This document shows, piece by piece, positions 1-64,000 of a DNA stretch of 64,000 bases. A program made the position numbers and the translations under genes. The notes under the pieces were generated by a model. It was not told where the DNA came from. It worked only from the letters and a program-made list of their open reading frames with translations, and did not search any database. Positions within the stretch are counted from its first letter, which is position 1. Every line of letters starts with the position of its first letter. The stretch is from Bacteroidota bacterium (GTDB taxonomy: Bacteria > Bacteroidota > Bacteroidia > B-17B0 > Aurantibacillaceae): NCBI GenBank assembly GCA_013298715.1, contig JAAFIQ010000004.1, positions 124,001-188,000 of the forward strand. Reading direction: 5' to 3'.

Positions 1-2
1 TT

Positions 3-65
3 AATAATTGGAAACAACAAGAACCTCAGACAGATGATGTTGTAGTTGTTGGGATAAAGTTGTAA
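3..65 (+). CDS. C-terminal tail of probable SpoIIE/PP2C-type phosphatase (partial)
   Basis: The frame is open from the window edge to a TAA at 63-65 and encodes about 20 residues ending TDDVVVVGIKL. The acidic pair followed by a run of valines at the extreme C terminus is the usual last strand of SpoIIE-type PP2C phosphatases of Bacteroidota, in which the aspartates bind metal. It ends 10 bases before the convergent dtd gene. Only the tail is visible, so the family call is an inference from a short motif. Confidence 0.45.
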   Translation, partial: NNWKQQEPQTDDVVVVGIKL

Positions 66-75
66 CCAATGTTAA

Positions 76-543
76 TTAACTATCTGTTAAGAGAGACTTT
101 TCATCCGTATCAATTACAATAGTAACTGGTCCATCATTTACCAACTCAATTTTCATATCCGCAGCAAACCGTCCCGTTTTAATAGGTTTGGTAAGATATT
201 GTGAGATTGCATCACAAAAATTTTCGTAAAGCGGGATTGCAATTTCGGGTTTAGCAGCTTTTATAAACGAAGGTCGATTGCCTTTTTTAGTGTCAGCAAA
301 TAAGGTAAACTGACTTACTACTAAAACATCTCCATCAATCTCTTTAACCGATAAATTCATTTTACCTTGTGCGTCATTAAAAATTCTGAGGTTACAAATT
401 TTCTGAACCAAATAATCTATATCTACCTTACTATCATTCTCTGCAACCCCAAGCAAAAGTAGTAACCCAGCATTTATCCCCGAATAAATTTGCTCATCAA
501 TTATAACTTTTGCTTTTAATACACGCTGTAAAACTACTTTCAT
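76..543 (-). CDS. dtd: D-aminoacyl-tRNA deacylase
   Basis: Hydrolyses D-amino acids (and glycine from mischarged tRNA-Ala) off tRNA in the cytoplasm. The 155-residue length is normal for the bacterial DTD fold. The N-terminal strand MKVVLQRV, the SQFTL motif near residue 78 and the NDGPVT motif near residue 137 are the two signature segments that form the active site across the dimer interface. The gene starts with ATG and is complete. It is convergent with the phosphatase tail and divergent from the lipoprotein gene at 607, with an AT-rich 63-base gap that must hold both promoters. Confidence 0.95.
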   Translation of the reverse strand: MKVVLQRVLKAKVIIDEQIYSGINAGLLLLLGVAENDSKVDIDYLVQKICNLRIFNDAQGKMNLSVKEIDGDVLVVSQFTLFADTKKGNRPSFIKAAKPEIAIPLYENFCDAISQYLTKPIKTGRFAADMKIELVNDGPVTIVIDTDEKSLLTDS

Positions 544-606
544 GAATAAGAAATTTATTGTAAATTTATTTAAATTATTTTCTTGTATTTAATTTAAAAA
601 CGCATT

Positions 607-1581
607 ATGAAAAAATTAATCCCTCTTGCTTTAGTATTATTATTTATTGCTTGTAAAAAAGAAAAAGCTGAAGAAGCGCCTCAGCCAGAGCCTGCATCAC
701 AAAGCAATTGTCCAACATGTACATTGCCTGATACCGTTTATCAGGACAATGTTACTGGTCCTAAATTGATTTTAAAATTCAAATTTGATAGTACACAGTT
801 TCGATTAAACAATTTAGCGCAACCAACCGTTGTAGCCAGCGGAAATGCGGCTCAATCACCACGCTTTAATGGTATGAGTTCACATTATGTTGAGTTAGCG
901 CAAAGCGATATTACACCAGTTGGCGGAGGAAAAGTTATTTACCACGCCGAAGAAACAAATTGTAAAGGTAGTAATGCCATTATATTTTGTAAATCGGTTG
1001 TAGTTAAAAACAACGAAGTATTTTTAACCTTTCCTTTAAACCAAATACCAGCCGGCAGTTACAAATGGTTGCGTGTAAGTTTGGCTTATCAAAATTTTGA
1101 CATAAAGGTAAAAACAACCTCTGCTGGAATTATAGATGGAACTGTGGCTTCGTTTGTAGGATTTAATACCTATGTAACGCAATACAGAATGAAAGGTGCT
1201 GTAATGACACCAACAGCAGGCGGAGGCCCTGGTAACCACCCACAAGGCTATTGGGGCTTTTATACAATCAACCAAAACATTGTATTTAAATCAGATGGAA
1301 GTGCGCCCGCTACAACTGTTGTAAATCCTATTAATGCTACATCACCAATTCCTCCAGGAAGTTGTTTGGCAACTGGTTCTTTTGTTACAAATGCAAATCC
1401 AACTGTCAGCGCACCATTAGTAATTACTGGTAACGAAACAAATAATATTACAGTTACCGTTTCATTAAGTACAAACAAAAGTTTTGAGTGGAAAGAAATA
1501 ACCGCTGATGGCTATTGGCAACCAGAAATAGGCGAAAGCGTTGTAGATATGGGCTTAAGAGGTTTAGTAGCAAAATACTAA
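607..1581 (+). CDS. Predicted lipoprotein, unknown function
   Basis: A 324-residue protein that I do not recognise. It opens with a basic start (MKK), a hydrophobic stretch and a lipobox ending LLFIAC, so it should be lipidated at Cys16, followed by a Lys/Glu-rich linker and a Cys-rich segment (NCPTC near residue 34). The rest is Thr/Asn/Gly-rich and looks like beta-sheet, as in a surface or periplasmic protein. It lies 4 bases upstream of a small membrane protein gene and probably shares its transcript. Confidence 0.75.
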   Translation: MKKLIPLALVLLFIACKKEKAEEAPQPEPASQSNCPTCTLPDTVYQDNVTGPKLILKFKFDSTQFRLNNLAQPTVVASGNAAQSPRFNGMSSHYVELAQSDITPVGGGKVIYHAEETNCKGSNAIIFCKSVVVKNNEVFLTFPLNQIPAGSYKWLRVSLAYQNFDIKVKTTSAGIIDGTVASFVGFNTYVTQYRMKGAVMTPTAGGGPGNHPQGYWGFYTINQNIVFKSDGSAPATTVVNPINATSPIPPGSCLATGSFVTNANPTVSAPLVITGNETNNITVTVSLSTNKSFEWKEITADGYWQPEIGESVVDMGLRGLVAKY

Positions 1582-1585
1582 TAAC

Positions 1586-1849
1586 ATGAAATTAAATGTT
1601 ATTTATAAACTTACAGGTTATTCCTCAATTGTACTCGGGTTAATTGCTACACTCAGTATTTATAGAATTCAATATGTAAAAATTGGTATTGCAATTGCTA
1701 TTTTAGGTTTTATAACTGCTGGAATAAATATTTTTTTGAACACTAAATACTTTTACGATTACGAAACTTATCCAAAAGGCTATTGGGGAATGTTTTTAAG
1801 TTCGCTACCTGTTTTATTTTTGTTATTTTTTATTATGAAACATAGGTAA
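1586..1849 (+). CDS. Small three-helix membrane protein
   Basis: An 87-residue protein with three hydrophobic segments at about residues 8-25, 32-50 and 68-84, separated by short loops with Tyr/Lys. No known family is recognised. It starts with ATG 4 bases after the stop of the lipoprotein gene, so the two are probably co-transcribed. The high Ile/Phe content and the coupling support a real gene; its job is unknown. Confidence 0.6.
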   Translation: MKLNVIYKLTGYSSIVLGLIATLSIYRIQYVKIGIAIAILGFITAGINIFLNTKYFYDYETYPKGYWGMFLSSLPVLFLLFFIMKHR

Positions 1850-1915
1850 GAATGAGAAGCATATTTTTAGTCAAAATGTTTCCTTAAAACCATAACGCAA
1901 AAATTAAAACAAAAT

Positions 1916-2389
1916 ATGACGCCAGAAGAAATTCTTAAAAAAGAAAACATCTATTTAGGTGAAGAAACTATAAATGGAATAACATGTTCAATTGGTTATA
2001 TAAAAAAATTCAAATGGAGTTGGCTTGCCACTCAATTGAACACATTTGTAATTATTGGAAAAACAAATGACAAAATTGATAAACATCTTATAGATTCGTT
2101 TTCAAAAAGTTGTTTTGAATATGCTTTACATAATAACAAAGGTTGGCCAAGGGGACTTCAAGCAGGCATTGGTTCAATTGCCATACTTCAAGGAAACAAT
2201 ATAGATGGTGAGGCAATAGTTTTTTGCGAAAAATTAACTAGAAAACATTGGAGTGCCTTTGAAATTCCCGTTTTGTATAATACTAAAGAAAACAGAACTA
2301 TTCGTTACATTTCTGCACCAATTTGGGGAACTATCTATTTCCCGTTTTTCACAAGAACTATAGATAGTATAACTGAACAATTCAGATAA
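1916..2389 (+). CDS. Hypothetical cytoplasmic protein
   Basis: A 157-residue protein with an ATG start preceded by an A-rich stretch (AAACAAAAT), the usual Bacteroidota initiation context. There is no signal peptide or membrane segment. It has a mixed alpha/beta pattern with several aromatic residues and a Gly-rich stretch near residue 80 (RGLQAGIGSIAIL). I do not recognise the family. It lies 66 bases after the small membrane protein gene and may or may not share its promoter. Confidence 0.6.
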   Translation: MTPEEILKKENIYLGEETINGITCSIGYIKKFKWSWLATQLNTFVIIGKTNDKIDKHLIDSFSKSCFEYALHNNKGWPRGLQAGIGSIAILQGNNIDGEAIVFCEKLTRKHWSAFEIPVLYNTKENRTIRYISAPIWGTIYFPFFTRTIDSITEQFR

Positions 2390-2512
2390 AAACCTGAATA
2401 CTAACCCATCTGTAATAGCCATCTTCTATTAAACTTATTTCTCTATCTAAGATATATCTTACTTTTATAAGAAAAAGAACGTAAGTCCTGAAACTGTTAG
2501 TTATAGATTAAA

Positions 2513-2686
2513 ATGAGTTTAAATAAATTTACATGTAATCAAATATCATCCAAACTAATTTTTATTGCAACCTCAATAATTTTTGGTTTAACTTGTTTCT
2601 TTGTAATAAATTTTGAACTTGGAAGACACCAAACGTTGTTTAGAAATAAAGCTTGTCATCAAAAAAATTTAATAATAGCTACATAA
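2513..2686 (+). CDS. Possible 57-residue single-span membrane peptide
   Basis: A short frame from ATG 2513 to TAA 2684-2686. It has a polar, Ser/Asn/Lys-rich start, one hydrophobic segment at about residues 15-34 and a basic tail with a cysteine. It lies in the otherwise empty 370-base gap between the hypothetical gene ending at 2389 and porD. The hydrophobic segment is the only support and chance is a real alternative. Confidence 0.25.
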   Translation: MSLNKFTCNQISSKLIFIATSIIFGLTCFFVINFELGRHQTLFRNKACHQKNLIIAT

Positions 2687-2759
2687 TTTTTAAAAAGAAA
2701 ACAGATTATTAAAGTTATAAGCAATCATCCTCATCAAATTCTAGCTTAATTTCAAAAAA

Positions 2760-3668
2760 TTAACGCTCTCCCTGTATTTTTAAATACTTAGTTGTGTTAG
2801 CAGGGTCAACTAGCATTAATAATTCCACCACTTTGTTTTTTTCTTCTGGTGTAGCAGTTTTAAAAATATTTATAATCTCATCAGCCTTGGCATTAAAAAA
2901 CAACTGCATAATAAACGAAGCTGGGCGAGCTTCATAAACTGGCTTTAACAAACCTAAAGCTTTTAAAACAGCCGCTCTTCCTTCTTCTGGCTTCTCGTGC
3001 ATTATATCTAACCCATTTCTAGAAAACTCGTATCTGCAAGCTCTAATTCCATTAAATACAGGTTGTAAGGTGTTTTCAATTATCCAATAACGGTTACGTT
3101 GACCTTGTTCATTACTTAACCAGCCTTTGTTTCCGCTTGATTGCGCATTGTTAACAACCAATTGCGCTCTCTGCCAATACTCTGTTCCTCCGTTAGGTGA
3201 AAAACTATCGTAATCAGTTGCAATAACAACATAGGCGTAAAACGCCAACACCGAAGTTAAATTATTTTGATACGTGTTCAAATTAAATTCTAATGCGCTA
3301 AATTGTTGAAAAGCAAATTCAAAATTATCATCTTCGTAATTGAACAATGGTGTATAATATCCACTCTTGTAAACAGGTCTACGACTTTGTACTTGTATAG
3401 ATGCTTTGTAAGAATCCGTTCCTGTTTTTTCTTTAATTACTAATAGTAACGAACAATCAATTTTTTCTTGATTTAAAAAAGTTTCTTTTGTCCATTTAGT
3501 ATTATTCATGAATTCGTAAACAGCTTTTTGCAATTGGTCAAATACTTGTTTTTCAACAGTACCTTGTACTTGAGTTGAGTTAATTGTTATTTGGCAACTT
3601 AACTCTTGACTAAAAGTAGTTAAGTGAATACAAAGAATGAAGAATAGTATGTATATAATTTTGTTCAT
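2760..3668 (-). CDS. porD: Type IX secretion protein PorD (DUF4835 family)
   Basis: A 302-residue secreted protein with a signal peptide (hydrophobic residues 4-18, cleavage near FSQE). Length, an early QVQG segment, a central YYTPLFNYED segment and the RNRYWIIENTL region match the DUF4835 family, whose Porphyromonas member PorD is linked to type IX secretion. The gene directly follows coaBC on the same strand (stop-to-start gap of 1 base), an order seen in other Bacteroidota. The family call is fairly firm. The T9SS role rests on established work in other species and on sprA and porX being nearby. Confidence 0.8.
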   Translation of the reverse strand: MNKIIYILFFILCIHLTTFSQELSCQITINSTQVQGTVEKQVFDQLQKAVYEFMNNTKWTKETFLNQEKIDCSLLLVIKEKTGTDSYKASIQVQSRRPVYKSGYYTPLFNYEDDNFEFAFQQFSALEFNLNTYQNNLTSVLAFYAYVVIATDYDSFSPNGGTEYWQRAQLVVNNAQSSGNKGWLSNEQGQRNRYWIIENTLQPVFNGIRACRYEFSRNGLDIMHEKPEEGRAAVLKALGLLKPVYEARPASFIMQLFFNAKADEIINIFKTATPEEKNKVVELLMLVDPANTTKYLKIQGER

Positions 3669-3669
3669 G

Positions 3670-4857
3670 TTATAAGTAAGAAATTATTGATTCAACAATA
3701 TCTTTTGCAATTTCTGTTTTACTTTTTAACTCAAATTTAGTTATTTTATTGTGTTTATCAATCAAAATAACTTTATTGGTATCTGTTGCAAAACCACTCC
3801 CCTCCTCCATTGCCGAATTTGCAATAATTATATCTAAATTTTTCTTTTTTAGTTTCGCAGTTGCGTATTCCAACAAATTTTCTGTTTCTAAAGCAAAGCC
3901 AACCAATAACTGTTTTTCTTTTTTGCTTCCCAAATCTGCTAAAATATCGGCAGTTTTTACTAATTCTAAATTAAGCGTTTCGTTTTGCTTTTTTATTTTT
4001 TGTTGACTTACTTCTTTTGGTTTGTAATCAGCCACTGCTGCACAACAAACCACCACATCTTTATTTTCAAAATTTACTAAACAGGCTTGATGCATTTCAT
4101 TGCCACTTTCAACATTTATTAAATTAATTTTATCGTTTACTTTTTGACTGCTTGGACCGAGCACTAATGTAACCTTTGCACCTTGTTTCAAGAACTCGTG
4201 CGCCAAAGCCACACCCATTTTGCCACTGCTGCGATTGCCAATAAAGCGCACTGGGTCTATTGCCTCGTAGGTTGGACCCGCATTTATTAAAACTGTTTTG
4301 CCAAATAACTTTTGATTTTTTTTAAAAAAATTTTCTGTAAACGCTAAAATATCTGTAGGCTCTGCCATACGCCCTTCACCAACCAAGCCACTTGCTAACT
4401 CACCGCTTTGTGCAGGAATTACTAAATTTCCATAAGATTCAATTTTTTGAATATTGTTTTTTGTCGTTGGGTGTTGGTACATGTCCAAATCCATTGCAGG
4501 TGCCACTATTGTTTTTGTTTTGCATGATAAATAAGTGGCTAATAAAAGATTATCGCAAACGCCAGTTGCCATTTTTGCAAGTGTATTTGCTGTAAGCGGT
4601 GCAATAACAAATACATCAGCCCACTCGGCTAAATGTACATGGTTGTTCCAATTATTATTTGCATCAAAAAAATCGCTTATAACTTGGTTTTTACTTAATA
4701 CAGATAATGTTTTAGGTGTAATAAAATCTAAGGCAGATTTGGTTGTAACTACTTTAACATTGGCGCCTTGCTTTACAAATAAACGAACCAACTCCGCACA
4801 TTTGTATGCAGCAATGCCACCCGTTATGCCTAATAAAATATTTTTTTGATGCAACAT
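3670..4857 (-). CDS. coaBC: Bifunctional phosphopantothenoylcysteine decarboxylase / phosphopantothenate-cysteine ligase
   Basis: Catalyses two consecutive steps of coenzyme A synthesis, joining cysteine to 4'-phosphopantothenate and then decarboxylating it. At 395 residues it has the usual length. The N-terminal flavoprotein half carries GITGGIAAYK, HVHLAEWAD (catalytic His near residue 73) and the APAMD(L)DM segment. The CoaB half starts near residue 185 with LINAGPTYEAIDPVRFIGNRSSGKMG, followed by AAVADYKP and the Lys-rich KIKK motif. The ATG start is only 11 bases from a strong hairpin in its leader. Confidence 0.96.
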   Translation of the reverse strand: MLHQKNILLGITGGIAAYKCAELVRLFVKQGANVKVVTTKSALDFITPKTLSVLSKNQVISDFFDANNNWNNHVHLAEWADVFVIAPLTANTLAKMATGVCDNLLLATYLSCKTKTIVAPAMDLDMYQHPTTKNNIQKIESYGNLVIPAQSGELASGLVGEGRMAEPTDILAFTENFFKKNQKLFGKTVLINAGPTYEAIDPVRFIGNRSSGKMGVALAHEFLKQGAKVTLVLGPSSQKVNDKINLINVESGNEMHQACLVNFENKDVVVCCAAVADYKPKEVSQQKIKKQNETLNLELVKTADILADLGSKKEKQLLVGFALETENLLEYATAKLKKKNLDIIIANSAMEEGSGFATDTNKVILIDKHNKITKFELKSKTEIAKDIVESIISYL

Positions 4858-4868
4858 TTAAAAACACA

Positions 4869-4898
4869 AAAGGCAGTAAGTTGGTGCTTACTGCCTTT
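4869..4898 (-). terminator. Hairpin terminator or attenuator between rpoZ and coaBC
   Basis: A perfect 12-bp stem, 4869-4880 pairing with 4887-4898, around a 6-base loop. Reading on the minus strand it is followed by TTTTGTGTTTT, a T-rich tract typical of intrinsic termination. It starts 19 bases after the rpoZ stop and ends only 11 bases before the coaBC ATG, so it could end the bamD-rpoZ transcript or tune coaBC expression. Confidence 0.65.
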
Positions 4899-4916
4899 GT
4901 ATAAATTTATATATAA

Positions 4917-5243
4917 TTATTCAGCACTTTTAGTTGGATTACGGAAATAAACTTTTTCCTCTAAAAATTCTTGAATAGAAATTAAAGATGGCTTAGGTAA
5001 TTTTTCGTAATGCTTACTAATTTCAATTTGTTCGCGGTTTTCGAAAACCTCTTCTAAATTATCGGTATGACTGCTAAACTCTTGCAATTTACCAGTTAAT
5101 TCTTCTTTTAATTCTGAACTAATTTGATTAGCTCTTTTGCTCATAATAGCAATTGCTTCGTAAATATTACCAGTAGCTTCGTCAAAATTTCTGATGTCGC
5201 GGGTAACGATACTTTGCTCTGCGTTTGTTTTTTTAAAATCCAT
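4917..5243 (-). CDS. rpoZ: RNA polymerase omega subunit-like protein
   Basis: A 108-residue cytoplasmic protein. The segment ATGNIYEAIAIMSKRANQI (residues 23-41) is the conserved core of omega/RPB6-type subunits, which clamp the beta-prime C terminus and help polymerase assembly. The C-terminal tail EFLEEKVYFRNP is typical of the diverged Bacteroidota version. The gene sits between bamD and coaBC, the order expected in this phylum. It starts with ATG directly after bamD. Confidence 0.88.
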   Translation of the reverse strand: MDFKKTNAEQSIVTRDIRNFDEATGNIYEAIAIMSKRANQISSELKEELTGKLQEFSSHTDNLEEVFENREQIEISKHYEKLPKPSLISIQEFLEEKVYFRNPTKSAE

Positions 5244-5244
5244 T

Positions 5245-6057
5245 TTACAATCTCTCTTTAATTTTTTTGCACGAATTATATATTGATTCGGCGCGACTAA
5301 TGTACGAACTTTTTGGATATAAATCGTACATTTTTAAATAATTTTCGATAGCGCCATCTAACCGCTCTGCTTTTTTGCTTTCAACACTATTTATGGCTAG
5401 GGTGTAATAAGAGTCAATCATAAGGTACATAATTTCCTCATTATAATTGCTGGCCGGATAATCTTTCAGAAAAATCTTACAGGCAACAATGGTAGCTTTC
5501 CAATCGCTAATTTTATAATATTGTTTTACAATTTCGTAGTCTTTTAACTCTAGTTTCATTGATAATTTATCGATCATTTTGTTACAACTATCAATTCGTG
5601 TGCTTTCGGGGTAGGTATCAACAAACGATTGAAATTCTGCAATGGCGTTTTTTGTGCTAGTTTGGTCTAATTTATAATTGGCAGAAGTTAAATAATAGCA
5701 ATACGCATTCATGAAATAACACTCCTCTGACTTACTACTCATGGAAAACTGGCGTGTGAAATTTTTAAAATGGTATTGGCTTAAAAGGTAATCTCCTAAA
5801 TAATATTCGCTCCAACTATAATAATAATAAACCTCCTCTGCCTTTGGTGTACCTTTAAAAGCAGGAATACACTCTTCGTACAATTGCGAGGCCTTTAAAT
5901 AATATTCTTTATCGTAATATTCTTTAGCTTTAGTAAGTTTTAGTTCGTAGTTAGTACTTTTAAGGAGTTTGTTAAATTTATCGCAACTTGCTAATAAACA
6001 GGCAGTTAAACCCAAGAAGAGAATATAAAATTTAAATTTCAGAATGCAAAAATACAC
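5245..6057 (-). CDS. bamD: Outer membrane protein assembly factor BamD
   Basis: Lipoprotein partner of BamA in folding beta-barrel proteins into the outer membrane. A signal peptide ends in the lipobox LLASC (Cys24), followed by TPR-like helical repeats (KAKEYYDKEYYLKASQLYEE near residue 42, AIAEFQSFVDTYPES near 137, and a third near 185). The 270-residue length is close to family norms. The apparent start is GTG at 6057. The position upstream of rpoZ and coaBC is typical of Bacteroidota. Confidence 0.9.
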   Translation of the reverse strand: MYFCILKFKFYILFLGLTACLLASCDKFNKLLKSTNYELKLTKAKEYYDKEYYLKASQLYEECIPAFKGTPKAEEVYYYYSWSEYYLGDYLLSQYHFKNFTRQFSMSSKSEECYFMNAYCYYLTSANYKLDQTSTKNAIAEFQSFVDTYPESTRIDSCNKMIDKLSMKLELKDYEIVKQYYKISDWKATIVACKIFLKDYPASNYNEEIMYLMIDSYYTLAINSVESKKAERLDGAIENYLKMYDLYPKSSYISRAESIYNSCKKIKERL

Positions 6058-6143
6058 CTTTTTAAATAGAATTATAATTTACCTTGCTTTTTTAGGAGTT
6101 TTTAGGAAATAAAAAAGAATTACAAACTAACCATTAAATCACT

Positions 6144-7124
6144 TTATTGAATAGTTGGCGCTTTAATTCCATTACCGAATTTTAAAGTCGGATGTTTAAA
6201 AACGATAAGTTCATCGTAAATTTTTTGCGAAATAAATGCATTTAACAAATATGCTCCACCTTCTACAATTACACTTTGAATATTAAAGCTCACTAATTTT
6301 TCATTTATTTGATTTAAAACCGAATCATTAAAATTTAACTGTACAAACTCTATATTACCTTCTAAAGAATTTTTTAAGGTATTAAATACAATAGTTTTAC
6401 TTGCTCCGTTATAAATATTAAAATTTATTGGCACATCTAAATTTTTATCAATTAAAATTCGAATTGGATTTTTCCCTTCAACTAATCGCGTGGTTAAACT
6501 TGGGTTATCCCACAATGCTGTATTTTTCCCAATCATAATTCCCATTTCGTTTGCACGCAACTGATGCGACTGTTTTTGTTGCAACTCATCGCCAATTACA
6601 TTCTCTTTTCTATTTATAGGAATTGGCCATTTGCTAATAAATCCATCGGCAGTTTGTGCCCACTTTAAAATATAATAGGGTCTTTTTTTTGCATGAAACG
6701 TGAAAAAACGTTTGTTTAACTCTAATCCATCATGTTCTAAAATGCCAGTTATTACTTGCACTCCGGCATTCTTTAATTTTTCAATTCCTTTTCCTGCCAC
6801 TAAAGTATTAGGGTCTAAATTACAAACTACAACTTTTCTAAATCCTGATTTAAGAATTAAATCGGCACAAGGCGGCGTTTTTCCAAAATGGCTGCATGGT
6901 TCAAGTGTAACATACAAAGTACATTCAGCCACATTTATATTTTTTGGTAAATTGTTTATTGCATTTACTTCGGCATGTGCATCACCAAATTTTTTATGAT
7001 AACCGGTTGAAACTATTTCATCTTCTTTTACAATAACACAACCTACCATTGGGTTTGGTGCAACGGTTGGCCAACCTCTTTTAGCGAGCTGTAATGCCTG
7101 TTGCATATATTCGTTGTAAATCAA
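6144..7124 (-). CDS. ribD: Riboflavin biosynthesis deaminase/reductase RibD
   Basis: Carries out the deamination and the reduction that follow GTP cyclohydrolase II in riboflavin synthesis. The N-terminal cytidine-deaminase-like domain has the zinc motif HAEVNAI (near residue 50) and PCSHFGKTPPC (near 77). The reductase domain starts near residue 145 (RPYYILKWAQTADGFIS) and ends with the GGAYLLNAF segment. The first in-frame start is TTG at 7124, with an ATG at 7106 as an alternative; the family normally has a few residues before the YMQQAL helix, which favours TTG. Confidence 0.94.
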   Translation of the reverse strand: MIYNEYMQQALQLAKRGWPTVAPNPMVGCVIVKEDEIVSTGYHKKFGDAHAEVNAINNLPKNINVAECTLYVTLEPCSHFGKTPPCADLILKSGFRKVVVCNLDPNTLVAGKGIEKLKNAGVQVITGILEHDGLELNKRFFTFHAKKRPYYILKWAQTADGFISKWPIPINRKENVIGDELQQKQSHQLRANEMGIMIGKNTALWDNPSLTTRLVEGKNPIRILIDKNLDVPINFNIYNGASKTIVFNTLKNSLEGNIEFVQLNFNDSVLNQINEKLVSFNIQSVIVEGGAYLLNAFISQKIYDELIVFKHPTLKFGNGIKAPTIQ

Positions 7125-7149
7125 GGTAACTAAGTTATTTAAAAATTCT

Positions 7150-7157
7150 TATTTTTG
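7150..7157 (+). promoter_or_regulatory. Candidate -7 box of the ffh promoter
   Basis: TATTTTTG fits the Bacteroidota -7 consensus TAnnTTTG exactly and lies 19 bases before the ffh ATG. No clear -33 TTG is seen upstream, so the call rests on one element. Confidence 0.4.
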
Positions 7158-7176
7158 TTACTCAAAATTTTTATAA

Positions 7177-8529
7177 ATGTTCGATAACCTACAAGATAAA
7201 TTAGATAGAGCCCTTAAAACACTCAAAGGTCAAGGAAAAATTACCGAAATTAACGTTGCTGAAACGTTGAAAGAAGTGCGTAAGGCCTTATTAGATGCCG
7301 ATGTTAACTACAAAGTAGCCAAAACCTTTACCGATACTGTAAAAGAAAAAGCCCTTGGTCAAAATGTTTTAACTGCTGTTTCGCCAGGGCAATTGCTCGT
7401 TAAAATTACGCACGACGAACTTGCCAACCTCATGGGTGGCACTAAGGAAGATATTTATCTAGGCGGAAACCCAACTATTATTTTAATGAGCGGTTTACAA
7501 GGTAGCGGTAAAACAACATTTACTGGTAAACTTGCAAACTACTTAAAAACAAAAAAAGGTAAAAATCCATTAATGGTAGCATGCGACGTTTACCGCCCTG
7601 CCGCTATTGACCAATTACATGTGCTAGGAGAACAAATTGGGGTTCAGGTATTCAGTAATAAGGAAGAAAAAAATCCTATTAAAATTGCTGAGGCTGCCGT
7701 TAAACAAGCAAAAGAAAATGGCAATAGTGTTGTGTTAATAGATACTGCTGGGCGTTTGGCAGTAGATGAGCAAATGATGAACGAAATTGCTCAACTAAAA
7801 AAAGAAATTAAGCCAAACGAAATTTTATTTGTGGTAGATAGTATGACCGGGCAAGATGCCGTAAATACTGCTAAAGCATTTAACGATAGATTAGATTTTG
7901 ATGGCGTTATATTAACCAAATTAGATGGCGATACCAGAGGTGGTGCGGCTTTATCTATTAAAAGCGTAGTAAACAAACCTATTAAATTTATTGGTACCGG
8001 CGAAAAAATGGAAGCCTTGGATGTGTTCTATCCAGAACGTATGGCCGACCGTATTTTGGGAATGGGTGATGTTGTAACTTTAGTTGAACGTGCTCAAGAG
8101 CAATTTAACGAAGAGGAAGCACGCAAACTCAACAAAAAAATTGCAGCTAATAAATTTGATTTTAATGACTTTTTAGCGCAACTCCATCAAATTAAAAAAA
8201 TGGGAAATGTAAAAGATTTAATGGGAATGATTCCTGGCGTGGGTAAAGCAATTAAGGATGTAGATATTAATGATGATGCATTTAAAGGTATTGAAGCAAT
8301 AATTTTTAGTATGACGCCAGTAGAAAGGAGTAACCCTGATTCTATTAATGGCAGTCGCCGACAACGCATTGCAAAAGGTAGCGGGCAAGGCATACAAGAA
8401 GTAAATAAATTATTAAAACAATTTGAAGATACCCGTAAAATGATGCGTATGATGAACGATAAAAATGCAATGGCAAAATTAATGCGTAATATGCCAAAAG
8501 GTATGATGGGTGGTATGCCTAAGATGTAA
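7177..8529 (+). CDS. ffh: Signal recognition particle GTPase Ffh
   Basis: Binds signal sequences at the ribosome with 4.5S RNA and delivers them to FtsY. The 450-residue protein has the N-domain helix bundle (1-90), then the G domain with P-loop GLQGSGKTT (near 107), DVYRPAA (near 138), DTAGR (near 190) and TKLDGDTRGG (near 247). The Met-rich M domain ends in a tail of repeated Met/Lys (KMMRMMND, MPKGMMGGMPKM) that forms the signal-binding groove. The ATG start fits the family N terminus MFDNLQDKLD. Confidence 0.97.
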   Translation: MFDNLQDKLDRALKTLKGQGKITEINVAETLKEVRKALLDADVNYKVAKTFTDTVKEKALGQNVLTAVSPGQLLVKITHDELANLMGGTKEDIYLGGNPTIILMSGLQGSGKTTFTGKLANYLKTKKGKNPLMVACDVYRPAAIDQLHVLGEQIGVQVFSNKEEKNPIKIAEAAVKQAKENGNSVVLIDTAGRLAVDEQMMNEIAQLKKEIKPNEILFVVDSMTGQDAVNTAKAFNDRLDFDGVILTKLDGDTRGGAALSIKSVVNKPIKFIGTGEKMEALDVFYPERMADRILGMGDVVTLVERAQEQFNEEEARKLNKKIAANKFDFNDFLAQLHQIKKMGNVKDLMGMIPGVGKAIKDVDINDDAFKGIEAIIFSMTPVERSNPDSINGSRRQRIAKGSGQGIQEVNKLLKQFEDTRKMMRMMNDKNAMAKLMRNMPKGMMGGMPKM

Positions 8530-8537
8530 TTTTTTAA

Positions 8538-9155
8538 ATGAGCCTAAAATCTTTCGCGATAAGTATACTTTTAATTGTCGGATTTTCCTGTCAGAAAAGG
8601 CTGTTTGAGCATTTTGAAGTAAGAGGAAAATTGGTGCATTTTTTTACTGGGAAACCTATTAGTGGAATACCCGTTCGGTTAAATTTCGATGACGCTACTT
8701 CCGCTAAAAATAGTCAAGAAGGAGTTTTTTCTTACGGAACAATAAATTCAGACATTAACGGGAACTTTCATTTTCAAGGTCGAAAATCAAGGCGTAATAG
8801 CTATTATTTGCATCTGAACAATGAACCAGCACTTATGGAATTCGAAATTGATGGCAAAACAAAAGAATTAGGAAATGTAAAATTTGGTAGCCATACATTT
8901 ACCTGTAATTTACACATAGTTGGATTAAGTACAGATAAAATAGTTCTTTTCAATTTCCCTAGCGCAGCCATAAATACGTCACTAAGCGCCGGCACAGATA
9001 CTTTGATTCAAGGCACATTTACAGCAACGAGTGAATCTCATTTTAAATCAGTAAAAAACAGTTTTCCAATCAACTTAAAAATAGGTTCGGTAAACTCTTC
9101 AACTTTTTTTCCAATCACTAATACTGATAATATTAATGCCACTTTAAATTATTAA
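8538..9155 (+). CDS. Predicted lipoprotein with carboxypeptidase-regulatory-like domain
   Basis: A 205-residue protein starting 8 bases after ffh. The signal peptide ends VGFSC, giving a lipidated Cys18. Residues 27-100 (VRGKLVHFFTGKPISGIPVRL, then INGNFHFQG) look like the beta-sandwich found in TonB-dependent receptor plugs and peptidase tails, which often marks cell-surface proteins in Bacteroidota. The C-terminal 100 residues are Ser/Thr/Asn-rich beta. The exact role is unknown; it is probably read from the ffh transcript. Confidence 0.7.
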   Translation: MSLKSFAISILLIVGFSCQKRLFEHFEVRGKLVHFFTGKPISGIPVRLNFDDATSAKNSQEGVFSYGTINSDINGNFHFQGRKSRRNSYYLHLNNEPALMEFEIDGKTKELGNVKFGSHTFTCNLHIVGLSTDKIVLFNFPSAAINTSLSAGTDTLIQGTFTATSESHFKSVKNSFPINLKIGSVNSSTFFPITNTDNINATLNY

Positions 9156-9474
9156 TATTAAAATTAACATTTAATTTTTCGCCCTATCTCAAGCAGCATT
9201 GAAATTATTAAATAAATGCTTTAAGAAATTATAAATAAATTCGTTCAAACCGACTTTGAAATATTTGTGGATCCAACTTCATTCAAAAGAAAGGAAGATT
9301 GCTGAAGGTAAATCTATATAAAAAAATAAGGAAAAGAATAAAGTCAAGTTTAAACTGAAGTTATCCACTTAAAACTTTACATAGATATTTAATTATCTTT
9401 AACGTATTCAAACTCCGCCCTCCGTAATAAAAATTTTCTTATTATTTTGTTTTTAAAACGTATCTTTATACTTT
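9156..9474. other. 319-base gap with no clear gene
   Basis: AT-rich. A stretch at about 9236-9305 reads in one frame as KFVQTDFEIFVDPTSF before a stop, which could be the tail of a decayed gene. The last 30 bases contain a promoter-like TATCTTTA at 9461-9468, 6 bases before the next ATG. No RNA gene or repeat was recognised. Confidence 0.4.
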
Positions 9475-10212
9475 ATGCTGAAGTATGTTTTTAGAATAAT
9501 AAGTTGCCTTTTGGTTTTCACTTTTTCTTGCTTTGGCCAAGAGCAATCGTCCCCAAATTTAAAGAACAAACAAAATGCCTTATTTACAATTCGTTCGCAC
9601 GTGGGCATCCCTACTTCTATTAGTAGCAATGCTTTCCGCTTTTCATTTAAAGGGATTTATAATATTGATTTAAGCGTTAATTCTCGACTTTTAAACAATT
9701 TTGTGGTTGGCCTTGGTTACGAACGTTGCGAATTTAAACTAAACAAGGCAGAGTTTGTAAAATACCAAGCTCCGCAAAAACAAAATCAGAAACCAGGCAA
9801 TTTTTCTTTATCTTATGATACAAAATTGCGCATAAATAATTTATTTGTAAACATTGGTTACGATAAATTTAAAAAAGATAACATTTACCTTAACCTTTCC
9901 TTGCAAGCAGGAGTGAGTTTAAGTGAATATACCGATGGTATTCCAGACTCATCGCTATTTAATCAACCCTACCAATCTACCTTAATTTCCGGTCCTTACA
10001 TCCGCCCGTCTTCAAGTGCTAATTTTATTGTTAGTCCAAATTTAGCTTTTAACATTTTCTTTAATTACACCAACCTCCTAACGAACTTCGATCCAAGAGC
10101 TCCACGCATAAATCAATATAGTACTGTTAGAGATAAATCCAACAAACATGGAATTGGCTGGATAACTTTTGGCTTTGGTTTTAATGTTTTATTAGATAAA
10201 AAAAAGAAATAA
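9475..10212 (+). CDS. Predicted outer membrane beta-barrel-like protein
   Basis: A 245-residue protein with a signal peptide (hydrophobic 5-18, cleavage after CFGQ). The remainder alternates polar and aromatic residues in strand-sized blocks (NNFVVGLGYERCEFKL, NLFVNIGYDKF, ASLQAGVSL, FNIFFNYTNLL, GIGWITFGFGFNV), the pattern of a small outer-membrane barrel. No specific family is recognised. It is separated from the E1 dehydrogenase by 16 bases and may be co-transcribed with it. Confidence 0.65.
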   Translation: MLKYVFRIISCLLVFTFSCFGQEQSSPNLKNKQNALFTIRSHVGIPTSISSNAFRFSFKGIYNIDLSVNSRLLNNFVVGLGYERCEFKLNKAEFVKYQAPQKQNQKPGNFSLSYDTKLRINNLFVNIGYDKFKKDNIYLNLSLQAGVSLSEYTDGIPDSSLFNQPYQSTLISGPYIRPSSSANFIVSPNLAFNIFFNYTNLLTNFDPRAPRINQYSTVRDKSNKHGIGWITFGFGFNVLLDKKKK

Positions 10213-10228
10213 ATTTAGCGTTTTGATT

Positions 10229-12229
10229 ATGATGATTACCTCAGAAACACCAGTAAAATTTGATAGAAGAAAACACAAAGATGATATTTTACTCGCTCTT
10301 TATAAAAACATTTTAAAACCTCGTATGATTGAGGAAAAAATGTTGTTGCTGCTTCGCCAAGGCAAAATTGCAAAATGGTTTAGTGGTATTGGTCAAGAAG
10401 CTATCTCTGTAGGTGTTGCAACAGCCCTGAATACTGATGAGTATATTTTACCGATGCACCGTAATTTAGGCGTATTTACAACACGTGGTATTCCATTAAA
10501 CCGATTATTCTCGCAATTTCAAGGCAAACCAGGAGGCTTTACACAAGGTCGCGATAGAAGTTTTCACTTTGGTACTCAAGAATATAAAATTGTTGGCATG
10601 ATTTCTCACCTAGGTCCTCAATTAGGCGTGGCCGATGGAATTGCGTTAGCCAATAAAATAAAAAATGAACAAAAAGTTACTGCAGTTTTTAGTGGCGATG
10701 GTGGTGCTAGCGAAGGCGATTTTCACGAAAGTATTAATACGGCTGCCGTTTGGGACTTACCCGTAATTTTTATTATCGAAGCAAATGGCTACGGACTTAG
10801 CACGCCAAGCAGCGAACAATTTAGATGCAAATCGTTTGCCGATAAAGCAATCGGTTACGGCATTGAAGGAATTAGCATAGATGGTAACAATGTTTTAAAA
10901 GTTTACGAAACAATAAAAAATTTAGCCGAAGATATTCGTAAAAACCCACGCCCAGTTTTAGTTGAATGTGTAACTTTTAGAATGCGTGGCCACGAAGAAG
11001 CAAGCGGAACCAAATATGTACCTAAAGAATTGTTCGATTTATGGGGAAGAAAAGACCCTGTAAATAATTTTGAAAAATTTTTAATAAATGAAGGTGTTTT
11101 AACCGATGAGATTATTGAAAATTTGCGCACAGAAATAAAAAAAGAAATTGATAGTGGTTTAGAAATAACATTTACTGAAACATTACCACCACCTAATACA
11201 GAAAAAGAACTAAGTGAACTTTATAAACCATTTAATGCGCAAGATTCAAAACCTAAAAATGGTAATACAACAAATTTAAGATTAATTGATGCTATTAGTC
11301 AAGGTTTAAAACAAGCAATGGAAAAGCACGATAACCTTGTGCTTATGGGACAAGATATTGCTGAATACGGCGGCGTTTTTAAAATAACCGAAGGATTTGT
11401 AGAGCAATTTGGTAAGGCACGTGTGCGCAACACACCTTTATGCGAAAGCGCCATTTTAGGAACCGGTTTTGGTTTAAGCATCAATGGGCATAAAGCAATG
11501 GTAGAAATGCAATTCGCAGATTTTGTTAGTGAAGGAATAACACAAATAGTGAACAACTTAGCAAAAAGCCATTACCGTTGGGGCCAACATGCCGATGTGG
11601 TGGTGCGTATGCCAACAGGTGCTGCTGTTGCTGCAGGTCCTTTTCACAGCCAAAGCAACGAAGCTTGGTTTTTTAAAACACCTGGTTTAAAAATTGCTTA
11701 TCCGGCATTTCCAGCAGATGCAAAAGGACTGTTACTAACAGCATTTGAAGACCCAAACCCAATAATGTTTTTTGAACACAAAGCGCTTTACAGAAGCATT
11801 AGCGAAGATGTGCCAAACGATTACTACACCATACCATTTGGCAAAGCTAACGTTGTGCACAGTGGCGCTGAGGCTACAGTTGTAACTTACGGTTTAGGAG
11901 TACACTGGGCCTTAGAAATTGTAAAACAAGATAATTTGGATGTAGAAGTTATTGATTTAAGAACCCTTGCTCCACTTGATACAGAAACAATTTACAACTC
12001 AATTAAAAAAACCGGTAAAGCATTTGTGTTGCATGAAGATACTTTAACTGGCGGCATTGGTGGCGAATTAAGCGCTTTAATTACAGAACATTGTTTTGAA
12101 TATTTAGATGCACCAGTAATGCGCGAGGGCAGTTTAGATACACCAGTTCCTATGAATGCCGACTTAGAATTAAACTTTTTACCAAAGGAACGTTTTAAAG
12201 AAAAGTTGATGAAGTTGGTGAGTTATTGA
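10229..12229 (+). CDS. Fused E1 alpha/beta 2-oxo-acid dehydrogenase (2-oxoisovalerate-type)
   Basis: Thiamine-diphosphate E1 component with both subunits in one chain of about 666 residues, a fusion common in Bacteroidota. The alpha half (1-330) has SGIGQEAISVG, MHRNLGVF and the ThDP motif GDGGASEGDFHES with EANGYGLSTP. The beta half starts near 355 (RLIDAISQGLKQAMEKH) with MGQDIAEYGGVFK, the EMQFADF segment, and C-terminal LHEDTLTGGIGGE. It should decarboxylate branched-chain or related 2-oxo acids for an E2/E3 complex encoded elsewhere. ATG at 10229 or 10232 is preferred to the upstream TTG at 10223. Confidence 0.92.
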   Translation: MMITSETPVKFDRRKHKDDILLALYKNILKPRMIEEKMLLLLRQGKIAKWFSGIGQEAISVGVATALNTDEYILPMHRNLGVFTTRGIPLNRLFSQFQGKPGGFTQGRDRSFHFGTQEYKIVGMISHLGPQLGVADGIALANKIKNEQKVTAVFSGDGGASEGDFHESINTAAVWDLPVIFIIEANGYGLSTPSSEQFRCKSFADKAIGYGIEGISIDGNNVLKVYETIKNLAEDIRKNPRPVLVECVTFRMRGHEEASGTKYVPKELFDLWGRKDPVNNFEKFLINEGVLTDEIIENLRTEIKKEIDSGLEITFTETLPPPNTEKELSELYKPFNAQDSKPKNGNTTNLRLIDAISQGLKQAMEKHDNLVLMGQDIAEYGGVFKITEGFVEQFGKARVRNTPLCESAILGTGFGLSINGHKAMVEMQFADFVSEGITQIVNNLAKSHYRWGQHADVVVRMPTGAAVAAGPFHSQSNEAWFFKTPGLKIAYPAFPADAKGLLLTAFEDPNPIMFFEHKALYRSISEDVPNDYYTIPFGKANVVHSGAEATVVTYGLGVHWALEIVKQDNLDVEVIDLRTLAPLDTETIYNSIKKTGKAFVLHEDTLTGGIGGELSALITEHCFEYLDAPVMREGSLDTPVPMNADLELNFLPKERFKEKLMKLVSY

Positions 12230-12328
12230 TTGAATAAATTAGTTCGGTTACGCTCAGAAAATATTAAAAAACTTTAATTTTTTTAGAACAAAACTTCTTT
12301 TACAAATAAACAAATTGGCTATTAAAAA

Positions 12329-12916
12329 ATGACACCTAAAGAAATAGAAAAATATAAAAAATATATTTCTGATGTAAAGCGTGCGCTAGCTGCAGAAAAA
12401 CGAAAATTCGGGTTCTACCACGATGGTAGAGGTATGCGCTACTATCCACCAAAAGCATACATAAAATTAAAAGATTATAAAGGAGGACTCTCCTACTTTA
12501 AATGGTTTGCGAAAAATTTCCCAGATGATATGGGATACCCAGACTTTTTATTAGAATGGACATTTATTTTGTTTGTAACAAATAATTTAAGAAACGCTGA
12601 ACAAAAAGCTTTTGAAACGTTCTGTGCAAACACTTATTTGTTTGATAAATTTTTTGATCGTCCTATCATCCATATAGATAAATATGAATTTTCAAACATA
12701 CAAAATCCAAGTTATGCAGCTTCTATCGAATACTCTTATCAGCAAGTCGATTTTAAAGAATTTGGAGAATGGTTAACTCACTATTTACAATCAGAAAAAT
12801 TCAAACAATTAAGTTCTAAATTTATCGAACTTCAAAAAAGAATTAAGTATGAGAAGAACTCCGATTTGAGAAGCGCTCTAATTAACGAAAGCTGGCAACT
12901 TTCAGATGAGGCTTAA
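12329..12916 (+). CDS. Hypothetical protein, helical
   Basis: A 195-residue cytoplasmic protein with an ATG start in an A-rich context. It is rich in Lys, Phe and Tyr; the segments AYIKLKDYKGGLSYFKWFAKNFPDD and FILFVTNNLRNAEQKAFETF resemble TPR-like helical pairs, but no repeat is firm. There is no signal or membrane segment. It stands alone between the E1 dehydrogenase and ruvA with about 100 bases on either side. Confidence 0.6.
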   Translation: MTPKEIEKYKKYISDVKRALAAEKRKFGFYHDGRGMRYYPPKAYIKLKDYKGGLSYFKWFAKNFPDDMGYPDFLLEWTFILFVTNNLRNAEQKAFETFCANTYLFDKFFDRPIIHIDKYEFSNIQNPSYAASIEYSYQQVDFKEFGEWLTHYLQSEKFKQLSSKFIELQKRIKYEKNSDLRSALINESWQLSDEA

Positions 12917-13011
12917 ATCAATTGGTGAAAATTTAATTCCTTAAAAAAACAAGTAAATTTTCAAAAAAAATCTCATTCAAAAGCTAATTTTTCACTATCT
13001 TTAAAGGCTTT

Positions 13012-13605
13012 ATGATTAATTACGTATCGGGTACTATAAACTCCCTGAATCCTGCTTTTGCTGTTATTGATTGTAACGGTATTGGTTATGGTCTTTACAT
13101 TTCTTTATCAACTTATACCTCTATACAAACAAGTACCAGCACAAAATTGTTTACAGAAAGCGTTTATATTCGTGATGATAACCCAAAACATTATGGTTTT
13201 GCCACTGAGGACGAACGCGAACTTTTCAGAAAATTAATCTCTGTTAGCGGTGTTGGTGGAGCGAGTGCTTTACTTATGTTATCAAGCCTCAGTCCAGCAG
13301 AAATTGCAGGCGCAATAAACACTGCCAATGTAGTAATGCTTAAAAGTATAAAAGGCATAGGAGATAAAACCGCCCAGCGTATTGTAGTTGACCTAAAAGG
13401 CAAGCTAGGAAAGCATGAAGGGGGAATTTCGCAAATTTTAACAACTTCATACAATAAAAATAAAGAAGAGGCGTTATTGGCATTAACCACGCTCGGTTTC
13501 CCTAAACAATCTGCTGAAAAGGCTATTGAAAAAGCCATAAAGCAACAAGGTTTAAGCACCGATAACGTTGAAAATTTGATAAAACAGGCATTAAAAAACT
13601 TTTAA
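13012..13605 (+). CDS. ruvA: Holliday junction branch migration protein RuvA
   Basis: DNA-binding subunit of the RuvAB branch-migration complex in recombinational repair. The 197-residue protein has the N-terminal OB fold (1-65, MINYVSGTI..FAVIDCNGIGYGL), the helix-hairpin-helix region with SVSGVGGASALLML (near 80) and KGIGDKTAQRIVVDLKGKLG (near 115), and a C-terminal domain III that contacts RuvB (EALLALTTLGF). A promoter-like TATCTTTA at 12996-13003 ends 8 bases before the ATG. sprA follows 19 bases downstream, a conserved order in this phylum. Confidence 0.96.
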   Translation: MINYVSGTINSLNPAFAVIDCNGIGYGLYISLSTYTSIQTSTSTKLFTESVYIRDDNPKHYGFATEDERELFRKLISVSGVGGASALLMLSSLSPAEIAGAINTANVVMLKSIKGIGDKTAQRIVVDLKGKLGKHEGGISQILTTSYNKNKEEALLALTTLGFPKQSAEKAIEKAIKQQGLSTDNVENLIKQALKNF

Positions 13606-13624
13606 TAACTACTAAAACTTCCCA

Positions 13625-16600
13625 TTGCGCACCAATAGTATCATAAATTTTGTAATAGTATCTGCCACAACAGCATGTTTAATGGGTGTAGTTACTAAAA
13701 AAAGTGATAATTTATATCAACCTGAATCTTATAATTTCTCGAACACACAAAAGGAAACAAATTTAGTTTTACCAATCGATTCTCCTACTACAGACCCTTT
13801 ACTGTATAACTTTAAAGATAATACTGGGAAACCGCCTATTTATGACCCAAAAAGTAAATTGTACCTCGAAAATCCTTCAAACATAAAAACCGAAACTGAG
13901 TATAACCCTAAAACTGGGCAATACGATGTAAAACAAAAAATGGGGGATATGGATTACCGCCCAGAAACCTATATGAACATGAAGGAATACAAAGACTACA
14001 TGTTTAAAAAACAAATGCGAGAATACTGGCGTTCACGTGTGGCTGCCGATGAGTTGAACGAAAAACCACGTAAAGGAATGATTCCGAAAATGCAGGTTCA
14101 AAGCGAGTTATTTGATAGAATTTTTGGAGGAAACACAGTAGATATTAAACCAACCGGAACCGCAGAGCTAATTTTTGGATTGAATAGAAATAAAAACCTC
14201 AATCCTGCAATACCGCAACGTCAACAAAGGATAACGAATTTTGATTTTAACATGCGTATTCAATTAAACTTAATCGGTAAAATTGGTGATAAGCTCAGAG
14301 TAACAACTAATTACAATACCGAAGCAAGTTTTGATTGGGAAAATCAAGTAAAATTAGATTATACAGGATACGAAGACGAAATTTTAAAAAAGATAGAAGC
14401 TGGTAATGTGGCATTACCTTTAAATAGTACCTTAATAAGTGGTAGCCAAACATTATTTGGTTTTAAAACCGAAATGCAATTTGGAAGATTACGTGCCACC
14501 ACTGTTTTCTCACAACAACGCGGTAAAAAACAAGAAGTAACTGTACAAGGCGGCGCTCAAACCCAAAATTTTAGCGTGAATGGGGATATGTACGAACAAA
14601 ACAAACACTTCTTTTTAGGACATTATTTTAGAGATAATTACGATCAATGGATGAGCACTTTGCCAGTGATTAATACGCCAATTGTAATTACTAAAGTAGA
14701 GGTTTACATTTTGAATTCAAACGGAAATGCAGAGCAAACCCGTAACGTTGTGGCTTTTCAAGATTTAGGTGAGAATATTAGAACGGTGCAAAAAGAAACT
14801 AAAGATTTATTAGCAATTACACCATCTTCGTTAGCAATTGCCGATAATGATGTTGATAGCGTACCATTCAATGATGCCAATACGTTGTATGGTATTATGA
14901 CTGCTACAAACGGCGGTCTTCTTGCAGCAAGAAGTTTATCAAATGTATCTACACTTGCTAGTAATTTTCCTGGCGGAATTGCTGGAACTAATTTAAACAA
15001 TTCAGGCGGCAACTACATGGATGCCTCTCGCGATTATAACATTATTCAAAACGCACGTCGTTTAAATGCCAGTGAGTTTTTCTTTAATCCTCGTACTGGT
15101 TTTATTTCTTTAAATCAACAATTAAATAATGAGCAAGCCCTAGCAGTTTCATACCAATACACCTATCGCGGAAAAACGTATCAAGTTGGTGAATTCAGCG
15201 ATCAAGTGCCAGAAAATGACAAAATTTTGGTATGTAAATTATTAAAATCAGTTTCTGTAAACGTATTTCACCAAATGTGGAAACTTATGATGAAAAACGT
15301 TTATGCAATTGGCGCTTATAACCTAAACGCTCAAGATTTTAAATTAGATATTTTTTATAATAATATTGAAACTGGTATCGATGTGCCTTATATTCCATTT
15401 GGTAAAATTAACGGTGTACAATTATTAAACGTATTAGAATGTGATAAAGTAAATGTGAATGGCGATAGAGGACAAGATGGAATTTATGACTTCTTTAAAG
15501 ATTACACAATTGCCCCTAACAACGGCCGCGTGTACTTACCAACAATTGAACCATTTGGTAGAAGTATGCAAAAGAAATTTGAGTCGCCAACAGATTTCCC
15601 TGGAGCTAATAAATATTTGTTTACTGAGCTTTACGATTCTACCAGAACAGCCGCCTCCTTTATTCAAAATAAAAACAGGTATAAAATTAAAGGCTCTTAC
15701 CGCTCAGCCTCGGGGTCTGAAATTGCTTTAAACGCACTTAACATTCCGCAAGGCGCAGTGGTTGTTACGGCTAACGGTATGCCTTTGGTTGAAAATGCGG
15801 ATTATACCGTAGATTATACCTTAGGTAGAGTAAAAATAATTAACGAAGGAATTTTAAATTCAGGTGCGCAAGTAAAAGTGAGTTTAGAAAGTAATAGTTT
15901 ATTTAACGTACAGCAAAAGAGTTTAATTGGTACACGCCTCGATTTCAAAGCAGGAAGAAACTTAACCTTAGGCGGAACATTTTTACGATTTAACGAACGA
16001 CCAATTACTCAAAAAGTAAATAATGGTGAAGAGCCAGTAAGTAACATCGTAGCAGGTATAGATTTTAACTACAAAACCGATGTACCAGTTCTTACAACCA
16101 TTTTAGATAAACTACCATTTTATAGCACAAAAGAAATGAGTAGCATAACCATGCGCGGTGAATATGCACGCCTATTCCCAGGAAATGCACGTGCTATTAG
16201 AGAGAATGGTGGCAATTCCTACGTAGATGATTTTGAAGGATCAGTTTCTTTAATAGATGTAAGAAATCCAAATGGATGGTTTTTAGCTAGTGTTCCGCAA
16301 GGGCAATCCCGCTTGTTTCCTGAAGCGTCAGAAACAAATACTTTTACAACTGGCTTAAACCGTGCGCGTTTTAATTGGTACACAATCGATCCAATGTTTA
16401 CACGTACACAAGGACAAAACACAACACCAGGTTATTACGACAATCAAGTTTTCTCTAATAACATGTGGCGCCAGGTGTTTGAAACAGAATTGTTCCCAGG
16501 TAAAAATCCACCAAATGGGCAACAAGTAATTTTACCTTTATTAGATTTAGCCTTCTATCCAACCGAACGTGGGCAGTATAATTACGATGTGCTGCCAACA

Positions 16601-19600
16601 TCTCGCTCAGCAGGTATTAATCAAGATGGCTTTTTAAATAATCCACGTAGCCGCTGGGGCGGTATTATGCGTAGGTTAGAAACCAATGACTTTCAAGCCG
16701 CCAACGTAGAGTACATTCAGTTTTGGTTAATGGATCCTTATAACGAAGATTACGACGTTGCAACGCACCCCGACTTTGATAAAAACAAATTACCAAGTGG
16801 CGAACTATATATTAATATCGGTAATATTTCAGAAGATATTTTGAAAGACGGCCGCATGGGTTATGAGAATGGGATAAGAGGCACCAGCAATACAACAAAT
16901 AATTTACCAATTGAAGAAACCAATGTAGCAACTGTACCTTTATTACCGCCTACCGTTAACGCCTTTTCGCAAGACCCTAACGATAGGCCGTTTCAAGATG
17001 TTGGTTACGATGGTTGGGATAATGAAAAAGAAAAAGTTAGAGCACAAAAACAAATTAGTGATTTAAATGCGGGGAGTTTTAATTTATCATCAAAGGCAAA
17101 TCAAGCTTTCTTAAATGACCCTTCGAGCGACGATTACATATTTTTTAGAGATGACCGATTTGATAATGATAAACTGTTAACACTTGATCGCTACGCAAAA
17201 TACAACAATCCGCAAGGTAACTCACCAACCGAAGCACAGTACCAAAATGCAAATCCTAATGGAGGTAACTACCCTACTGGCGCTACAACCATTCCTAACA
17301 TTGAAGATATTAACAGAGATAACACCTTAAGCGAAACTGAAAATTACTACCAGTATAAAATTAGTATTTCGCCACAAGATATTAAACCAAGCGCAGTTGG
17401 AGTAAATTATTTAGTTGATGCGTTTGATGGTACCGCTGATTTTGGAGGAATAAATAAAACAGTGAAATGGTATCAATTTAAAATTCCTGTAAATCAGTTT
17501 GAAAGTGCGGTTGGTAACATTCAAGGCTTTAACTCCATCCGTTTTATGCGTGTATTTGTAAGAGGCTTTGATAGACCGGTGGTTCTGCGCATGGCCCGCT
17601 TTGAATTAGTGCGTAGCGATTGGAGAAGATACGAATACGATTTATCTAAATCAGGAGAATACATTGTTACAGATGATAAATCAACTTCGTTTGATGTAAG
17701 TGCCGTTAACTTGCAAGAAAACGGAACCAAATCGCCTGTAAATTATGTAATGCCACCCGATATTCAGCAAGTACAAAATGTACAAACTACAAACTTGGTG
17801 TTGCAAAATGAGCAAGCCTTGCAAATGCGTGTTTGTAATTTAAAAGATGGCGATAGCAGAGCAATCTTTAAAAATGTAGAGTTAGATACACGTATGTTCA
17901 AAAATATAAAAATGAATGTACACGCCGAAAAGTTAAACAACATTCCTTTAAATGATGGCGACTTAACTTTATTTTTTAGAGTTGGTACCGATTACAACAA
18001 TAATTTTTATGAATATGAAGTCCCTTTAAAATTAACCCCAAAAGGTACTTATGACCCAAATAATACGAGTGACAGACTTGCAGTTTGGCCTGCCGAAAAC
18101 GAGGTTAACTTTAAGCGTGATGATGTTACCGATTTAAGAGCTAAACGCAACGCAAAGTTTGGTTATTTTAGCTCACTCAACACATACACACAGCCTTATA
18201 CTGAAGCATATAACGGTTATAGTATGACAATTGTTGGTAACCCTAATTTAGGTACTATTAAATCAGTAATGGTTGGTATACGAAACACCAAAGGAACTGA
18301 TAACTTAGCGCATTGTGTAGAAGTTTGGGTGAATGAATTACGCCTTACAGACTTTGATAACGAGGGTGGATGGGCTACTACAGGCCAATTACAAGCCAAG
18401 TTAGCTGATTTAGGAACCGTTTCACTAGCTGGGACTTATAGTACACCGTTTTGGGGAAGTGTAGAAAAGAAAATTAACGAGCGTGCCAAAGAAACAGTGG
18501 CGGTTTGGGATGTAAGTACAAATATTAATGCTGGCAAATTTTTCCCGGCCAGCTGGAAAGTAACCTTGCCTGTATTTTATAATTTTGGTCAGTCAATTAT
18601 TACACCACTTTTCAATCCAATCGATCCTGACATACGAATGACGGATTTTAATGATAATAAAGATATTGCTGATGATCAAAAAAACAAAATAAAAGATGAG
18701 GTATTGGATTTAACAGAGCGTAAAGGATTTAATTTATCTAACGTTAGAATTGATGGCTTTAAACGAAAAAAAGCAAAACCAATGCCTTGGGATTTAAGCA
18801 ACTTTAACTTTACTTATGCCTACAGCGAAATAAATAAACGCAATACAAACATAGAATTTAATGGTGTAAGGCAATACAGAGGTAATGTTACTTATGGCTT
18901 TAATATTCAAAAACCGTTTACAATTAAACCATTTAGTAAAATGAAAATTTTTGAAAATAAATGGTTTGCGTTAATCCGTGATTTTAATTTACAGTTAATG
19001 CCTAATGCCTTTGGTGCATCTTTGGATTTAAACAGAACATTTAATGATTTAAAAAACCGTGATATTACAGGATACTACCAAGGCTCAACGGCGTTTACCA
19101 GTCCGATTTTAATAAATAAAAACTTTTTAATCAATCGTAATTACAATTTACGCTGGGATTTTAACAAAGCAATTAAATTAACTTACCAAGCAGGTAACGA
19201 TGGGCGTGTGCTTGAACCACAAGGTTATACAGGCAAATTACAAAGAGAAACCAGAGATACCGTTATTCAAAATTTATTAAAAGGCGGAGATAATATCCAA
19301 TACAGACAACAATACAACGTAGATGTAAACTTGCCATTGAGTAAAATTCCTATTTTAGACTTTGTAACTGCTACTTACCGTTATGGTGGCACTTATACTT
19401 GGAACCGAAGGCCATTTGCTGCGGTAGACTCAATTGGTAATACCATACAAAATACGAATACACATCAAATTACAGGAAATTTTAATTTAACACAATTGTA
19501 CAATAAAGTACCTTATTTAAAACGCGTTAATTCAGGGCAAAAGAAACAACCACAATCCAATACATTAACCGACGCCGGTAAACCAAAAAAAGGCAAAGAT

Positions 19601-21124
19601 TTAGCTTCAGTTGAAGGACAAAGCAAAGCTCAAGCAAAGGCAAAACAAGATTCTGCTAAAAAATCAAATCAACAAGTAGATGGCTTAAAAGATTTAATGG
19701 CTTTTGTAGCTCGTGGTATAATGATGGTGCGAAGCGCTGGCTTTACTTACCAAGAACAAGGCGGACAAGCATTGCCAAACTTTAAACCAAACTCTCAATT
19801 TATGGGAATGGACATGAATAATAACCAAGCCCCAGGGTTTTTATTTACGACCGGTTTTTATGATAAAGAAATTAGAAACCGAAGTGCTCAAAACAATTGG
19901 CTAGCACGCGTAGATGGACAAACTACACCTTATATAGAAACACAATCACGAAATTTAACTTACAGGTCGAGTGTTGAACCACACGGTAGTTTAAGAATAG
20001 AATTAAACGGAAGCCTAACAAAATCTAAAAACATAAGTGAATTCATGTTGTACAATCAAACTGACGGACGATTTGATTTTAATGTGAGTAGAACCGAAAC
20101 TGGTAACTTTAATATTTCAACATTTACTTTTTTTAGAGCATTGTCAGACAGAGGGCAAGGTGTAAATTCAAGCTTATTTGATGAGTTTTTGCAAGCGCGA
20201 GCAGACATTGCAAGGGATTTGGCTGCTAATAACCCAAATTCAAATGGAGTTACAACCGTAACAAACGTTGCCGGATTTGCTACAACTTTTTACGATGGCT
20301 ACAGCGAAACCCAGCAAGATGTGTTACTAGGTGCATTTTATAGTTCTTACACTGGCAAAACTGTAAAAAATTACTCTACAAAAAATATTTTCCCTAAAAT
20401 ACCAATGCCAAATTGGACGGTGAGTTGGGATGGTTTAGGCAAACTACCAATCTTTAAGAAAACATTTAGAAGTATAACCGTGCGCCATGGCTACCGCAGC
20501 GCAATTAACTTAGCTGGCTATAACAATAATATTTTATTTAATCCTAATGGCGAAACACAAAATATCCGACAACCAATTACACAATCAATTGGTGGGGCAA
20601 ATGTTAGTCCGAATTTTGTACCTTACTACAACTTAAATTCAATTACTTTAACAGAAGCATTTACACCGTTACTTAAGTTCGATTTCCAATTTAATAAACC
20701 AGGTTGGACAGCCAACTTAGAAACCAAACGCGATAAGAGTACAAGCTTAAACATTACAGGTCCACAAATAATCGAAACAAAAGGCAGAGAGTATGTGGTT
20801 GGAGTTGGTTATATGTACCCTAAATTACGCTTAGGTAAAAAACTAATGATACAAGGCAAACCAATTGAAAGCAATTTAACAATAAAAGTTGATTTTAGTT
20901 ACCGTCAAAATTTATCTATTATTCGTACCATAACAAATGAATTAAGTATACCAACAGGAGGAACAAATATTATAACCATGCGTTCAAGTGCCGATTATCA
21001 ATTAACTCAGAACATTAACCTCCGTTTATTTTACGATTGGATTAGAACCACACCACAAACCTCAGCATCCTTTCCTACATCTAATGTTAATGGTGGCTTT
21101 AGTGTTAGGATTAATTTCCAATAG
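13625..21124 (+). CDS. sprA: T9SS outer-membrane translocon protein SprA
   Basis: A 2499-residue protein with the size and position (right after ruvA) of SprA/Sov, the giant 36-strand outer-membrane pore of the type IX secretion system. A signal-like segment (residues 7-23) is followed by repeated strand-rich blocks, the NGGNSYVDDFEGS region near residue 860 and many aromatic-ending strands such as the C-terminal GGFSVRINFQ. The start is TTG at 13625; no ATG lies between ruvA and the signal segment, and the next Met (residue 20) would cut the signal. It works with the PorK-N motor and Plug/PorV, which are not in this window. Confidence 0.95.
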   Translation: MRTNSIINFVIVSATTACLMGVVTKKSDNLYQPESYNFSNTQKETNLVLPIDSPTTDPLLYNFKDNTGKPPIYDPKSKLYLENPSNIKTETEYNPKTGQYDVKQKMGDMDYRPETYMNMKEYKDYMFKKQMREYWRSRVAADELNEKPRKGMIPKMQVQSELFDRIFGGNTVDIKPTGTAELIFGLNRNKNLNPAIPQRQQRITNFDFNMRIQLNLIGKIGDKLRVTTNYNTEASFDWENQVKLDYTGYEDEILKKIEAGNVALPLNSTLISGSQTLFGFKTEMQFGRLRATTVFSQQRGKKQEVTVQGGAQTQNFSVNGDMYEQNKHFFLGHYFRDNYDQWMSTLPVINTPIVITKVEVYILNSNGNAEQTRNVVAFQDLGENIRTVQKETKDLLAITPSSLAIADNDVDSVPFNDANTLYGIMTATNGGLLAARSLSNVSTLASNFPGGIAGTNLNNSGGNYMDASRDYNIIQNARRLNASEFFFNPRTGFISLNQQLNNEQALAVSYQYTYRGKTYQVGEFSDQVPENDKILVCKLLKSVSVNVFHQMWKLMMKNVYAIGAYNLNAQDFKLDIFYNNIETGIDVPYIPFGKINGVQLLNVLECDKVNVNGDRGQDGIYDFFKDYTIAPNNGRVYLPTIEPFGRSMQKKFESPTDFPGANKYLFTELYDSTRTAASFIQNKNRYKIKGSYRSASGSEIALNALNIPQGAVVVTANGMPLVENADYTVDYTLGRVKIINEGILNSGAQVKVSLESNSLFNVQQKSLIGTRLDFKAGRNLTLGGTFLRFNERPITQKVNNGEEPVSNIVAGIDFNYKTDVPVLTTILDKLPFYSTKEMSSITMRGEYARLFPGNARAIRENGGNSYVDDFEGSVSLIDVRNPNGWFLASVPQGQSRLFPEASETNTFTTGLNRARFNWYTIDPMFTRTQGQNTTPGYYDNQVFSNNMWRQVFETELFPGKNPPNGQQVILPLLDLAFYPTERGQYNYDVLPTSRSAGINQDGFLNNPRSRWGGIMRRLETNDFQAANVEYIQFWLMDPYNEDYDVATHPDFDKNKLPSGELYINIGNISEDILKDGRMGYENGIRGTSNTTNNLPIEETNVATVPLLPPTVNAFSQDPNDRPFQDVGYDGWDNEKEKVRAQKQISDLNAGSFNLSSKANQAFLNDPSSDDYIFFRDDRFDNDKLLTLDRYAKYNNPQGNSPTEAQYQNANPNGGNYPTGATTIPNIEDINRDNTLSETENYYQYKISISPQDIKPSAVGVNYLVDAFDGTADFGGINKTVKWYQFKIPVNQFESAVGNIQGFNSIRFMRVFVRGFDRPVVLRMARFELVRSDWRRYEYDLSKSGEYIVTDDKSTSFDVSAVNLQENGTKSPVNYVMPPDIQQVQNVQTTNLVLQNEQALQMRVCNLKDGDSRAIFKNVELDTRMFKNIKMNVHAEKLNNIPLNDGDLTLFFRVGTDYNNNFYEYEVPLKLTPKGTYDPNNTSDRLAVWPAENEVNFKRDDVTDLRAKRNAKFGYFSSLNTYTQPYTEAYNGYSMTIVGNPNLGTIKSVMVGIRNTKGTDNLAHCVEVWVNELRLTDFDNEGGWATTGQLQAKLADLGTVSLAGTYSTPFWGSVEKKINERAKETVAVWDVSTNINAGKFFPASWKVTLPVFYNFGQSIITPLFNPIDPDIRMTDFNDNKDIADDQKNKIKDEVLDLTERKGFNLSNVRIDGFKRKKAKPMPWDLSNFNFTYAYSEINKRNTNIEFNGVRQYRGNVTYGFNIQKPFTIKPFSKMKIFENKWFALIRDFNLQLMPNAFGASLDLNRTFNDLKNRDITGYYQGSTAFTSPILINKNFLINRNYNLRWDFNKAIKLTYQAGNDGRVLEPQGYTGKLQRETRDTVIQNLLKGGDNIQYRQQYNVDVNLPLSKIPILDFVTATYRYGGTYTWNRRPFAAVDSIGNTIQNTNTHQITGNFNLTQLYNKVPYLKRVNSGQKKQPQSNTLTDAGKPKKGKDLASVEGQSKAQAKAKQDSAKKSNQQVDGLKDLMAFVARGIMMVRSAGFTYQEQGGQALPNFKPNSQFMGMDMNNNQAPGFLFTTGFYDKEIRNRSAQNNWLARVDGQTTPYIETQSRNLTYRSSVEPHGSLRIELNGSLTKSKNISEFMLYNQTDGRFDFNVSRTETGNFNISTFTFFRALSDRGQGVNSSLFDEFLQARADIARDLAANNPNSNGVTTVTNVAGFATTFYDGYSETQQDVLLGAFYSSYTGKTVKNYSTKNIFPKIPMPNWTVSWDGLGKLPIFKKTFRSITVRHGYRSAINLAGYNNNILFNPNGETQNIRQPITQSIGGANVSPNFVPYYNLNSITLTEAFTPLLKFDFQFNKPGWTANLETKRDKSTSLNITGPQIIETKGREYVVGVGYMYPKLRLGKKLMIQGKPIESNLTIKVDFSYRQNLSIIRTITNELSIPTGGTNIITMRSSADYQLTQNINLRLFYDWIRTTPQTSASFPTSNVNGGFSVRINFQ

Positions 21125-21184
21125 ATTGCTCGTTGATGCTGTTTGTTTATTAACCTGTATTACTTAAATTTATAAAGTACAATT

Positions 21185-21715
21185 ATGTTTTTAAAACAGC
21201 TTTATAACTTTAATAAATTTTTGTTCTATTTCTTAATCCTATCTATTTTAGGTAGTTCACTAGTTTTTTATAATTGGGGCGCAGTTGCAACACCCATATA
21301 CCAGTATGGCATGTTTTGCCAAAAATTTCATCAATCAGATACGCAATCTGTTTATCAATTTTATATAAACTCAAAACCAATTAATTATAGCAACTACAAT
21401 CAGCACGACATGGATTTAACACAAGAAATTGTTGCAAACTACCTGAAGCAAAAAAAAACAAATCCTGAAATTTTTAAGACAATGAATGGATTTTATACTA
21501 AAGTTGGTTTGAGAAATTTTTTATGTGAAGAGCGATTCCTGAATTTAAAATCTGATAAAGAATTTATTACTTGGCTCGCAAAAATTATTCCGCAAGCTGC
21601 AACAGCAAACCCAATAAATTTAAGTTTAGAACAACACAATTACGTTTATAAAAACAAGCAGTTTATAAAGTTAAATTCATTAAAAATAATTGATAGCCTT
21701 GCCTTTGTTAACTAA
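21185..21715 (+). CDS. Membrane-anchored hypothetical protein
   Basis: A 176-residue protein with a long hydrophobic N terminus (residues 11-30) and a polar remainder (Tyr, Asn, Gln-rich) that would lie outside the cytoplasm. It overlaps the next gene by 26 bases, so the two are translated as a pair. The arrangement resembles a partner subunit of a polytopic HTTM-like protein, but this is only inferred from the coupling. It starts with ATG 60 bases after sprA. Confidence 0.6.
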   Translation: MFLKQLYNFNKFLFYFLILSILGSSLVFYNWGAVATPIYQYGMFCQKFHQSDTQSVYQFYINSKPINYSNYNQHDMDLTQEIVANYLKQKKTNPEIFKTMNGFYTKVGLRNFLCEERFLNLKSDKEFITWLAKIIPQAATANPINLSLEQHNYVYKNKQFIKLNSLKIIDSLAFVN

Positions 21716-22541
21716 ACATATCAATAAATTTGCTTGGTTTTACTTGGCTTGCTTTCTATTTAATTTTATATGGTTAATTATTGATGGCAATTTATTAACG
21801 CAATACCAGCCTTTCTTTTTTACCAATAGATTAGATGTGAGTTTGAGTTTATTATTAAATTTTAATCTTCATAAACTTATTCTTGAAAGTAAAATTTATT
21901 GCGTTGTTTTAGACACACTCTATTTTTTAAGCAACCTACTTTTAGTTGTAGCCCATTTAAAAAATAGCAGGTATTTAAAAATTTTTTGTGCTACTACATT
22001 ACTTTTCAATCTTACCTTTGCACTCATTATTTCAATTACCGAAATTTATACTATTGAAAGATTGTTTCCTAATTTTATTGTTCCGATAATTTTTTGGAGT
22101 AGAAATTTTAATTGGTTTTATTACTCTATGTATTGTATACGCATTGTATTTGTAATTATATTTTTTAGTGCTGCCCTTTGGAAAGTAAGAACCGGAGCAA
22201 TTTTTAATACCGAACAAATGAGTGCTATTTTAATCCACCAGCACACACCCTATTTACTTAATAATTCTGAAAATTTTTACGGACAATTCATTCTTTTTTT
22301 AATTAATCATAAACTATTTGCATTTAGTTTTTATTTACTCGGATTTTTTTCAGAGCTCGTTTTTTCAATGGCCTTCTTCACAAAAAAATATGATAAATTT
22401 TTGCTAGTTTTATTTATAGGGTTTTTAATCTTTAATCTGTTGCTAATGCGCATTGACTACCTAAATTGGTTAATTTTTTCAGTATGTTTATTCTTCAGTC
22501 AAAAAAAATTACAAGCAATTACAACTCAAAATAATGTTTAA
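21690..22541 (+). CDS. Polytopic membrane protein, possibly HTTM/DoxX-like
   Basis: A 283-residue protein with about seven hydrophobic segments. The stretch ALWKVRTGAIF after the fourth to fifth helix, and the helix arrangement, resemble HTTM proteins (relatives of vitamin-K-dependent carboxylase membrane domains), but catalytic residues cannot be assigned. The only early starts are TTG codons (21690, 21699, 21705), and it overlaps the upstream gene. The function is unknown. Confidence 0.55.
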   Translation: MIALPLLTKHINKFAWFYLACFLFNFIWLIIDGNLLTQYQPFFFTNRLDVSLSLLLNFNLHKLILESKIYCVVLDTLYFLSNLLLVVAHLKNSRYLKIFCATTLLFNLTFALIISITEIYTIERLFPNFIVPIIFWSRNFNWFYYSMYCIRIVFVIIFFSAALWKVRTGAIFNTEQMSAILIHQHTPYLLNNSENFYGQFILFLINHKLFAFSFYLLGFFSELVFSMAFFTKKYDKFLLVLFIGFLIFNLLLMRIDYLNWLIFSVCLFFSQKKLQAITTQNNV

Positions 22542-22544
22542 AAC

Positions 22545-22552
22545 TATTTTTG
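22545..22552 (+). promoter_or_regulatory. Candidate -7 box upstream of the 3-hydroxyacyl-CoA dehydrogenase gene
   Basis: TATTTTTG matches TAnnTTTG exactly, 38 bases before the ATG at 22591, a normal leader length. No good -33 element is seen. Confidence 0.4.
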
Positions 22553-22590
22553 CAACTCTTCAAACAAACACATAGTTTTAATGCTCAATT

Positions 22591-23481
22591 ATGCAAAACA
22601 TTACAGTTATAGGAAGCGGCACCATGGGAAATGGAATTGCCCACACATTTGCCCAATTTGGGTTTAAAGTAAATTTGGTTGATATAAACGAAACAGCTTT
22701 ACAAAAAGCGATTGCAACCATTACAAAGAATTTAGATAGACAGGTTCAAAAAGGAAGTATTACTGAAGATATAAAGAATGCTACATTAGCAAATATCACA
22801 AATCACACCGACTTGGCTAAAGGGGCAGCAAAGGCAGATTTGGTAGTAGAAGCAGCAAGTGAAAATGTAGATATTAAATTAAAAATTTTTAAACAGTTAG
22901 ATGAAATTTGCCCGCCACATACAATTTTAGCAAGCAATACATCTTCCATCTCCATCACACAAATTGCAGCAGTAACAAAGCGTCCAGAAAAAGTAATTGG
23001 TATGCACTTTATGAATCCAGTGCCAGTTATGAAGTTAATAGAAGTAATCAGAGGCTATAAAACAAGCAATGAAGTTTGTGATTTAGTAATGGCTACTTCG
23101 AAAAAATTAAATAAAATTCCGGTTGAGGTAAACGATTACCCTGGTTTTGTTGCAAACAAAATTTTAATGCCAATGATTAACGAAGCCATTATTACCTTAT
23201 ATGAAGGCGTTGCAGGTGTTGAAGAAATTGATACCGTAATGAAATTAGGAATGGCACACCCAATGGGACCTTTGCAATTAGCCGATTTTATTGGTCTCGA
23301 TGTTTGTTTATCTATTTTAAGAGTATTGCAAGATGGCTTTGGAAACCCTAAATATGCTCCTTGCCCTTTATTAGTGAATATGGTTACAAGTGGCGATTTA
23401 GGTGCAAAATCTGGAAGAGGATTTTACGAATACACTGCGGGGTCTAAAGATTTAGTGTTAGCACCACGCTTTAAAAAATAA
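22591..23481 (+). CDS. 3-hydroxybutyryl-CoA (3-hydroxyacyl-CoA) dehydrogenase
   Basis: NAD(P)-dependent oxidation of 3-hydroxyacyl-CoA to 3-oxoacyl-CoA, in fatty-acid or butyrate metabolism. At 296 residues it has the single-domain (Hbd/PaaH-like) size. The Rossmann motif GSGTMGNGIA is at residues 8-17, the catalytic region GMHFMNPVPVM near 138 (His) with the partner Glu in VMKLIEVI, and the NDYPGFVANKILMPMINEA dimerisation segment near 187. A conserved hypothetical gene starts one base after the stop, suggesting an operon. Confidence 0.93.
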   Translation: MQNITVIGSGTMGNGIAHTFAQFGFKVNLVDINETALQKAIATITKNLDRQVQKGSITEDIKNATLANITNHTDLAKGAAKADLVVEAASENVDIKLKIFKQLDEICPPHTILASNTSSISITQIAAVTKRPEKVIGMHFMNPVPVMKLIEVIRGYKTSNEVCDLVMATSKKLNKIPVEVNDYPGFVANKILMPMINEAIITLYEGVAGVEEIDTVMKLGMAHPMGPLQLADFIGLDVCLSILRVLQDGFGNPKYAPCPLLVNMVTSGDLGAKSGRGFYEYTAGSKDLVLAPRFKK

Positions 23482-23482
23482 A

Positions 23483-23911
23483 TTGGGAACGCCTTATAAA
23501 AATATTTTAAATATAGAGTATCCTAGCATTCCTAGTGCTGGTGTTTACTATTTTAATACCAATAGCGGCTTGCGTTATGAAGTAAGGTTTGGAAGATTGC
23601 AGGATAATATTTTACACGCTAATATTGTTTTTGGTGTTGTAAATGATGAATTTGAAGGCGAAGAGTACGTAGAAACCAATCGTGGCGAGGTATTTCAAGT
23701 AATGAATACCATTGTTGAAATTGTAAAAAATTACATGGTAGAACATCCTAAAGTAAATGTATTTGAATTTAACGCAGTTGGTAGAGAAGATGAAGATGAG
23801 AGCAAAGAAAACGCGCGCATGTTGCTTTACAAACGCTTTTTACCAAAAATATTTGAACGCGGCTGGCAGTTTAAAATTAATGGCAATTTAGCTTTAGTTA
23901 CGAGGGGGTAG
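23483..23911 (+). CDS. Conserved hypothetical protein
   Basis: A 142-residue protein starting with TTG one base after the dehydrogenase stop. It has an alpha/beta pattern (GLRYEVRFGRL, ILHANIVFGVVNDEF, VFEFNAVGRED) without a signal or membrane segment. The KVNVFEFNAVGRE...RMLLYKRFLPKIFE stretch resembles small acetyltransferase-like proteins often encoded in phage-like and Bacteroidota genomes, but I cannot name the family with confidence. It ends 4 bases before the convergent HD gene. Confidence 0.65.
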   Translation: MGTPYKNILNIEYPSIPSAGVYYFNTNSGLRYEVRFGRLQDNILHANIVFGVVNDEFEGEEYVETNRGEVFQVMNTIVEIVKNYMVEHPKVNVFEFNAVGREDEDESKENARMLLYKRFLPKIFERGWQFKINGNLALVTRG

Positions 23912-23915
23912 TAAA

Positions 23916-25160
23916 TTAACTTACTTTTTCCTCAAGCCCTTTCGGAAAACACACGTAATGCTTCACCACTTTTTTACTTAAACTTTGTAGGTTCAATTGG
24001 TCGCTAGCCATTGCTACATCGAGTAATTTACCATTGTTTAGTAAAATATTTATTTTAAATTTATTTGAATTGTAGGCGCTGTTGTTCACAGTTCCAGTAA
24101 ATACAAAATAATCTGCTTCGGCTTTTGTGAGTTTGTATTGTTTACAAATTTTTGTGTGCAATTCTGCAACCATTGTTTTATCTGGTTTTTGGTTGCTTAA
24201 TTCAATTTTATAAAGTTTGCGTTCTAATAAATTTGCGCACATAGTGCTCAATACAAAATCGTTATGCGTAGCCCAAACCTTTATAGATGCTACAATATCG
24301 TGATCATCTAATTCAGCAAATTTATCCAACAGCTCGTTTCGTTTTTCAAAATCTACCTTATTAAAATTATTTTGTAAAAATAGTTGTAGTGTCGGTGTCC
24401 CAAACAACTTCTCCCCTGCGCCACTTAGCTCTTTGGCGCGTTTTAAAATGTTTACCAATAAGGTTTCAGCGCTTAAAACTGTTTTATGTAAATATACCTG
24501 CCAATACATTAAACGGCGAGCAATTAAAAACTTCTCTATGCTGTAAATTGCTTTTAGCTCCACCACCAAATCGCCGTTTACCACGTTCAACATTTTAATT
24601 ATTCTATCGCTACTTATTACACCCTCACTTACACCAGTAAAAAAACTATCGCGCTTTAAATAATCCAACCTATCCATATCCAATTGCGAACTCACTAACT
24701 GATGCAAGAAAGGTTTGTGATAATCGTTATTAAAAATTTTTATCGCTAAGTTTAGTTTACCTTTAAATTCTTTGTTCAACTTAGTCATAATTAAACTACT
24801 AATTGTTTCGTGACTAATGCCCTTAACAAGGCTATGCTCTAAGGCGTGACTAAACGGTCCATGGCCAATATCATGTAATAAAATTGCTACTAAAACTGCT
24901 TCCTCTTCTTGTTTGGTAATTTTTACGTTTTTATTTTTTAGGGTTAATATGGCTTCTTGCATTAAGTGCATAGCGCCAATAGCGTGATGAAATCGTGTAT
25001 GCAAAGCGCCAGGATAAACCAAATTAGTTAATCCCAATTGTTTAATTCTTCTTAGCCGTTGAAAATATTTATGATTTATTAAATCGTAAATTAAATTATT
25101 TGGCAAGGTTACAAAGCCATATATTGGGTCGTTAATTATTTTCTTTTTATTATTAGTCAT
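23916..25160 (-). CDS. HD-domain phosphohydrolase
   Basis: Metal-dependent phosphohydrolase of the dGTPase-like/YwfO group. In the N-terminal third RFHHAIGAMHLM (near residue 56) and LLHDIGHGPFSHALEH (near 92) supply the His, His-Asp and Asp metal ligands, and QLDMDRLDYLKRDSF (near 158) the last Asp. The 414-residue length suits nucleotide-cleaving HD enzymes; the substrate cannot be told. The start DPIYGFVTLP is typical of the family. Confidence 0.88.
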   Translation of the reverse strand: MTNNKKKIINDPIYGFVTLPNNLIYDLINHKYFQRLRRIKQLGLTNLVYPGALHTRFHHAIGAMHLMQEAILTLKNKNVKITKQEEEAVLVAILLHDIGHGPFSHALEHSLVKGISHETISSLIMTKLNKEFKGKLNLAIKIFNNDYHKPFLHQLVSSQLDMDRLDYLKRDSFFTGVSEGVISSDRIIKMLNVVNGDLVVELKAIYSIEKFLIARRLMYWQVYLHKTVLSAETLLVNILKRAKELSGAGEKLFGTPTLQLFLQNNFNKVDFEKRNELLDKFAELDDHDIVASIKVWATHNDFVLSTMCANLLERKLYKIELSNQKPDKTMVAELHTKICKQYKLTKAEADYFVFTGTVNNSAYNSNKFKINILLNNGKLLDVAMASDQLNLQSLSKKVVKHYVCFPKGLEEKVS

Positions 25161-25243
25161 TCCTAAAAACTGTTAATTCAGATAATAGTTATAAATTTAA
25201 TACGTTATTTGTTACTAAAGAAATATATTTCAATTATTAATTT

Positions 25244-26800
25244 ATGGATACTATAAAAATACTTTGGGCCGACGATGAAATGGAGCTTTTAAAGCCACAT
25301 TTGCTATTTTTAAACAGTAAAGGCTACGAGGTATTAACGGCGCTTAGTGGCGATGAAGCTTTTGACATAGTGAAGGAGGATAACAACATCAATGCTGTTT
25401 TGCTTGATGAAAATATGCCCGGAATTACAGGTTTAGAAACACTTTTAAAAATAAAACAAATTCGTAAAGATTTGCCAGTAATTATGATTACCAAAAGTGA
25501 AGAAGAACAAATTATGGATGATGCCATTGGTAGCAATATTGCAGATTATTTAATAAAGCCTGTAAATCCAAATCAAATTTTATTATCGCTTAAAAAGGCA
25601 TTAGACAACAAACGTTTGGTAAGCGAAAAAACCAATACCGAATACCGAAAAGATTTTGGAAACATTGGTATGCAAATTAACGATAACCTTACTTGGGAAG
25701 AATGGACAGAGGTTTATAAAAAAATAATTTTTTGGGAATTAGAATTAGATAAATTGCAAGACAAAAGTATGTTAGAAGTATTAAACATGCAAAAAAGCGA
25801 TGCGAACAACCAGTTTTTTAAGTTTATAGAAAAAAATTATGTGAATTGGTTAAATGGCAAAACCGCCAATCCGCCTACCATGAGCCATACTTTACTTAAA
25901 AACAAATTTGTAAATGAATTAGCAAGTAATGATTGTATTTTTTTAATTGTAATTGATAATTTACGTTTCGACCAATGGAAAGTTATACAACCAATTATTC
26001 AAAATTATTATAAAGTAGATAATGAAGAAACATTTTTTAGCATTTTACCTACTGCCACACAATACGCACGTAACGCCATTTTTAGCGGGTTATTGCCAAG
26101 CGAAATGGAAAAACGCCATCCAGAGTATTGGCTGAACGATGAGGAGGAGGGTGGGAAAAACATGCACGAAGAAGCATTTTTACAAGCACAACTAAAACGC
26201 TTAGGAAAGGATGTAAAATTTAGTTATAACAAAATAACTAACCATGCTGCAGGAAAAAAATTATCAGACAACATCAATAATTTACTACAAAACAAACTAA
26301 ACGTAATTGTATATAATTTTGTGGATATGCTTAGCCATGCCAGAACAGAGATGGAAGTTATACGTGAACTAGCCGATGATGAACCAGCTTATAGAAGCAT
26401 TACCTACAGTTGGTTTGAACACAGCCCATTACTAGATATTATTAAACAATTGGCCGATAAAAAAATAAAAATTGTAATAACAACCGATCACGGAACTGTG
26501 CATGTACATGAGCCAACAAAAATTTTGGGTGATAAAAATGTGAATAGTAATTTACGATACAAACAAGGGAAGGCACTTGATTATAATGCAAAAGAAGTTT
26601 TTGAAATTAAAAATCCAGCTGATGCCTTTTTACCAAAACAGCACCCGAGCAGCCGTTTTGTTTTTGCACGTGAAGATAGATTTTTTGCTTATCCAAATAA
26701 TTTTAACCATTACGTAAACTATTACAAAAACACGTTTCAGCATGGCGGCGTAAGTTTAGAAGAAATGATTATTCCATACATTACATTAAGTGCAAAATAA
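25244..26800 (+). CDS. porX: PorX: response regulator with PglZ phosphatase-like effector
   Basis: Regulator of type IX secretion genes. Residues 1-125 are a CheY-like receiver (acidic pocket Asp10/Asp11, phosphoacceptor Asp55 in LLDENMPG, DYLIKPVNP near 102). The rest is an alkaline-phosphatase-superfamily (PglZ) domain with IDNLRFDQW near 245, NAIFSGLLPSEM near 280 and TTDHGTVHVHE near 416, as in PorX of Porphyromonas and Flavobacterium, which cleaves oligonucleotides. At 518 residues it has the normal size. Its sensor partner PorY is not in the window. The stop overlaps the next ATG (TAATG). Confidence 0.93.
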   Translation: MDTIKILWADDEMELLKPHLLFLNSKGYEVLTALSGDEAFDIVKEDNNINAVLLDENMPGITGLETLLKIKQIRKDLPVIMITKSEEEQIMDDAIGSNIADYLIKPVNPNQILLSLKKALDNKRLVSEKTNTEYRKDFGNIGMQINDNLTWEEWTEVYKKIIFWELELDKLQDKSMLEVLNMQKSDANNQFFKFIEKNYVNWLNGKTANPPTMSHTLLKNKFVNELASNDCIFLIVIDNLRFDQWKVIQPIIQNYYKVDNEETFFSILPTATQYARNAIFSGLLPSEMEKRHPEYWLNDEEEGGKNMHEEAFLQAQLKRLGKDVKFSYNKITNHAAGKKLSDNINNLLQNKLNVIVYNFVDMLSHARTEMEVIRELADDEPAYRSITYSWFEHSPLLDIIKQLADKKIKIVITTDHGTVHVHEPTKILGDKNVNSNLRYKQGKALDYNAKEVFEIKNPADAFLPKQHPSSRFVFAREDRFFAYPNNFNHYVNYYKNTFQHGGVSLEEMIIPYITLSAK

Positions 26801-27465
26801 TGCGTTGTTTTTTTTGTTTGGTGTTTTTATTAAAAATTATTTTTGCTCATTCGCAAAGAGATAATTTTTTTGACATTCAACAAGTTGAAACTAAATTATG
26901 GAATAACTTTGAAAAAGAAATTAATGATTCACTAAAAATAGTAGTTGATAAAAGTAAGTTAAACTATAAAAAAGATAGTGCGCAAATTGTAAAAATACAT
27001 AACACTATTAGCTCTCGAAGGTTTAAGAAACTGAAAGAAACAAGAATAGAATTATTAAAAACACTTATCTCTGTTGACCTACCAGACATTACCTTTACGG
27101 ATGAGAAAGATAAAGCCTATAGCTTGTCTGACTTCAGCAATCAAAAAATAATTCTTAATTTTAATTATTCTTTTTGTCAAGAATGTACCAACCAAATTGA
27201 TTCAATTATTCAATTTAAACCAAAAAATACTAAACTCATTGTTCTTTTAAGTGATAGTAAAACCGGAGCTTCGCACATTTTAGATAAATATGGAAGCGAT
27301 TTTTTAATTGGATTTATTAGTAAAGAAAATGAGCAAACCTACACATTAAATTGTGGCACACCATTCACTTATTTCTTAGATGAATCGCAAAAAATAAATT
27401 ACACAAACTCATGGTTTTATACTGAAAACAAACTTGAACTAATAAACAAATTAAAATCCTTTTGA
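26800..27465 (+). CDS. Secreted thioredoxin-like protein
   Basis: A 221-residue protein with a signal peptide (MRCFFCLVFLLKIIFAHSQ). From residue 95 it is TlpA/AhpC-like: LPDITFTDEKDKAYSLSDFSNQKIILNFNYS followed by a CxxC pair (CQEC near 125) and a GTPFTYFLDE segment with the cis-proline expected near 187. It probably handles thiol redox in the periplasm. The start overlaps the porX stop and the end overlaps tsaE by 4 bases, so translation of the three is coupled. Confidence 0.75.
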   Translation: MRCFFCLVFLLKIIFAHSQRDNFFDIQQVETKLWNNFEKEINDSLKIVVDKSKLNYKKDSAQIVKIHNTISSRRFKKLKETRIELLKTLISVDLPDITFTDEKDKAYSLSDFSNQKIILNFNYSFCQECTNQIDSIIQFKPKNTKLIVLLSDSKTGASHILDKYGSDFLIGFISKENEQTYTLNCGTPFTYFLDESQKINYTNSWFYTENKLELINKLKSF

Positions 27466-27875
27466 TTCTGCCTTCAAAAATAATTACACTTACCAATTTA
27501 CCCGAAATTGCTACGGAGCTTATTTCCTTAAATAAAAAAATTATTTTATTTGATGCCCCCATGGGTGCAGGTAAAACCACATTGATAAAAGAAATGTGCA
27601 AACAACTTGGTAGTATGGATAATTTTAGTAGTCCAACATATCAACTAGTAAATGAATATAATTACCTGAATGGTAAAATTTATCATTTTGATTTGTACCG
27701 TTTAAAAAATATACATGAATTGCTAGATATTGGCTTTGAAGATTACGCTTACTCAAACAACTACTGTTTTATTGAGTGGCCAGAATTAGCAGAAAAGTTT
27801 TTAATATCGAATTTTCTTAAAGTTAAATTAACTTTAAATTCAAATAATCGTTATTTTAGCGCTGAACTAAAATAA
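27462..27875 (+). CDS. tsaE: tRNA N6-threonylcarbamoyladenosine synthesis ATPase TsaE
   Basis: ATPase that drives the TsaB-TsaD complex making t6A37 in ANN-decoding tRNAs. The 137-residue length is usual. The P-loop is GAGKTT (near residue 35), followed by SSPTYQLVNEY (near 56), the HFDLYRL motif (near 74), and FIEWPELAE (near 105). The start is TTG at 27462, overlapping the stop of the thioredoxin-like gene. TsaE next to porX is a common neighbourhood in Bacteroidota. Confidence 0.93.
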   Translation: MILPSKIITLTNLPEIATELISLNKKIILFDAPMGAGKTTLIKEMCKQLGSMDNFSSPTYQLVNEYNYLNGKIYHFDLYRLKNIHELLDIGFEDYAYSNNYCFIEWPELAEKFLISNFLKVKLTLNSNNRYFSAELK

Positions 27876-27879
27876 TTTA

Positions 27880-28725
27880 ATGAACTCCGTATATAAAATT
27901 GCACTTGGTATACTTTGCTCTGCAAATATAAATGTGATAACCGCTCAATCGTTTGATACAATAAAGTTTGAAAAGCAAAAAAATAAAGTTAAAATGTACG
28001 CGTTATGGGGCTATACAAGGGCTAAGTACAGCAAAAGCACTATCCGATTACAGGATAAATCTGGAAAATTCCACGAAGAAACTGGAAGAAATCACTACTA
28101 CGATTTTAAAGTACATGATGTGAGCGCCAAAGACAGACCTGACTTTGATCAGATTGAAGACGTTGCTAATATTACCATTCCGCAATTTGTTGCAAGGATC
28201 GGCTTTGAAATAAACAACAAATGGGATTTTGAAATAAACTATGATCATACAAAATACATAGTTACCGACTTTCAAAAAGTAAGAACCAGTGGGCAAATAA
28301 ATAACCAATGGTTTGATAACGATACTATTTTAGATCCCGCAACGTTTTTACACTTTGAACACTCGGATGGTGCTAATTTTTTGATGTTTAACGCAGTAAG
28401 AAAGTTTAATATTTGGCAACCAGTTAAAAATTTTAAACTTTCGGCTGTATTAAAACCCGGAGGTGGTGTAGTTTTACCAAGAACAGAAGTGGTGCTTTTT
28501 GGTGAGCGCTTGAATAACGATTGGAAAATTGCGGGAATGATTTTTGGAGCTGAGGCAGGAATTAGGATAAACTTTTTAAAGTACGGTTTATTTGAATTTA
28601 CAACCAAAGGTAGTTGGGCAAATTATATTAATAGTTTTGTGCTTGGCGCTGGTGGCGGTAAAGCACAACATCATTTTTTTGCTGGTCAGTTAACTGCTAC
28701 TATTGGGATGCAGTTTGGAAACTGA
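27880..28725 (+). CDS. Predicted outer-membrane beta-barrel-like protein
   Basis: A 281-residue protein with a signal peptide (cleavage near ITAQS). Many strand-like stretches ending in aromatics or Gly-rich turns (MYALWGYTRAKYS, WDFEINYDHTKYIV, AGIRINFLKYGLFEFTTKGSW, GQLTATIGMQFGN) suggest a barrel of about 10-12 strands. No family is recognised. It lies 4 bases after tsaE and may be the last gene of the porX transcript, which ends at the hairpin at 28769. Confidence 0.65.
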   Translation: MNSVYKIALGILCSANINVITAQSFDTIKFEKQKNKVKMYALWGYTRAKYSKSTIRLQDKSGKFHEETGRNHYYDFKVHDVSAKDRPDFDQIEDVANITIPQFVARIGFEINNKWDFEINYDHTKYIVTDFQKVRTSGQINNQWFDNDTILDPATFLHFEHSDGANFLMFNAVRKFNIWQPVKNFKLSAVLKPGGGVVLPRTEVVLFGERLNNDWKIAGMIFGAEAGIRINFLKYGLFEFTTKGSWANYINSFVLGAGGGKAQHHFFAGQLTATIGMQFGN

Positions 28726-28768
28726 TTTTTATTCCCTACTTCCATAAAAATCCCTGTGTGTAAAATTA

Positions 28769-28796
28769 AAAATCCCCAACTTGCGTTGAGGATTTT
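28769..28796. terminator. Bidirectional hairpin terminator
   Basis: A 12-bp stem (28769-28780 with 28785-28796, one C-A mismatch that becomes G-T on the minus strand) with a 4-base loop and A/T tracts on both sides. It lies between the convergent barrel gene and the PspC gene and can end both transcripts. Confidence 0.75.
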
Positions 28797-28849
28797 ATCG
28801 AAACAGAGTTTAACCAAACACAAACTTATTTCGAATTCTTTAGAAGGAA

Positions 28850-30643
28850 TTATTTTTTATTCGTTACTTTTTTTGTTCCATCGTTAGTTATTTCAATGTC
28901 TTTTTCTGGTGTACTTACTTTAATCCCATCAGAATTTATTTGAATGTGTGAGTCTTTATCTTTAATATCAATTCCCTTCTCATCAATTTTCACATTCTCA
29001 CTTTTGTTGTTTGATGAACCTTCTTCTTCCTCATCCTCATCAGAATTATTTTTATTATTATTGGTATCAATCCCTTTACAATCAATACAAACAAAACCTT
29101 TATCTGTCATTTTCCAACGGCGATTTACCATATCTCCATCCCACGTGTTAGTAACATTATCCACATCATCTAACATGTATTTTAAACTTTTATCTAGGTA
29201 AACGACTTTACCAACTGGTACTTTTATTTTAATGGTTACTTCTTGAAATCTAAATTTATCATTTTGATTTATCAAGAACAATTCATCAATTGTAATGGTG
29301 TTTCCAACTTGTTTTAACGTATGTGCAATATTTTTTGCGCTTAAATTAGCTTCCTGTTTCGAGCTTCCTTTTGCTTCGTAATAAGCTACAACCTCAATTG
29401 CTGTATCGTTAGGGTTTTCAACTACATCCACGTTTACTTTACCAAGTATGGTTTTTCCTGTTTTATCTTCACCAGTCCAGTAGCCACTTCTATCATGTTC
29501 TAATTCATTTTCAATATCATCGTTATTTTCAAATTCAAATTGTTTTACTAGCTCTGCTACAGTGGTTGCTTTTACTATTAATGTATCGCCAGAGTTAATA
29601 ATTGCTTTGGTTTCTTTTACCTTAGATGTTTCGCTAAACTGATTAAAAGTTGTGTAGGTAACGTAAATACCAATTATAAAACCTAATAACCAAATTAAAC
29701 CTAAACTTAAATTCAACCATTTGTTTGAATACGTTATTCTGAATAATAACTTAATGCCTAAGTACAAAAACATAAATGTAGGAATACCAAACACTAAAAT
29801 AAACGAAAGCACAGCCCAGCCATAGTGCGCTGTTGAGCGCAATACACTTCCAATCCAAAATGATACTGTGGAGTTAGAACTCACCATAAATAAACTAAAG
29901 CTCGAGGTACAAAATCCTATAACCATTGATATGGCAATAAAAATTATAAATAAGCCAAGCACGCGTATAAACACATTACCTAAGGTATTTCCTAAATCAC
30001 TTGCAGTTTTACCAATGTTGGTTTTATCAACTCTGTTGCGCAAATCATTGGCTTCTTCTTGTATTGTTTTACTAATGTTATCAATCGTTATAGGTTCGCC
30101 ACGCATGGCTAATTTATCAGCTGTGGTTTTAGCCAATGGAATAATAATCCACATTACTAAATACACCCACAAGGTTAATCCACCAAAAAATATTAATAAG
30201 AACATGGCTAATCTTACCCAAACGGTATCTACTCCAATGTAAGCCGCTAAACCGCTACAAACACCACCAATAGCCTTTTCATCAGGATTTCTAAACAAAC
30301 GCTTTTTGGTTTCTGTTCCATTGCTTGTACTATTTGTGTTGGTTGTTTGTGAATTGCCCAAACCATTGTTATTATTATCTAAGTCTGCAAAATCTTCTGG
30401 TTTACCCATTGTATTCATTACATGCTCCACATCTACCATTAACACAACTTGTTTGCTTGTATTAATTTTTTGTTGCAACAACTCTGCAATGCGCGATTCA
30501 ATGTCTGCCATAATTTCATTGCCGCCATCTGTTTTACTAAAATAACCTTTAATCTTACTTAAATAGTTACTTAATGTTTGGTATGCATCTTCTTCTATAT
30601 GAAATATGATACCGCTTATATTTATGGTTACTGTTTTATTCAT
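28850..30643 (-). CDS. PspC-domain membrane protein
   Basis: A 597-residue membrane protein. Residues 1-70 are a soluble segment common to Bacteroidota PspC proteins (INISGIIFHIEEDAYQTL). The PspC domain follows near 112-175 (RLFRNPDEKAIGGVCSGLAAYIGVD, then two hydrophobic spans). Four or more further membrane helices run to about residue 340, and the C-terminal 250 residues are a periplasmic or cytoplasmic beta region with a DEDEEEEGSSNN acidic stretch. The gene is downstream of padR by 34 bases and probably under its control. It is likely part of an envelope-stress response. Confidence 0.85.
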   Translation of the reverse strand: MNKTVTINISGIIFHIEEDAYQTLSNYLSKIKGYFSKTDGGNEIMADIESRIAELLQQKINTSKQVVLMVDVEHVMNTMGKPEDFADLDNNNNGLGNSQTTNTNSTSNGTETKKRLFRNPDEKAIGGVCSGLAAYIGVDTVWVRLAMFLLIFFGGLTLWVYLVMWIIIPLAKTTADKLAMRGEPITIDNISKTIQEEANDLRNRVDKTNIGKTASDLGNTLGNVFIRVLGLFIIFIAISMVIGFCTSSFSLFMVSSNSTVSFWIGSVLRSTAHYGWAVLSFILVFGIPTFMFLYLGIKLLFRITYSNKWLNLSLGLIWLLGFIIGIYVTYTTFNQFSETSKVKETKAIINSGDTLIVKATTVAELVKQFEFENNDDIENELEHDRSGYWTGEDKTGKTILGKVNVDVVENPNDTAIEVVAYYEAKGSSKQEANLSAKNIAHTLKQVGNTITIDELFLINQNDKFRFQEVTIKIKVPVGKVVYLDKSLKYMLDDVDNVTNTWDGDMVNRRWKMTDKGFVCIDCKGIDTNNNKNNSDEDEEEEGSSNNKSENVKIDEKGIDIKDKDSHIQINSDGIKVSTPEKDIEITNDGTKKVTNKK

Positions 30644-30677
30644 AACGCTGTGTTTTTAAATTTCTTTTTTATTTTTT

Positions 30678-31034
30678 TTAAATTATTATTGATGAATTTC
30701 CTTTTTCTATTGTTTTATTTACTGCATCTACAAGCTCTTGCCAGCTTACTTGTAACTCTTTTAGGTATTGTGTACCTATTTCGGTTAACTTGTAATACTT
30801 GCGTGGCGGGCCACTGGTGCTTTCTTCCCAACGGTAGGTAAGTAAACCTGTATTTTTTAATCGGGTAAGTAATGGGTATAGTGTACCCTCTACTACTACA
30901 AGCTTTGTATCTTTTAATTTATCAATTATCTCTGTTGGGTAGGCATCGCCTTGCATTAAAATTGATAATATACAAAGCTCAAGCACACCCTTGCGCATTT
31001 GCGCTTTTGTATTGTCGGTGTTAATTGGCTCCAT
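30678..31034 (-). CDS. PadR-family transcriptional regulator
   Basis: A 118-residue winged-helix regulator. The typical run KGVLELCILSIL (residues 15-26), GDAYPTEIIDKL, VVVEGTLYPLLTRLKNTGLL (the recognition helix near 52) and the wing SGPPRKYYKLTEIG are all present. It is sandwiched in a minus-strand operon between a TonB-C-like protein and the PspC protein, the standard arrangement for this regulator in the phylum. It should bind the palindrome at 31441-31469 as an autorepressor; this is inferred from position. Confidence 0.9.
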   Translation of the reverse strand: MEPINTDNTKAQMRKGVLELCILSILMQGDAYPTEIIDKLKDTKLVVVEGTLYPLLTRLKNTGLLTYRWEESTSGPPRKYYKLTEIGTQYLKELQVSWQELVDAVNKTIEKGNSSIII

Positions 31035-31037
31035 AAT

Positions 31038-31370
31038 TTATATTAGTTTTAAGTTTAATACTACACTGTGAACAACTTCGCCTTTTAACGATGCAAAGTG
31101 CAATTTTGAAAATTGTTTGGTAAGTTCCGTTTTTACTTCTTCATTGTTCGATTTTACAAAAACAAAATTTACTTCGCCCGTTTTAGTAACGGTAAAAAGT
31201 ACTTCTACTCGTTCATCATGTTTTAAAACGGTGTTGTTTAATTTCACACATTCTTTAATTTCTTTTTCGGCCTCGGGCAACGAAATAGTTTTGGTTGTGT
31301 TAGCGTTTACGGAAAGTAGACTTCCAATTACAAGGCCAACTGTTACGGTTAATTTTTTTAGGTTTTTCAT
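31038..31370 (-). CDS. Small secreted protein with TonB-C-like fold
   Basis: A 110-residue protein with a signal peptide (cleavage after SVNANT). The remainder (VEVLFTVTKTGEVNFVFVKS...LKGEVVHSVVLNLKLI) has the strand pattern of TonB C-terminal domains, but no membrane anchor remains. It is the first gene of the PadR-PspC operon, with 3 bases before padR. Its role is unknown. Confidence 0.65.
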   Translation of the reverse strand: MKNLKKLTVTVGLVIGSLLSVNANTTKTISLPEAEKEIKECVKLNNTVLKHDERVEVLFTVTKTGEVNFVFVKSNNEEVKTELTKQFSKLHFASLKGEVVHSVVLNLKLI

Positions 31371-31440
31371 TTTTTTGTTTTTTTAAATTTATAGTAATAT
31401 GTTTTGATAGCTATTTGGTGATACAAATATACATTTTTAT

Positions 31441-31469
31441 TTTAGTACCTTGCAAAACATAGTACTAAA
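31441..31469. promoter_or_regulatory. Candidate PadR operator in divergent promoter
   Basis: A perfect 8-bp inverted repeat, TTTAGTAC (31441-31448) and GTACTAAA (31462-31469), around 13 bases; the inner bases extend it imperfectly. It lies about midway between the minus-strand PadR operon (start 31370) and the plus-strand permease (31548), so one regulator could act on both. Confidence 0.55.
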
Positions 31470-31547
31470 TTTTTATTAAAAATAATATAACTAATTGATT
31501 TTCAATTCTAAAATTTTCATTAAATTTTTCGTAACTTTACATTCAAT

Positions 31548-32789
31548 ATGATTTTTTCGCTTTTTAAAGAGAGTTTTTTGTTTGCTTGGCAATCGCTGAG
31601 GGTGAATAAATTGCGTTCTTTTTTAAGTTTAATAGGAATTACAATAGGAATTTTTGCAATCATTCTTGTTTTTACAATTGTAGATAGCCTTGAAAACAAC
31701 ATTAAAGGCAGCATACAGAGCCTTGGCAACAATGTGGTGTATGTACAAAAATGGCCTTGGACCTTTGGTCCCGATTACCCATGGTGGAAATACATTAACC
31801 GTCCTACCCCGCAGTATTACGAGTTAGATGAAATGCAAAAACGTTGCAAAACCACGCAGGCTATTGCCTACCGCATGGGTGCGCGCAAAACATTAAAATA
31901 TAAAAGTAGTTCTATATCAAACGCAGTGGTAGCAGGCATTTCGCACGAATTTTATAAAATTAAAAATTTTGATTTAACATCGGGCAGGTATTTTACCAAA
32001 GCTGAAGTTGATGCTGGGTACCGCATTTGCCTTGTTGGTGCTGAGATTGCAAAAGGCTTATTTGGCAACCAAGATCCTTTAGGCAAACAAATAAAAATAG
32101 CTGGCAACAACGCCACCATTATTGGTGTATTAAAAAAAGAAGGCGAAAGTTTATTAGGAATTAGTTTTGACTACCAGGTTATAACGCCATTTAATTTTGC
32201 CAGAATAATGATGGATACCCGTTCAGAGAATGCTGACCCAATTATTTATTGTAAGGCAAAAGAAAACATTAGCAACTCTGAAATGATGGATGAGCTTACT
32301 GGCGTACTGCGCGGCATACGCCGTTTAAAACCTGGCGCTGATGTAAATTTTGCCTTAAACGAAACCAGTTTATTGAGCAAAGGCTTTGATGATTTATTTG
32401 AAATAATTGGCTTGGCAGGCTGGATAATTGGTGGCTTTAGCATTTTGGTGGGTGGTTTTGGTATTGCAAATATTATGTTTGTAAGTGTACGCGAACGAAC
32501 AAATTTAATTGGCATACAAAAAAGTTTGGGTGCTAAAAATTTATTTATTTTAATTCAGTTTTTAAGCGAGAGTGTTTTATTAAGTTTGTTTGGTGGCTTA
32601 ATAGGATTACTGCTTACCTTTTTAATAACCTTTGTAGGCAAAAGTGCTGTGGATTTAGAGATAACATTAAGCGCAGCTAACTTTATTTTAGGAGTTACCA
32701 TATCTGTTTTGATAGGAATAATAAGTGGCTTTGTGCCTGCCTACAGCGCCAGCCAAATGGATCCGGTGGAAGCAATACGAACGAATTGA
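31548..32789 (+). CDS. MacB-type ABC transporter permease
   Basis: A 413-residue permease of the FtsX/MacB superfamily. One N-terminal membrane helix (20-45, FLSLIGITIGIFAIILVFTIVDSL), a large periplasmic MacB-PCD domain (60-270), then three helices in the C-terminal FtsX domain with FGIANIMFVSVRERTNLIGIQKSLGA near 305 and the closing PAYSASQMDPVEAIRTN. The matching ATPase is not adjacent. A promoter-like TAACTTTA (31532-31539) ends 8 bases before the ATG. Confidence 0.88.
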   Translation: MIFSLFKESFLFAWQSLRVNKLRSFLSLIGITIGIFAIILVFTIVDSLENNIKGSIQSLGNNVVYVQKWPWTFGPDYPWWKYINRPTPQYYELDEMQKRCKTTQAIAYRMGARKTLKYKSSSISNAVVAGISHEFYKIKNFDLTSGRYFTKAEVDAGYRICLVGAEIAKGLFGNQDPLGKQIKIAGNNATIIGVLKKEGESLLGISFDYQVITPFNFARIMMDTRSENADPIIYCKAKENISNSEMMDELTGVLRGIRRLKPGADVNFALNETSLLSKGFDDLFEIIGLAGWIIGGFSILVGGFGIANIMFVSVRERTNLIGIQKSLGAKNLFILIQFLSESVLLSLFGGLIGLLLTFLITFVGKSAVDLEITLSAANFILGVTISVLIGIISGFVPAYSASQMDPVEAIRTN

Positions 32790-32985
32790 GTTTACAATAA
32801 TTTATTAGTAAAGTTTACTGAACGTATTATTGTTTGAATATTTACAAGAAATTTTTTATATTTGATATACGAACAAAATGTGCGCTTATACAACCAAAAA
32901 TGGGAGATAGGAATAGATTTTGTTTGTATTTATAAATTATTGACAGCCCTATCTATAATTCTCACATTGAGAATTGATAAATATT

Positions 32986-34524
32986 ATGAAACGAATTTAT
33001 AAACGAGGAACAAAATTTGGCGACTGGACACTTACTTCTTTTTTAGGAGGTGGTGGCAATGGAGAAGTTTGGACATGTCAAAATTCTAAAGGAGAGATTA
33101 ATGCAATTAAATTGCTAAAAAAAATAAAAGTAAAGCCATATAACCGTTTTACTGACGAGAAAATTGTAATTGAACAAAACTCGGATATCAAGGGAATTAT
33201 TCCCTTAATTGAAAAATACCTTCCGAAAAATCTTCTTGGAAAAACTCCCTATTTTGTTATGCCTTTGGCAGAAACTTCTGAGAAAAAATTACAAGGATTA
33301 CTAACGGAAAGTAATAGGAAAGGTGTTTACAATGAGTATGAGTCAGAATTATCTATTTTAGAAAAAAAAATTGACGCAATCCTTCAAGTAGCAGAAACGC
33401 TTTCTGAATTACACAAAAGAAAAATCTATCATCGTGACATCAAACCTGCAAATATTCTTTTTTATAATGGAAGATTCTCGCTGGCTGACTTTGGACTGGT
33501 TGACTATCCTAACAAAAAGGAAATTTCATTGAAAAATGAAGAGATTGGTGCTAAATGGACTATGGCGCCTGAAATGAGGCGTGAGTCTTCATATGCGGAT
33601 GCAGCAAAAGCTGATGTATATTCTTTAGCAAAAACGCTTTGGATATATCTTACTGGGAACAAAAAGGGATTTGACGGTCAGTACTCGACTGAATCAATTA
33701 TTCATTTAAAGAAATTTTATCCAAAAAGCTATACATCTCCCATTGATAACTTACTTTTATTCTCCACAGATAACGACCCAGTAAAAAGACCATCCATAGA
33801 TAAATTCATATTTGCTCTTCTTGAATGGAAACAACTTGCTGAAGATTTTCATGAAAGAAACCAAGAGCAATGGTTCGAAATTCAAACTAAACTTTTCCCA
33901 ACTTCAATACCGAAGAGAGTTATTTGGGAGAATATTAACGACATCATAAAAATTTTAAAAGTCGTATGCACTTACGACAATTTAAATCATCTGTTCATGC
34001 CCAGTGGTGGTGGACTTGACTTGGAAGATGTTAGAGTTTCTGGTGAAGACGGATGTATAGAATTAGATTTTCAGCTAATAGATATTGTGAAACCAAAGCG
34101 ACTTCTATTTGAATCTTTCGGTTATGATCATGAGTGGAATTATTTCCGACTTGAAGCTGATGAACTTGAGCCATCAGGAGTATATGAAGTTGAGCAAGGT
34201 GAAGAACCTTATGAAAAAACTCATGACAAAGAAGAAGTAACTCAAATCTATCCTGGGCAATACGAAAATTATAACTATTTAGTGAATTCTTCATATAGAG
34301 AACAAGAAGATCATGAGTATATGCAACCCAAAGGAATGAAACATGTTACAAGGTGGTTTAGGGACAGTTTTGTTATTTTTTGTAAACGTTCAGTTTACAA
34401 CAGAAGCCGATTGACTTATGATGGACGACATAACAAAATGACAACCGATGAATTTAGAGATTATATACAACGAAATGTTGACCTATTCAAAGAGGAGGAT
34501 AAAAAAAGACAACATAATAGTTAA
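32986..34524 (+). CDS. Serine/threonine protein kinase with unknown C-terminal domain
   Basis: A kinase of about 512 residues. All core motifs are present: glycine loop LGGGGNGEVW (residue 20), INAIKLL lysine (near 40), catalytic loop HRDIKPANI (near 148), DFGLVDYP (near 167), APEM (near 194), and ADVYSLAKTLW (near 212). The catalytic domain ends near residue 290. The rest (about 220 residues, acidic and Tyr/Glu-rich) matches nothing I know. ATG at 32986 is preferred to TTG at 32974. It is the first gene of the accessory stretch, followed by a repeat copy. Confidence 0.85.
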   Translation: MKRIYKRGTKFGDWTLTSFLGGGGNGEVWTCQNSKGEINAIKLLKKIKVKPYNRFTDEKIVIEQNSDIKGIIPLIEKYLPKNLLGKTPYFVMPLAETSEKKLQGLLTESNRKGVYNEYESELSILEKKIDAILQVAETLSELHKRKIYHRDIKPANILFYNGRFSLADFGLVDYPNKKEISLKNEEIGAKWTMAPEMRRESSYADAAKADVYSLAKTLWIYLTGNKKGFDGQYSTESIIHLKKFYPKSYTSPIDNLLLFSTDNDPVKRPSIDKFIFALLEWKQLAEDFHERNQEQWFEIQTKLFPTSIPKRVIWENINDIIKILKVVCTYDNLNHLFMPSGGGLDLEDVRVSGEDGCIELDFQLIDIVKPKRLLFESFGYDHEWNYFRLEADELEPSGVYEVEQGEEPYEKTHDKEEVTQIYPGQYENYNYLVNSSYREQEDHEYMQPKGMKHVTRWFRDSFVIFCKRSVYNRSRLTYDGRHNKMTTDEFRDYIQRNVDLFKEEDKKRQHNS

Positions 34525-34604
34525 AATCAAGCCGAATACTCGGATTTATGGGCGTAACTCTCCGTCAGAGTAAAAACAGTTCAAATGAGAAGAAGGGTAA
34601 CAAG

Positions 34605-34740
34605 TAACAAAGGTCTTGCTTCATTTTTTGTGTTTTGACACTCAAACCTTTTTTCCACCGTGCACTGGCTTTTGCAATTGCAAGAAAGTGTGTAATTTAA
34701 CATAGCAAAAAACTAACGCCTGCTTGGAAAACGTTAGCTG
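34605..34740 (+). repeat. Intergenic attC-like repeat, copy A
   Basis: Begins TAACAAAGG and ends GTTAGCTG, about 136 bases. Inside, TTTTTTG (34624-34630) pairs with CAAAAAA (34706-34712). The outer part of the site and its GTTA-containing end belong to different gene units: GTTAGCTGTCATTTGT at 34733-34748 is reverse-complementary (14 of 16) to 35385-35400 at the end of the MazEF unit. Confidence 0.55.
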
Positions 34741-34750
34741 TCATTTGTTA

Positions 34751-34762
34751 GGACAGACATCC
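34751..34762 (+). repeat. Conserved cassette leader motif GGACAGACATCC
   Basis: The sequence just after repeat copy A. A near-identical GGACGGACATCC (38108-38119) starts the unit of the 71-residue membrane protein, and a weaker version follows copy B at about 35501-35540. This suggests a common 5' leader of these gene units. Confidence 0.45.
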
Positions 34763-34825
34763 TGCCTAAAAATAAATTTGGACTTTTGAAATAAATGTAA
34801 TAACTTTGTAATTACATACAAAAAA

Positions 34826-35071
34826 ATGGACGTTTCATTAATATCAATAGGTAATTCAAAAGGTATTCGACTTTCGAAGACTTTGATTGAAAAATACAAC
34901 CTTCAGGATACAATTGAATTGATTCTTGAAAAAGGTTATATCATTCTTAAACCAAAGACGAAAGCTCGCAAGGGCTGGGAAAGATCTTTCAAAAAAATGC
35001 ACGAAAATGGCGACGACAAATTGCTTGTTTCAGATGTTTTTAAAGACGAAGACTTCGAAGAATGGAATTAA
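34826..35071 (+). CDS. MazE/AbrB-type antitoxin
   Basis: An 81-residue protein with a SpoVT/AbrB N-terminal DNA-binding fold: MDVSLISIGNSKGIRLSKTLIEKY, with the GNSKGIRL loop that is diagnostic, followed by an acidic tail ending DEDFEEWN that would wrap the toxin. It overlaps the MazF-like toxin gene by 10 bases. The pair is bounded by repeat copies A and B as a unit of about 650 bases. Confidence 0.88.
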   Translation: MDVSLISIGNSKGIRLSKTLIEKYNLQDTIELILEKGYIILKPKTKARKGWERSFKKMHENGDDKLLVSDVFKDEDFEEWN

Positions 35072-35385
35072 AGCAATATCAAATTGTATTGGTCAATCTC
35101 GACCCGACAATAGGCAGTGAAATGAAAAAGACTCGCCCCTGCGTTATTATTTCCCCAGACGAAATGAATAAATATTTACAGACAATTGTAATAGCTCCTA
35201 TGACAAGCAATTCGAAAAGTTATCCGACAAGAGTTCCCGTTAAACATAACAAGACCAAAGGTTGGGTTGTATTAGATCAAATTAGAACTATCGACAGAAA
35301 ACGTATTGTAAAAATTCTTGACAACTTGACTGAAAAAGAAATATATAACGTTAAGACAATTATACACGAAACATACGTTGCGTAA
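35062..35385 (+). CDS. MazF/PemK-type endoribonuclease toxin
   Basis: A 107-residue toxin that should cleave mRNA at a short motif. The pattern is YQIVLVNLDPTIGSEMKKTRPCVIISPDEMN, with the conserved Lys-Thr-Arg-Pro-Cys segment near residue 24, TIVIAPMTSN near 41 and GWVVLDQIRTIDRKRI near 67. The start overlaps the antitoxin gene and the stop codon is the first bases of repeat copy B. It is a complete frame. Toxin-antitoxin pairs are common stabilising cargo in cassette arrays. Confidence 0.92.
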   Translation: MELKQYQIVLVNLDPTIGSEMKKTRPCVIISPDEMNKYLQTIVIAPMTSNSKSYPTRVPVKHNKTKGWVVLDQIRTIDRKRIVKILDNLTEKEIYNVKTIIHETYVA

Positions 35386-35502
35386 CAAACGTCAGCTAAC
35401 ACAGGTCTTGCTCCATTTTTTGCGTGTTAACGCTCAAATGCATAACTTGAGAAAGCAAAAAACTGTAAGTAGCTGCAAAACTTTACCAGCAAGGCGTGCG
35501 AC
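35385..35502 (+). repeat. Intergenic attC-like repeat, copy B
   Basis: From the MazF stop: ACAAACGTCAGCTAAC (35385-35400), then TTTTTTGC (35416-35423) paired with GCAAAAAA (35455-35462), and a right end TTTACCAGCAAGG near 35482. The core between the hairpin arms is nearly the same as in copy C, including an identical 20-base stretch (35431-35450 and 37927-37946). The right end is complementary to the 3' end of the next unit (15 of 21). Confidence 0.55.
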
Positions 35503-35592
35503 GACTTCTTCGAGACAAAAATTCGGCTCGACAACAACATTCCTTTAACAAATAAGTGACAACGGACAACCATTTTTAAGTTTGACATTTTA

Positions 35593-35608
35593 ATCGTACT
35601 TTTACGAT
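35593..35608. promoter_or_regulatory. Candidate ArsR operator 1
   Basis: ATCGTACTTTTACGAT is a perfect 6-bp inverted repeat with a 4-base spacer, immediately upstream of the first ArsR-like frame. A sister site of the same length and arms (ATCGTAATATAACGAT) lies at 36322-36337. Confidence 0.6.
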
Positions 35609-35611
35609 AAC

Positions 35612-35968
35612 ACGGCAAACAACACTAAGACAACTTCAACTCATAGACACGGCCAATTAGCCCGGCTCTGCGCTTCTCTTAGTATTACTTCTCGAATAGC
35701 TATTTTAGAAACACTCGCATGTCAGGACAGTTGCGAAGGAAATATTCACGAAGTGGCGGGCTTAAGCAAATTCACGGTCAGGATGAATTTAAAATACCTT
35801 AAAAGATACGGTTTAATTAAAGGCTCTCTTACTTCCAAAAACATATCATATTGCCTCGACTATGAAAAGTTTGACGAGTTTAAAGCCTTGTTCGATGAAT
35901 TTTACATTATAGTAACAAAGAATAAATCAAAAATAAATGCTGAAAACGTACCTTGCACAAATAAATAA
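35612..35968 (+). CDS. ArsR-family regulator, start codon uncertain or lost
   Basis: A winged-helix protein paralogous to the next gene. With canonical codons only GTG at 35753 is available, giving 71 residues that lack the first helices. But the same frame is open upstream and encodes LARLCASLSITSRIAILE and the HEVAGLSKFTVRMNLK helix, clearly ArsR-like. No ATG/GTG/TTG lies in that stretch. An ACG at 35612 is placed where the family ATG would be and follows the operator by 3 bases. Either ACG is used, or the start has mutated and the gene is weak or dead. Confidence 0.55.
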   Translation, partial: TANNTKTTSTHRHGQLARLCASLSITSRIAILETLACQDSCEGNIHEVAGLSKFTVRMNLKYLKRYGLIKGSLTSKNISYCLDYEKFDEFKALFDEFYIIVTKNKSKINAENVPCTNK

Positions 35969-35973
35969 TAAAA

Positions 35974-36303
35974 ATGGGCACGGCGAAAACAGAAGAATTT
36001 ACAGTAAAGGACAACAAAATAGCTAAATACACAAAGGCTTTGGCTCATCCTGCACGAGTGGCAATACTTCAATTACTGATTAAAAAACAGGCTTGTGTTT
36101 GCGGCGACATTGTAAACGAATTACCTCTTTCGCAAAGCACAGTTTCGCAACATTTAAAAGAACTCAAAGACGCAGGTTTGATAAAGGGTGACATTGATGG
36201 CTCAAAGATCTGTTACTGCATTGACGAAAAGGAATGGAATACCGCAAAGAAGTATCTAACAACATTTTTTGAGGCATACGTTAATAAAAACGAGTGCTGT
36301 TAA
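35974..36303 (+). CDS. ArsR/SmtB-family transcriptional regulator
   Basis: A 109-residue winged-helix repressor. The helices KYTKALAHPARVAILQLLIKK, CVCGDIVNELPLSQSTVSQHLKELKDAGLI and the wing GSKICYCID are typical, and the CVCGD cysteine pair near residue 43 suits metal or metalloid sensing. It follows the first ArsR-like gene by 5 bases and precedes the arsenate-reductase-like gene. It should bind both 16-bp palindromes here; this is inferred. Confidence 0.9.
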   Translation: MGTAKTEEFTVKDNKIAKYTKALAHPARVAILQLLIKKQACVCGDIVNELPLSQSTVSQHLKELKDAGLIKGDIDGSKICYCIDEKEWNTAKKYLTTFFEAYVNKNECC

Positions 36304-36321
36304 AAAAATTTGCTAATAGTA

Positions 36322-36337
36322 ATCGTAATATAACGAT
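36322..36337. promoter_or_regulatory. Candidate ArsR operator 2
   Basis: ATCGTAATATAACGAT, with arms ATCGT and ACGAT. It shares length and arms with the site at 35593-35608 and lies 46 bases before the arsenate-reductase-like gene, where it could control that gene separately from the tandem regulators. Confidence 0.6.
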
Positions 36338-36382
36338 ATCTTAACACAAGAAAGTTAATATTGCCCCATAAAAACAAAAACT

Positions 36383-37120
36383 ATGGGAACAATAAACAAG
36401 CTTATTAAAACATTGACTATTTTGTTAGCAATTACAACTCTTACCGCATTTATGCCTCCTTCGAGTGCAACTTTCTATAAGAAGCTAAAAAAATACTGTC
36501 ATACTCTCCCCAATGAGTTTAATCAAATCTCAGAAGAGCGAAAAAAAGACCTGATTGAAATGGGTAATTTCGTAATCGAAAAAAGAACAACAGGGAAGGT
36601 TTGTAAATTACTCTTCATTTGTACAAGTAATTCGCGTCGCAGCCACATGGGACAAATATGGTCGCAAACCGCCGCCACCTATTATGGAGTTGATAGTGTT
36701 TGGACATTTTCGGGCGGAACTGAAGCGACAAAAGTAAACATCAATGCAATTAACGCTTTAAGGCGTTGCGGTTTTAGTATTACAACTTCACAAGCTACCG
36801 ACAACCCGATTTGGTTTGTTTCGTTAGGTAATAAAATTGGGGGGTTCGGTATCTTTTCTAAAAAGTATAACAACACAATAAATCCTAAAAGCGAGTTTTG
36901 CGCCTTAATGGTTTGCTCCGAAGCAGACAAATCCTGTCCTTCTGTTGAAGGGGCTGAGCTAAGAATTCCGTTACCATACGATGATCCAAAGTATTATGAC
37001 AATACTCCCTCGCAAGACCAGAAATATGATGAGCGTTGCAGACAAATTGCACGAGAAATGTTCTTCATGATGGATTATGTAAAAGAAAAACTAATTTTAA
37101 AAGTCGAAAGCAAAAAATAA
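36383..37120 (+). CDS. Arsenate-reductase-like / low-molecular-weight phosphatase family protein with signal peptide
   Basis: A 245-residue protein. The phosphatase P-loop CTSNSRRS (Cys-X5-Arg-Ser near residue 80) and the CPSVEGAELRIPLPYDDP segment match the protein-tyrosine-phosphatase/ArsC group of Bacteroidota. Unlike most of these cytoplasmic proteins it begins with MGTINKLIKTLTILLAITTLTAF, a signal-peptide-like segment; an internal Met24 could give a form without it. It stops one base before the DUF2490 gene and belongs with the two ArsR genes, so arsenate or a related oxyanion is a likely target. Confidence 0.78.
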   Translation: MGTINKLIKTLTILLAITTLTAFMPPSSATFYKKLKKYCHTLPNEFNQISEERKKDLIEMGNFVIEKRTTGKVCKLLFICTSNSRRSHMGQIWSQTAATYYGVDSVWTFSGGTEATKVNINAINALRRCGFSITTSQATDNPIWFVSLGNKIGGFGIFSKKYNNTINPKSEFCALMVCSEADKSCPSVEGAELRIPLPYDDPKYYDNTPSQDQKYDERCRQIAREMFFMMDYVKEKLILKVESKK

Positions 37121-37855
37121 ATGCACCGCTCGTCACTCCTCTATTCCATAATAATTTTGCTTTCTATTAAAACCGCAAAAGCCCAAAACAGAGAAATCGG
37201 TGGTGCTTTTCCTACTATTGACCACAGCGGAACTTTTAATAATAAATGGAGTTATAGTTTGTATTATTTTGGCGCATTTAGTTTAATAAATCCTGAAATC
37301 GCTGGAGTAAAAGACGAACCACACTTAAACGCTTTCTATTCTGAACAAGCGCTTTCGTTTAATGTAAACAAAGAATGGTCTTTTACCGGCAGTTATGTTT
37401 ACGAGCGCCAAAATGCTTTTCGCACAACATACCGCAACGAAAATAGGTTTTACATTCAAACAACTTACAAATACAATCTTAACCTCACCAACGTTAAGCA
37501 TCGCTTGCGTTACGACGGTCGTTACATAGAAAACAGAGTAACAAAAGAAACGCCCTACACAAATCGACTGCGTTATTTAATCGGTTTAAGTACTCCCCTT
37601 AAAAAAGAAAGCGATAAAGTTTACTTCACCGCCTACAATGAATTCTTTTTTGACTTAGATAAAAGTTCGACGGCAATCTATAGCGAAAATTGGGCTTTTG
37701 CGGGCTTCGGTTTCAAAACAAAAAGCATTGGCAAATTTGAAATTGGACCTTTGTATATTTTTTGGGTTGCTAATAAAAGTAACGACTTAATTAATTTCTA
37801 CTATTTACAGTTGACCTGGGTGACACACTTAAATTTCAAAAAGGACAAAGGTTGA
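37121..37855 (+). CDS. DUF2490 family outer-membrane barrel
   Basis: A 244-residue protein with a signal peptide (cleavage near KAQN) and repeated strands: WSYSLYYFGAFSL, WSFTGSYVYERQNAF, NRFYIQTTYKYNLNL, HRLRYDGRYIENR, YFTAYNEFFFDL and a closing NFYYLQLTWVTHLNF. These features fit the DUF2490 barrel family. It follows the phosphatase-like gene directly and may be a periplasmic or outer-membrane partner. It ends before repeat copy C. Confidence 0.75.
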   Translation: MHRSSLLYSIIILLSIKTAKAQNREIGGAFPTIDHSGTFNNKWSYSLYYFGAFSLINPEIAGVKDEPHLNAFYSEQALSFNVNKEWSFTGSYVYERQNAFRTTYRNENRFYIQTTYKYNLNLTNVKHRLRYDGRYIENRVTKETPYTNRLRYLIGLSTPLKKESDKVYFTAYNEFFFDLDKSSTAIYSENWAFAGFGFKTKSIGKFEIGPLYIFWVANKSNDLINFYYLQLTWVTHLNFKKDKG

Positions 37856-37874
37856 CGCGCAACAAATATACTGT

Positions 37875-38096
37875 GTGGCACGCCCAGCTTATAACACCAA
37901 GCAAGTGACCATTTTTTGCGGGTTTGCGCTCAAATGCATAACTTGACATAGCAAAAAACTAGGCAAGCCCCGAAACCGTCAGGTTGTGAAAAAACTCAAA
38001 TGAAATGGCTGAGGATCGCTTAAACGGAAATTGTTTCGGGTTGGTATCCGAATAAAAAAATGTGTAATTTAGTTTTTTCATAGGCTGCGGTTACCA
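37875..38096 (+). repeat. Intergenic attC-like repeat, copy C
   Basis: Begins near the R-box-like TATAAC (37890) and ends GTTACC at 38090. It has TTTTTTGC (37912-37919) paired with GCAAAAAA (37951-37958), then a second module of about 115 bases with a perfect 9-bp inverted repeat GAAAAAACT (37988-37996) and AGTTTTTTC (38071-38079). The right module is shared with copy D only. The left flank 37875-37895 is complementary to the start of its own unit in copy B (15 of 21). Confidence 0.55.
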
Positions 38097-38188
38097 GCAA
38101 CAAAGGCGGACGGACATCCGAGACAAACATTTCGGTTGACAAACAACAATATTTTAAATATATTAACGTTAAACAAAAAACAGATATA

Positions 38189-38404
38189 ATGAAAAATAAA
38201 ATTTGGACAACACTTTTAACTCTTTTACTTATTTCAATCGGGCTGACAATATTAGGTTACTGGATAGACATCGACCCTCCAGTTGGTCTTTCGACGACTA
38301 TATTTGAATTCATAATGATGACAATCGTTTTATTTCTGCTTGTATCTTTTATTTACTTCAGTTCAACATTTGCTTTTAAAAGAGTAAAAAAATTATTCTC
38401 TTAA
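38189..38404 (+). CDS. Small two-helix membrane protein
   Basis: A 71-residue protein with two hydrophobic spans (residues 7-26 and 40-62) and a basic tail RVKKLFS. ATG start. It is the only gene between copies C and D, making the smallest unit of the array, and its leader carries the conserved GGACGGACATCC motif. I do not recognise the family. Confidence 0.55.
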   Translation: MKNKIWTTLLTLLLISIGLTILGYWIDIDPPVGLSTTIFEFIMMTIVLFLLVSFIYFSSTFAFKRVKKLFS

Positions 38405-38452
38405 CAAGCAGACTTTTTATAGGCGGACACGTAAACTGTGTTTAAAGTGTGT

Positions 38453-38680
38453 GCGCCTTTGTAGACTGTTAAAAGTAAGCAAGCACAATTTTTGGCACAG
38501 GGCTGATCAAATGCGGGGGAAGAAAGACAATAGCCAAAAGTTGATGTCTGCTTGGAAACCGTTAGTTTTAAAAAACTCAAATAAAGTTGCCATGAATCGC
38601 TTAAATGAAAAACGATTCGTGAAGGTGCCCGAATAAAAAATTGATTATCTTGTTTTTTTGACGGACTGCTGTTATGCCCC
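38453..38680 (+). repeat. Intergenic attC-like repeat, copy D
   Basis: Left flank GCGCCTTTGTAG complementary to the start of its unit (9 contiguous bases CGCCTTTGT, 13 of 20 overall against 38090-38109). TTTTGGC (38490-38496) pairs with GCCAAAA (38533-38539). The right module aligns with copy C over about 100 bases (AAAAACTCAAAT, ATCGCTTAAA, CCGAATAAAAAA). It ends at CTGTTATGCC, overlapping the last codons of the opposing gene. Confidence 0.5.
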
Positions 38681-38938
38681 TTGGGCTTTTTTAGAAAACA
38701 CTTTTGTAAAAAGGTATTTAATTTGTTTTCTAAAAATAAACATGAGTAATAAATACGGCACAGCCATTAGGTATAAAATACCTGAATTTAAGCCGCGCGC
38801 AATAGAATTTGGATTGTGCTTTAAATTGCTTTCGGCAGATGCTTTACACATGGCGCATTGTGCATCAAGGTTATTAGTAACAACTAATAAAATCAAAATT
38901 ACTAATACTATTATTTGGTATTTACTAAGTTTTAGCAT
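38672..38938 (-). CDS. Small membrane protein with CAMC motif
   Basis: An 88-residue protein: a hydrophobic N terminus (8-25), AQCAMCKASAESN directly after it, and a second span near 52-68 followed by a basic tail. The CxxC pair just outside the membrane suggests a redox or metal role. I know this pattern as conserved in Bacteroidota but not its function. It is downstream of the cysteine desulfurase gene by 48 bases on the same strand. Confidence 0.75.
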   Translation of the reverse strand: MLKLSKYQIIVLVILILLVVTNNLDAQCAMCKASAESNLKHNPNSIARGLNSGILYLMAVPYLLLMFIFRKQIKYLFTKVFSKKAQGA

Positions 38939-38986
38939 TGTACAAATTTACGTAAATAAAATTTATCTCTATTAATTTTTGTTGCT

Positions 38987-40105
38987 TTATTTTATAAGCG
39001 CTACCACTTCTTTAACCTCATCAAGCGTATTGTATTTACCAAAACTAAATCTAAAGCTGCGTTTAATTTCATCGGGTTCTAATCCCATGGCTGTTAGTAC
39101 ATGGGAGGGTTCTATTGCGGCACTAGCGCATGCCGAACCGCTTGCTATTGCAACTTTAGCAATAATTTTACTAATATCAACACTTGGTGGGAGAAAAACA
39201 TTACTAGTATTAAAAATTCTTTTTTTTGTGCTTCCGTTAATTCTTAACCCTTCTATATCTAATAACTGATGCTCAAAATAATTTTTTAGTTTAGAAACAT
39301 GCGTACTAATATCCCAATAGTTAGCTTCCGCAATTTTTGCCGCCTCACCAAAACCCACTATTAAAGGTACATTTAAAGTACCACTGCGTAAATTTTGCTG
39401 ATGCCCCCCACCATGTATTTGGGGCAGCAAATTAATACGCGGATTTTTTTTACTCACGTAAAGCGCACCAACACCTTTTGGACCATAAAATTTATGTGCG
39501 CTAAAAGCCATGCAATGTATGCCAAGTTCCTTTACGTCGCAGCGCTCTTTACCAACAAACTGAGTGGCGTCGCTAAAAAAAATTAATTGTTTTTCGTTAC
39601 AAATTTCTGCAATTGCTTCAAGTGGTTGTATAACGCCAGTTTCGTTATTAGCAGCCATAATGGCAACCAAAATTGTTTCAGAGTTTATAGCGCTTTTTAA
39701 TTCTTCTAAATTAATAAGCCCTTCTTTATCCACATCCAAATAAGTTACTTTGCAATTTTGTTTTTCTAAATAAGCACAAGTATCTAACACAGCTTTATGC
39801 TCTGTTTTACAGGTAATAATATGGTTGCCTTTGCTTTTGTATGCTTGCGCAATTCCAATAATTCCAAGGTTCACGCTTTCAGTAGCGCCCGAGGTAAAAA
39901 TTAGTTCGTGATTTTCGGCGCCAATTAAATTTGCAATGTGTGCACAAGCGTTTTCTAATGCAGCGTTGGCTTCCCACCCATAATAATGTAACTTACTTGA
40001 CGCATTGCCGTAACTTTCAGTAAAATAAGGCAACATAGCTCTTACAACATTTTCATCAACACGTGTAGTTGCATTATTATCAAGGTAAATACTTTTTTGA
40101 ATCAT
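38987..40105 (-). CDS. Cysteine desulfurase (NifS/IscS family)
   Basis: PLP enzyme moving sulfur from cysteine to scaffold or tRNA-modifying proteins. Over 372 residues: YLDNNATTRVD at the start, SGATESVN near 73, EHKAVLDT near 101, the PLP-lysine segment SAHKFYGPKG near 203, and the catalytic Cys in ASGSACAS near 322. The active-site loop is short, as in group I NifS-like enzymes. It is divergent from the EamA gene and has a TACCTTTG box 31 bases upstream on the minus strand. Whether it serves Fe-S clusters or tRNA thiolation is unclear. Confidence 0.92.
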   Translation of the reverse strand: MIQKSIYLDNNATTRVDENVVRAMLPYFTESYGNASSKLHYYGWEANAALENACAHIANLIGAENHELIFTSGATESVNLGIIGIAQAYKSKGNHIITCKTEHKAVLDTCAYLEKQNCKVTYLDVDKEGLINLEELKSAINSETILVAIMAANNETGVIQPLEAIAEICNEKQLIFFSDATQFVGKERCDVKELGIHCMAFSAHKFYGPKGVGALYVSKKNPRINLLPQIHGGGHQQNLRSGTLNVPLIVGFGEAAKIAEANYWDISTHVSKLKNYFEHQLLDIEGLRINGSTKKRIFNTSNVFLPPSVDISKIIAKVAIASGSACASAAIEPSHVLTAMGLEPDEIKRSFRFSFGKYNTLDEVKEVVALIK

Positions 40106-40128
40106 AATATTAGTTTAATTTTACGCAC

Positions 40129-41031
40129 TTGCTTAACAAAGGTATTAATAAACATTATTTTTTACTGCATCTCATAGTTTTTATTTGGGGATTTTCGCCC
40201 ATACTTGGCAAATTTATTACAGCAGATACGTGGCAATTAGTTTGGTTTAGAATTTTAATTTCTGTTGTTGTAATGCTCCTTTATATTTTACTCACCAAAC
40301 AAAGTTTAAAGTTAACTACTTATCAATTACTTGGTTTGGCTGGCACTGGCGTAATTATTTTGGTACATTGGTTAGCCTTTTATGGTGCCATTAAAGTTGC
40401 TAATGTAAGTGTTGTTATGGCTGCCTTTAGCACAGGCACGTTATTTAGTTCTATTATTGAACCTATTTTTTATAAGCGAAAAATAAAATTTTACGAAGTA
40501 GTTATAGGCATTGTTATAATTTTTGCAATTGGTTTAATTTTTTCTATTGAAACACACTATTGGTTAGGTATTACCTTAGGTATTGTTGCAGCCTTTACCT
40601 CATCGCTATTTGGCGTGTTTAATGGCTTGTGGGTAAAACAAGTAAAACCTGCAATAATTAGTTTTTATGAATTAGCTACCGCATTATTAGGGCTAACAAT
40701 CTACATATTTATTGTAGGAGATTTTAACGCTCATTTTTTTGAATTAAATTCAAATTCTATAATTGGCTTACTAGTGTTAAGTTTGGTGTGTACAGTATTC
40801 CCATTTATTGCATCTGTAAATTTGGGAAAATACATAAGTCCGTATACCATTGTGTTAACTGTAAACCTTGAAACGGTTTATGGCATTATTTGGGCGATTT
40901 TATTTTTTAATGAGAATAAAGATGTGAAACCGACGTTTTATATTGGAGTTGCAATTATATTGATTGCGGTATTCTTAAATTCTATTTTAAAACGTAAATT
41001 CGATAAAGAAATTTTACCTGAAACAGCTTAA
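40129..41031 (+). CDS. EamA/DMT-family transporter
   Basis: A 300-residue protein with ten membrane segments in two halves. The first repeat starts HFLLHLIVFIWGFSPILGKF, and the second near residue 145 (WLGITLGIVAAFTSSLFGVFNGLWVKQ), as expected for the two EamA units. The C-terminal IWAILFFNENKDVKPTFYIGVAII segment is typical. It exports or imports small metabolites; the substrate is unknown. The start is TTG at 40129. The 3' end overlaps the probable start of the glycosyltransferase gene. Confidence 0.88.
   Translation: MLNKGINKHYFLLHLIVFIWGFSPILGKFITADTWQLVWFRILISVVVMLLYILLTKQSLKLTTYQLLGLAGTGVIILVHWLAFYGAIKVANVSVVMAAFSTGTLFSSIIEPIFYKRKIKFYEVVIGIVIIFAIGLIFSIETHYWLGITLGIVAAFTSSLFGVFNGLWVKQVKPAIISFYELATALLGLTIYIFIVGDFNAHFFELNSNSIIGLLVLSLVCTVFPFIASVNLGKYISPYTIVLTVNLETVYGIIWAILFFNENKDVKPTFYIGVAIILIAVFLNSILKRKFDKEILPETA
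40137..40144 (-). promoter_or_regulatory. Candidate -7 box of the cysteine desulfurase promoter
   Basis: On the minus strand TACCTTTG fits TAnnTTTG exactly and lies 31 bases before the ATG at 40105. It overlaps the first codons of the divergent EamA gene. Confidence 0.4.
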
Positions 41032-41995
41032 AAAAATATTAATTGTTCGATTTAGTTCTATTGGCGATATTGTGCTAACTACGCCAATTATAAGGTGTTT
41101 GAGCCAACAATTACCAGGCAGCGAAATACATTTTGTAATAAAAAAAAGTTTTGAAGCAACACTAAAAAACAATCCTTACTTAAGTAAACTACATACGTTT
41201 GAAAAAGATGTAAATGAAATTTATAAAAACTTAAAGCGAGAAGATTTTGATTTTATAATAGATTTACATAATAATTTACGCAGCACGCGCCTAAAGCTTT
41301 ATTTAAAAAAGCCAAGCCATACTTTTAAAAAATTAAATTTTAAAAAATTTTTAGCGGTTACTTTTAAAAAAATTAATGCACTTCCTGATTTACATATTGT
41401 TGATAGGTACTTTGAACCAATTGAAAAATTAGGCCTCAAGAAAGACGAAGGTGGATTAGATTATTTTATCTCCAAAGAAGATGAGATTAATTGCGAAGAC
41501 GTTTTTTTTAATAAAACCAAAACAAACTTTGTGGCCTTAGTTTTAGGCGGAAGTTATTTTACAAAACAAATTCCAGTAAATAAATTAATTGAAATTTGTA
41601 CCCAACTAAAACAACCTGTTGTTTTGTTTGGAGGTAAAGATGAGATTGAGGTTGGTAATTTACTTGAGAAAAAATTTGAGCATGTAAGAAATGCGTGTGG
41701 AAAATTTTCCTTAAACCAAAGCGCTTCCATCATTAAACAAAGTGATTTAGTTATTACCTCTGATACTGGTTTAATGCATATTGCAAGTGCTTACAACAAA
41801 ATTATTTATTCTGTTTGGGGAAATACAATTCCTGAATTTGGTATGAGTCCTTATAAGCCAAATTCTGAAAATAAAATTTTAGAGACAAAAAATTTAAGTT
41901 GCAGACCATGTTCAAAATTAGGACACCATTCTTGCCCTAAAAAACATTTTAACTGTATGAATGAAATTAATTTTAAGTTTCTTGAGGAAATATAA
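41018..41995 (+). CDS. Glycosyltransferase family 9 (heptosyltransferase-like), non-canonical start
   Basis: About 325 residues of a GT9 enzyme, probably adding a sugar to lipopolysaccharide core. The family's first strand KKILIVRFSSIGDIVLTTP is encoded at 41030-41083, but no ATG, GTG or TTG precedes it in frame; GTG at 41072 would delete it. CTG at 41018 (or ATA/ATT) is the best start, overlapping the EamA stop. Later motifs are VALVLGGSYFTKQIP, VVLFGGKDE, and ITSDTGLMHIASAYN with CRPCSKLGHHSCP near the end. Confidence 0.82.
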   Translation: MKQLKKILIVRFSSIGDIVLTTPIIRCLSQQLPGSEIHFVIKKSFEATLKNNPYLSKLHTFEKDVNEIYKNLKREDFDFIIDLHNNLRSTRLKLYLKKPSHTFKKLNFKKFLAVTFKKINALPDLHIVDRYFEPIEKLGLKKDEGGLDYFISKEDEINCEDVFFNKTKTNFVALVLGGSYFTKQIPVNKLIEICTQLKQPVVLFGGKDEIEVGNLLEKKFEHVRNACGKFSLNQSASIIKQSDLVITSDTGLMHIASAYNKIIYSVWGNTIPEFGMSPYKPNSENKILETKNLSCRPCSKLGHHSCPKKHFNCMNEINFKFLEEI

Positions 41996-42017
41996 GTGAG
42001 TTTTAATTCTTTTTTTG

Positions 42018-42052
42018 AACCATATAAGAAATATAAGGGCATATAAGAATTA
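42018..42052. repeat. Short dispersed repeat at convergent gene ends, copy 1
   Basis: A run with three spaced TATAAG units (CATATAAGAAATATAAGGGCATATAAG). A closely similar element is at 48698-48730. Both lie between convergent gene ends. Confidence 0.5.
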
Positions 42053-42131
42053 ATGAATTTTATCTATATACGAGCCTCAAAGCCTTGAATTAAAGTATTA
42101 AAATAAGAAAAAGGAAAATCGCTTAGAATAA

Positions 42132-43232
42132 TTAAGAGTATTGCAATTCAGGTTCACCAAACTTTCTTAATAATTTGATATGCGAATAAATGGCTTGCCA
42201 AATGGTTTCATTCTCTAAGTAAGGAATGCCAAACTCTTCGGCAGTTTGTTTTACAATTGGTGCGATAGCCGGGTAATGAACGTGACAGATGGTTGGAAAT
42301 AAATGGTGTTCAACCTGAAAGTTTAAACCGCCAACATACCAAGAAATAAATTTATTATGTCTAGAAAAATTAACTGTAGTGTTAAGTTGATGAATAGCCC
42401 ATGTATTTTCTATAGTTGCTAATTCGTTTGGTAAAGGATGTGTAGTAGTTTCTACTGTATGCGCTAATTGAAATACAACAGTTAACACCACTCCTGCGAT
42501 AAAATGCATAATTGTAAAACCAAATAAATACAGACCTATTGGAAGTTTGAGTATCACTAAAGGTAACACAACTCCTACTAAAATATAACCAATTTTAGAT
42601 AAAACAATTTTACGAAACGTAGCTTTGTTTTTTTCTTCGCTATCTTTATTAACGCCACGCTTTTTATATTGAAAATATTGAACAAAATCTTTTAAAAGAA
42701 CCCAATATAGGGTGATAATTCCGTAAAAAAAGATAGCATATAAAAACTGAAATTTATGAAACCATTTTACTTCTTTATGGGGCGAGAATCTAAAAACAAG
42801 TTTATCATCTATATCATCATCGTAATCAACAATATTTGTGTAGGTATGGTGCAATATATTGTGCTGAATTTTCCAATTAGCAACCGAGCCTCCTAGTAAA
42901 TTTAAGGTGTGCCCCATCCAATAATTTGTTTTGCTGTTGGATGAATAAGCGCCGTGATTGGCATCGTGCATAACAGACATGCCAATACCAGCAAGCGCAA
43001 AACCCATTACCGTCCAAAGCAACATGTTTATTCCAGTAGAAAAATTCAACATTAAAATACAAGCAAACGGAATAAGATAAGCAGCCAATAACACAATTGA
43101 CTTAATAACCATTTTAGAATTGTAGTGCTTAGAAATTTTATTTTCTTTAAAGTAACCGTCAACTCGGGAGCGTAAAGTGGCAAAAAACATTGCCTTATCT
43201 TTTTCTGGATGAACAAATTGTAGTGCTTGCAT
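42132..43232 (-). CDS. Membrane fatty acid desaturase
   Basis: A 366-residue di-iron desaturase acting on acyl-lipids or acyl-CoA. The three His boxes are HDANHG (near residue 90), HNILHHTYTN (near 125) and QVEHHLFP (near 308), the last having the Gln of front-end/linoleoyl-type desaturases. Four hydrophobic spans fit the family. The start is ATG. It would adjust membrane fluidity; no adjacent electron-carrier gene is seen. Confidence 0.92.
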   Translation of the reverse strand: MQALQFVHPEKDKAMFFATLRSRVDGYFKENKISKHYNSKMVIKSIVLLAAYLIPFACILMLNFSTGINMLLWTVMGFALAGIGMSVMHDANHGAYSSNSKTNYWMGHTLNLLGGSVANWKIQHNILHHTYTNIVDYDDDIDDKLVFRFSPHKEVKWFHKFQFLYAIFFYGIITLYWVLLKDFVQYFQYKKRGVNKDSEEKNKATFRKIVLSKIGYILVGVVLPLVILKLPIGLYLFGFTIMHFIAGVVLTVVFQLAHTVETTTHPLPNELATIENTWAIHQLNTTVNFSRHNKFISWYVGGLNFQVEHHLFPTICHVHYPAIAPIVKQTAEEFGIPYLENETIWQAIYSHIKLLRKFGEPELQYS

Positions 43233-43328
43233 AAATCAATAGGGATTTAGGGCTGCAATATATGTATTTTTTTTGGTTTCGAATCTATAATCCACATTAT
43301 TGAGTTCAGATTTGGCTTTATTCCGCTT

Positions 43329-44033
43329 TTAAAAAAGTTCTGAATACGTTTTTAAAGTAAAAAATTCAATTTCTTTGGTTATTTTTAATTGTTTCAGTCC
43401 TTTTTTAAATTCTTGTAGAGAATTGTATTGAATAACTTCTTTATTTCTAAAATTAAAGATGTGGTACGTATATTCCTTTTTAATACGTGTATTATAATCC
43501 TTTAGCTTCCTCGTAACTAAATACTCTTTGGTAAAATCAAATTCTTTTATACCATTAAAATTACAATCTAACTCCCCATTATTATTCTCATCAAATCTTG
43601 TAACATTGCTCTCATCATAAAGAGCGGCATCATCAATAAAATCTATACAATGCAAAGAATAGGGGTAAACCAGCGGGTAGCGGTAATAATCTCTAAATCC
43701 GTAATAACCATAAAAAGCATCACTTGTATTTGAATTGGCTAGGTTTTCAGATAGCTTTTTTAAATAAATAACTTGTTTGTTTGTATTATTTTGATAAATT
43801 ATTGTTTTTAAAGAATCAAGCTTTGATACCAACGAATCTGTCACCTCTACTAAGCTATTATTAAACGTTTCAGTAAAATTATTCACGGTTGTAGTTACTT
43901 TTTGAAACGTCATTCTAAATGCCAGAAGCATACCTAGTAGAGCAACAAATAGTAACCCTAACCAAACCCAACCGCTTCTTTTTGAGTTAACTAAACTAAT
44001 AATGCACATTACGGCACTTGCAAGCAAAAGCAA
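43329..44033 (-). CDS. Membrane-anchored hypothetical protein; N terminus may extend to 44078
   Basis: A 234-residue protein with hydrophobic helices near the start (residues 1-14 and 23-38) and a long soluble tail with coiled-coil potential near 45-75 and a D-E-N-N-N-G-E-L-D stretch (near 148) that looks like an EF-hand-type Ca loop. The TTG at 44033 cuts the first helix. In frame upstream, an ATT at 44078 would give MKPFSLILVIGIF, a better membrane start. Family unknown. Confidence 0.6.
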   Translation of the reverse strand: MLLLASAVMCIISLVNSKRSGWVWLGLLFVALLGMLLAFRMTFQKVTTTVNNFTETFNNSLVEVTDSLVSKLDSLKTIIYQNNTNKQVIYLKKLSENLANSNTSDAFYGYYGFRDYYRYPLVYPYSLHCIDFIDDAALYDESNVTRFDENNNGELDCNFNGIKEFDFTKEYLVTRKLKDYNTRIKKEYTYHIFNFRNKEVIQYNSLQEFKKGLKQLKITKEIEFFTLKTYSELF

Positions 44034-44098
44034 AACCGAAAAAATTCCAATAACAAGTATAAGAGAAAATGGCTTAATGTTTTTAGAGCAAAAAAGTA

Positions 44099-44914
44099 TT
44101 ATTTAATTTTTTTCACAAGTTTAGGCAGTACTGCGTAATTATTGCCATCTGTAGTTTGTACCAATATATCTTTACCACTAATGCCTAAAATTTTTCCTTC
44201 GTAAGTTTTGTTTACTATATTCATATTATCTTCAACTTCAATACTTACTTTATCTCCAGTTTTGAAATTGTATTTTTCTGCATTTTTAAAATAAAACGTA
44301 TTATTTAAAGATGTAAGTACATTCTTTATTCCAGGATTAATCGGTCTTAACATAACATTTCCTTTATCAATCTCGGAGGCTAGGTATAAATTAAATTTAT
44401 TTAAGCTATTAGAGTAAAAATAAACACTATCACCCGTATGAATCTCGTTAACAACCTCTAAATTCAAATTTGTGTTACCAATTTTTTCAACATTATTATC
44501 TGTGGTCGAGTTTCCACCATCAATTTTTAGTACCCGCTTATCGTTAAAAAAAAGATAATTCGTATCTGTAATGTTTGTTTTTAATACCTCCGCACTCACC
44601 GTTACTTTATTTATTGCAACCATAAAAATAATTTTTCTGCTTATATCAACAGCAAAATTTGCGTAATATTCATTACGGGCCAACGGTCTACTTTTATATA
44701 AATTCTTTTTCGCGTCGAGTACTAACTTATCATTCTTATAAGTACCTAATCCAAAAACTAAATACGACCTAGCTTCTCCTTTTGCAATAGCAACATACCT
44801 ATCGTTTATATTTAATAATGGTCCGGAGCTAACATTGCCGTGGTGGCTTATAATACAACTTGTAAAAAAAAGAGAAGAGATGAAAACTATAATTATGGTT
44901 TGAATTTTTGACAT
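44099..44914 (-). CDS. Predicted lipoprotein, unknown function
   Basis: A 271-residue protein with lipobox LFFTSC (Cys20) and a soluble, strand-rich remainder (NDRYVAIAKGEARSYLVFGLG, KVSIEVEDNMNIVNKTYEGKILGISGKDILVQTTDGNNYAVLPKLVKKI). The last 80 residues resemble a KOW or SH3-like barrel. It precedes the membrane-anchored gene on the same strand with a short gap, so the two may share a transcript. Confidence 0.65.
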   Translation of the reverse strand: MSKIQTIIIVFISSLFFTSCIISHHGNVSSGPLLNINDRYVAIAKGEARSYLVFGLGTYKNDKLVLDAKKNLYKSRPLARNEYYANFAVDISRKIIFMVAINKVTVSAEVLKTNITDTNYLFFNDKRVLKIDGGNSTTDNNVEKIGNTNLNLEVVNEIHTGDSVYFYSNSLNKFNLYLASEIDKGNVMLRPINPGIKNVLTSLNNTFYFKNAEKYNFKTGDKVSIEVEDNMNIVNKTYEGKILGISGKDILVQTTDGNNYAVLPKLVKKIK

Positions 44915-45057
44915 GAATAAATAGCTGTTTAAAATTTAGTTAAAATTACTGAAATAATTTACAATTTTAAAAAGTTCTACGCATTTATTTTATCCAACAT
45001 CCTTAAACGTAATCCAAACTTTTAACTAAAAAGTAATTACATTTAAGCAAAATTTTA

Positions 45058-46473
45058 ATGGTATTTAGTAGTATAATATTTCTCCTTTATTTTCTGCCAA
45101 TTTTTATGGTTGGCTATTTTTTTACTCCAAAAAAATTAAAAAATATTGTACTGTTGATTGGTAGCGTTTTATTTTATGCTTGGGGTGCGCCTAAGTTTAT
45201 TTTTGTAATTCTATTCACAACTTTCCTCGATTTTCATTTGGTTGCCATCATGGATAAATTAGTGAGTGAGGCTAGCAGGAAATTATTGTTGCTTATTTCT
45301 GTATCCATTAACTTAGGCTTATTGGTTTACTTTAAATATTCAAATTTTTTTATTGAAAATATAAATGCGGCATTATCTATTTTTGGAGATGAACAAATTC
45401 ACTGGACAAAATTAGTTTTACCAATTGGCATATCCTTTTATACGTTTGAAACAATCACTTATGTTGTAGATGTTTATAGAAGAAAACATAAACCATTAAC
45501 TAGGTTTTGGGACTATCAATTATACATTATTCTATTTCCAAAACTTATTGCGGGTCCCATTATTCGCTATTATGATTTGGCAGATCAAATTACTGAACGT
45601 AGAGATGTTGTGGATGATAAATTGATTGGTTTTTACCGTTTTGCTTTAGGTTTGGCTAAAAAAGTATTATTAGCCAACCAAATGGGCTTAGTGGCCAACG
45701 AAATTTTCGGAAAAAATTATTTAGAGTTAGATACAATAAGTGCTTGGGTTGGTAGCCTTGCATACACTTTTCAAATTTATTTTGATTTTAGTGGCTATAG
45801 CGATATGGCAATTGGTTTAGCAAGAATGATGGGTTTTAAATTTTCGGAAAACTTTAATAATCCTTATGTTTCAAGAAGTATAACTGAGTTTTGGCGGCGT
45901 TGGCACATGACTTTAGGAAATTGGATGAAAAACTATTTATATATCCCTTTAGGTGGGAATAAGGTTAGTAAAAAACGTTTATATTTTAACTTGTGGTTAG
46001 TTTTTTTAGCATCTGGTTTTTGGCATGGTGCCAGCTGGAGTTTTATTTTTTGGGGGGCATTCCATGGCTTTTTTTTGGTAATTGAGCGTGCCTTTTTTGG
46101 AAAAGTTTTAGAATCAATAGGCAAAATTCCTAGTATACTTATTACATTTATAATAGTAAATTTTGGTTGGATATTTTTTAGAATTGAAAAAATTGAAGAT
46201 GCCTTTACTTATATAAAACGACTATTTGCCTTTGATTTTAATAAGGAGGTAGCTTTTACGATTGAATTTAAAACTTACTTTTCACTTGCAATTCTTTTTT
46301 CTTTTTTTGCAATAAGTAAATCTACACAAAAAATACAAGATGCAATTTATGTAAATGATTATACAAATTTAAAACATCTTTGCCTTGCAACAACTTGTTT
46401 AATTTTGTTTATATTATCTGTGTGTTCAATTACCTCTTTAGGCTTTAATCCATTTATTTATTTTAGATTTTAA
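45058..46473 (+). CDS. MBOAT family O-acyltransferase (DltB/AlgI-like)
   Basis: A 471-residue polytopic membrane enzyme that passes acyl groups across the membrane to extracellular polymers. Typical segments: ILPIGISFYTFETITYVVDVYR (near 122), FSGYSDMAIGLARMMGF (near 243), the FWRRWHMTLGNWMKNYLYIPLGG motif (near 280) and the catalytic FWHGASWSFIFWGAFHG (near 320). It is translationally coupled (TAATG) to the AlgX-like gene, the usual pair. The acceptor polymer is not known. Confidence 0.92.
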   Translation: MVFSSIIFLLYFLPIFMVGYFFTPKKLKNIVLLIGSVLFYAWGAPKFIFVILFTTFLDFHLVAIMDKLVSEASRKLLLLISVSINLGLLVYFKYSNFFIENINAALSIFGDEQIHWTKLVLPIGISFYTFETITYVVDVYRRKHKPLTRFWDYQLYIILFPKLIAGPIIRYYDLADQITERRDVVDDKLIGFYRFALGLAKKVLLANQMGLVANEIFGKNYLELDTISAWVGSLAYTFQIYFDFSGYSDMAIGLARMMGFKFSENFNNPYVSRSITEFWRRWHMTLGNWMKNYLYIPLGGNKVSKKRLYFNLWLVFLASGFWHGASWSFIFWGAFHGFFLVIERAFFGKVLESIGKIPSILITFIIVNFGWIFFRIEKIEDAFTYIKRLFAFDFNKEVAFTIEFKTYFSLAILFSFFAISKSTQKIQDAIYVNDYTNLKHLCLATTCLILFILSVCSITSLGFNPFIYFRF

Positions 46474-47612
46474 TGGTTATCATTTCAAAAATATTTAAAT
46501 ACTTTTTGCTTGTAATAATTTTTACAGTAATGTTATTTCCTATTATGCAAGTTAAATTAAAATTATTCGAAATAAAACCACTTAACGGATATATTGAATA
46601 TCCGCCTGAGGTTGAATTTTCATTTTCAGATTGGTTTTCTTCAAAATACCAAGAAGAAAAAGAAGCGCATTTAAATGCTAGATTTGGCTTCAGAAGTACA
46701 TGTATTAGGCTACAAAATCAAATCGCATACTCCTTGTTTAATAAAGTAAATGCAAACGGTGTAATTTTTGGAAAGGAGAATTATTTTTATGAAGAGTGCT
46801 ACTTGCTGGCCTACAATGGCTGTGATTTTTTAGGGCAAGACAGCATTAACAAAACACTAAGTAGATTAAAATTTGTTAGTGATACTTTAAAAAAATTAAA
46901 CAAACAATTAATTATAGTTTTTGCCGCAGGTAAGGCTTCTTTTTATCCTGAATACATACCAGATAAATATGTAAAAACGAATGTAACAAACACTAACTAT
47001 AAGGCGTTCTCGAATGGCGCAAAACAATTAGGCTTAAATACTATTGATTTTAATGCGTGGTTTATGAAAAATAAGTCAACTTCTAAATATCCATTATACC
47101 CTAAACACGGCATCCATTGGAGTAATTACGGTATGGCACTGGTAGCAGATTCGATTATTAAAACCATTGAATTATTGAGAGGAATAAATATGCCAACCAT
47201 TTCTTTTAATGAGGTTGAAATCAAAAAACCACATGGCGATGATACAGATATTGGAGATGGTTTAAATTTGTTGTTTGAGTTAACTAGCTTTGATATGGCC
47301 TATCCAAAATTATTTGTTAAGGAAGATGGTAAAGATAAACCGAACGTTTTAGTTATTTCAGATAGCTTTTATTGGGGCATGTACAATTTTGGAATTTCAA
47401 ATTGCTTTAACAGCCCACATTTTTGGTACTATAATCAACAAGTTTATCCTGAGAGTGCCACGAAAGAATTATTAACTAGTAGTTTAAACACAGGCGAAGA
47501 GATTTTGAAAAATGATGTAATAATTATTATGGCTACTGAGGCCACCCTTAAAAACATTGGTTGGGGATTTATTGAAAAAGCAGAGCGCCATTTTAAAGTT
47601 AAAACCAACTAA
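46473..47612 (+). CDS. AlgX/DltD-like SGNH hydrolase-type O-acyltransferase partner
   Basis: A 379-residue protein anchored by one N-terminal helix (5-25). The soluble part has an SGNH-type Ser in ISDSFYWG (near 290), the GIHWSNYGMALVADSI segment (near 213) with the His-Trp-Ser typical of AlgX/AlgJ, and FFAAGKASFYPE near 150. It should take the acyl group from the MBOAT protein and transfer it to a polysaccharide outside the membrane. Its start overlaps the MBOAT stop. Confidence 0.8.
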   Translation: MVIISKIFKYFLLVIIFTVMLFPIMQVKLKLFEIKPLNGYIEYPPEVEFSFSDWFSSKYQEEKEAHLNARFGFRSTCIRLQNQIAYSLFNKVNANGVIFGKENYFYEECYLLAYNGCDFLGQDSINKTLSRLKFVSDTLKKLNKQLIIVFAAGKASFYPEYIPDKYVKTNVTNTNYKAFSNGAKQLGLNTIDFNAWFMKNKSTSKYPLYPKHGIHWSNYGMALVADSIIKTIELLRGINMPTISFNEVEIKKPHGDDTDIGDGLNLLFELTSFDMAYPKLFVKEDGKDKPNVLVISDSFYWGMYNFGISNCFNSPHFWYYNQQVYPESATKELLTSSLNTGEEILKNDVIIIMATEATLKNIGWGFIEKAERHFKVKTN

Positions 47613-47788
47613 AAAACAAAATTTTAATCCCTAAGTAAGAAATTGATTTCAGCCGTAAATATTTTAGATACAATGATTTATTACTTTTCAAACGCACTTT
47701 GTTAAAATCTATAAACACAAAAATTGTTTAAAATTAGAGGAGCATCCTCAAAAATGCTTAAGCCTTAGCCATATATTTGCTTAATAGT

Positions 47789-48682
47789 ATGGCTGCAAAA
47801 CGCAAAAATGAAATGAGCTTAAAAGAGGTAATTGCTCTTATTACCTTGCTTGATGACCCTGATGAAGAAATCTTCTGTCAGGTAAAAGATCGTTTTATGA
47901 CCCTAGGCCCGCCAGCAATTCCGCATTTAGAAACGGCTTGGGAGAATAGCTTTGATGCCATTATGCAAAAAAGGATAGAAGCCATTATACATACTATACA
48001 ATACGAAGCACTTCAAAAGGCATTAAAAGAATGGGCAAAAACCGAGCAAGATGATTTACTAAAAGGAATTTTTATTTTATCACGCTACCAATACCCTGAT
48101 TTTGATGAGAACAAAGTACGCAAACAGCTTGCGCAGATAAAACAAGATGTGTGGTTAGAGTTGCACGATGATTTAACTGCACTTGAAAAGGTTAAAATAA
48201 TAAATCATATTTTATTTGAAGTACACAATTTTAGTGGCAACATTACAAATTACCATGCTCCCCAAAATTCATTTATAAATAATGTTCTTGATTCCAAAAA
48301 AGGAAACCCGTTAATGTTGAGTGTGGTATATTCATTAATTTGTAAAGAACTTAATATTCCGGTTTACGGTATTAATTTGCCACAACACTTTGTGCTGGCT
48401 TATGTAAACGATTTTGCGAACCTAATCGATGTAAATAATAAAACGCTTTCAAATAATATACTATTCTACATTAATCCATTTAGTAAAGGCTTAATTTTTA
48501 ATCAAAAAGATATTGATAGTTTTTTAAAGCAACTTAATTTAGAGCCAGAAACCAAATACTATTTGCCTTGCAGCAATGTTGAAATTATAAAACGCTGCTT
48601 AAATAATTTAATTTTTTCGTACGAAAAATTGGGTTATTTAGAGAAAGTTGATGAACTTAAAAATTTAGAAAAGCAATTGTAA
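47789..48682 (+). CDS. SirB1/transglutaminase-like protein
   Basis: A protein of about 297 residues. N-terminal HEAT-like helices (CQVKDRFMTLGPPAIPHLETAWE) are followed by a transglutaminase-like SirB1 domain (NFSGNITNYHAPQNSFINNVLDSKKGNPLML near 160, LPQHFVLAYVN near 198), with a TPR-like tail. The usual catalytic Cys of transglutaminases is not evident. ATG at 47789 is preferred to TTG at 47777. The function is not known. Confidence 0.8.
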   Translation: MAAKRKNEMSLKEVIALITLLDDPDEEIFCQVKDRFMTLGPPAIPHLETAWENSFDAIMQKRIEAIIHTIQYEALQKALKEWAKTEQDDLLKGIFILSRYQYPDFDENKVRKQLAQIKQDVWLELHDDLTALEKVKIINHILFEVHNFSGNITNYHAPQNSFINNVLDSKKGNPLMLSVVYSLICKELNIPVYGINLPQHFVLAYVNDFANLIDVNNKTLSNNILFYINPFSKGLIFNQKDIDSFLKQLNLEPETKYYLPCSNVEIIKRCLNNLIFSYEKLGYLEKVDELKNLEKQL

Positions 48683-48697
48683 AAATCATAAGTTTTT

Positions 48698-48730
48698 AAA
48701 CCATGTAAGGCATTTAAGGTCATATAAGAA
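48698..48730. repeat. Short dispersed repeat at convergent gene ends, copy 2
   Basis: CCATGTAAGG-CATTTAAGG-TCATATAAG has the same spacing as the copy at 42018. It follows the SirB1-like gene and faces the spermidine-synthase-like gene, a convergent junction. Confidence 0.5.
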
Positions 48731-48819
48731 TTTTATACTTTAACCTTAATAATTAATTTGCTATAATTTTTCTTTGATTAGAATGGAAGAATTTTTTTTA
48801 AATCGCATACGCTCTCAAA

Positions 48820-50259
48820 CTAAAGTTTACTATTATAATACTTCAAATAATTTTTTCTCCACGTTAAATTAGCCTGCCTATTGTAAAACTCAAGCAATGG
48901 TAAATCATCCGTGTTAATTTTTTTATTACTCGAGTTTGAACTATAATTTATCTCAAACCGATTTTTATTCAATTGATTTAAAGAGGTTTTAATAATCAAA
49001 TTTCGAGCATCTGGATTAAGATTATTAGACATAACCTGCGTTTTAAAACCCGAAATTTGTAGAGTATTCAAAAGTACATGTGTACCCAAGCCAATTTCTC
49101 CATCAATATAGCCATGCCAGTTAATGTAAATTATTGCGCTATCTGTCAGGTTATTTTTTAAATGCATCAAACTCTCCTTGGTTAATACATGGTTAGGTTG
49201 CTCTTCTGCTTTAAAAACATCCACTAGAATTAAATCGTACTTCTTTTTACTTTTATTTAAAAAAAAACGCGCATCATCACAAAACACCTCAACATTTTTA
49301 TCTAAAAAAAAATATTTTTTTGCAACTTCAATTATTCTTTCGTCAAATTCAACTGCATCTACTTTGTAATTTTTTTCAACCAACATATTACTGGTTAATC
49401 CGCCGCCAAGCCCTAATACTAAAGCCTTTTTAGAATTTGCTTCTTTTCGAATCAACGTATCCAACAAATTTAAATACTCAGAAACTGATTTTTTGGTAAT
49501 CAAATTCATTTCAGTTTGTACAATTCTGTTTATACTAAATTTTCTTAACAAAACACCTGAATCCGTTTTTTCTTCATACACTTCTAGTTTACCTAAAATT
49601 CCATCTTGAACATTTAATCGATTTGAATTTTCTTTTGTAAAACTTAAACTGGCTATCACTAAAATTAAAACAAGCAAAATAGAATTTATCTTAAAAACTT
49701 TAAGCAACAAGGTGCTTGAAATAAATAACAAAATTCCAAAAAACAATAACGTAAACGTTAAACCAAAATTCGGAATTAGAAAAAATCCGCATAAAAAAGT
49801 TGCAATAATACCCCCAAAGGTACTCATTGCATAAACTGTACCACCTGCTTTTCCGGCATTTACAGTTTTACTCTGCAATAATACAAACAACGGTGAGCTA
49901 GTTCCTAAAAAAAATAATGTAGGAAAAATCAATAACAAGGAGCCGCATATAACACTAATTGCGAGTGGAAAGAGGCTCAAGTAAGGTAATAAATAATTTG
50001 CTATAAGCGGTGTTAAAACAGTTAAAGCACTGGCGCCAGTAAGAACATAAAACAATTTATTCTCTGCATTTAACTTGTTACTTAAAGTACCTCCATAAAA
50101 ATATCCAACGGCCAAGGCAAATAAAGTAATTCCTAATACACTTGCCCAAACTTGTAAACTGCTTCCAAAAAAAGGTGCTAATAACTTTGCGCCGCACAGC
50201 TCTGTTGCCATTACCGTGGCGCCTTCAATAAAACATAGTAGCAGTAACTTTTTATTCAC
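48820..50259 (-). CDS. Spermidine synthase-like membrane fusion protein
   Basis: A 479-residue protein with about six to eight membrane helices (residues 1-200) and a C-terminal SAM-type Rossmann domain (near 270-430: KALVLGLGGGLTSNMLV, VDAVEFDERIIEVAKKYF, YDLILVDVFKAEEQPNHV). Fused transporter-like/spermidine synthase proteins of this kind are widespread, with unknown substrate. The catalytic Asp of SpeE-type enzymes is likely the one in ILVDVF. The start is GTG. It is convergent with the SirB1 gene. Confidence 0.82.
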   Translation of the reverse strand: MNKKLLLLCFIEGATVMATELCGAKLLAPFFGSSLQVWASVLGITLFALAVGYFYGGTLSNKLNAENKLFYVLTGASALTVLTPLIANYLLPYLSLFPLAISVICGSLLLIFPTLFFLGTSSPLFVLLQSKTVNAGKAGGTVYAMSTFGGIIATFLCGFFLIPNFGLTFTLLFFGILLFISSTLLLKVFKINSILLVLILVIASLSFTKENSNRLNVQDGILGKLEVYEEKTDSGVLLRKFSINRIVQTEMNLITKKSVSEYLNLLDTLIRKEANSKKALVLGLGGGLTSNMLVEKNYKVDAVEFDERIIEVAKKYFFLDKNVEVFCDDARFFLNKSKKKYDLILVDVFKAEEQPNHVLTKESLMHLKNNLTDSAIIYINWHGYIDGEIGLGTHVLLNTLQISGFKTQVMSNNLNPDARNLIIKTSLNQLNKNRFEINYSSNSSNKKINTDDLPLLEFYNRQANLTWRKNYLKYYNSKL

Positions 50260-50315
50260 TAAAGGTAAATATACAAATTAATCTATATAATGTTTTAATA
50301 GCCGTTAAATTCAGT

Positions 50316-50323
50316 TAACTTTG
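50316..50323 (+). promoter_or_regulatory. Candidate -7 box of the second MacB-type permease
   Basis: TAACTTTG matches TAnnTTTG exactly but ends only 4 bases before the TTG start at 50328, implying an almost leaderless transcript if it is used. Confidence 0.35.
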
Positions 50324-50327
50324 TTTA

Positions 50328-51566
50328 TTGAATTTTTTAAGCGAAAATATTTCCATTGCACTTCAAGCAATTAAAGCGAATAAGCTGCGAGCAATAATTA
50401 CCATGCTTATCATTTCCATTGGTATTATGGCTTTGGTTGGAATTCTTTCAGCAATTGATGCCATTAAAAATGGTATTAATAATAATTTTACCGAGATGGG
50501 TGCGAATACCTTTACTATTCGCAATTCGGATATAAATATTAGGGTTGGAAAAAAAGGACGCAAAGCAAAAGTGTATGCGCCAATTAAATTTGCAGAAGCA
50601 CTGCGCTTTAAACAAAATTTTGATTATCCTGTGCTCACCTCTATATCAACGGCAGCAACGTTTTCAGGAAGATTAAAATACAAAAACACAAAAACAAATC
50701 CCAACATACAAGTTTTTGGTACAGATGAAAACTATTTAGCCACCGCAGGTTATGAATTAGAAGAAGGCAGAACCTTTACCGCTGATGAAACTGAGAGCGG
50801 AAGTGCCATAACAATTTTAGGAAAAGAGGTTGCCACAAGTTTAATGAAAGATAAAAAATCATTATTAAATGAATTTGTAAAAATTGGCGCCAATAAATAC
50901 AAGGTAATCGGCATTTTAAAAACCAAAGGCAATGGTGCAGGCTTTGGTGGCGATAAAATTTGTTTAATTCCTATAATTAACGCAAGGCAGTATTATGGCA
51001 AACCCGATATGAGTTTCACCATTAATGTACTTTGCAAAAATAATTTTTTGCTGAATTTATTTTTATTTGAAGCGCAAGGCGAATTCAGAAAAATTAGAAA
51101 ACTAACAAATAAAGAAGAAGATGATTTTGATGTTGTAAAATCAGATAATTTGGCGAATTTATTAATTGGCAATTTAAAAAAAGTAACCTTAACGGCTACC
51201 ATTATTGGATTAATAACCTTGCTTGGTGCGGCAATAGGCTTAATGAATATAATGTTGGTAAGTGTAACGGAGCGCACCCGCGAAATAGGTATTAGGAAAG
51301 CTTTGGGCGCCACACCTAAAATAATTAAAAATCAATTTTTGATTGAAAGTATTGTTATTTGCTTAATTGGCGGTGCATTTGGAATTTTACTCGGTATTGG
51401 TATTGGTAATTTAATAAGTTTTGGATTAAACACCGGATTTTTTATTCCATGGTTTTGGATAATAAGCGGCTTTGTAATTTGTGTGTTTGTTGGCCTAGTA
51501 AGTGGTTTTATACCAGCACACCGTGCATCTAAATTAGATCCTATTGAAAGCTTAAGATTTGAGTGA
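50328..51566 (+). CDS. MacB-type ABC transporter permease
   Basis: A 412-residue permease related to the one at 31548. N-terminal helix LRAIITMLIISIGIMALVGILSAID (near 20-45), periplasmic MacB-PCD domain, and three C-terminal FtsX helices with GLMNIMLVSVTERTREIGIRKALGATPKIIKNQFLIESI near 305 and the closing FIPAHRASKLDPIESLRFE. The start is TTG at 50328; the family N terminus MNFLSENISIALQAIKANKLRA supports it. No ATPase gene is adjacent. Confidence 0.9.
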   Translation: MNFLSENISIALQAIKANKLRAIITMLIISIGIMALVGILSAIDAIKNGINNNFTEMGANTFTIRNSDINIRVGKKGRKAKVYAPIKFAEALRFKQNFDYPVLTSISTAATFSGRLKYKNTKTNPNIQVFGTDENYLATAGYELEEGRTFTADETESGSAITILGKEVATSLMKDKKSLLNEFVKIGANKYKVIGILKTKGNGAGFGGDKICLIPIINARQYYGKPDMSFTINVLCKNNFLLNLFLFEAQGEFRKIRKLTNKEEDDFDVVKSDNLANLLIGNLKKVTLTATIIGLITLLGAAIGLMNIMLVSVTERTREIGIRKALGATPKIIKNQFLIESIVICLIGGAFGILLGIGIGNLISFGLNTGFFIPWFWIISGFVICVFVGLVSGFIPAHRASKLDPIESLRFE

Positions 51567-51695
51567 TTTATTCCTATAAGTTTTTTACTGAAATTGAATT
51601 TGTAAAATTTTCAACGATTTAGTCTGCAAAAATACTGTTTACAGCCCTTTTTAGTTCGGAATATTTTTGGTAAATTTATTTTAGCGAGAGAAAAA

Positions 51696-52217
51696 ATGGA
51701 ACTCAGAACTATAAAAGTAATAAAAATTAATTATTACCCAAAACCTTTTTGGAGATTTGCATCTATGCGATGTTGTTTTCTCTCAATTCTTCACCCCAAA
51801 TACCAAAAGATTAAATTCATCGTTTTATTTACTGCGTTACTTTTAGACTTTACTGCTCAAAACGAATTAAATAAATATGATTGCAATTATGTGAAAAAAG
51901 CAATTGAGACCGAAATATTTCAAAACCATTTCTTTATTGCAAAAAGGGTTAACTACGATTTGATTATTTTAGACACCAATTATTTTTTTGAAGATTGTAA
52001 AAATGAGATAATCAAAAATAGATTAGTAAAGCATGAGTATAAAACGAATAAAAAAATTGATAAGGATATAATCTTAATTTATAAAGTAGAAGCAAAGGAA
52101 AAAAACGTACTGGTGATTTCTTTTCTACAACCCCACTCAAATGCAAACCTAATTCTAAGATGCACGAAAATTTCAAATGGCATGAAAATTGAAACAATTG
52201 CCTATGGCGTTTTTTAA
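51696..52217 (+). CDS. Hypothetical protein
   Basis: A 173-residue protein with ATG start. Residues 43-52 (FIVLFTALLLDF) are hydrophobic, but they are too deep for a normal signal peptide, so the true start may be later. The rest is Lys/Asn-rich with several Cys (CKNEI, CTKIS). No family is recognised. It is 33 bases from the end of the broken toxin gene on the opposite strand. Confidence 0.45.
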   Translation: MELRTIKVIKINYYPKPFWRFASMRCCFLSILHPKYQKIKFIVLFTALLLDFTAQNELNKYDCNYVKKAIETEIFQNHFFIAKRVNYDLIILDTNYFFEDCKNEIIKNRLVKHEYKTNKKIDKDIILIYKVEAKEKNVLVISFLQPHSNANLILRCTKISNGMKIETIAYGVF

Positions 52218-52227
52218 TAGAAGGTAG

Positions 52228-52548
52228 TTATCCATTAATCTTCTTTGGGCTTTGACGAGTATCAAACACTTTAATAATATAGGTATTGGTTTTGTTATTG
52301 GTTTTGGTTTTGCCTTCGCGATAAATTATTTTATAATGACTTTGTACAAGGAATCGGTATTCTTTTTTAAGCTTAAGTCCCGCTTGAATTGTTCAAGAAT
52401 TTGGCTGTGTTTTCAATTGTTCTTCTCTATCCAAAATACTCATTACAACTTTTTTGGCAGAAGTAATTGAATCTTTAGAAATTAGATTATAAATTGAATT
52501 AAGGTCTTTTAGTGCCCTGGCAGTCCAAATAATTTCCTTCAGAGACAT
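52228..52548 (-). pseudogene. RelE/ParE-family toxin gene interrupted by TGA
   Basis: In one frame from ATG 52548 to TAA 52228 lies a 106-codon toxin sequence: MSLKEIIWTARALKDLNSIY at the start and, after the break, LKKEYRFLVQSHYKIIYREGK and IIKVFDTRQSPKK, all typical of RelE/ParE toxins. Codon 52 is TGA where the family usually has Gly (GGA to TGA is one base). The upstream piece is 51 residues. The antitoxin ends 3 bases before the start. TGA is used as a normal stop elsewhere here, so recoding is unlikely. Confidence 0.75.
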
Positions 52549-52551
52549 TAA

Positions 52552-52782
52552 TTACAATTTAAAATGTTCTCTAATCTGCGCCGTAGAATAGGTGCGCCCA
52601 GCTTTAATATCTGACTCAGCCTCTTCAATTTCTTTTTCAATTTGATCGATTGTCATAATATTATTCTCAACAGCAACTATATTCGCCTCTTCAAAAATAG
52701 CTTTGATTTTTTTAATAATATTAGGTTTAATAGTACTCAACAACATTTGAATAAGCTCTATCTTTTGGGCTTGTATATCCAT
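52552..52782 (-). CDS. RelB-like antitoxin of the broken toxin pair
   Basis: A 76-residue protein (MDIQAQKIELIQMLLSTIKP near the start, EIEEAESDIKAGRTYSTAQIREHFKL at the end). This C-terminal segment with E-x-D-I-x-x-G-x-x-x-S is common to antitoxins that precede RelE/ParE toxins in Bacteroidota. It is upstream of the toxin remnant on the same strand. It looks intact and may still act in regulation. Confidence 0.75.
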   Translation of the reverse strand: MDIQAQKIELIQMLLSTIKPNIIKKIKAIFEEANIVAVENNIMTIDQIEKEIEEAESDIKAGRTYSTAQIREHFKL

Positions 52783-52961
52783 ATATCAAATGTACAAATT
52801 CCATTTATTTTTTCATAATTTTTTCTTGAACTATGAGTAATATTAGAAAAAATATTGATAAATGGGTATAAGAAATATAGACTTCGTCTATTAAGTTATT
52901 CAATCTATCCCTTCTTATTACCCAACCAAACCACTTATACAAAAAATTACGCCACTTATTG

Positions 52962-52969
52962 TATCTTTG
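52962..52969 (+). promoter_or_regulatory. Candidate -7 box of the T9SS-substrate gene
   Basis: TATCTTTG is an exact TAnnTTTG match 36 bases before the TTG start at 53006, a normal leader length. Confidence 0.5.
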
Positions 52970-53005
52970 CACATCAAAATAAATAAATTGTTAATTTAAC
53001 AGGAC

Positions 53006-55738
53006 TTGCAATATTTAAAAAAAATAGTTTTTCTTTTCGTTTTTCTGTTATCACTTAACTTTCATAGCAGGGCTCAATCTTTTAATTATTACTCGCAAGG
53101 AGATTACGATTGCTTAACAAACTCTACTTATATAACATATACAATTACTGTTTTATCGCCTCCGGTTACAGCACCCTTTACAATCAATATTTTTAATATT
53201 AATACAAACGCCTCTTCTACGCAAACGTTTAGTAGCTTAACTGGTACCATATCAAACTTACCTGTTGCCAATTACAATTTCACTATTCAGTCAACTAACG
53301 GCGTGGTGGTTACCAGTGGTCTTCAAACATCTAATCCCTTTAATGCTGCAAGTGTTATTTTATCAGGTACAAATGTTTCTTGTTTTGGTGGCTCAAATGG
53401 CATGGCTTCAGCTTTTGCTAGCAATATATTTACACCTCCTCTTTCTTATACATGGAGCAATGGTAGTAATAGTCAACTAACTACAAATTTACCTGTTGGT
53501 ACACACACAGTAAAAGTTTCAGACACTAAAAGCTGTACTGTTATAAAAACAATTCAAATTACAGAACCACCATTAATATCTTCACACATAAACAACACAC
53601 TTATTCCTTGTTTTGGTGGCACCTTAGTTTCTTCAATTACCACAACTGGTGGTGTAAGTCCTTACTCCTATTCTGTTAACACTACTGCATTACCAGGACT
53701 CAACACAAATCCACTAAGTTTAGGTAATTATACCTTGTTTACTAAGGATGCGAATGGTTGCATAGTAAATAATCCAATAGTCTTATCGCAAGTTACACCT
53801 CCAGTGCTAACATTTTCTTACACAAAACCAACTTGTCCTGGTAAGGCAGATGGCTCTGCTACCGTTGTGGTTACTAATGCCCCGCCACCTTTCACTTATT
53901 CTTGGAATCCTGGAAGTAGTGCTTTAACAACTTTAAGTAATATTCCGAACGGTAATTATACACTTACCATAAAAGACGGAAGTGCCTGCATCACAAGAAG
54001 CGTTGTTACTGTGTTACCGCAAAATGCTATGACGTTAACGCCGATAACTAAATCTGAAAATTGTAGTGCGGTTGATGGAGCTGCCACATTAACTATTAAT
54101 GGTGGTAATGGTCCATATAGTTACACAACTATACCTGGCAATTATACTTCGAATACGTTTAGCAATGTTAGTTCTGGTGGGTATACAGTATACATTGCTG
54201 ATGCCTTTAACTGCCGTGATACTATACCTTTTTTTATTGGCAACTTAAGTAATGTTTTAATATCTATAAGTAATTTTACGCCTGTACTTTGTTATAATCA
54301 ATGCGATGGGAAAATTCTATTAAATGTTCAAAATGCAATAAACCCTATAACCTACAGTATAAGCGGCTCTCCGCCATCAAACTCTAATTTATTAAGCAAT
54401 GTTTGTTCTGGCTTCAAAATTATTAAAGTAATCGATGGTATTGGTTGTCCTGCAACAACAACAATTAACATGGGCAATCCTCCAATATTTACCTATTCTG
54501 CAACTTCTCCAACACCAATTTGCATTGGTAAAAACATAACATTGCAGGCAACTGCGGCTGGTGGTAACAGTAGCAATTACAATTATGTATGGAATCCAGG
54601 TAACTTAACAGGACAGCAAGTAAATATTTCGCCTAATGTTACAACAGTATATAGCTTAAATGTATTTGATTCTAATGGATGTACACTTGCACCTTTTACG
54701 GTAACAGCCTATGTTAATGCCCCACTTCAAATTAATATAAGTAATGCCAATAGCGGCATTTGTCCAGGCACAACAGCACAAATTACACCAACAGTTACAG
54801 GGGGCGATGGTAACTACAATTATAATTGGCTACCTGGTAATATAAATTCCGAAACTATTTTTGTAGAGAGTATCACTGTTCCGGTATACACACTCACAGT
54901 GAATGATGCTTGTGGATCTCCAACAGCAATAAAAACCATCACCGTTAAATTACATCCGGTAATAACACCAATTTACAAGGCAAGCGATACTATTGGCTGT
55001 CAACCACTCTGCTTAAAATTCACCAATCTCACTCCAAAAAGCACAAATCCAATTTGGAATTTTGGAGATAGACCTTTTGAAACCTCAGGTAACATAGTAA
55101 ACTATTGTTACATAAACTCAGGAACGTATAATTTAAAATTATTAGTTACAGATTCTAACAACTGTAAAACAAGTTTTACTTACACCAATAGCATAAAAGT
55201 TTTACCAAAACCAAATTCAGGATTCATTACCAACCCTGAAGTTATTACGTTTAACACAGCAGAGAATATAGAAATTAAAAATACAACTGAAAACGGCGAT
55301 ACTTACAAATGGTATTATTTTGACTCCCTCTTCAGCAATCAAACAAATACAAAGTTTACATTTTCAGATACAGGATGTTATAAATTTAAACTACTAGCAA
55401 CAAATAACTTTGGCTGTAAGGATACCTTAGAAAAAGATATTTGTGTGATTGAAGGTTTTAATTTTTATGTGCCAGATTATTTTAGCCCTAACAACGATAG
55501 GCTAAATGATGTATTTATGCCTAAAGGAACTGGTTACCAAAAAGATGGGTATCTGTTTGAAGTTTATAGCCGTTGGGGGATGCGCCTCTTTAAAACCAAT
55601 GATATAACAGAAGGCTGGCGAGCTAATGGTAGCGAAGAAAGTAGCACTAAGATAGATGTATATTTTTGGCGCATAATTGTTTTCGATTTACTTGGCAATA
55701 AACACGTATTGAATGGCTATGTTAATTTACTTCATTAA
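53006..55738 (+). CDS. T9SS type-B sorting-domain protein (gliding-type C-terminal domain, SprB-like repeats)
   Basis: A 910-residue secreted protein with a signal peptide (QYLKKIVFLFVFLLSLNFHSRAQ). Repeated units such as SCFGGSNGMASAFASN...LSYTWSNGSNSQ...PVGTHTVKVSDTKSC resemble SprB repeats, followed by Ig/PKD-like segments (GCQPLCLKFTNLTP...PIWNFGD near 670). The last 85 residues (FYVPDYFSPNNDRLNDVF, VYSRWGMRLF, WRANG, YFWRIIVFDLLGNKHVLNGYVNLL) are the type-B sorting domain. It should be exported through SprA to the surface. TTG start. Confidence 0.93.
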   Translation: MQYLKKIVFLFVFLLSLNFHSRAQSFNYYSQGDYDCLTNSTYITYTITVLSPPVTAPFTINIFNINTNASSTQTFSSLTGTISNLPVANYNFTIQSTNGVVVTSGLQTSNPFNAASVILSGTNVSCFGGSNGMASAFASNIFTPPLSYTWSNGSNSQLTTNLPVGTHTVKVSDTKSCTVIKTIQITEPPLISSHINNTLIPCFGGTLVSSITTTGGVSPYSYSVNTTALPGLNTNPLSLGNYTLFTKDANGCIVNNPIVLSQVTPPVLTFSYTKPTCPGKADGSATVVVTNAPPPFTYSWNPGSSALTTLSNIPNGNYTLTIKDGSACITRSVVTVLPQNAMTLTPITKSENCSAVDGAATLTINGGNGPYSYTTIPGNYTSNTFSNVSSGGYTVYIADAFNCRDTIPFFIGNLSNVLISISNFTPVLCYNQCDGKILLNVQNAINPITYSISGSPPSNSNLLSNVCSGFKIIKVIDGIGCPATTTINMGNPPIFTYSATSPTPICIGKNITLQATAAGGNSSNYNYVWNPGNLTGQQVNISPNVTTVYSLNVFDSNGCTLAPFTVTAYVNAPLQINISNANSGICPGTTAQITPTVTGGDGNYNYNWLPGNINSETIFVESITVPVYTLTVNDACGSPTAIKTITVKLHPVITPIYKASDTIGCQPLCLKFTNLTPKSTNPIWNFGDRPFETSGNIVNYCYINSGTYNLKLLVTDSNNCKTSFTYTNSIKVLPKPNSGFITNPEVITFNTAENIEIKNTTENGDTYKWYYFDSLFSNQTNTKFTFSDTGCYKFKLLATNNFGCKDTLEKDICVIEGFNFYVPDYFSPNNDRLNDVFMPKGTGYQKDGYLFEVYSRWGMRLFKTNDITEGWRANGSEESSTKIDVYFWRIIVFDLLGNKHVLNGYVNLLH

Positions 55739-56687
55739 AAAAAATATAGTTCTATTTAGTTGTTTTGTCTTTAGTTTAAACACCTTTTACGCACAACAAA
55801 AAACACCACGCATTTTCAAATTTCAAAACAAGTACTTATCCAAACAAGTGCACAAACATTTACAGAAAGATACTTTTTTTAAAACCTCTAAAGCTACGAT
55901 TCATGTTTATTACAGTACTTCTCAAGTCAAACCTTACTTACTATTGTTGCCTGGTATGGGTGCTAACGCAAAAACAAATTGGTATAAACAAATAAAAGGT
56001 TTAAGCAAACATTATAATTTAATTGTGCCCGATTTAATCTATTTTGGAGAAAGCAAATCAGACACAACATGTTTTTCTCCTGAATTTCAAGTGCAACAAA
56101 TAAATGAAGTGGTGAAAAAAATAACGTCGCAAAAAATAAATGTAATGGGCTTTAGCTATGGAGGGCTTTGTGCTGCTATGTATAACAACTTTTATTTTAA
56201 CGAAATAAACAAATTAATAATTATTGATGGGCCAGTAAAATTTTATACGGTTTCTTTGGCAGATAGTTTGGCAAAAAGCGTTGGCTTAAATTCTATGAAC
56301 GAATTAATTGTACCAAGTACCGTTCAACAATTTAATGGCATGAAAAAAGCGGTATTATCAAAAAAAATTCCAATTACAAAACGATTAAAGAAAAAAACAA
56401 TTGCCTATTATTTTGATAAAAATAGAAAGGAAAGAATTGCGCAGATGACGTATTTAAGAACTAATGAAAAAAGATATAGTGAATTAAACTATGGAATTGA
56501 TAGTACAAAAACTCTTTTAATCTGGGGAAAAAAAGACGGCGTGGTTCCTTTAGAAATTGGAGAGAAACTGAACCAAAAATTTAAAACAACTACACGCTTA
56601 TTTGTTTTTAAAAAAGCCAAACACGATGTACATTTTAGAAATTCTAAAAAATTAAACCTCTTGGTAAACGACTTTCTAGCGAATTAA
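55713..56687 (+). CDS. Secreted alpha/beta hydrolase
   Basis: A 324-residue protein with a signal peptide (VLFSCFVFSLNTFYAQ). The catalytic triad is visible: nucleophile Ser in GFSYGG (near 145), Asp in WGKKDGVVP (near 273) and His in AKHDVHF (near 300); LLPGMGANAKTNW is the oxyanion-hole loop. The substrate is unknown. The frame begins inside the end of the T9SS substrate gene (26-base overlap), with ATG at 55713 or 55719. Confidence 0.85.
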   Translation: MAMLIYFIKKNIVLFSCFVFSLNTFYAQQKTPRIFKFQNKYLSKQVHKHLQKDTFFKTSKATIHVYYSTSQVKPYLLLLPGMGANAKTNWYKQIKGLSKHYNLIVPDLIYFGESKSDTTCFSPEFQVQQINEVVKKITSQKINVMGFSYGGLCAAMYNNFYFNEINKLIIIDGPVKFYTVSLADSLAKSVGLNSMNELIVPSTVQQFNGMKKAVLSKKIPITKRLKKKTIAYYFDKNRKERIAQMTYLRTNEKRYSELNYGIDSTKTLLIWGKKDGVVPLEIGEKLNQKFKTTTRLFVFKKAKHDVHFRNSKKLNLLVNDFLAN

Positions 56688-56800
56688 TAAACGCCATTCT
56701 TAATAGAATTAATTTATCCTTGATAAAAAATTAAATGTAACAACGCAATAAATTTCGTTACTTTTACAATAATTAAAACAGAGTTGCGTTATCAATTTAA

Positions 56801-58285
56801 GTGAAAAAAACAGCCTTTATACTTTTTGTTCTTGGATTATTCATTTGGTCGTGTAAAAAAGACAAATTAATTACAGATACCTCTGCCAAAGTAAAATTTT
56901 CTCAAGACTCCATTTTGTTCGATACAGTTTTTACTACTTTAGGATCAATTACCAAAAACTTTCGGGTTGTTAATCCCAATTCTCAAAAAATTAAAATTTC
57001 TAATATCCGTTTGCAAAACGGAAGCGCATCGCAATACATCATAAATGTAGATGGCGCCAAAGGAACAGAGTTTAATGACATTGAAATTGCTGCAAAAGAT
57101 AGCATGTATATTTTTGTTCAAGTAAATGTAAACCCAAATAATCAAACAGCACCATTTATCGTTCAGGATAATCTTATTTTCACAGTCAACGGAAACCAAC
57201 AGCAGGTTGTACTTCAATCTTATGGTCAAAATGCCTATTACCACAAGGCTACACGCGCTTTTAAATTTAAAGATGGTACATACTTCACGTATTCTATTTT
57301 AGGCGATTTACCAAATGCTGTTACTGCAAATGGAAATAATTACACGCTTAAAACAGACAAGCCTCATGTTATTTTTGGTTACTTTGTTATTGATAGCTTA
57401 CAAAAGCTTACTGTACCTGCCGGCGCTCGTTTTTTTATGAATTACAAAGCTGGGGTTTGGGTTTTTAAAGATGGAGAAATTCAAGTAAACGGCACGAAAG
57501 GCAACGAAGTAATTTTTACGAGTGTACGCCGCGATGCCGATTATATAAAGGAAGCAGGCCAATGGGACAGAATTTGGATTAACGAAGGCAGTAACAACAA
57601 TGTAATAAATTATGCCATTATTAAAAACGGATTTGTTGGTATACAAGCCGAATTGTTTGGCAACGTTTTAAATTATCCAGGGCGCTTAAAATTAACTAAT
57701 ACCAAAATTCACAACATGAGTTTGTGGGGCTTATTTGGATTTGCCTATAATATTTATGGATACAACAATGTAATCAGCAACTGTAAAGATAACGCCGTAA
57801 ACCTGAGCTTTGGAGGCAAGTACACCTTTTTACATTGTACCTTTGCGAATTATTGGGATAACGATAAACCAAGAGAAAAGCCAGCGGTAAGGATTAATAA
57901 TTATTCGCCATTACAAGTATTACCGCTAGACAGTTGTTATTTTGGGAATTGCATTATTGATGGAAAATTTGATAACGAATTGGATATTGATTTAAGTACA
58001 ACCACAGCAAGTCTTACACCAAATCTCATCTTCAGTAGTTGTTGGTTAAAAACAAATTTAGATTTGAGCAATTCACAACGTTATATTTCTGTAAGGAATG
58101 GCACTAGCCCTGAATATGAATCGCCATCAGACTATGATTTTAAACCAAAAACTAACCAAACTATATTAAAAAATTTCACCCACCCAAAAGCGTTACAAGA
58201 TGTTCAAAAACCTCCTGGATCACTTGATATAAATGTTCAGCCAAGAAATCAATCTTCTGTTACCGCAGGAGCTTATGAGTTTTGA
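56801..58285 (+). CDS. Lipoprotein with Hydin-like domain and right-handed beta-helix
   Basis: A 494-residue protein with lipobox LFIWSC (Cys18). Residues 25-135 (VKFSQDSILFDTVFTTLGSITKNFRVVNPNSQKI) are an ASPM/Hydin-type beta-sandwich. The middle has repeating strands of a right-handed parallel beta-helix (FGNVLNYPGRLKLTNTKIHNMSLWGLFGFAYNIYGYNNVI), and the C terminus has YDFKPKTNQTILKN. Such proteins are anchored to the outer membrane and may bind sugars or peptides. Starts with GTG. Confidence 0.78.
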   Translation: MKKTAFILFVLGLFIWSCKKDKLITDTSAKVKFSQDSILFDTVFTTLGSITKNFRVVNPNSQKIKISNIRLQNGSASQYIINVDGAKGTEFNDIEIAAKDSMYIFVQVNVNPNNQTAPFIVQDNLIFTVNGNQQQVVLQSYGQNAYYHKATRAFKFKDGTYFTYSILGDLPNAVTANGNNYTLKTDKPHVIFGYFVIDSLQKLTVPAGARFFMNYKAGVWVFKDGEIQVNGTKGNEVIFTSVRRDADYIKEAGQWDRIWINEGSNNNVINYAIIKNGFVGIQAELFGNVLNYPGRLKLTNTKIHNMSLWGLFGFAYNIYGYNNVISNCKDNAVNLSFGGKYTFLHCTFANYWDNDKPREKPAVRINNYSPLQVLPLDSCYFGNCIIDGKFDNELDIDLSTTTASLTPNLIFSSCWLKTNLDLSNSQRYISVRNGTSPEYESPSDYDFKPKTNQTILKNFTHPKALQDVQKPPGSLDINVQPRNQSSVTAGAYEF

Positions 58286-58402
58286 TAAATCTTTATTATA
58301 AATTAAATTTCTTTTTGAATTACAAGCAGAATAAACAATTTATAGCCAATAACTATTCTTTAATTACAATTAGATGTAGCAAGTAACATTTAATTTTACA
58401 GT

Positions 58403-59377
58403 ATGTTAGATGTAAATTCAGTAAAATTTAATTACGGCACACAATCAAACTTTAAAGGCATAGGTCCAATTAGTTTCATCTTAAATGAAGGCGATATAAT
58501 AGCACTTGTTGGCAAAAGCGGCTCGGGTAAAACAACACTATTAAAATGTATTTATGGTTTAGAAGATATTTTAGAAGGCACAATTGCATTTAAAAAGGAG
58601 CGTGTTTTAGGTCCAGCCTACAATTTAATTCCTGGCAATAAAAACATGAGTCTTGTGAGCCAAGATTTTTATGTTTTAGAAAACCATACGGTTGCAGAAA
58701 ACATTAAAGACAAATTAATTGGCTATACCGATGCGGCAAAGGAACAGTGTGTAAATAAGTTATTACGTTTGTTAGATTTAGTAAATTTAAAAAACAGCAA
58801 AGCTAAATTTTTATCTACCGGACAAAAACAGCGTGTTGCAATTGCAAGAGCTTTGGCTATAATTCCGCCCTTGTTATTGTTAGATGAACCCTTTAGTAAC
58901 TTAGATAATATTTTAAGCACCAAATTATTTAACTTTATTATTAAAGAAGTTCAGGTAAATAAAACCTCAGTAATACTTGTAACGCATGTGGCAGAAGAAG
59001 CTTTAAAATACGCCACCAAAATTGCTATTCTAGAAAATGGAAAAATAGTTCAGCTAGGCGAGAAATGGAACGTTTACTACAAACCCAAAAACACACGATT
59101 AGCAGGTTTGTTAGGACAATATTCTGTTATTGAACCAAAAGATATTTCCAAAAAAAGTAAATTAAAGATAGCATCCAAAATTGTTTCTCGCCCTGATAAA
59201 ATAAAACTTGCAGACGGATCAACCTTTGATTTAGAAGGTGTTGTGGAAGACTCTGTATTTAACGGCAAGTGTTATGAAATTTTAGTAAGAACACCAAATG
59301 AAAATTTAGTTCTCTTTTATAGTTCAAGTAATTTAAAAGTGAGTAGCAAAGTAAAATTGGATTTGGAAATTTTCTAA
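58403..59377 (+). CDS. ABC transporter ATP-binding protein with TOBE-like tail
   Basis: A 324-residue ATPase: Walker A GKSGSGKTTLLK (near 37), Q-loop SLVSQDFY, signature LSTGQKQRVAIARAL (near 139), Walker B LLLLDEPFSNLDN (near 159) and switch VTHVAEE (near 193). Residues 240-320 form an OB/TOBE-like tail as in importers for sulfate, iron or polyamines. No permease or binding protein gene is adjacent. It overlaps the paaD stop by 4 bases. Confidence 0.86.
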   Translation: MLDVNSVKFNYGTQSNFKGIGPISFILNEGDIIALVGKSGSGKTTLLKCIYGLEDILEGTIAFKKERVLGPAYNLIPGNKNMSLVSQDFYVLENHTVAENIKDKLIGYTDAAKEQCVNKLLRLLDLVNLKNSKAKFLSTGQKQRVAIARALAIIPPLLLLDEPFSNLDNILSTKLFNFIIKEVQVNKTSVILVTHVAEEALKYATKIAILENGKIVQLGEKWNVYYKPKNTRLAGLLGQYSVIEPKDISKKSKLKIASKIVSRPDKIKLADGSTFDLEGVVEDSVFNGKCYEILVRTPNENLVLFYSSSNLKVSSKVKLDLEIF

Positions 59378-59862
59378 ATACACTTAAAATAATCAAAAGC
59401 TTCCAAACAATCACCGCATTTATAAAGGGCTTTGCAGGCGGTGCTTCCAAATTGCGAAATCATTTTTGTTTGTTTGCTTTTACAACGTGGGCATGTAATT
59501 TGTTTTGGTTTTCCGCTTAAAAACGATTTATCGGCTGTGCTTTCTTCGGGTGGGGCAATGCCGTAATCTTGCAATTTTTGTTTTGCCTCATTGCTTAACC
59601 AATCGGTTGTCCAAGGTGGGTTGTAACTAAATACAAATTTAATTTCTGTAAAACCATTTTCAATAAGCTTTGTTCTTACGTCATCTTCCATTTGTTTCAT
59701 AGCTGGGCAGCCACTGTACGTTGGGGTTAGCGTAACTTCAATATTTGTTTCTGAAATTAAAATTATTTTTCTAATTACACCTAGTTCTGCTATCGTAATA
59801 ACAGGAATTTCAGGATCTGGTATCTCAGCTAAAAGCGCTCTTATTTCTTCTTGGGTTTTCAA
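59374..59862 (-). CDS. paaD: Phenylacetyl-CoA epoxidase assembly protein PaaD-like
   Basis: A 162-residue protein: N-terminal MIP18-like domain (IPDPEIPVITIAELGVIRKI, TPTYSGCPAM near 47) followed by a zinc-ribbon-like end with CPRC (near 121), STACKALYKCGDC (near 139) and FDYFKC. This architecture is diagnostic for PaaD/PaaJ, which helps assemble the PaaABCE oxygenase. No paaA-C or paaE is in the window. The start is TTG at 59862. Confidence 0.9.
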   Translation of the reverse strand: MKTQEEIRALLAEIPDPEIPVITIAELGVIRKIILISETNIEVTLTPTYSGCPAMKQMEDDVRTKLIENGFTEIKFVFSYNPPWTTDWLSNEAKQKLQDYGIAPPEESTADKSFLSGKPKQITCPRCKSKQTKMISQFGSTACKALYKCGDCLEAFDYFKCI

Positions 59863-59912
59863 TCTACTATTAATACAAAGTTACAACAATTCTGCATTCA
59901 ATAATTAGTTAA

Positions 59913-61652
59913 TTAAGCACCTTGTAATTCATTTAACTCAAAATAAGCGCCTCGTTTTTCTAATAACTGTTGGTGCGTTCCTTGTTCAATAATTTCACCT
60001 TCTTTTAAATACAAAATAGTATCTGCATGTTTTAAGCTGCTAATTCTATGGCTTACAATTAAACACGTTTTACCTTTCATTTCTTGTGTAAGGTAATTCA
60101 AAATTTCTTCCTCTGTTTCAGTATCCACAGCACTTAAACAATCATCAAAAATTAAAATATCGGGTTGCCCAACCAAAGCTCTTGCAATACTTATGCGTTG
60201 TTTTTGTCCGCCACTTAATGTAACGCCACGCTCACCAACCATTGTTTCAAAACCATCTTTAAACTGCATAATGTTTTCATAAACACCTGCTTTTTTACTC
60301 GCCTCGATTATTTCTTCTCGAGCAATTTTTCTGTTCGCTCCAAAAGCTATGTTGTTATAAATAGTATCACTAAACAAAAAAACATCTTGTGGTACTACTG
60401 CCATGTGGTTACGAATAACTTTTAAATTGTGCTCTTTAATGTTCTTCCCGTCAATAAAAATACTTCCTCCGTTCAAATCGTATTGCCGTGTTAAAACATT
60501 TAGCAAACTTGTTTTGCCACTTGCCACAGCGCCCGTAATACCAAGCGTTTTACCACTATCCAAAGTAAATGAAATACTTTTTAAAGCCTGAATTTTATTT
60601 TCTGGATAAATAAAACTTACATCTGTAAATTTAATATCACCTTTAAATGCGTATTCATTCGTATTAGTATTTACCACGTTTGGTTGGGTTTTTAAAAATT
60701 CATTAATGCGTATTTGGCTTGCTTTAGCGCGTTGCACCAGAGATGTTACCCAACCCAAAGAAGCGAAAGGCCACGTTAATCTGAAAACATAAAAAATAAA
60801 TTCGGTGATATTTGCAGCTTCAATTTTTTTATCAATTACTAACTTACCGCCGTACCAAACGGTTATTAACACGCTTGCGCCAATCATAAACATCATTAGC
60901 GGTTGAAAAAGTGCCTCAATACTATTTAATTTTAATGCTGTTTTTTTATAAACTTCTCCCCTACTCTTCATTTGATTTACAAAAAATTTTTCTCGGGCAT
61001 AGGCTTTAATTACACGAATGGCGCTGAAGCTCTCTTGTGCTTGTGTTGTAAGCAAACCTAATTCTTTTTGTACCAAGCCACTTTGTTTATTTATTTTATC
61101 ACTTACCTTGTAAATTAAAAAGGATAATAAAGGCAATGGCAAAAAAACAAAAAGCGTAAGTGGTGCGTTTACTTTAATCATAAAAACCAAAACTGTAATT
61201 GTACTAACTAATGTATTGGTTATGTACATAATTGCAGGCCCAGTGTACATGCGCACCTTACCAACATCTTCGCTAATACGGTTCATTAAATCTCCTGTGG
61301 TATTTTGCTTATAAAAACTTGCATCTAATTTTTGGTAATGGTTATAAATTTCATTTTTTTGATCGAACTCAATTAGCCTGCTCATTACAATTATTGCTTG
61401 GCGCATTAAAAACATAAAAACGCCACTTATTAAAGCAAAGCCTATTAATTTTAAGGCATGCATTAAGTATATAGATGTGTTAACATCTGAATTTTTTTCA
61501 GTTAAATCATCTAAAATACTTTGTGTACCTTGCCTTACAACTTCACCTTGATAGGTGCCAAAAAAACTTGAAAGTGTTACAAAAATTATACCACCCAAAA
61601 AATGCCACTTGTATTTTACAAAATACTTGTTTATAGAAAATAAATCGTTCAA
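59913..61652 (-). CDS. ABC exporter, fused membrane and ATPase domains
   Basis: A 579-residue half-transporter. Six membrane helices (20-310) are followed by the ATPase: Walker A GAVASGKTS (near 370), signature LSGGQKQRISIARAL (near 474), Walker B ILIFDDCLSAVD (near 498), and H-loop SHRISSL. The catalytic Glu after Walker B is Asp, as in one subunit of heterodimeric exporters, so a partner with a normal site may exist elsewhere. Starts with TTG (61652). Confidence 0.88.
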   Translation of the reverse strand: MNDLFSINKYFVKYKWHFLGGIIFVTLSSFFGTYQGEVVRQGTQSILDDLTEKNSDVNTSIYLMHALKLIGFALISGVFMFLMRQAIIVMSRLIEFDQKNEIYNHYQKLDASFYKQNTTGDLMNRISEDVGKVRMYTGPAIMYITNTLVSTITVLVFMIKVNAPLTLFVFLPLPLLSFLIYKVSDKINKQSGLVQKELGLLTTQAQESFSAIRVIKAYAREKFFVNQMKSRGEVYKKTALKLNSIEALFQPLMMFMIGASVLITVWYGGKLVIDKKIEAANITEFIFYVFRLTWPFASLGWVTSLVQRAKASQIRINEFLKTQPNVVNTNTNEYAFKGDIKFTDVSFIYPENKIQALKSISFTLDSGKTLGITGAVASGKTSLLNVLTRQYDLNGGSIFIDGKNIKEHNLKVIRNHMAVVPQDVFLFSDTIYNNIAFGANRKIAREEIIEASKKAGVYENIMQFKDGFETMVGERGVTLSGGQKQRISIARALVGQPDILIFDDCLSAVDTETEEEILNYLTQEMKGKTCLIVSHRISSLKHADTILYLKEGEIIEQGTHQQLLEKRGAYFELNELQGA

Positions 61653-61691
61653 ATTAAGAAGTTCCTTTTTATTAAGATTTTTTATTTAAAA

Positions 61692-63242
61692 TTAAAACCA
61701 TCCTTTTTTCTTTTTTCCGCCACCAAGCCCAAGTGCCCCTAACAAGCCGCGCGCCAACTCTTTCATAACCGTTCGTCCAACCTGTCTCACCATCGTATTT
61801 TCGCTTGCTTTTTCTATTATACTTTTTTCTGGCTTTGCTGTTTTTCCTTTAGTTTTTTCTTCTTCAATTTCAGTAGCTTCTTCGGCTTGTTCGTTCAATT
61901 TTTTATTAAATAGTTCGTAGGCACTTTCTCTATCAATCTCCTCATTATACTTTGAAACTAAATTACTTTTTCCAATCAGTTCGTTTAATTCTTCAGGAGT
62001 AAGCACACCAATTCTGCTATTCGGAGCACGTAAATGCACCGCTGCTAATGGTGTAGGTACACCCTTTTCGTTTAATGCAGTAACCAATGCTTGCCCAATA
62101 CCAATACTGGTAAGCAATTCATCGGTTTTATAATATTCTGATATTGGATAATTTTCTGCCGTTTTTTTAATTGCTTTTCTGTCTTTCTCTGTAAAAGCAC
62201 GTAAGGCATGCTGTACTTTTAAGCCAAGCTGCGAAAGCACGCCATCTGGCACATCGTAAGGATTTTGTGTTATAAAATAAATTCCAACGCCCTTACTACG
62301 TACTAATTTTATAATGCTCTCAATCTGGTCTAACAAGGCTTTACTTGCCTCATTAAAAATTAAATGTGCTTCATCAATAAACACACATAACTTAGGCTTT
62401 TCTAAATCACCGGCTTCAGGAAAGGTAGCGTAAATTTCTGCCAACAAACTCAACATGAATGTAGAAAACAATTTTGGCTTGTCCTGAATATCCGTTAAAC
62501 GAATAATGGATGCGATGCCTTTTCCGTTACTATCCACTCTCGTTAAATCACTCACCTCAAAACTTTTTTCACCAAAAAAATGTTCAGCGCCTTGGCTTTC
62601 TAATTCCACAATTTTTCTAAGTATGGTAGAAATACTTGCTGGAGAAACATTACCATATTCCTTTTGCAATTTTTCTTTGCCAGCCTCGGTTGCATGATTT
62701 AACAAAGCTTTGAAATCTTTTAAATCCAACAATAAATAACCATTATCATCAGCATATTTAAAAAGCATGGCTACAATGCCACTTTGTGTATCGTTTAACT
62801 CTAAAATTTTTGAAAATAAAACAGGACCAAACTCAGTAACGGTGGCGCGTAATCTAATACCTGAACCTCCGCTAATTGTCATAAACTCTGCGCTAGTAGC
62901 TTGTGGAGTATACGGTATCCCTATTAGGTTATGGCGCTCTTCAATCTTAGGATTTAAAGTTCCTGCTTTTCCAATTCCGCTCAAATCACCTTTCAAATCC
63001 ATCAACAAAACTGGTATTCCAGCAGCACACATACTTTCTGATATTAATTGTAATGTAACCGTTTTACCAGTACCAGTAGCTCCTGCAATTAATCCGTGTC
63101 TGTTTAATGTTTTTAACGGCAATTTCACAAAGGCATCTTTTACAGGCGTACCATCAAGCAGAGCAGCCCCTAAAGTAATTGCATTACCTATACTTTTATA
63201 CCCATCGGTAATATGTTGTTTAAATGACTCTAATTTTTCCAT
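61692..63242 (-). CDS. HerA-like DUF853 ATPase
   Basis: A 516-residue P-loop NTPase. GLIAGATGTGKTVTLQ (Walker A, near 50), VLLMDLKGDLSG, and Walker B LCVFIDEAHLIF (near 285) followed by sensor region GIYFITQNPYDVPDGVLSQLG. It belongs to the DUF853/YjgR branch of the HerA-FtsK superfamily; the cellular role is not settled. The Lys/Gly-rich C terminus GLGGGKKKKGWF is typical. It faces rsmI divergently across 266 bases. Confidence 0.9.
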   Translation of the reverse strand: MEKLESFKQHITDGYKSIGNAITLGAALLDGTPVKDAFVKLPLKTLNRHGLIAGATGTGKTVTLQLISESMCAAGIPVLLMDLKGDLSGIGKAGTLNPKIEERHNLIGIPYTPQATSAEFMTISGGSGIRLRATVTEFGPVLFSKILELNDTQSGIVAMLFKYADDNGYLLLDLKDFKALLNHATEAGKEKLQKEYGNVSPASISTILRKIVELESQGAEHFFGEKSFEVSDLTRVDSNGKGIASIIRLTDIQDKPKLFSTFMLSLLAEIYATFPEAGDLEKPKLCVFIDEAHLIFNEASKALLDQIESIIKLVRSKGVGIYFITQNPYDVPDGVLSQLGLKVQHALRAFTEKDRKAIKKTAENYPISEYYKTDELLTSIGIGQALVTALNEKGVPTPLAAVHLRAPNSRIGVLTPEELNELIGKSNLVSKYNEEIDRESAYELFNKKLNEQAEEATEIEEEKTKGKTAKPEKSIIEKASENTMVRQVGRTVMKELARGLLGALGLGGGKKKKGWF

Positions 63243-63508
63243 ACGTATTTATTCCGTTGATAAATGAATTGAATTTATCATTTCTTAATTGATAAAATTA
63301 TTTTTTGAATAGTTCAAAACTACAATAAAAAAGTTAGTGAGCATTGAGAAAGTAATGGGTTTAGACCTAAAAACAATAACAAACAATTAACAAAACATAG
63401 ATAAAAACTATTTTAATTTTGATACTTTTTCGGTAATAATTTTGCTAATATTAATAAATTATACAAGTGTTTTATAGTAAAACTAAATTAAGAAGGTGCT
63501 AATTAAAA
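63243..63508. other. 266-base divergent promoter region
   Basis: AT-rich with no open gene. A TAATTTTG at 63437-63444 matches the TAnnTTTG box and could serve rsmI with a leader of about 60 bases. No strong inverted repeat was seen. Confidence 0.35.
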
Positions 63509-64000
63509 ATGAGTAAACTTTATGTAATACCTACACCAATTGGGAACTTAGATGATATAACACTAAGAGCTATAAAGGTATTAGCCACTTGCGATTTAAT
63601 TTTAGCAGAAGATACAAGAACAACTGCGTTCTTATTAAAACATTTACAAATTCAAAAACCTATAAAATCTTACCATCAACATAACGAGCATAAGGTGTTA
63701 GAAGAAGTAATTCACGCTTTACAATCTGGCCAAACAATTGGATTAGTAAGCGATGCAGGCACACCAGCAATAAGCGACCCTGGCTTTTTACTTGTGAGAG
63801 AAGCAATTAAAAACAACATTGAAACAATTTGTTTACCTGGCCCTACAGCATTTGTTCCAGCACTTGTAAATACTGGATTTCCATGTAATGAATTTAGTTT
63901 TTATGGATTTTTACCACAAAAAAAAGGACGACAAACAAAATTAAAAGAACTCGCCGCAGAGCAAAAAACATTTATTTTGTACGAATCGCCTTTTAGATTG
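63509..64000 (+). CDS. rsmI: 16S rRNA (cytidine1402-2'-O)-methyltransferase RsmI (5' part)
   Basis: The gene runs off the window. The visible 164 residues begin MSKLYVIPTPIGNLDDITLRA, with SDAGTPAISDPG near residue 81, LPGPTAFVPALV near 110 and FYGFLPQKKGRQ near 130, the classical pattern of the tetrapyrrole-methylase-fold RsmI (YraL). It uses SAM to methylate C1402 of 16S rRNA. ATG start in an A-rich context. The C-terminal end is outside the window. Confidence 0.95.
   Translation, partial: MSKLYVIPTPIGNLDDITLRAIKVLATCDLILAEDTRTTAFLLKHLQIQKPIKSYHQHNEHKVLEEVIHALQSGQTIGLVSDAGTPAISDPGFLLVREAIKNNIETICLPGPTAFVPALVNTGFPCNEFSFYGFLPQKKGRQTKLKELAAEQKTFILYESPFRL

Follow-up and report, generated by a model that had tools for sequence, protein, structure and literature searches.

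Gene content and surroundings of the ars unit

The window, by which we mean the whole 64,000-nucleotide stretch of DNA that was analyzed, carries on its plus strand an ars unit with the order op1, R1, R2, op2, arsenate-reductase-like gene, and DUF2490 gene. Both palindromes that the first-pass annotation had reported, starting at 35593 and 36322, are present in the sequence, and they precede the first ArsR-like gene and the arsenate-reductase-like gene, respectively. Op1 (ATCGTACTTTTACGAT, 35593 to 35608) is a 16-bp palindrome with perfect 6-bp arms that lies before the tandem arsR genes, whereas op2 (ATCGTAATATAACGAT, 36322 to 36337) has one arm mismatch and starts 18 nt past the R2 stop codon. 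TAnnTTTG is the consensus of the Bacteroidetes -7 promoter box, and a match to it, TAAGTTTG (35577 to 35584, plus strand), lies 8 nt 5′ of op1. In related loci, the box is weakly enriched before op1 (exact matches in 9 of 97 cases versus 3.6 in shuffled sequences).

The first ArsR-like gene, R1 (35612 to 35968, plus strand), codes for about 118 amino acids and has ACG at its presumed start position. It is followed by R2 (35974 to 36303, plus strand), an ArArsR-type ArsR of 109 residues that contains Cys41, Cys43, Cys80, Cys82, Cys108, and Cys109. Past op2 lie the arsenate-reductase-like gene (36383 to 37120, plus strand; 245 amino acids, CX5R motif CTSNSRRS, hydrophobic signal-like N terminus) and the DUF2490 gene (37121 to 37855, plus strand; Pfam PF10677, 1e-21). 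The arsenate-reductase-like protein stays below the cut-offs of the thioredoxin-type models (NCBIfam NF010053, 42.5 bits versus 215; TIGR02691, 34.8 versus 174.3), and the frame read from the next in-frame ATG at 36452 scores 15.7 bits with LMWPc, whose cut-off is 23.2. The signal-like N terminus, seen as a hydropathy feature of 36383 to 36470, also occurs in 17 of 90 distinct relatives, including the closest one, which comes from the tandem locus of genome G298; such a reductase outside the cytoplasm would be odd. A DUF2490-like protein, recognized by eye, follows arsC in the ars operon of one relative (L168). Neither an efflux gene nor a methylase gene was found ahead of the next repeat in the open reading frame list or with Pfam, and an Rfam search of the whole window gave no match at the gathering threshold.

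The ars unit lies between the second and third of four structured repeats on the same strand, which resemble the attC sites of integrons. Repeat 1 (34603 to 34740, plus strand) carries an extra insertion and scores 55.2 bits with our covariance model; repeat 2 (35395 to 35489, plus strand; 87.6 bits) separates mazEF from the ars unit; repeat 3 (about 37890 to 37985, plus strand; 83.4 bits) marks the end of the ars unit; and repeat 4 spans 38468 to 38568 (plus strand; 39.8 bits). Repeats 2 and 3 were among the copies from which the model was built. A genome-wide search with this model returned 13 matches at 12 places, and the repeats outside the window lie on contigs C1 (524949, 528176, 528625, and 530502), C28 (1708), C37 (4977), C38 (2820), and C8 (55636). 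The repeats are about 95 nt long, have pairing arms, and separate single genes or operons in the fashion of integron cassettes. Integron attC sites have conserved ends and variable arms that nevertheless pair. By eye, the CTAAC..GTTAG ends are kept and, of 7 copies compared, several show paired changes in their arms, while the two window copies among the 7 have mismatched arms. None of the 12 stretches of this draft genome (46 contigs) that matched the IntI integrase model TIGR02249 exceeded its cut-off, and subthreshold matches to the same model were also present in 14 of 14 control genomes. On the sequence evidence, we describe the setting of the ars unit as a cassette-like array of attC-like repeats.

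Two further observations concern this array. To the eye, repeat 3 seems chimeric, with a left arm of one type and a right arm of another that no longer pair, and this mixture seems to be what recombination between repeats would leave. The unit between repeats 1 and 2 (34826 to 35385) consists of an antidote-like gene (TIGR02609, below the cut-off) and a MazF/PemK-like toxin gene (PF02452, 2.3e-30).

R2 and the two palindromes

R2 matches Pfam HTH_5 (1e-14) and NCBIfam NF033788 (76.7 bits, cut-off 55). Cys41, Cys43, Cys80, Cys82, and the C-terminal CC are all invariant in an alignment of seven sequences, so that R2 has the full As(III) ligand set Cys41/Cys80/Cys82, and its upstream operator, op1 at 35593, is of the ATCGTAATATTGCGAT type. 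The operator of R773-type ArsR proteins differs from that of the ArArsR type. R773-type ArsR is likewise an ArsR repressor, and Cys41 and Cys43 of the R2 type correspond to its Cys32 and Cys34 (PMC11868830), but the further ligands are Cys80 and Cys82 in the R2 type versus Cys37 in R773. The closest characterized system is ArArsR of Arsenicibacter rosenii SM-1, which protects TTTTATCGTAATATTGCGATCACAATC in a DNase I footprint and which requires Cys41, Cys80, and Cys82 for As(III) and Cys41 and Cys82 for MAs(III) (PMC11868830, 2025). R2 shares with ArArsR Cys41, Cys43, Cys80, Cys82, and the C-terminal CC, and op1 is a palindrome of the same type as the footprinted site. Because both the cysteines and the operator motif match, the best reading of R2 is that of a repressor of the ArArsR type, with op1 as the site it binds. 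The two systems also differ: the main text of that paper describes one site and one ArsR, whereas the window has a second operator and R1, and the A. rosenii operon includes arsM, which the unit in the window lacks. For the A. rosenii arsRMC operon, the authors infer one common promoter (PMC11868830).

A search of the 4.01-Mb genome for ATCGTANNNNNACGAT gave three strand matches at two places only, namely the two sites described here, but the same pattern read backwards gave four. When up to two mismatches were allowed, the window contained 11 matches versus 8.2 expected, and 29 of 100 shuffles reached 11. The number or rarity of pattern matches alone is thus no proof, because the backwards control and the shuffles reach similar numbers. 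The evidence for the operators is their position, not their count. Across the 87 genomes of the order, a hand count gave at least 49 perfect palindromes of the form ATCGTANNNNTACGAT. Among the 49 listed, 40 have an R2- or R1-type gene no more than 100 nt away and one adjoins an ars-operon gene, which we take to be DUF6428-like; around the remaining eight, a search at E 0.01 over 1.5 kb, or as far as the contig reached, gave no frame resembling R1, R2, or three other operon proteins. In total, 41 of the 49 listed palindromes stand beside ars genes.

We also scored operator-like sites at R2-type genes against dinucleotide shuffles. An upstream site scoring at least 10/12 was present at 97 of 117 R2-type genes versus 0.93 expected, and a downstream site of the same quality at 38 of 117 versus 0.44 expected. 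In a pool of 191 distinct R2-type loci, op1 reached 10/12 in 171, op2 in 84, and both in 77. Control stretches of 60 nt displaced by +400 nt reached this score in 0 of 190 cases, and those inside arsR did so in 0 of 191; a score of at least 9 was reached in 2 of 190 and 0 of 191, respectively. These loci were recruited in part by an ArsC-like search, which had matches in 118 of 295 genomes, while 29 of them (L063 to L091) were recruited by the operator pattern itself and so favor op1 in the 117- and 191-locus counts and in the locus-by-locus scoring of single and tandem arsR. The 117-gene shuffle test, the 191-locus pool, and the counts of promoter boxes and gaps given below exclude loci whose flanks are short or whose genes are truncated; L011, where the G115 gene is present as a second, truncated copy, was kept in the 117-gene test with a score below 10. 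A set recruited by protein only, comprising the best 80 of 585 candidates, provided 71 loci whose arsR was not identical to an earlier one. In this best-80 set, op1 was present in 68 of the 70 loci with a flank, and op2 lay within 60 nt past the stop codon in 47 of 71.

The downstream site is weaker than the upstream one on average and fails to reach 10/12 in 107 of the 191 loci; that of the window scores 11/12. Its placement is narrow, as it starts 17 to 20 nt past the arsR stop codon in 65 of 106 loci with an op2 score of at least 9. The two sites also vary together: the end bases of op1 and op2 match in 169 of 176 cells versus 152.9 after permutation (L011 and L063 being excluded), and none of 10,000 permutations reached 169. 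In all three loci where op1 reads TTCG..CGAA, so does op2. The permutation and shuffle tests take no account of the relatedness of the loci. That both palindromes are chance sequences has practically no probability left: the genome-wide pattern count, at three matches in two places versus four for the backwards control, would allow it, but conserved position, spacing, covariation, and the footprinted homologue oppose it. The same footprinted homologue, placement, covariation, and ars neighbors give good support to the proposal of the first-pass annotation that the two palindromes are ArsR operators of one type.

Beyond the window's order, op2 was found in Chitinophagaceae, Pontibacter, and one Balneolaceae record, as named in the record titles among the best 80 of 585 candidates. 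To judge from the sequences, twin operators are a recurrent design in Bacteroidota, mostly around one arsR. The idea that two operators go with two ArsR paralogues fails as a rule, since only 8 of 87 genomes of the order have R1 and most twin-operator loci have one arsR. Between R1 and R2, no operator-like site was found, the best scores being 7 to 8/12 in all eight tandem loci scored.

The genome of the window has two more R2-type arsR genes, L159 on contig C28 and L165 on contig C3. Both have the operator ATCGTAATATTGCAAT in front and lack a downstream one, and the arsR gene on C28 (L159) is preceded, at a distance of about 160 bp, by an attC-like repeat.

R1, the first ArsR-like gene

The reading frame of R1 is open from 35594 to 35965, with the stop codon at 35966 to 35968. 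As a correction to the first-pass annotation, this frame has no ATG, GTG, or TTG before the GTG at 35753, which falls inside the helix-turn-helix. At 35612, three bases past its operator, there is an ACG where R1 of the closest relative, G302, has ATG, and the frame is led by ATG in all seven other R1 genomes. The two R1 proteins are 68% identical, and the frames differ by a pN of 0.21 and a pS of 0.75, the latter being saturated; a pN so far below pS indicates that the R1 frame has long been under selection. In the window, R1 (35660 to 35965) had no Pfam match at 1e-3 and scored 32.7 bits with NF033788 (E 4.9e-8, cut-off 55).

At E 1e-14, 8 of the order's 87 genomes were found to have R1. In the loci collected here, it lies directly upstream of an R2-type gene in 9 of 9 distinct sequences, R1 being separated from R2 by model score. 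In a class-wide search, 243 of 395 genomes matched the R1 model at E 1e-17, but R2-type genes score with it too, and 15 loci were sorted, so that any R1 genes in the others would have escaped notice. A scan of genome contigs with R1 alone confirmed no relative. Two R1-like genes came from the search outside the window's order: that of L198 has an open frame without the N-terminal part, and that of L275 still has Cys80.

The Cys41 and Cys82 columns are kept in all seven aligned R1 sequences and, by eye, in all nine. The Cys80 position, in contrast, is occupied by Ser in six of nine distinct R1 sequences, by Phe in one, by Asn in one, and by Cys in one, so that the residue is lost in 8 of 9. In the window it is Ser, and the three-thiol As(III) site of ArArsR is absent from R1. 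The C80S variant of ArArsR lost its response to As(III) and kept that to MAs(III) (PMC11868830). By its resemblance to this mutant, R1 suggests a methylarsenite-selective partner of R2. SpArsR of Shewanella putrefaciens 200 offers a parallel: with one of the three cysteines absent, it answers to MAs(III) rather than As(III), the behavior that we propose for R1, but its cysteine positions are unlike those of R1 (PMC11868830).

The first-pass annotation had proposed a double-tuned metalloid switch, a reading that is partly supported: the loss of Cys80 leaves room for a sensor pair, whereas two operators do not as a rule accompany two paralogues. On this reading, R1 without Cys80 would sense methylarsenite through two thiols, and not arsenite, and would act with R2 on op1 and op2, as a heterodimer or by binding on its own. 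The C80S behavior of ArArsR, the retention of Cys41 and Cys82 with Cys80 gone in 8 of 9, the position directly before R2 in 9 of 9, and a pN well below pS all speak for such a pair. Yet arsM was above the cut-off in 0 of 8 R1 genomes versus 4 of 79 others, with no R1-arsM link seen; R1 and R2 are unlike in their recognition-helix region; R1 of the window has no standard start codon; and R1 is confined to 8 of 87 genomes (E 1e-14). On balance, we consider a double-tuned pair quite improbable.

The missing start codon could also mean that R1 is decaying here, in which case only plain autoregulation by a single ArsR would operate and op2 would be an ancestral leftover. The ACG where G302 has ATG, the ATG-led frames of the 7 of 7 others, and the arm mismatch of op2 would fit such a course. 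However, nothing else interrupts the R1 frame, its pN is well below pS, ACG can start translation weakly, and op2 of the window scores 11/12 and keeps the conserved TTTG and A described below. Decay is an unlikely reading, although it is the less improbable of the two just considered.

How the downstream site may act

We propose that both palindromes are operators of R2 and that op2 is a second, local lock on the structural genes, a reading to which we assign a probability of roughly 75%. Without arsenite, R2 would bind op1 and shut the arsR1-arsR2 promoter in an autoregulatory manner, and it would also bind op2, placing a second lock on the arsC-like and DUF2490 genes. The action of op2 would be local, either on an internal promoter with a TTTG box that overlaps the 3′ end of arsR2 or as a roadblock. 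Binding of As(III) to Cys41, Cys80, and Cys82 would release R2 from op1 and op2. As a result, low basal expression of arsR would be possible while the resistance genes stay more tightly off. The sequences themselves show that both sites exist, how they are conserved and spaced, that they covary, and to which proteins R2 is related; binding, repression, and release by arsenic we infer from the homology to ArArsR and from engineered reporters.

In those reporters, a second ArsR site placed downstream of arsR lowered the background (PMC3918153). The pPR-arsR-ABS-egfp constructs (Stocker 2003, via PMC3918153) resemble the window in having operators before arsR and between arsR and the output gene, but they are artificial, made in E. 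coli and carrying the ArsR site of that species, whereas the arrangement in the window is natural and has an ArArsR-type site. In the open-licence literature that we searched, no natural ArsR operator placed after arsR turned up, which is a weak negative. Judged from the sequences, what is new is the recurrent second operator after arsR together with an R1 family that has lost Cys80; the paralogue pair as such is not.

For the local action of op2, we prefer an internal promoter, at about even odds. Both locus sets (60 and 48 loci) have, ahead of op2, a recurrent TTTG at positions -13 to -10 and a recurrent A at -4. In the window these are TTTG at 36309 to 36312 and A at 36318 (plus strand), which may be the box of an internal promoter and its transcription start. 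The gap between arsR and the next frame has a median of 55 nt in loci with op2 and 21 nt in loci without. The TTTG, the A, and the longer gap fit an internal promoter whose start lies immediately ahead of op2. Nevertheless, this promoter is unproven, because the full TAnnTTTG near the stop codon is absent from the op2 loci (0 of 58 and 0 of 48, 0 of 106 together) and looser matches to five of six box positions are about as common before op2 as in shuffles (22/59 versus 17.8/59). The other mode, in which op2 is a roadblock against leaky read-through from op1, appears somewhat less probable than an internal promoter.

The region just before op2 has a further recurrent feature. In the window, 36301 to 36312 is a run of A followed by TTTG and overlaps the arsR stop codon. 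The motif A5 plus TTT occurs in 24 of 58 loci with op2 versus 2 of 64 without, and in 8 of 48 versus 1 of 21 in the second locus set, where mostly a run of T stands ahead of the same TTTG.

R2 dimers on op1 and op2 might instead hold a repression loop. The two matching sites and their fairly constant distance of 357 to 419 bp, where both stand beside one arsR, would suit a loop, but the distances show no helical phasing (vector length of 0.05 at 10.5 bp) and the sites of the window are 729 bp apart. We know of no case of ArsR looping. The absence of helical phasing makes looping between op1 and op2 very unlikely.

A fuller picture would join three elements, namely a natural two-lock circuit, a subset of loci in which R1, as a natural equivalent of C80S, adds a methylarsenite-selective input, and a switch that travels as a whole in an integron-like cassette array; as a combination, we hold it to be more doubtful than any of the R1 readings weighed above. 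R1 and R2, as a natural pair of paralogues, would make the selectivity for arsenite versus methylarsenite testable. If op2 works as proposed, Bacteroidota would have evolved the leak fix of engineers, in which the repressor is given another binding site behind its own gene. The ars unit would then be a test case for how leaky autoregulated repressors can coexist with nonleaky targets and may provide natural parts for tight sensors.
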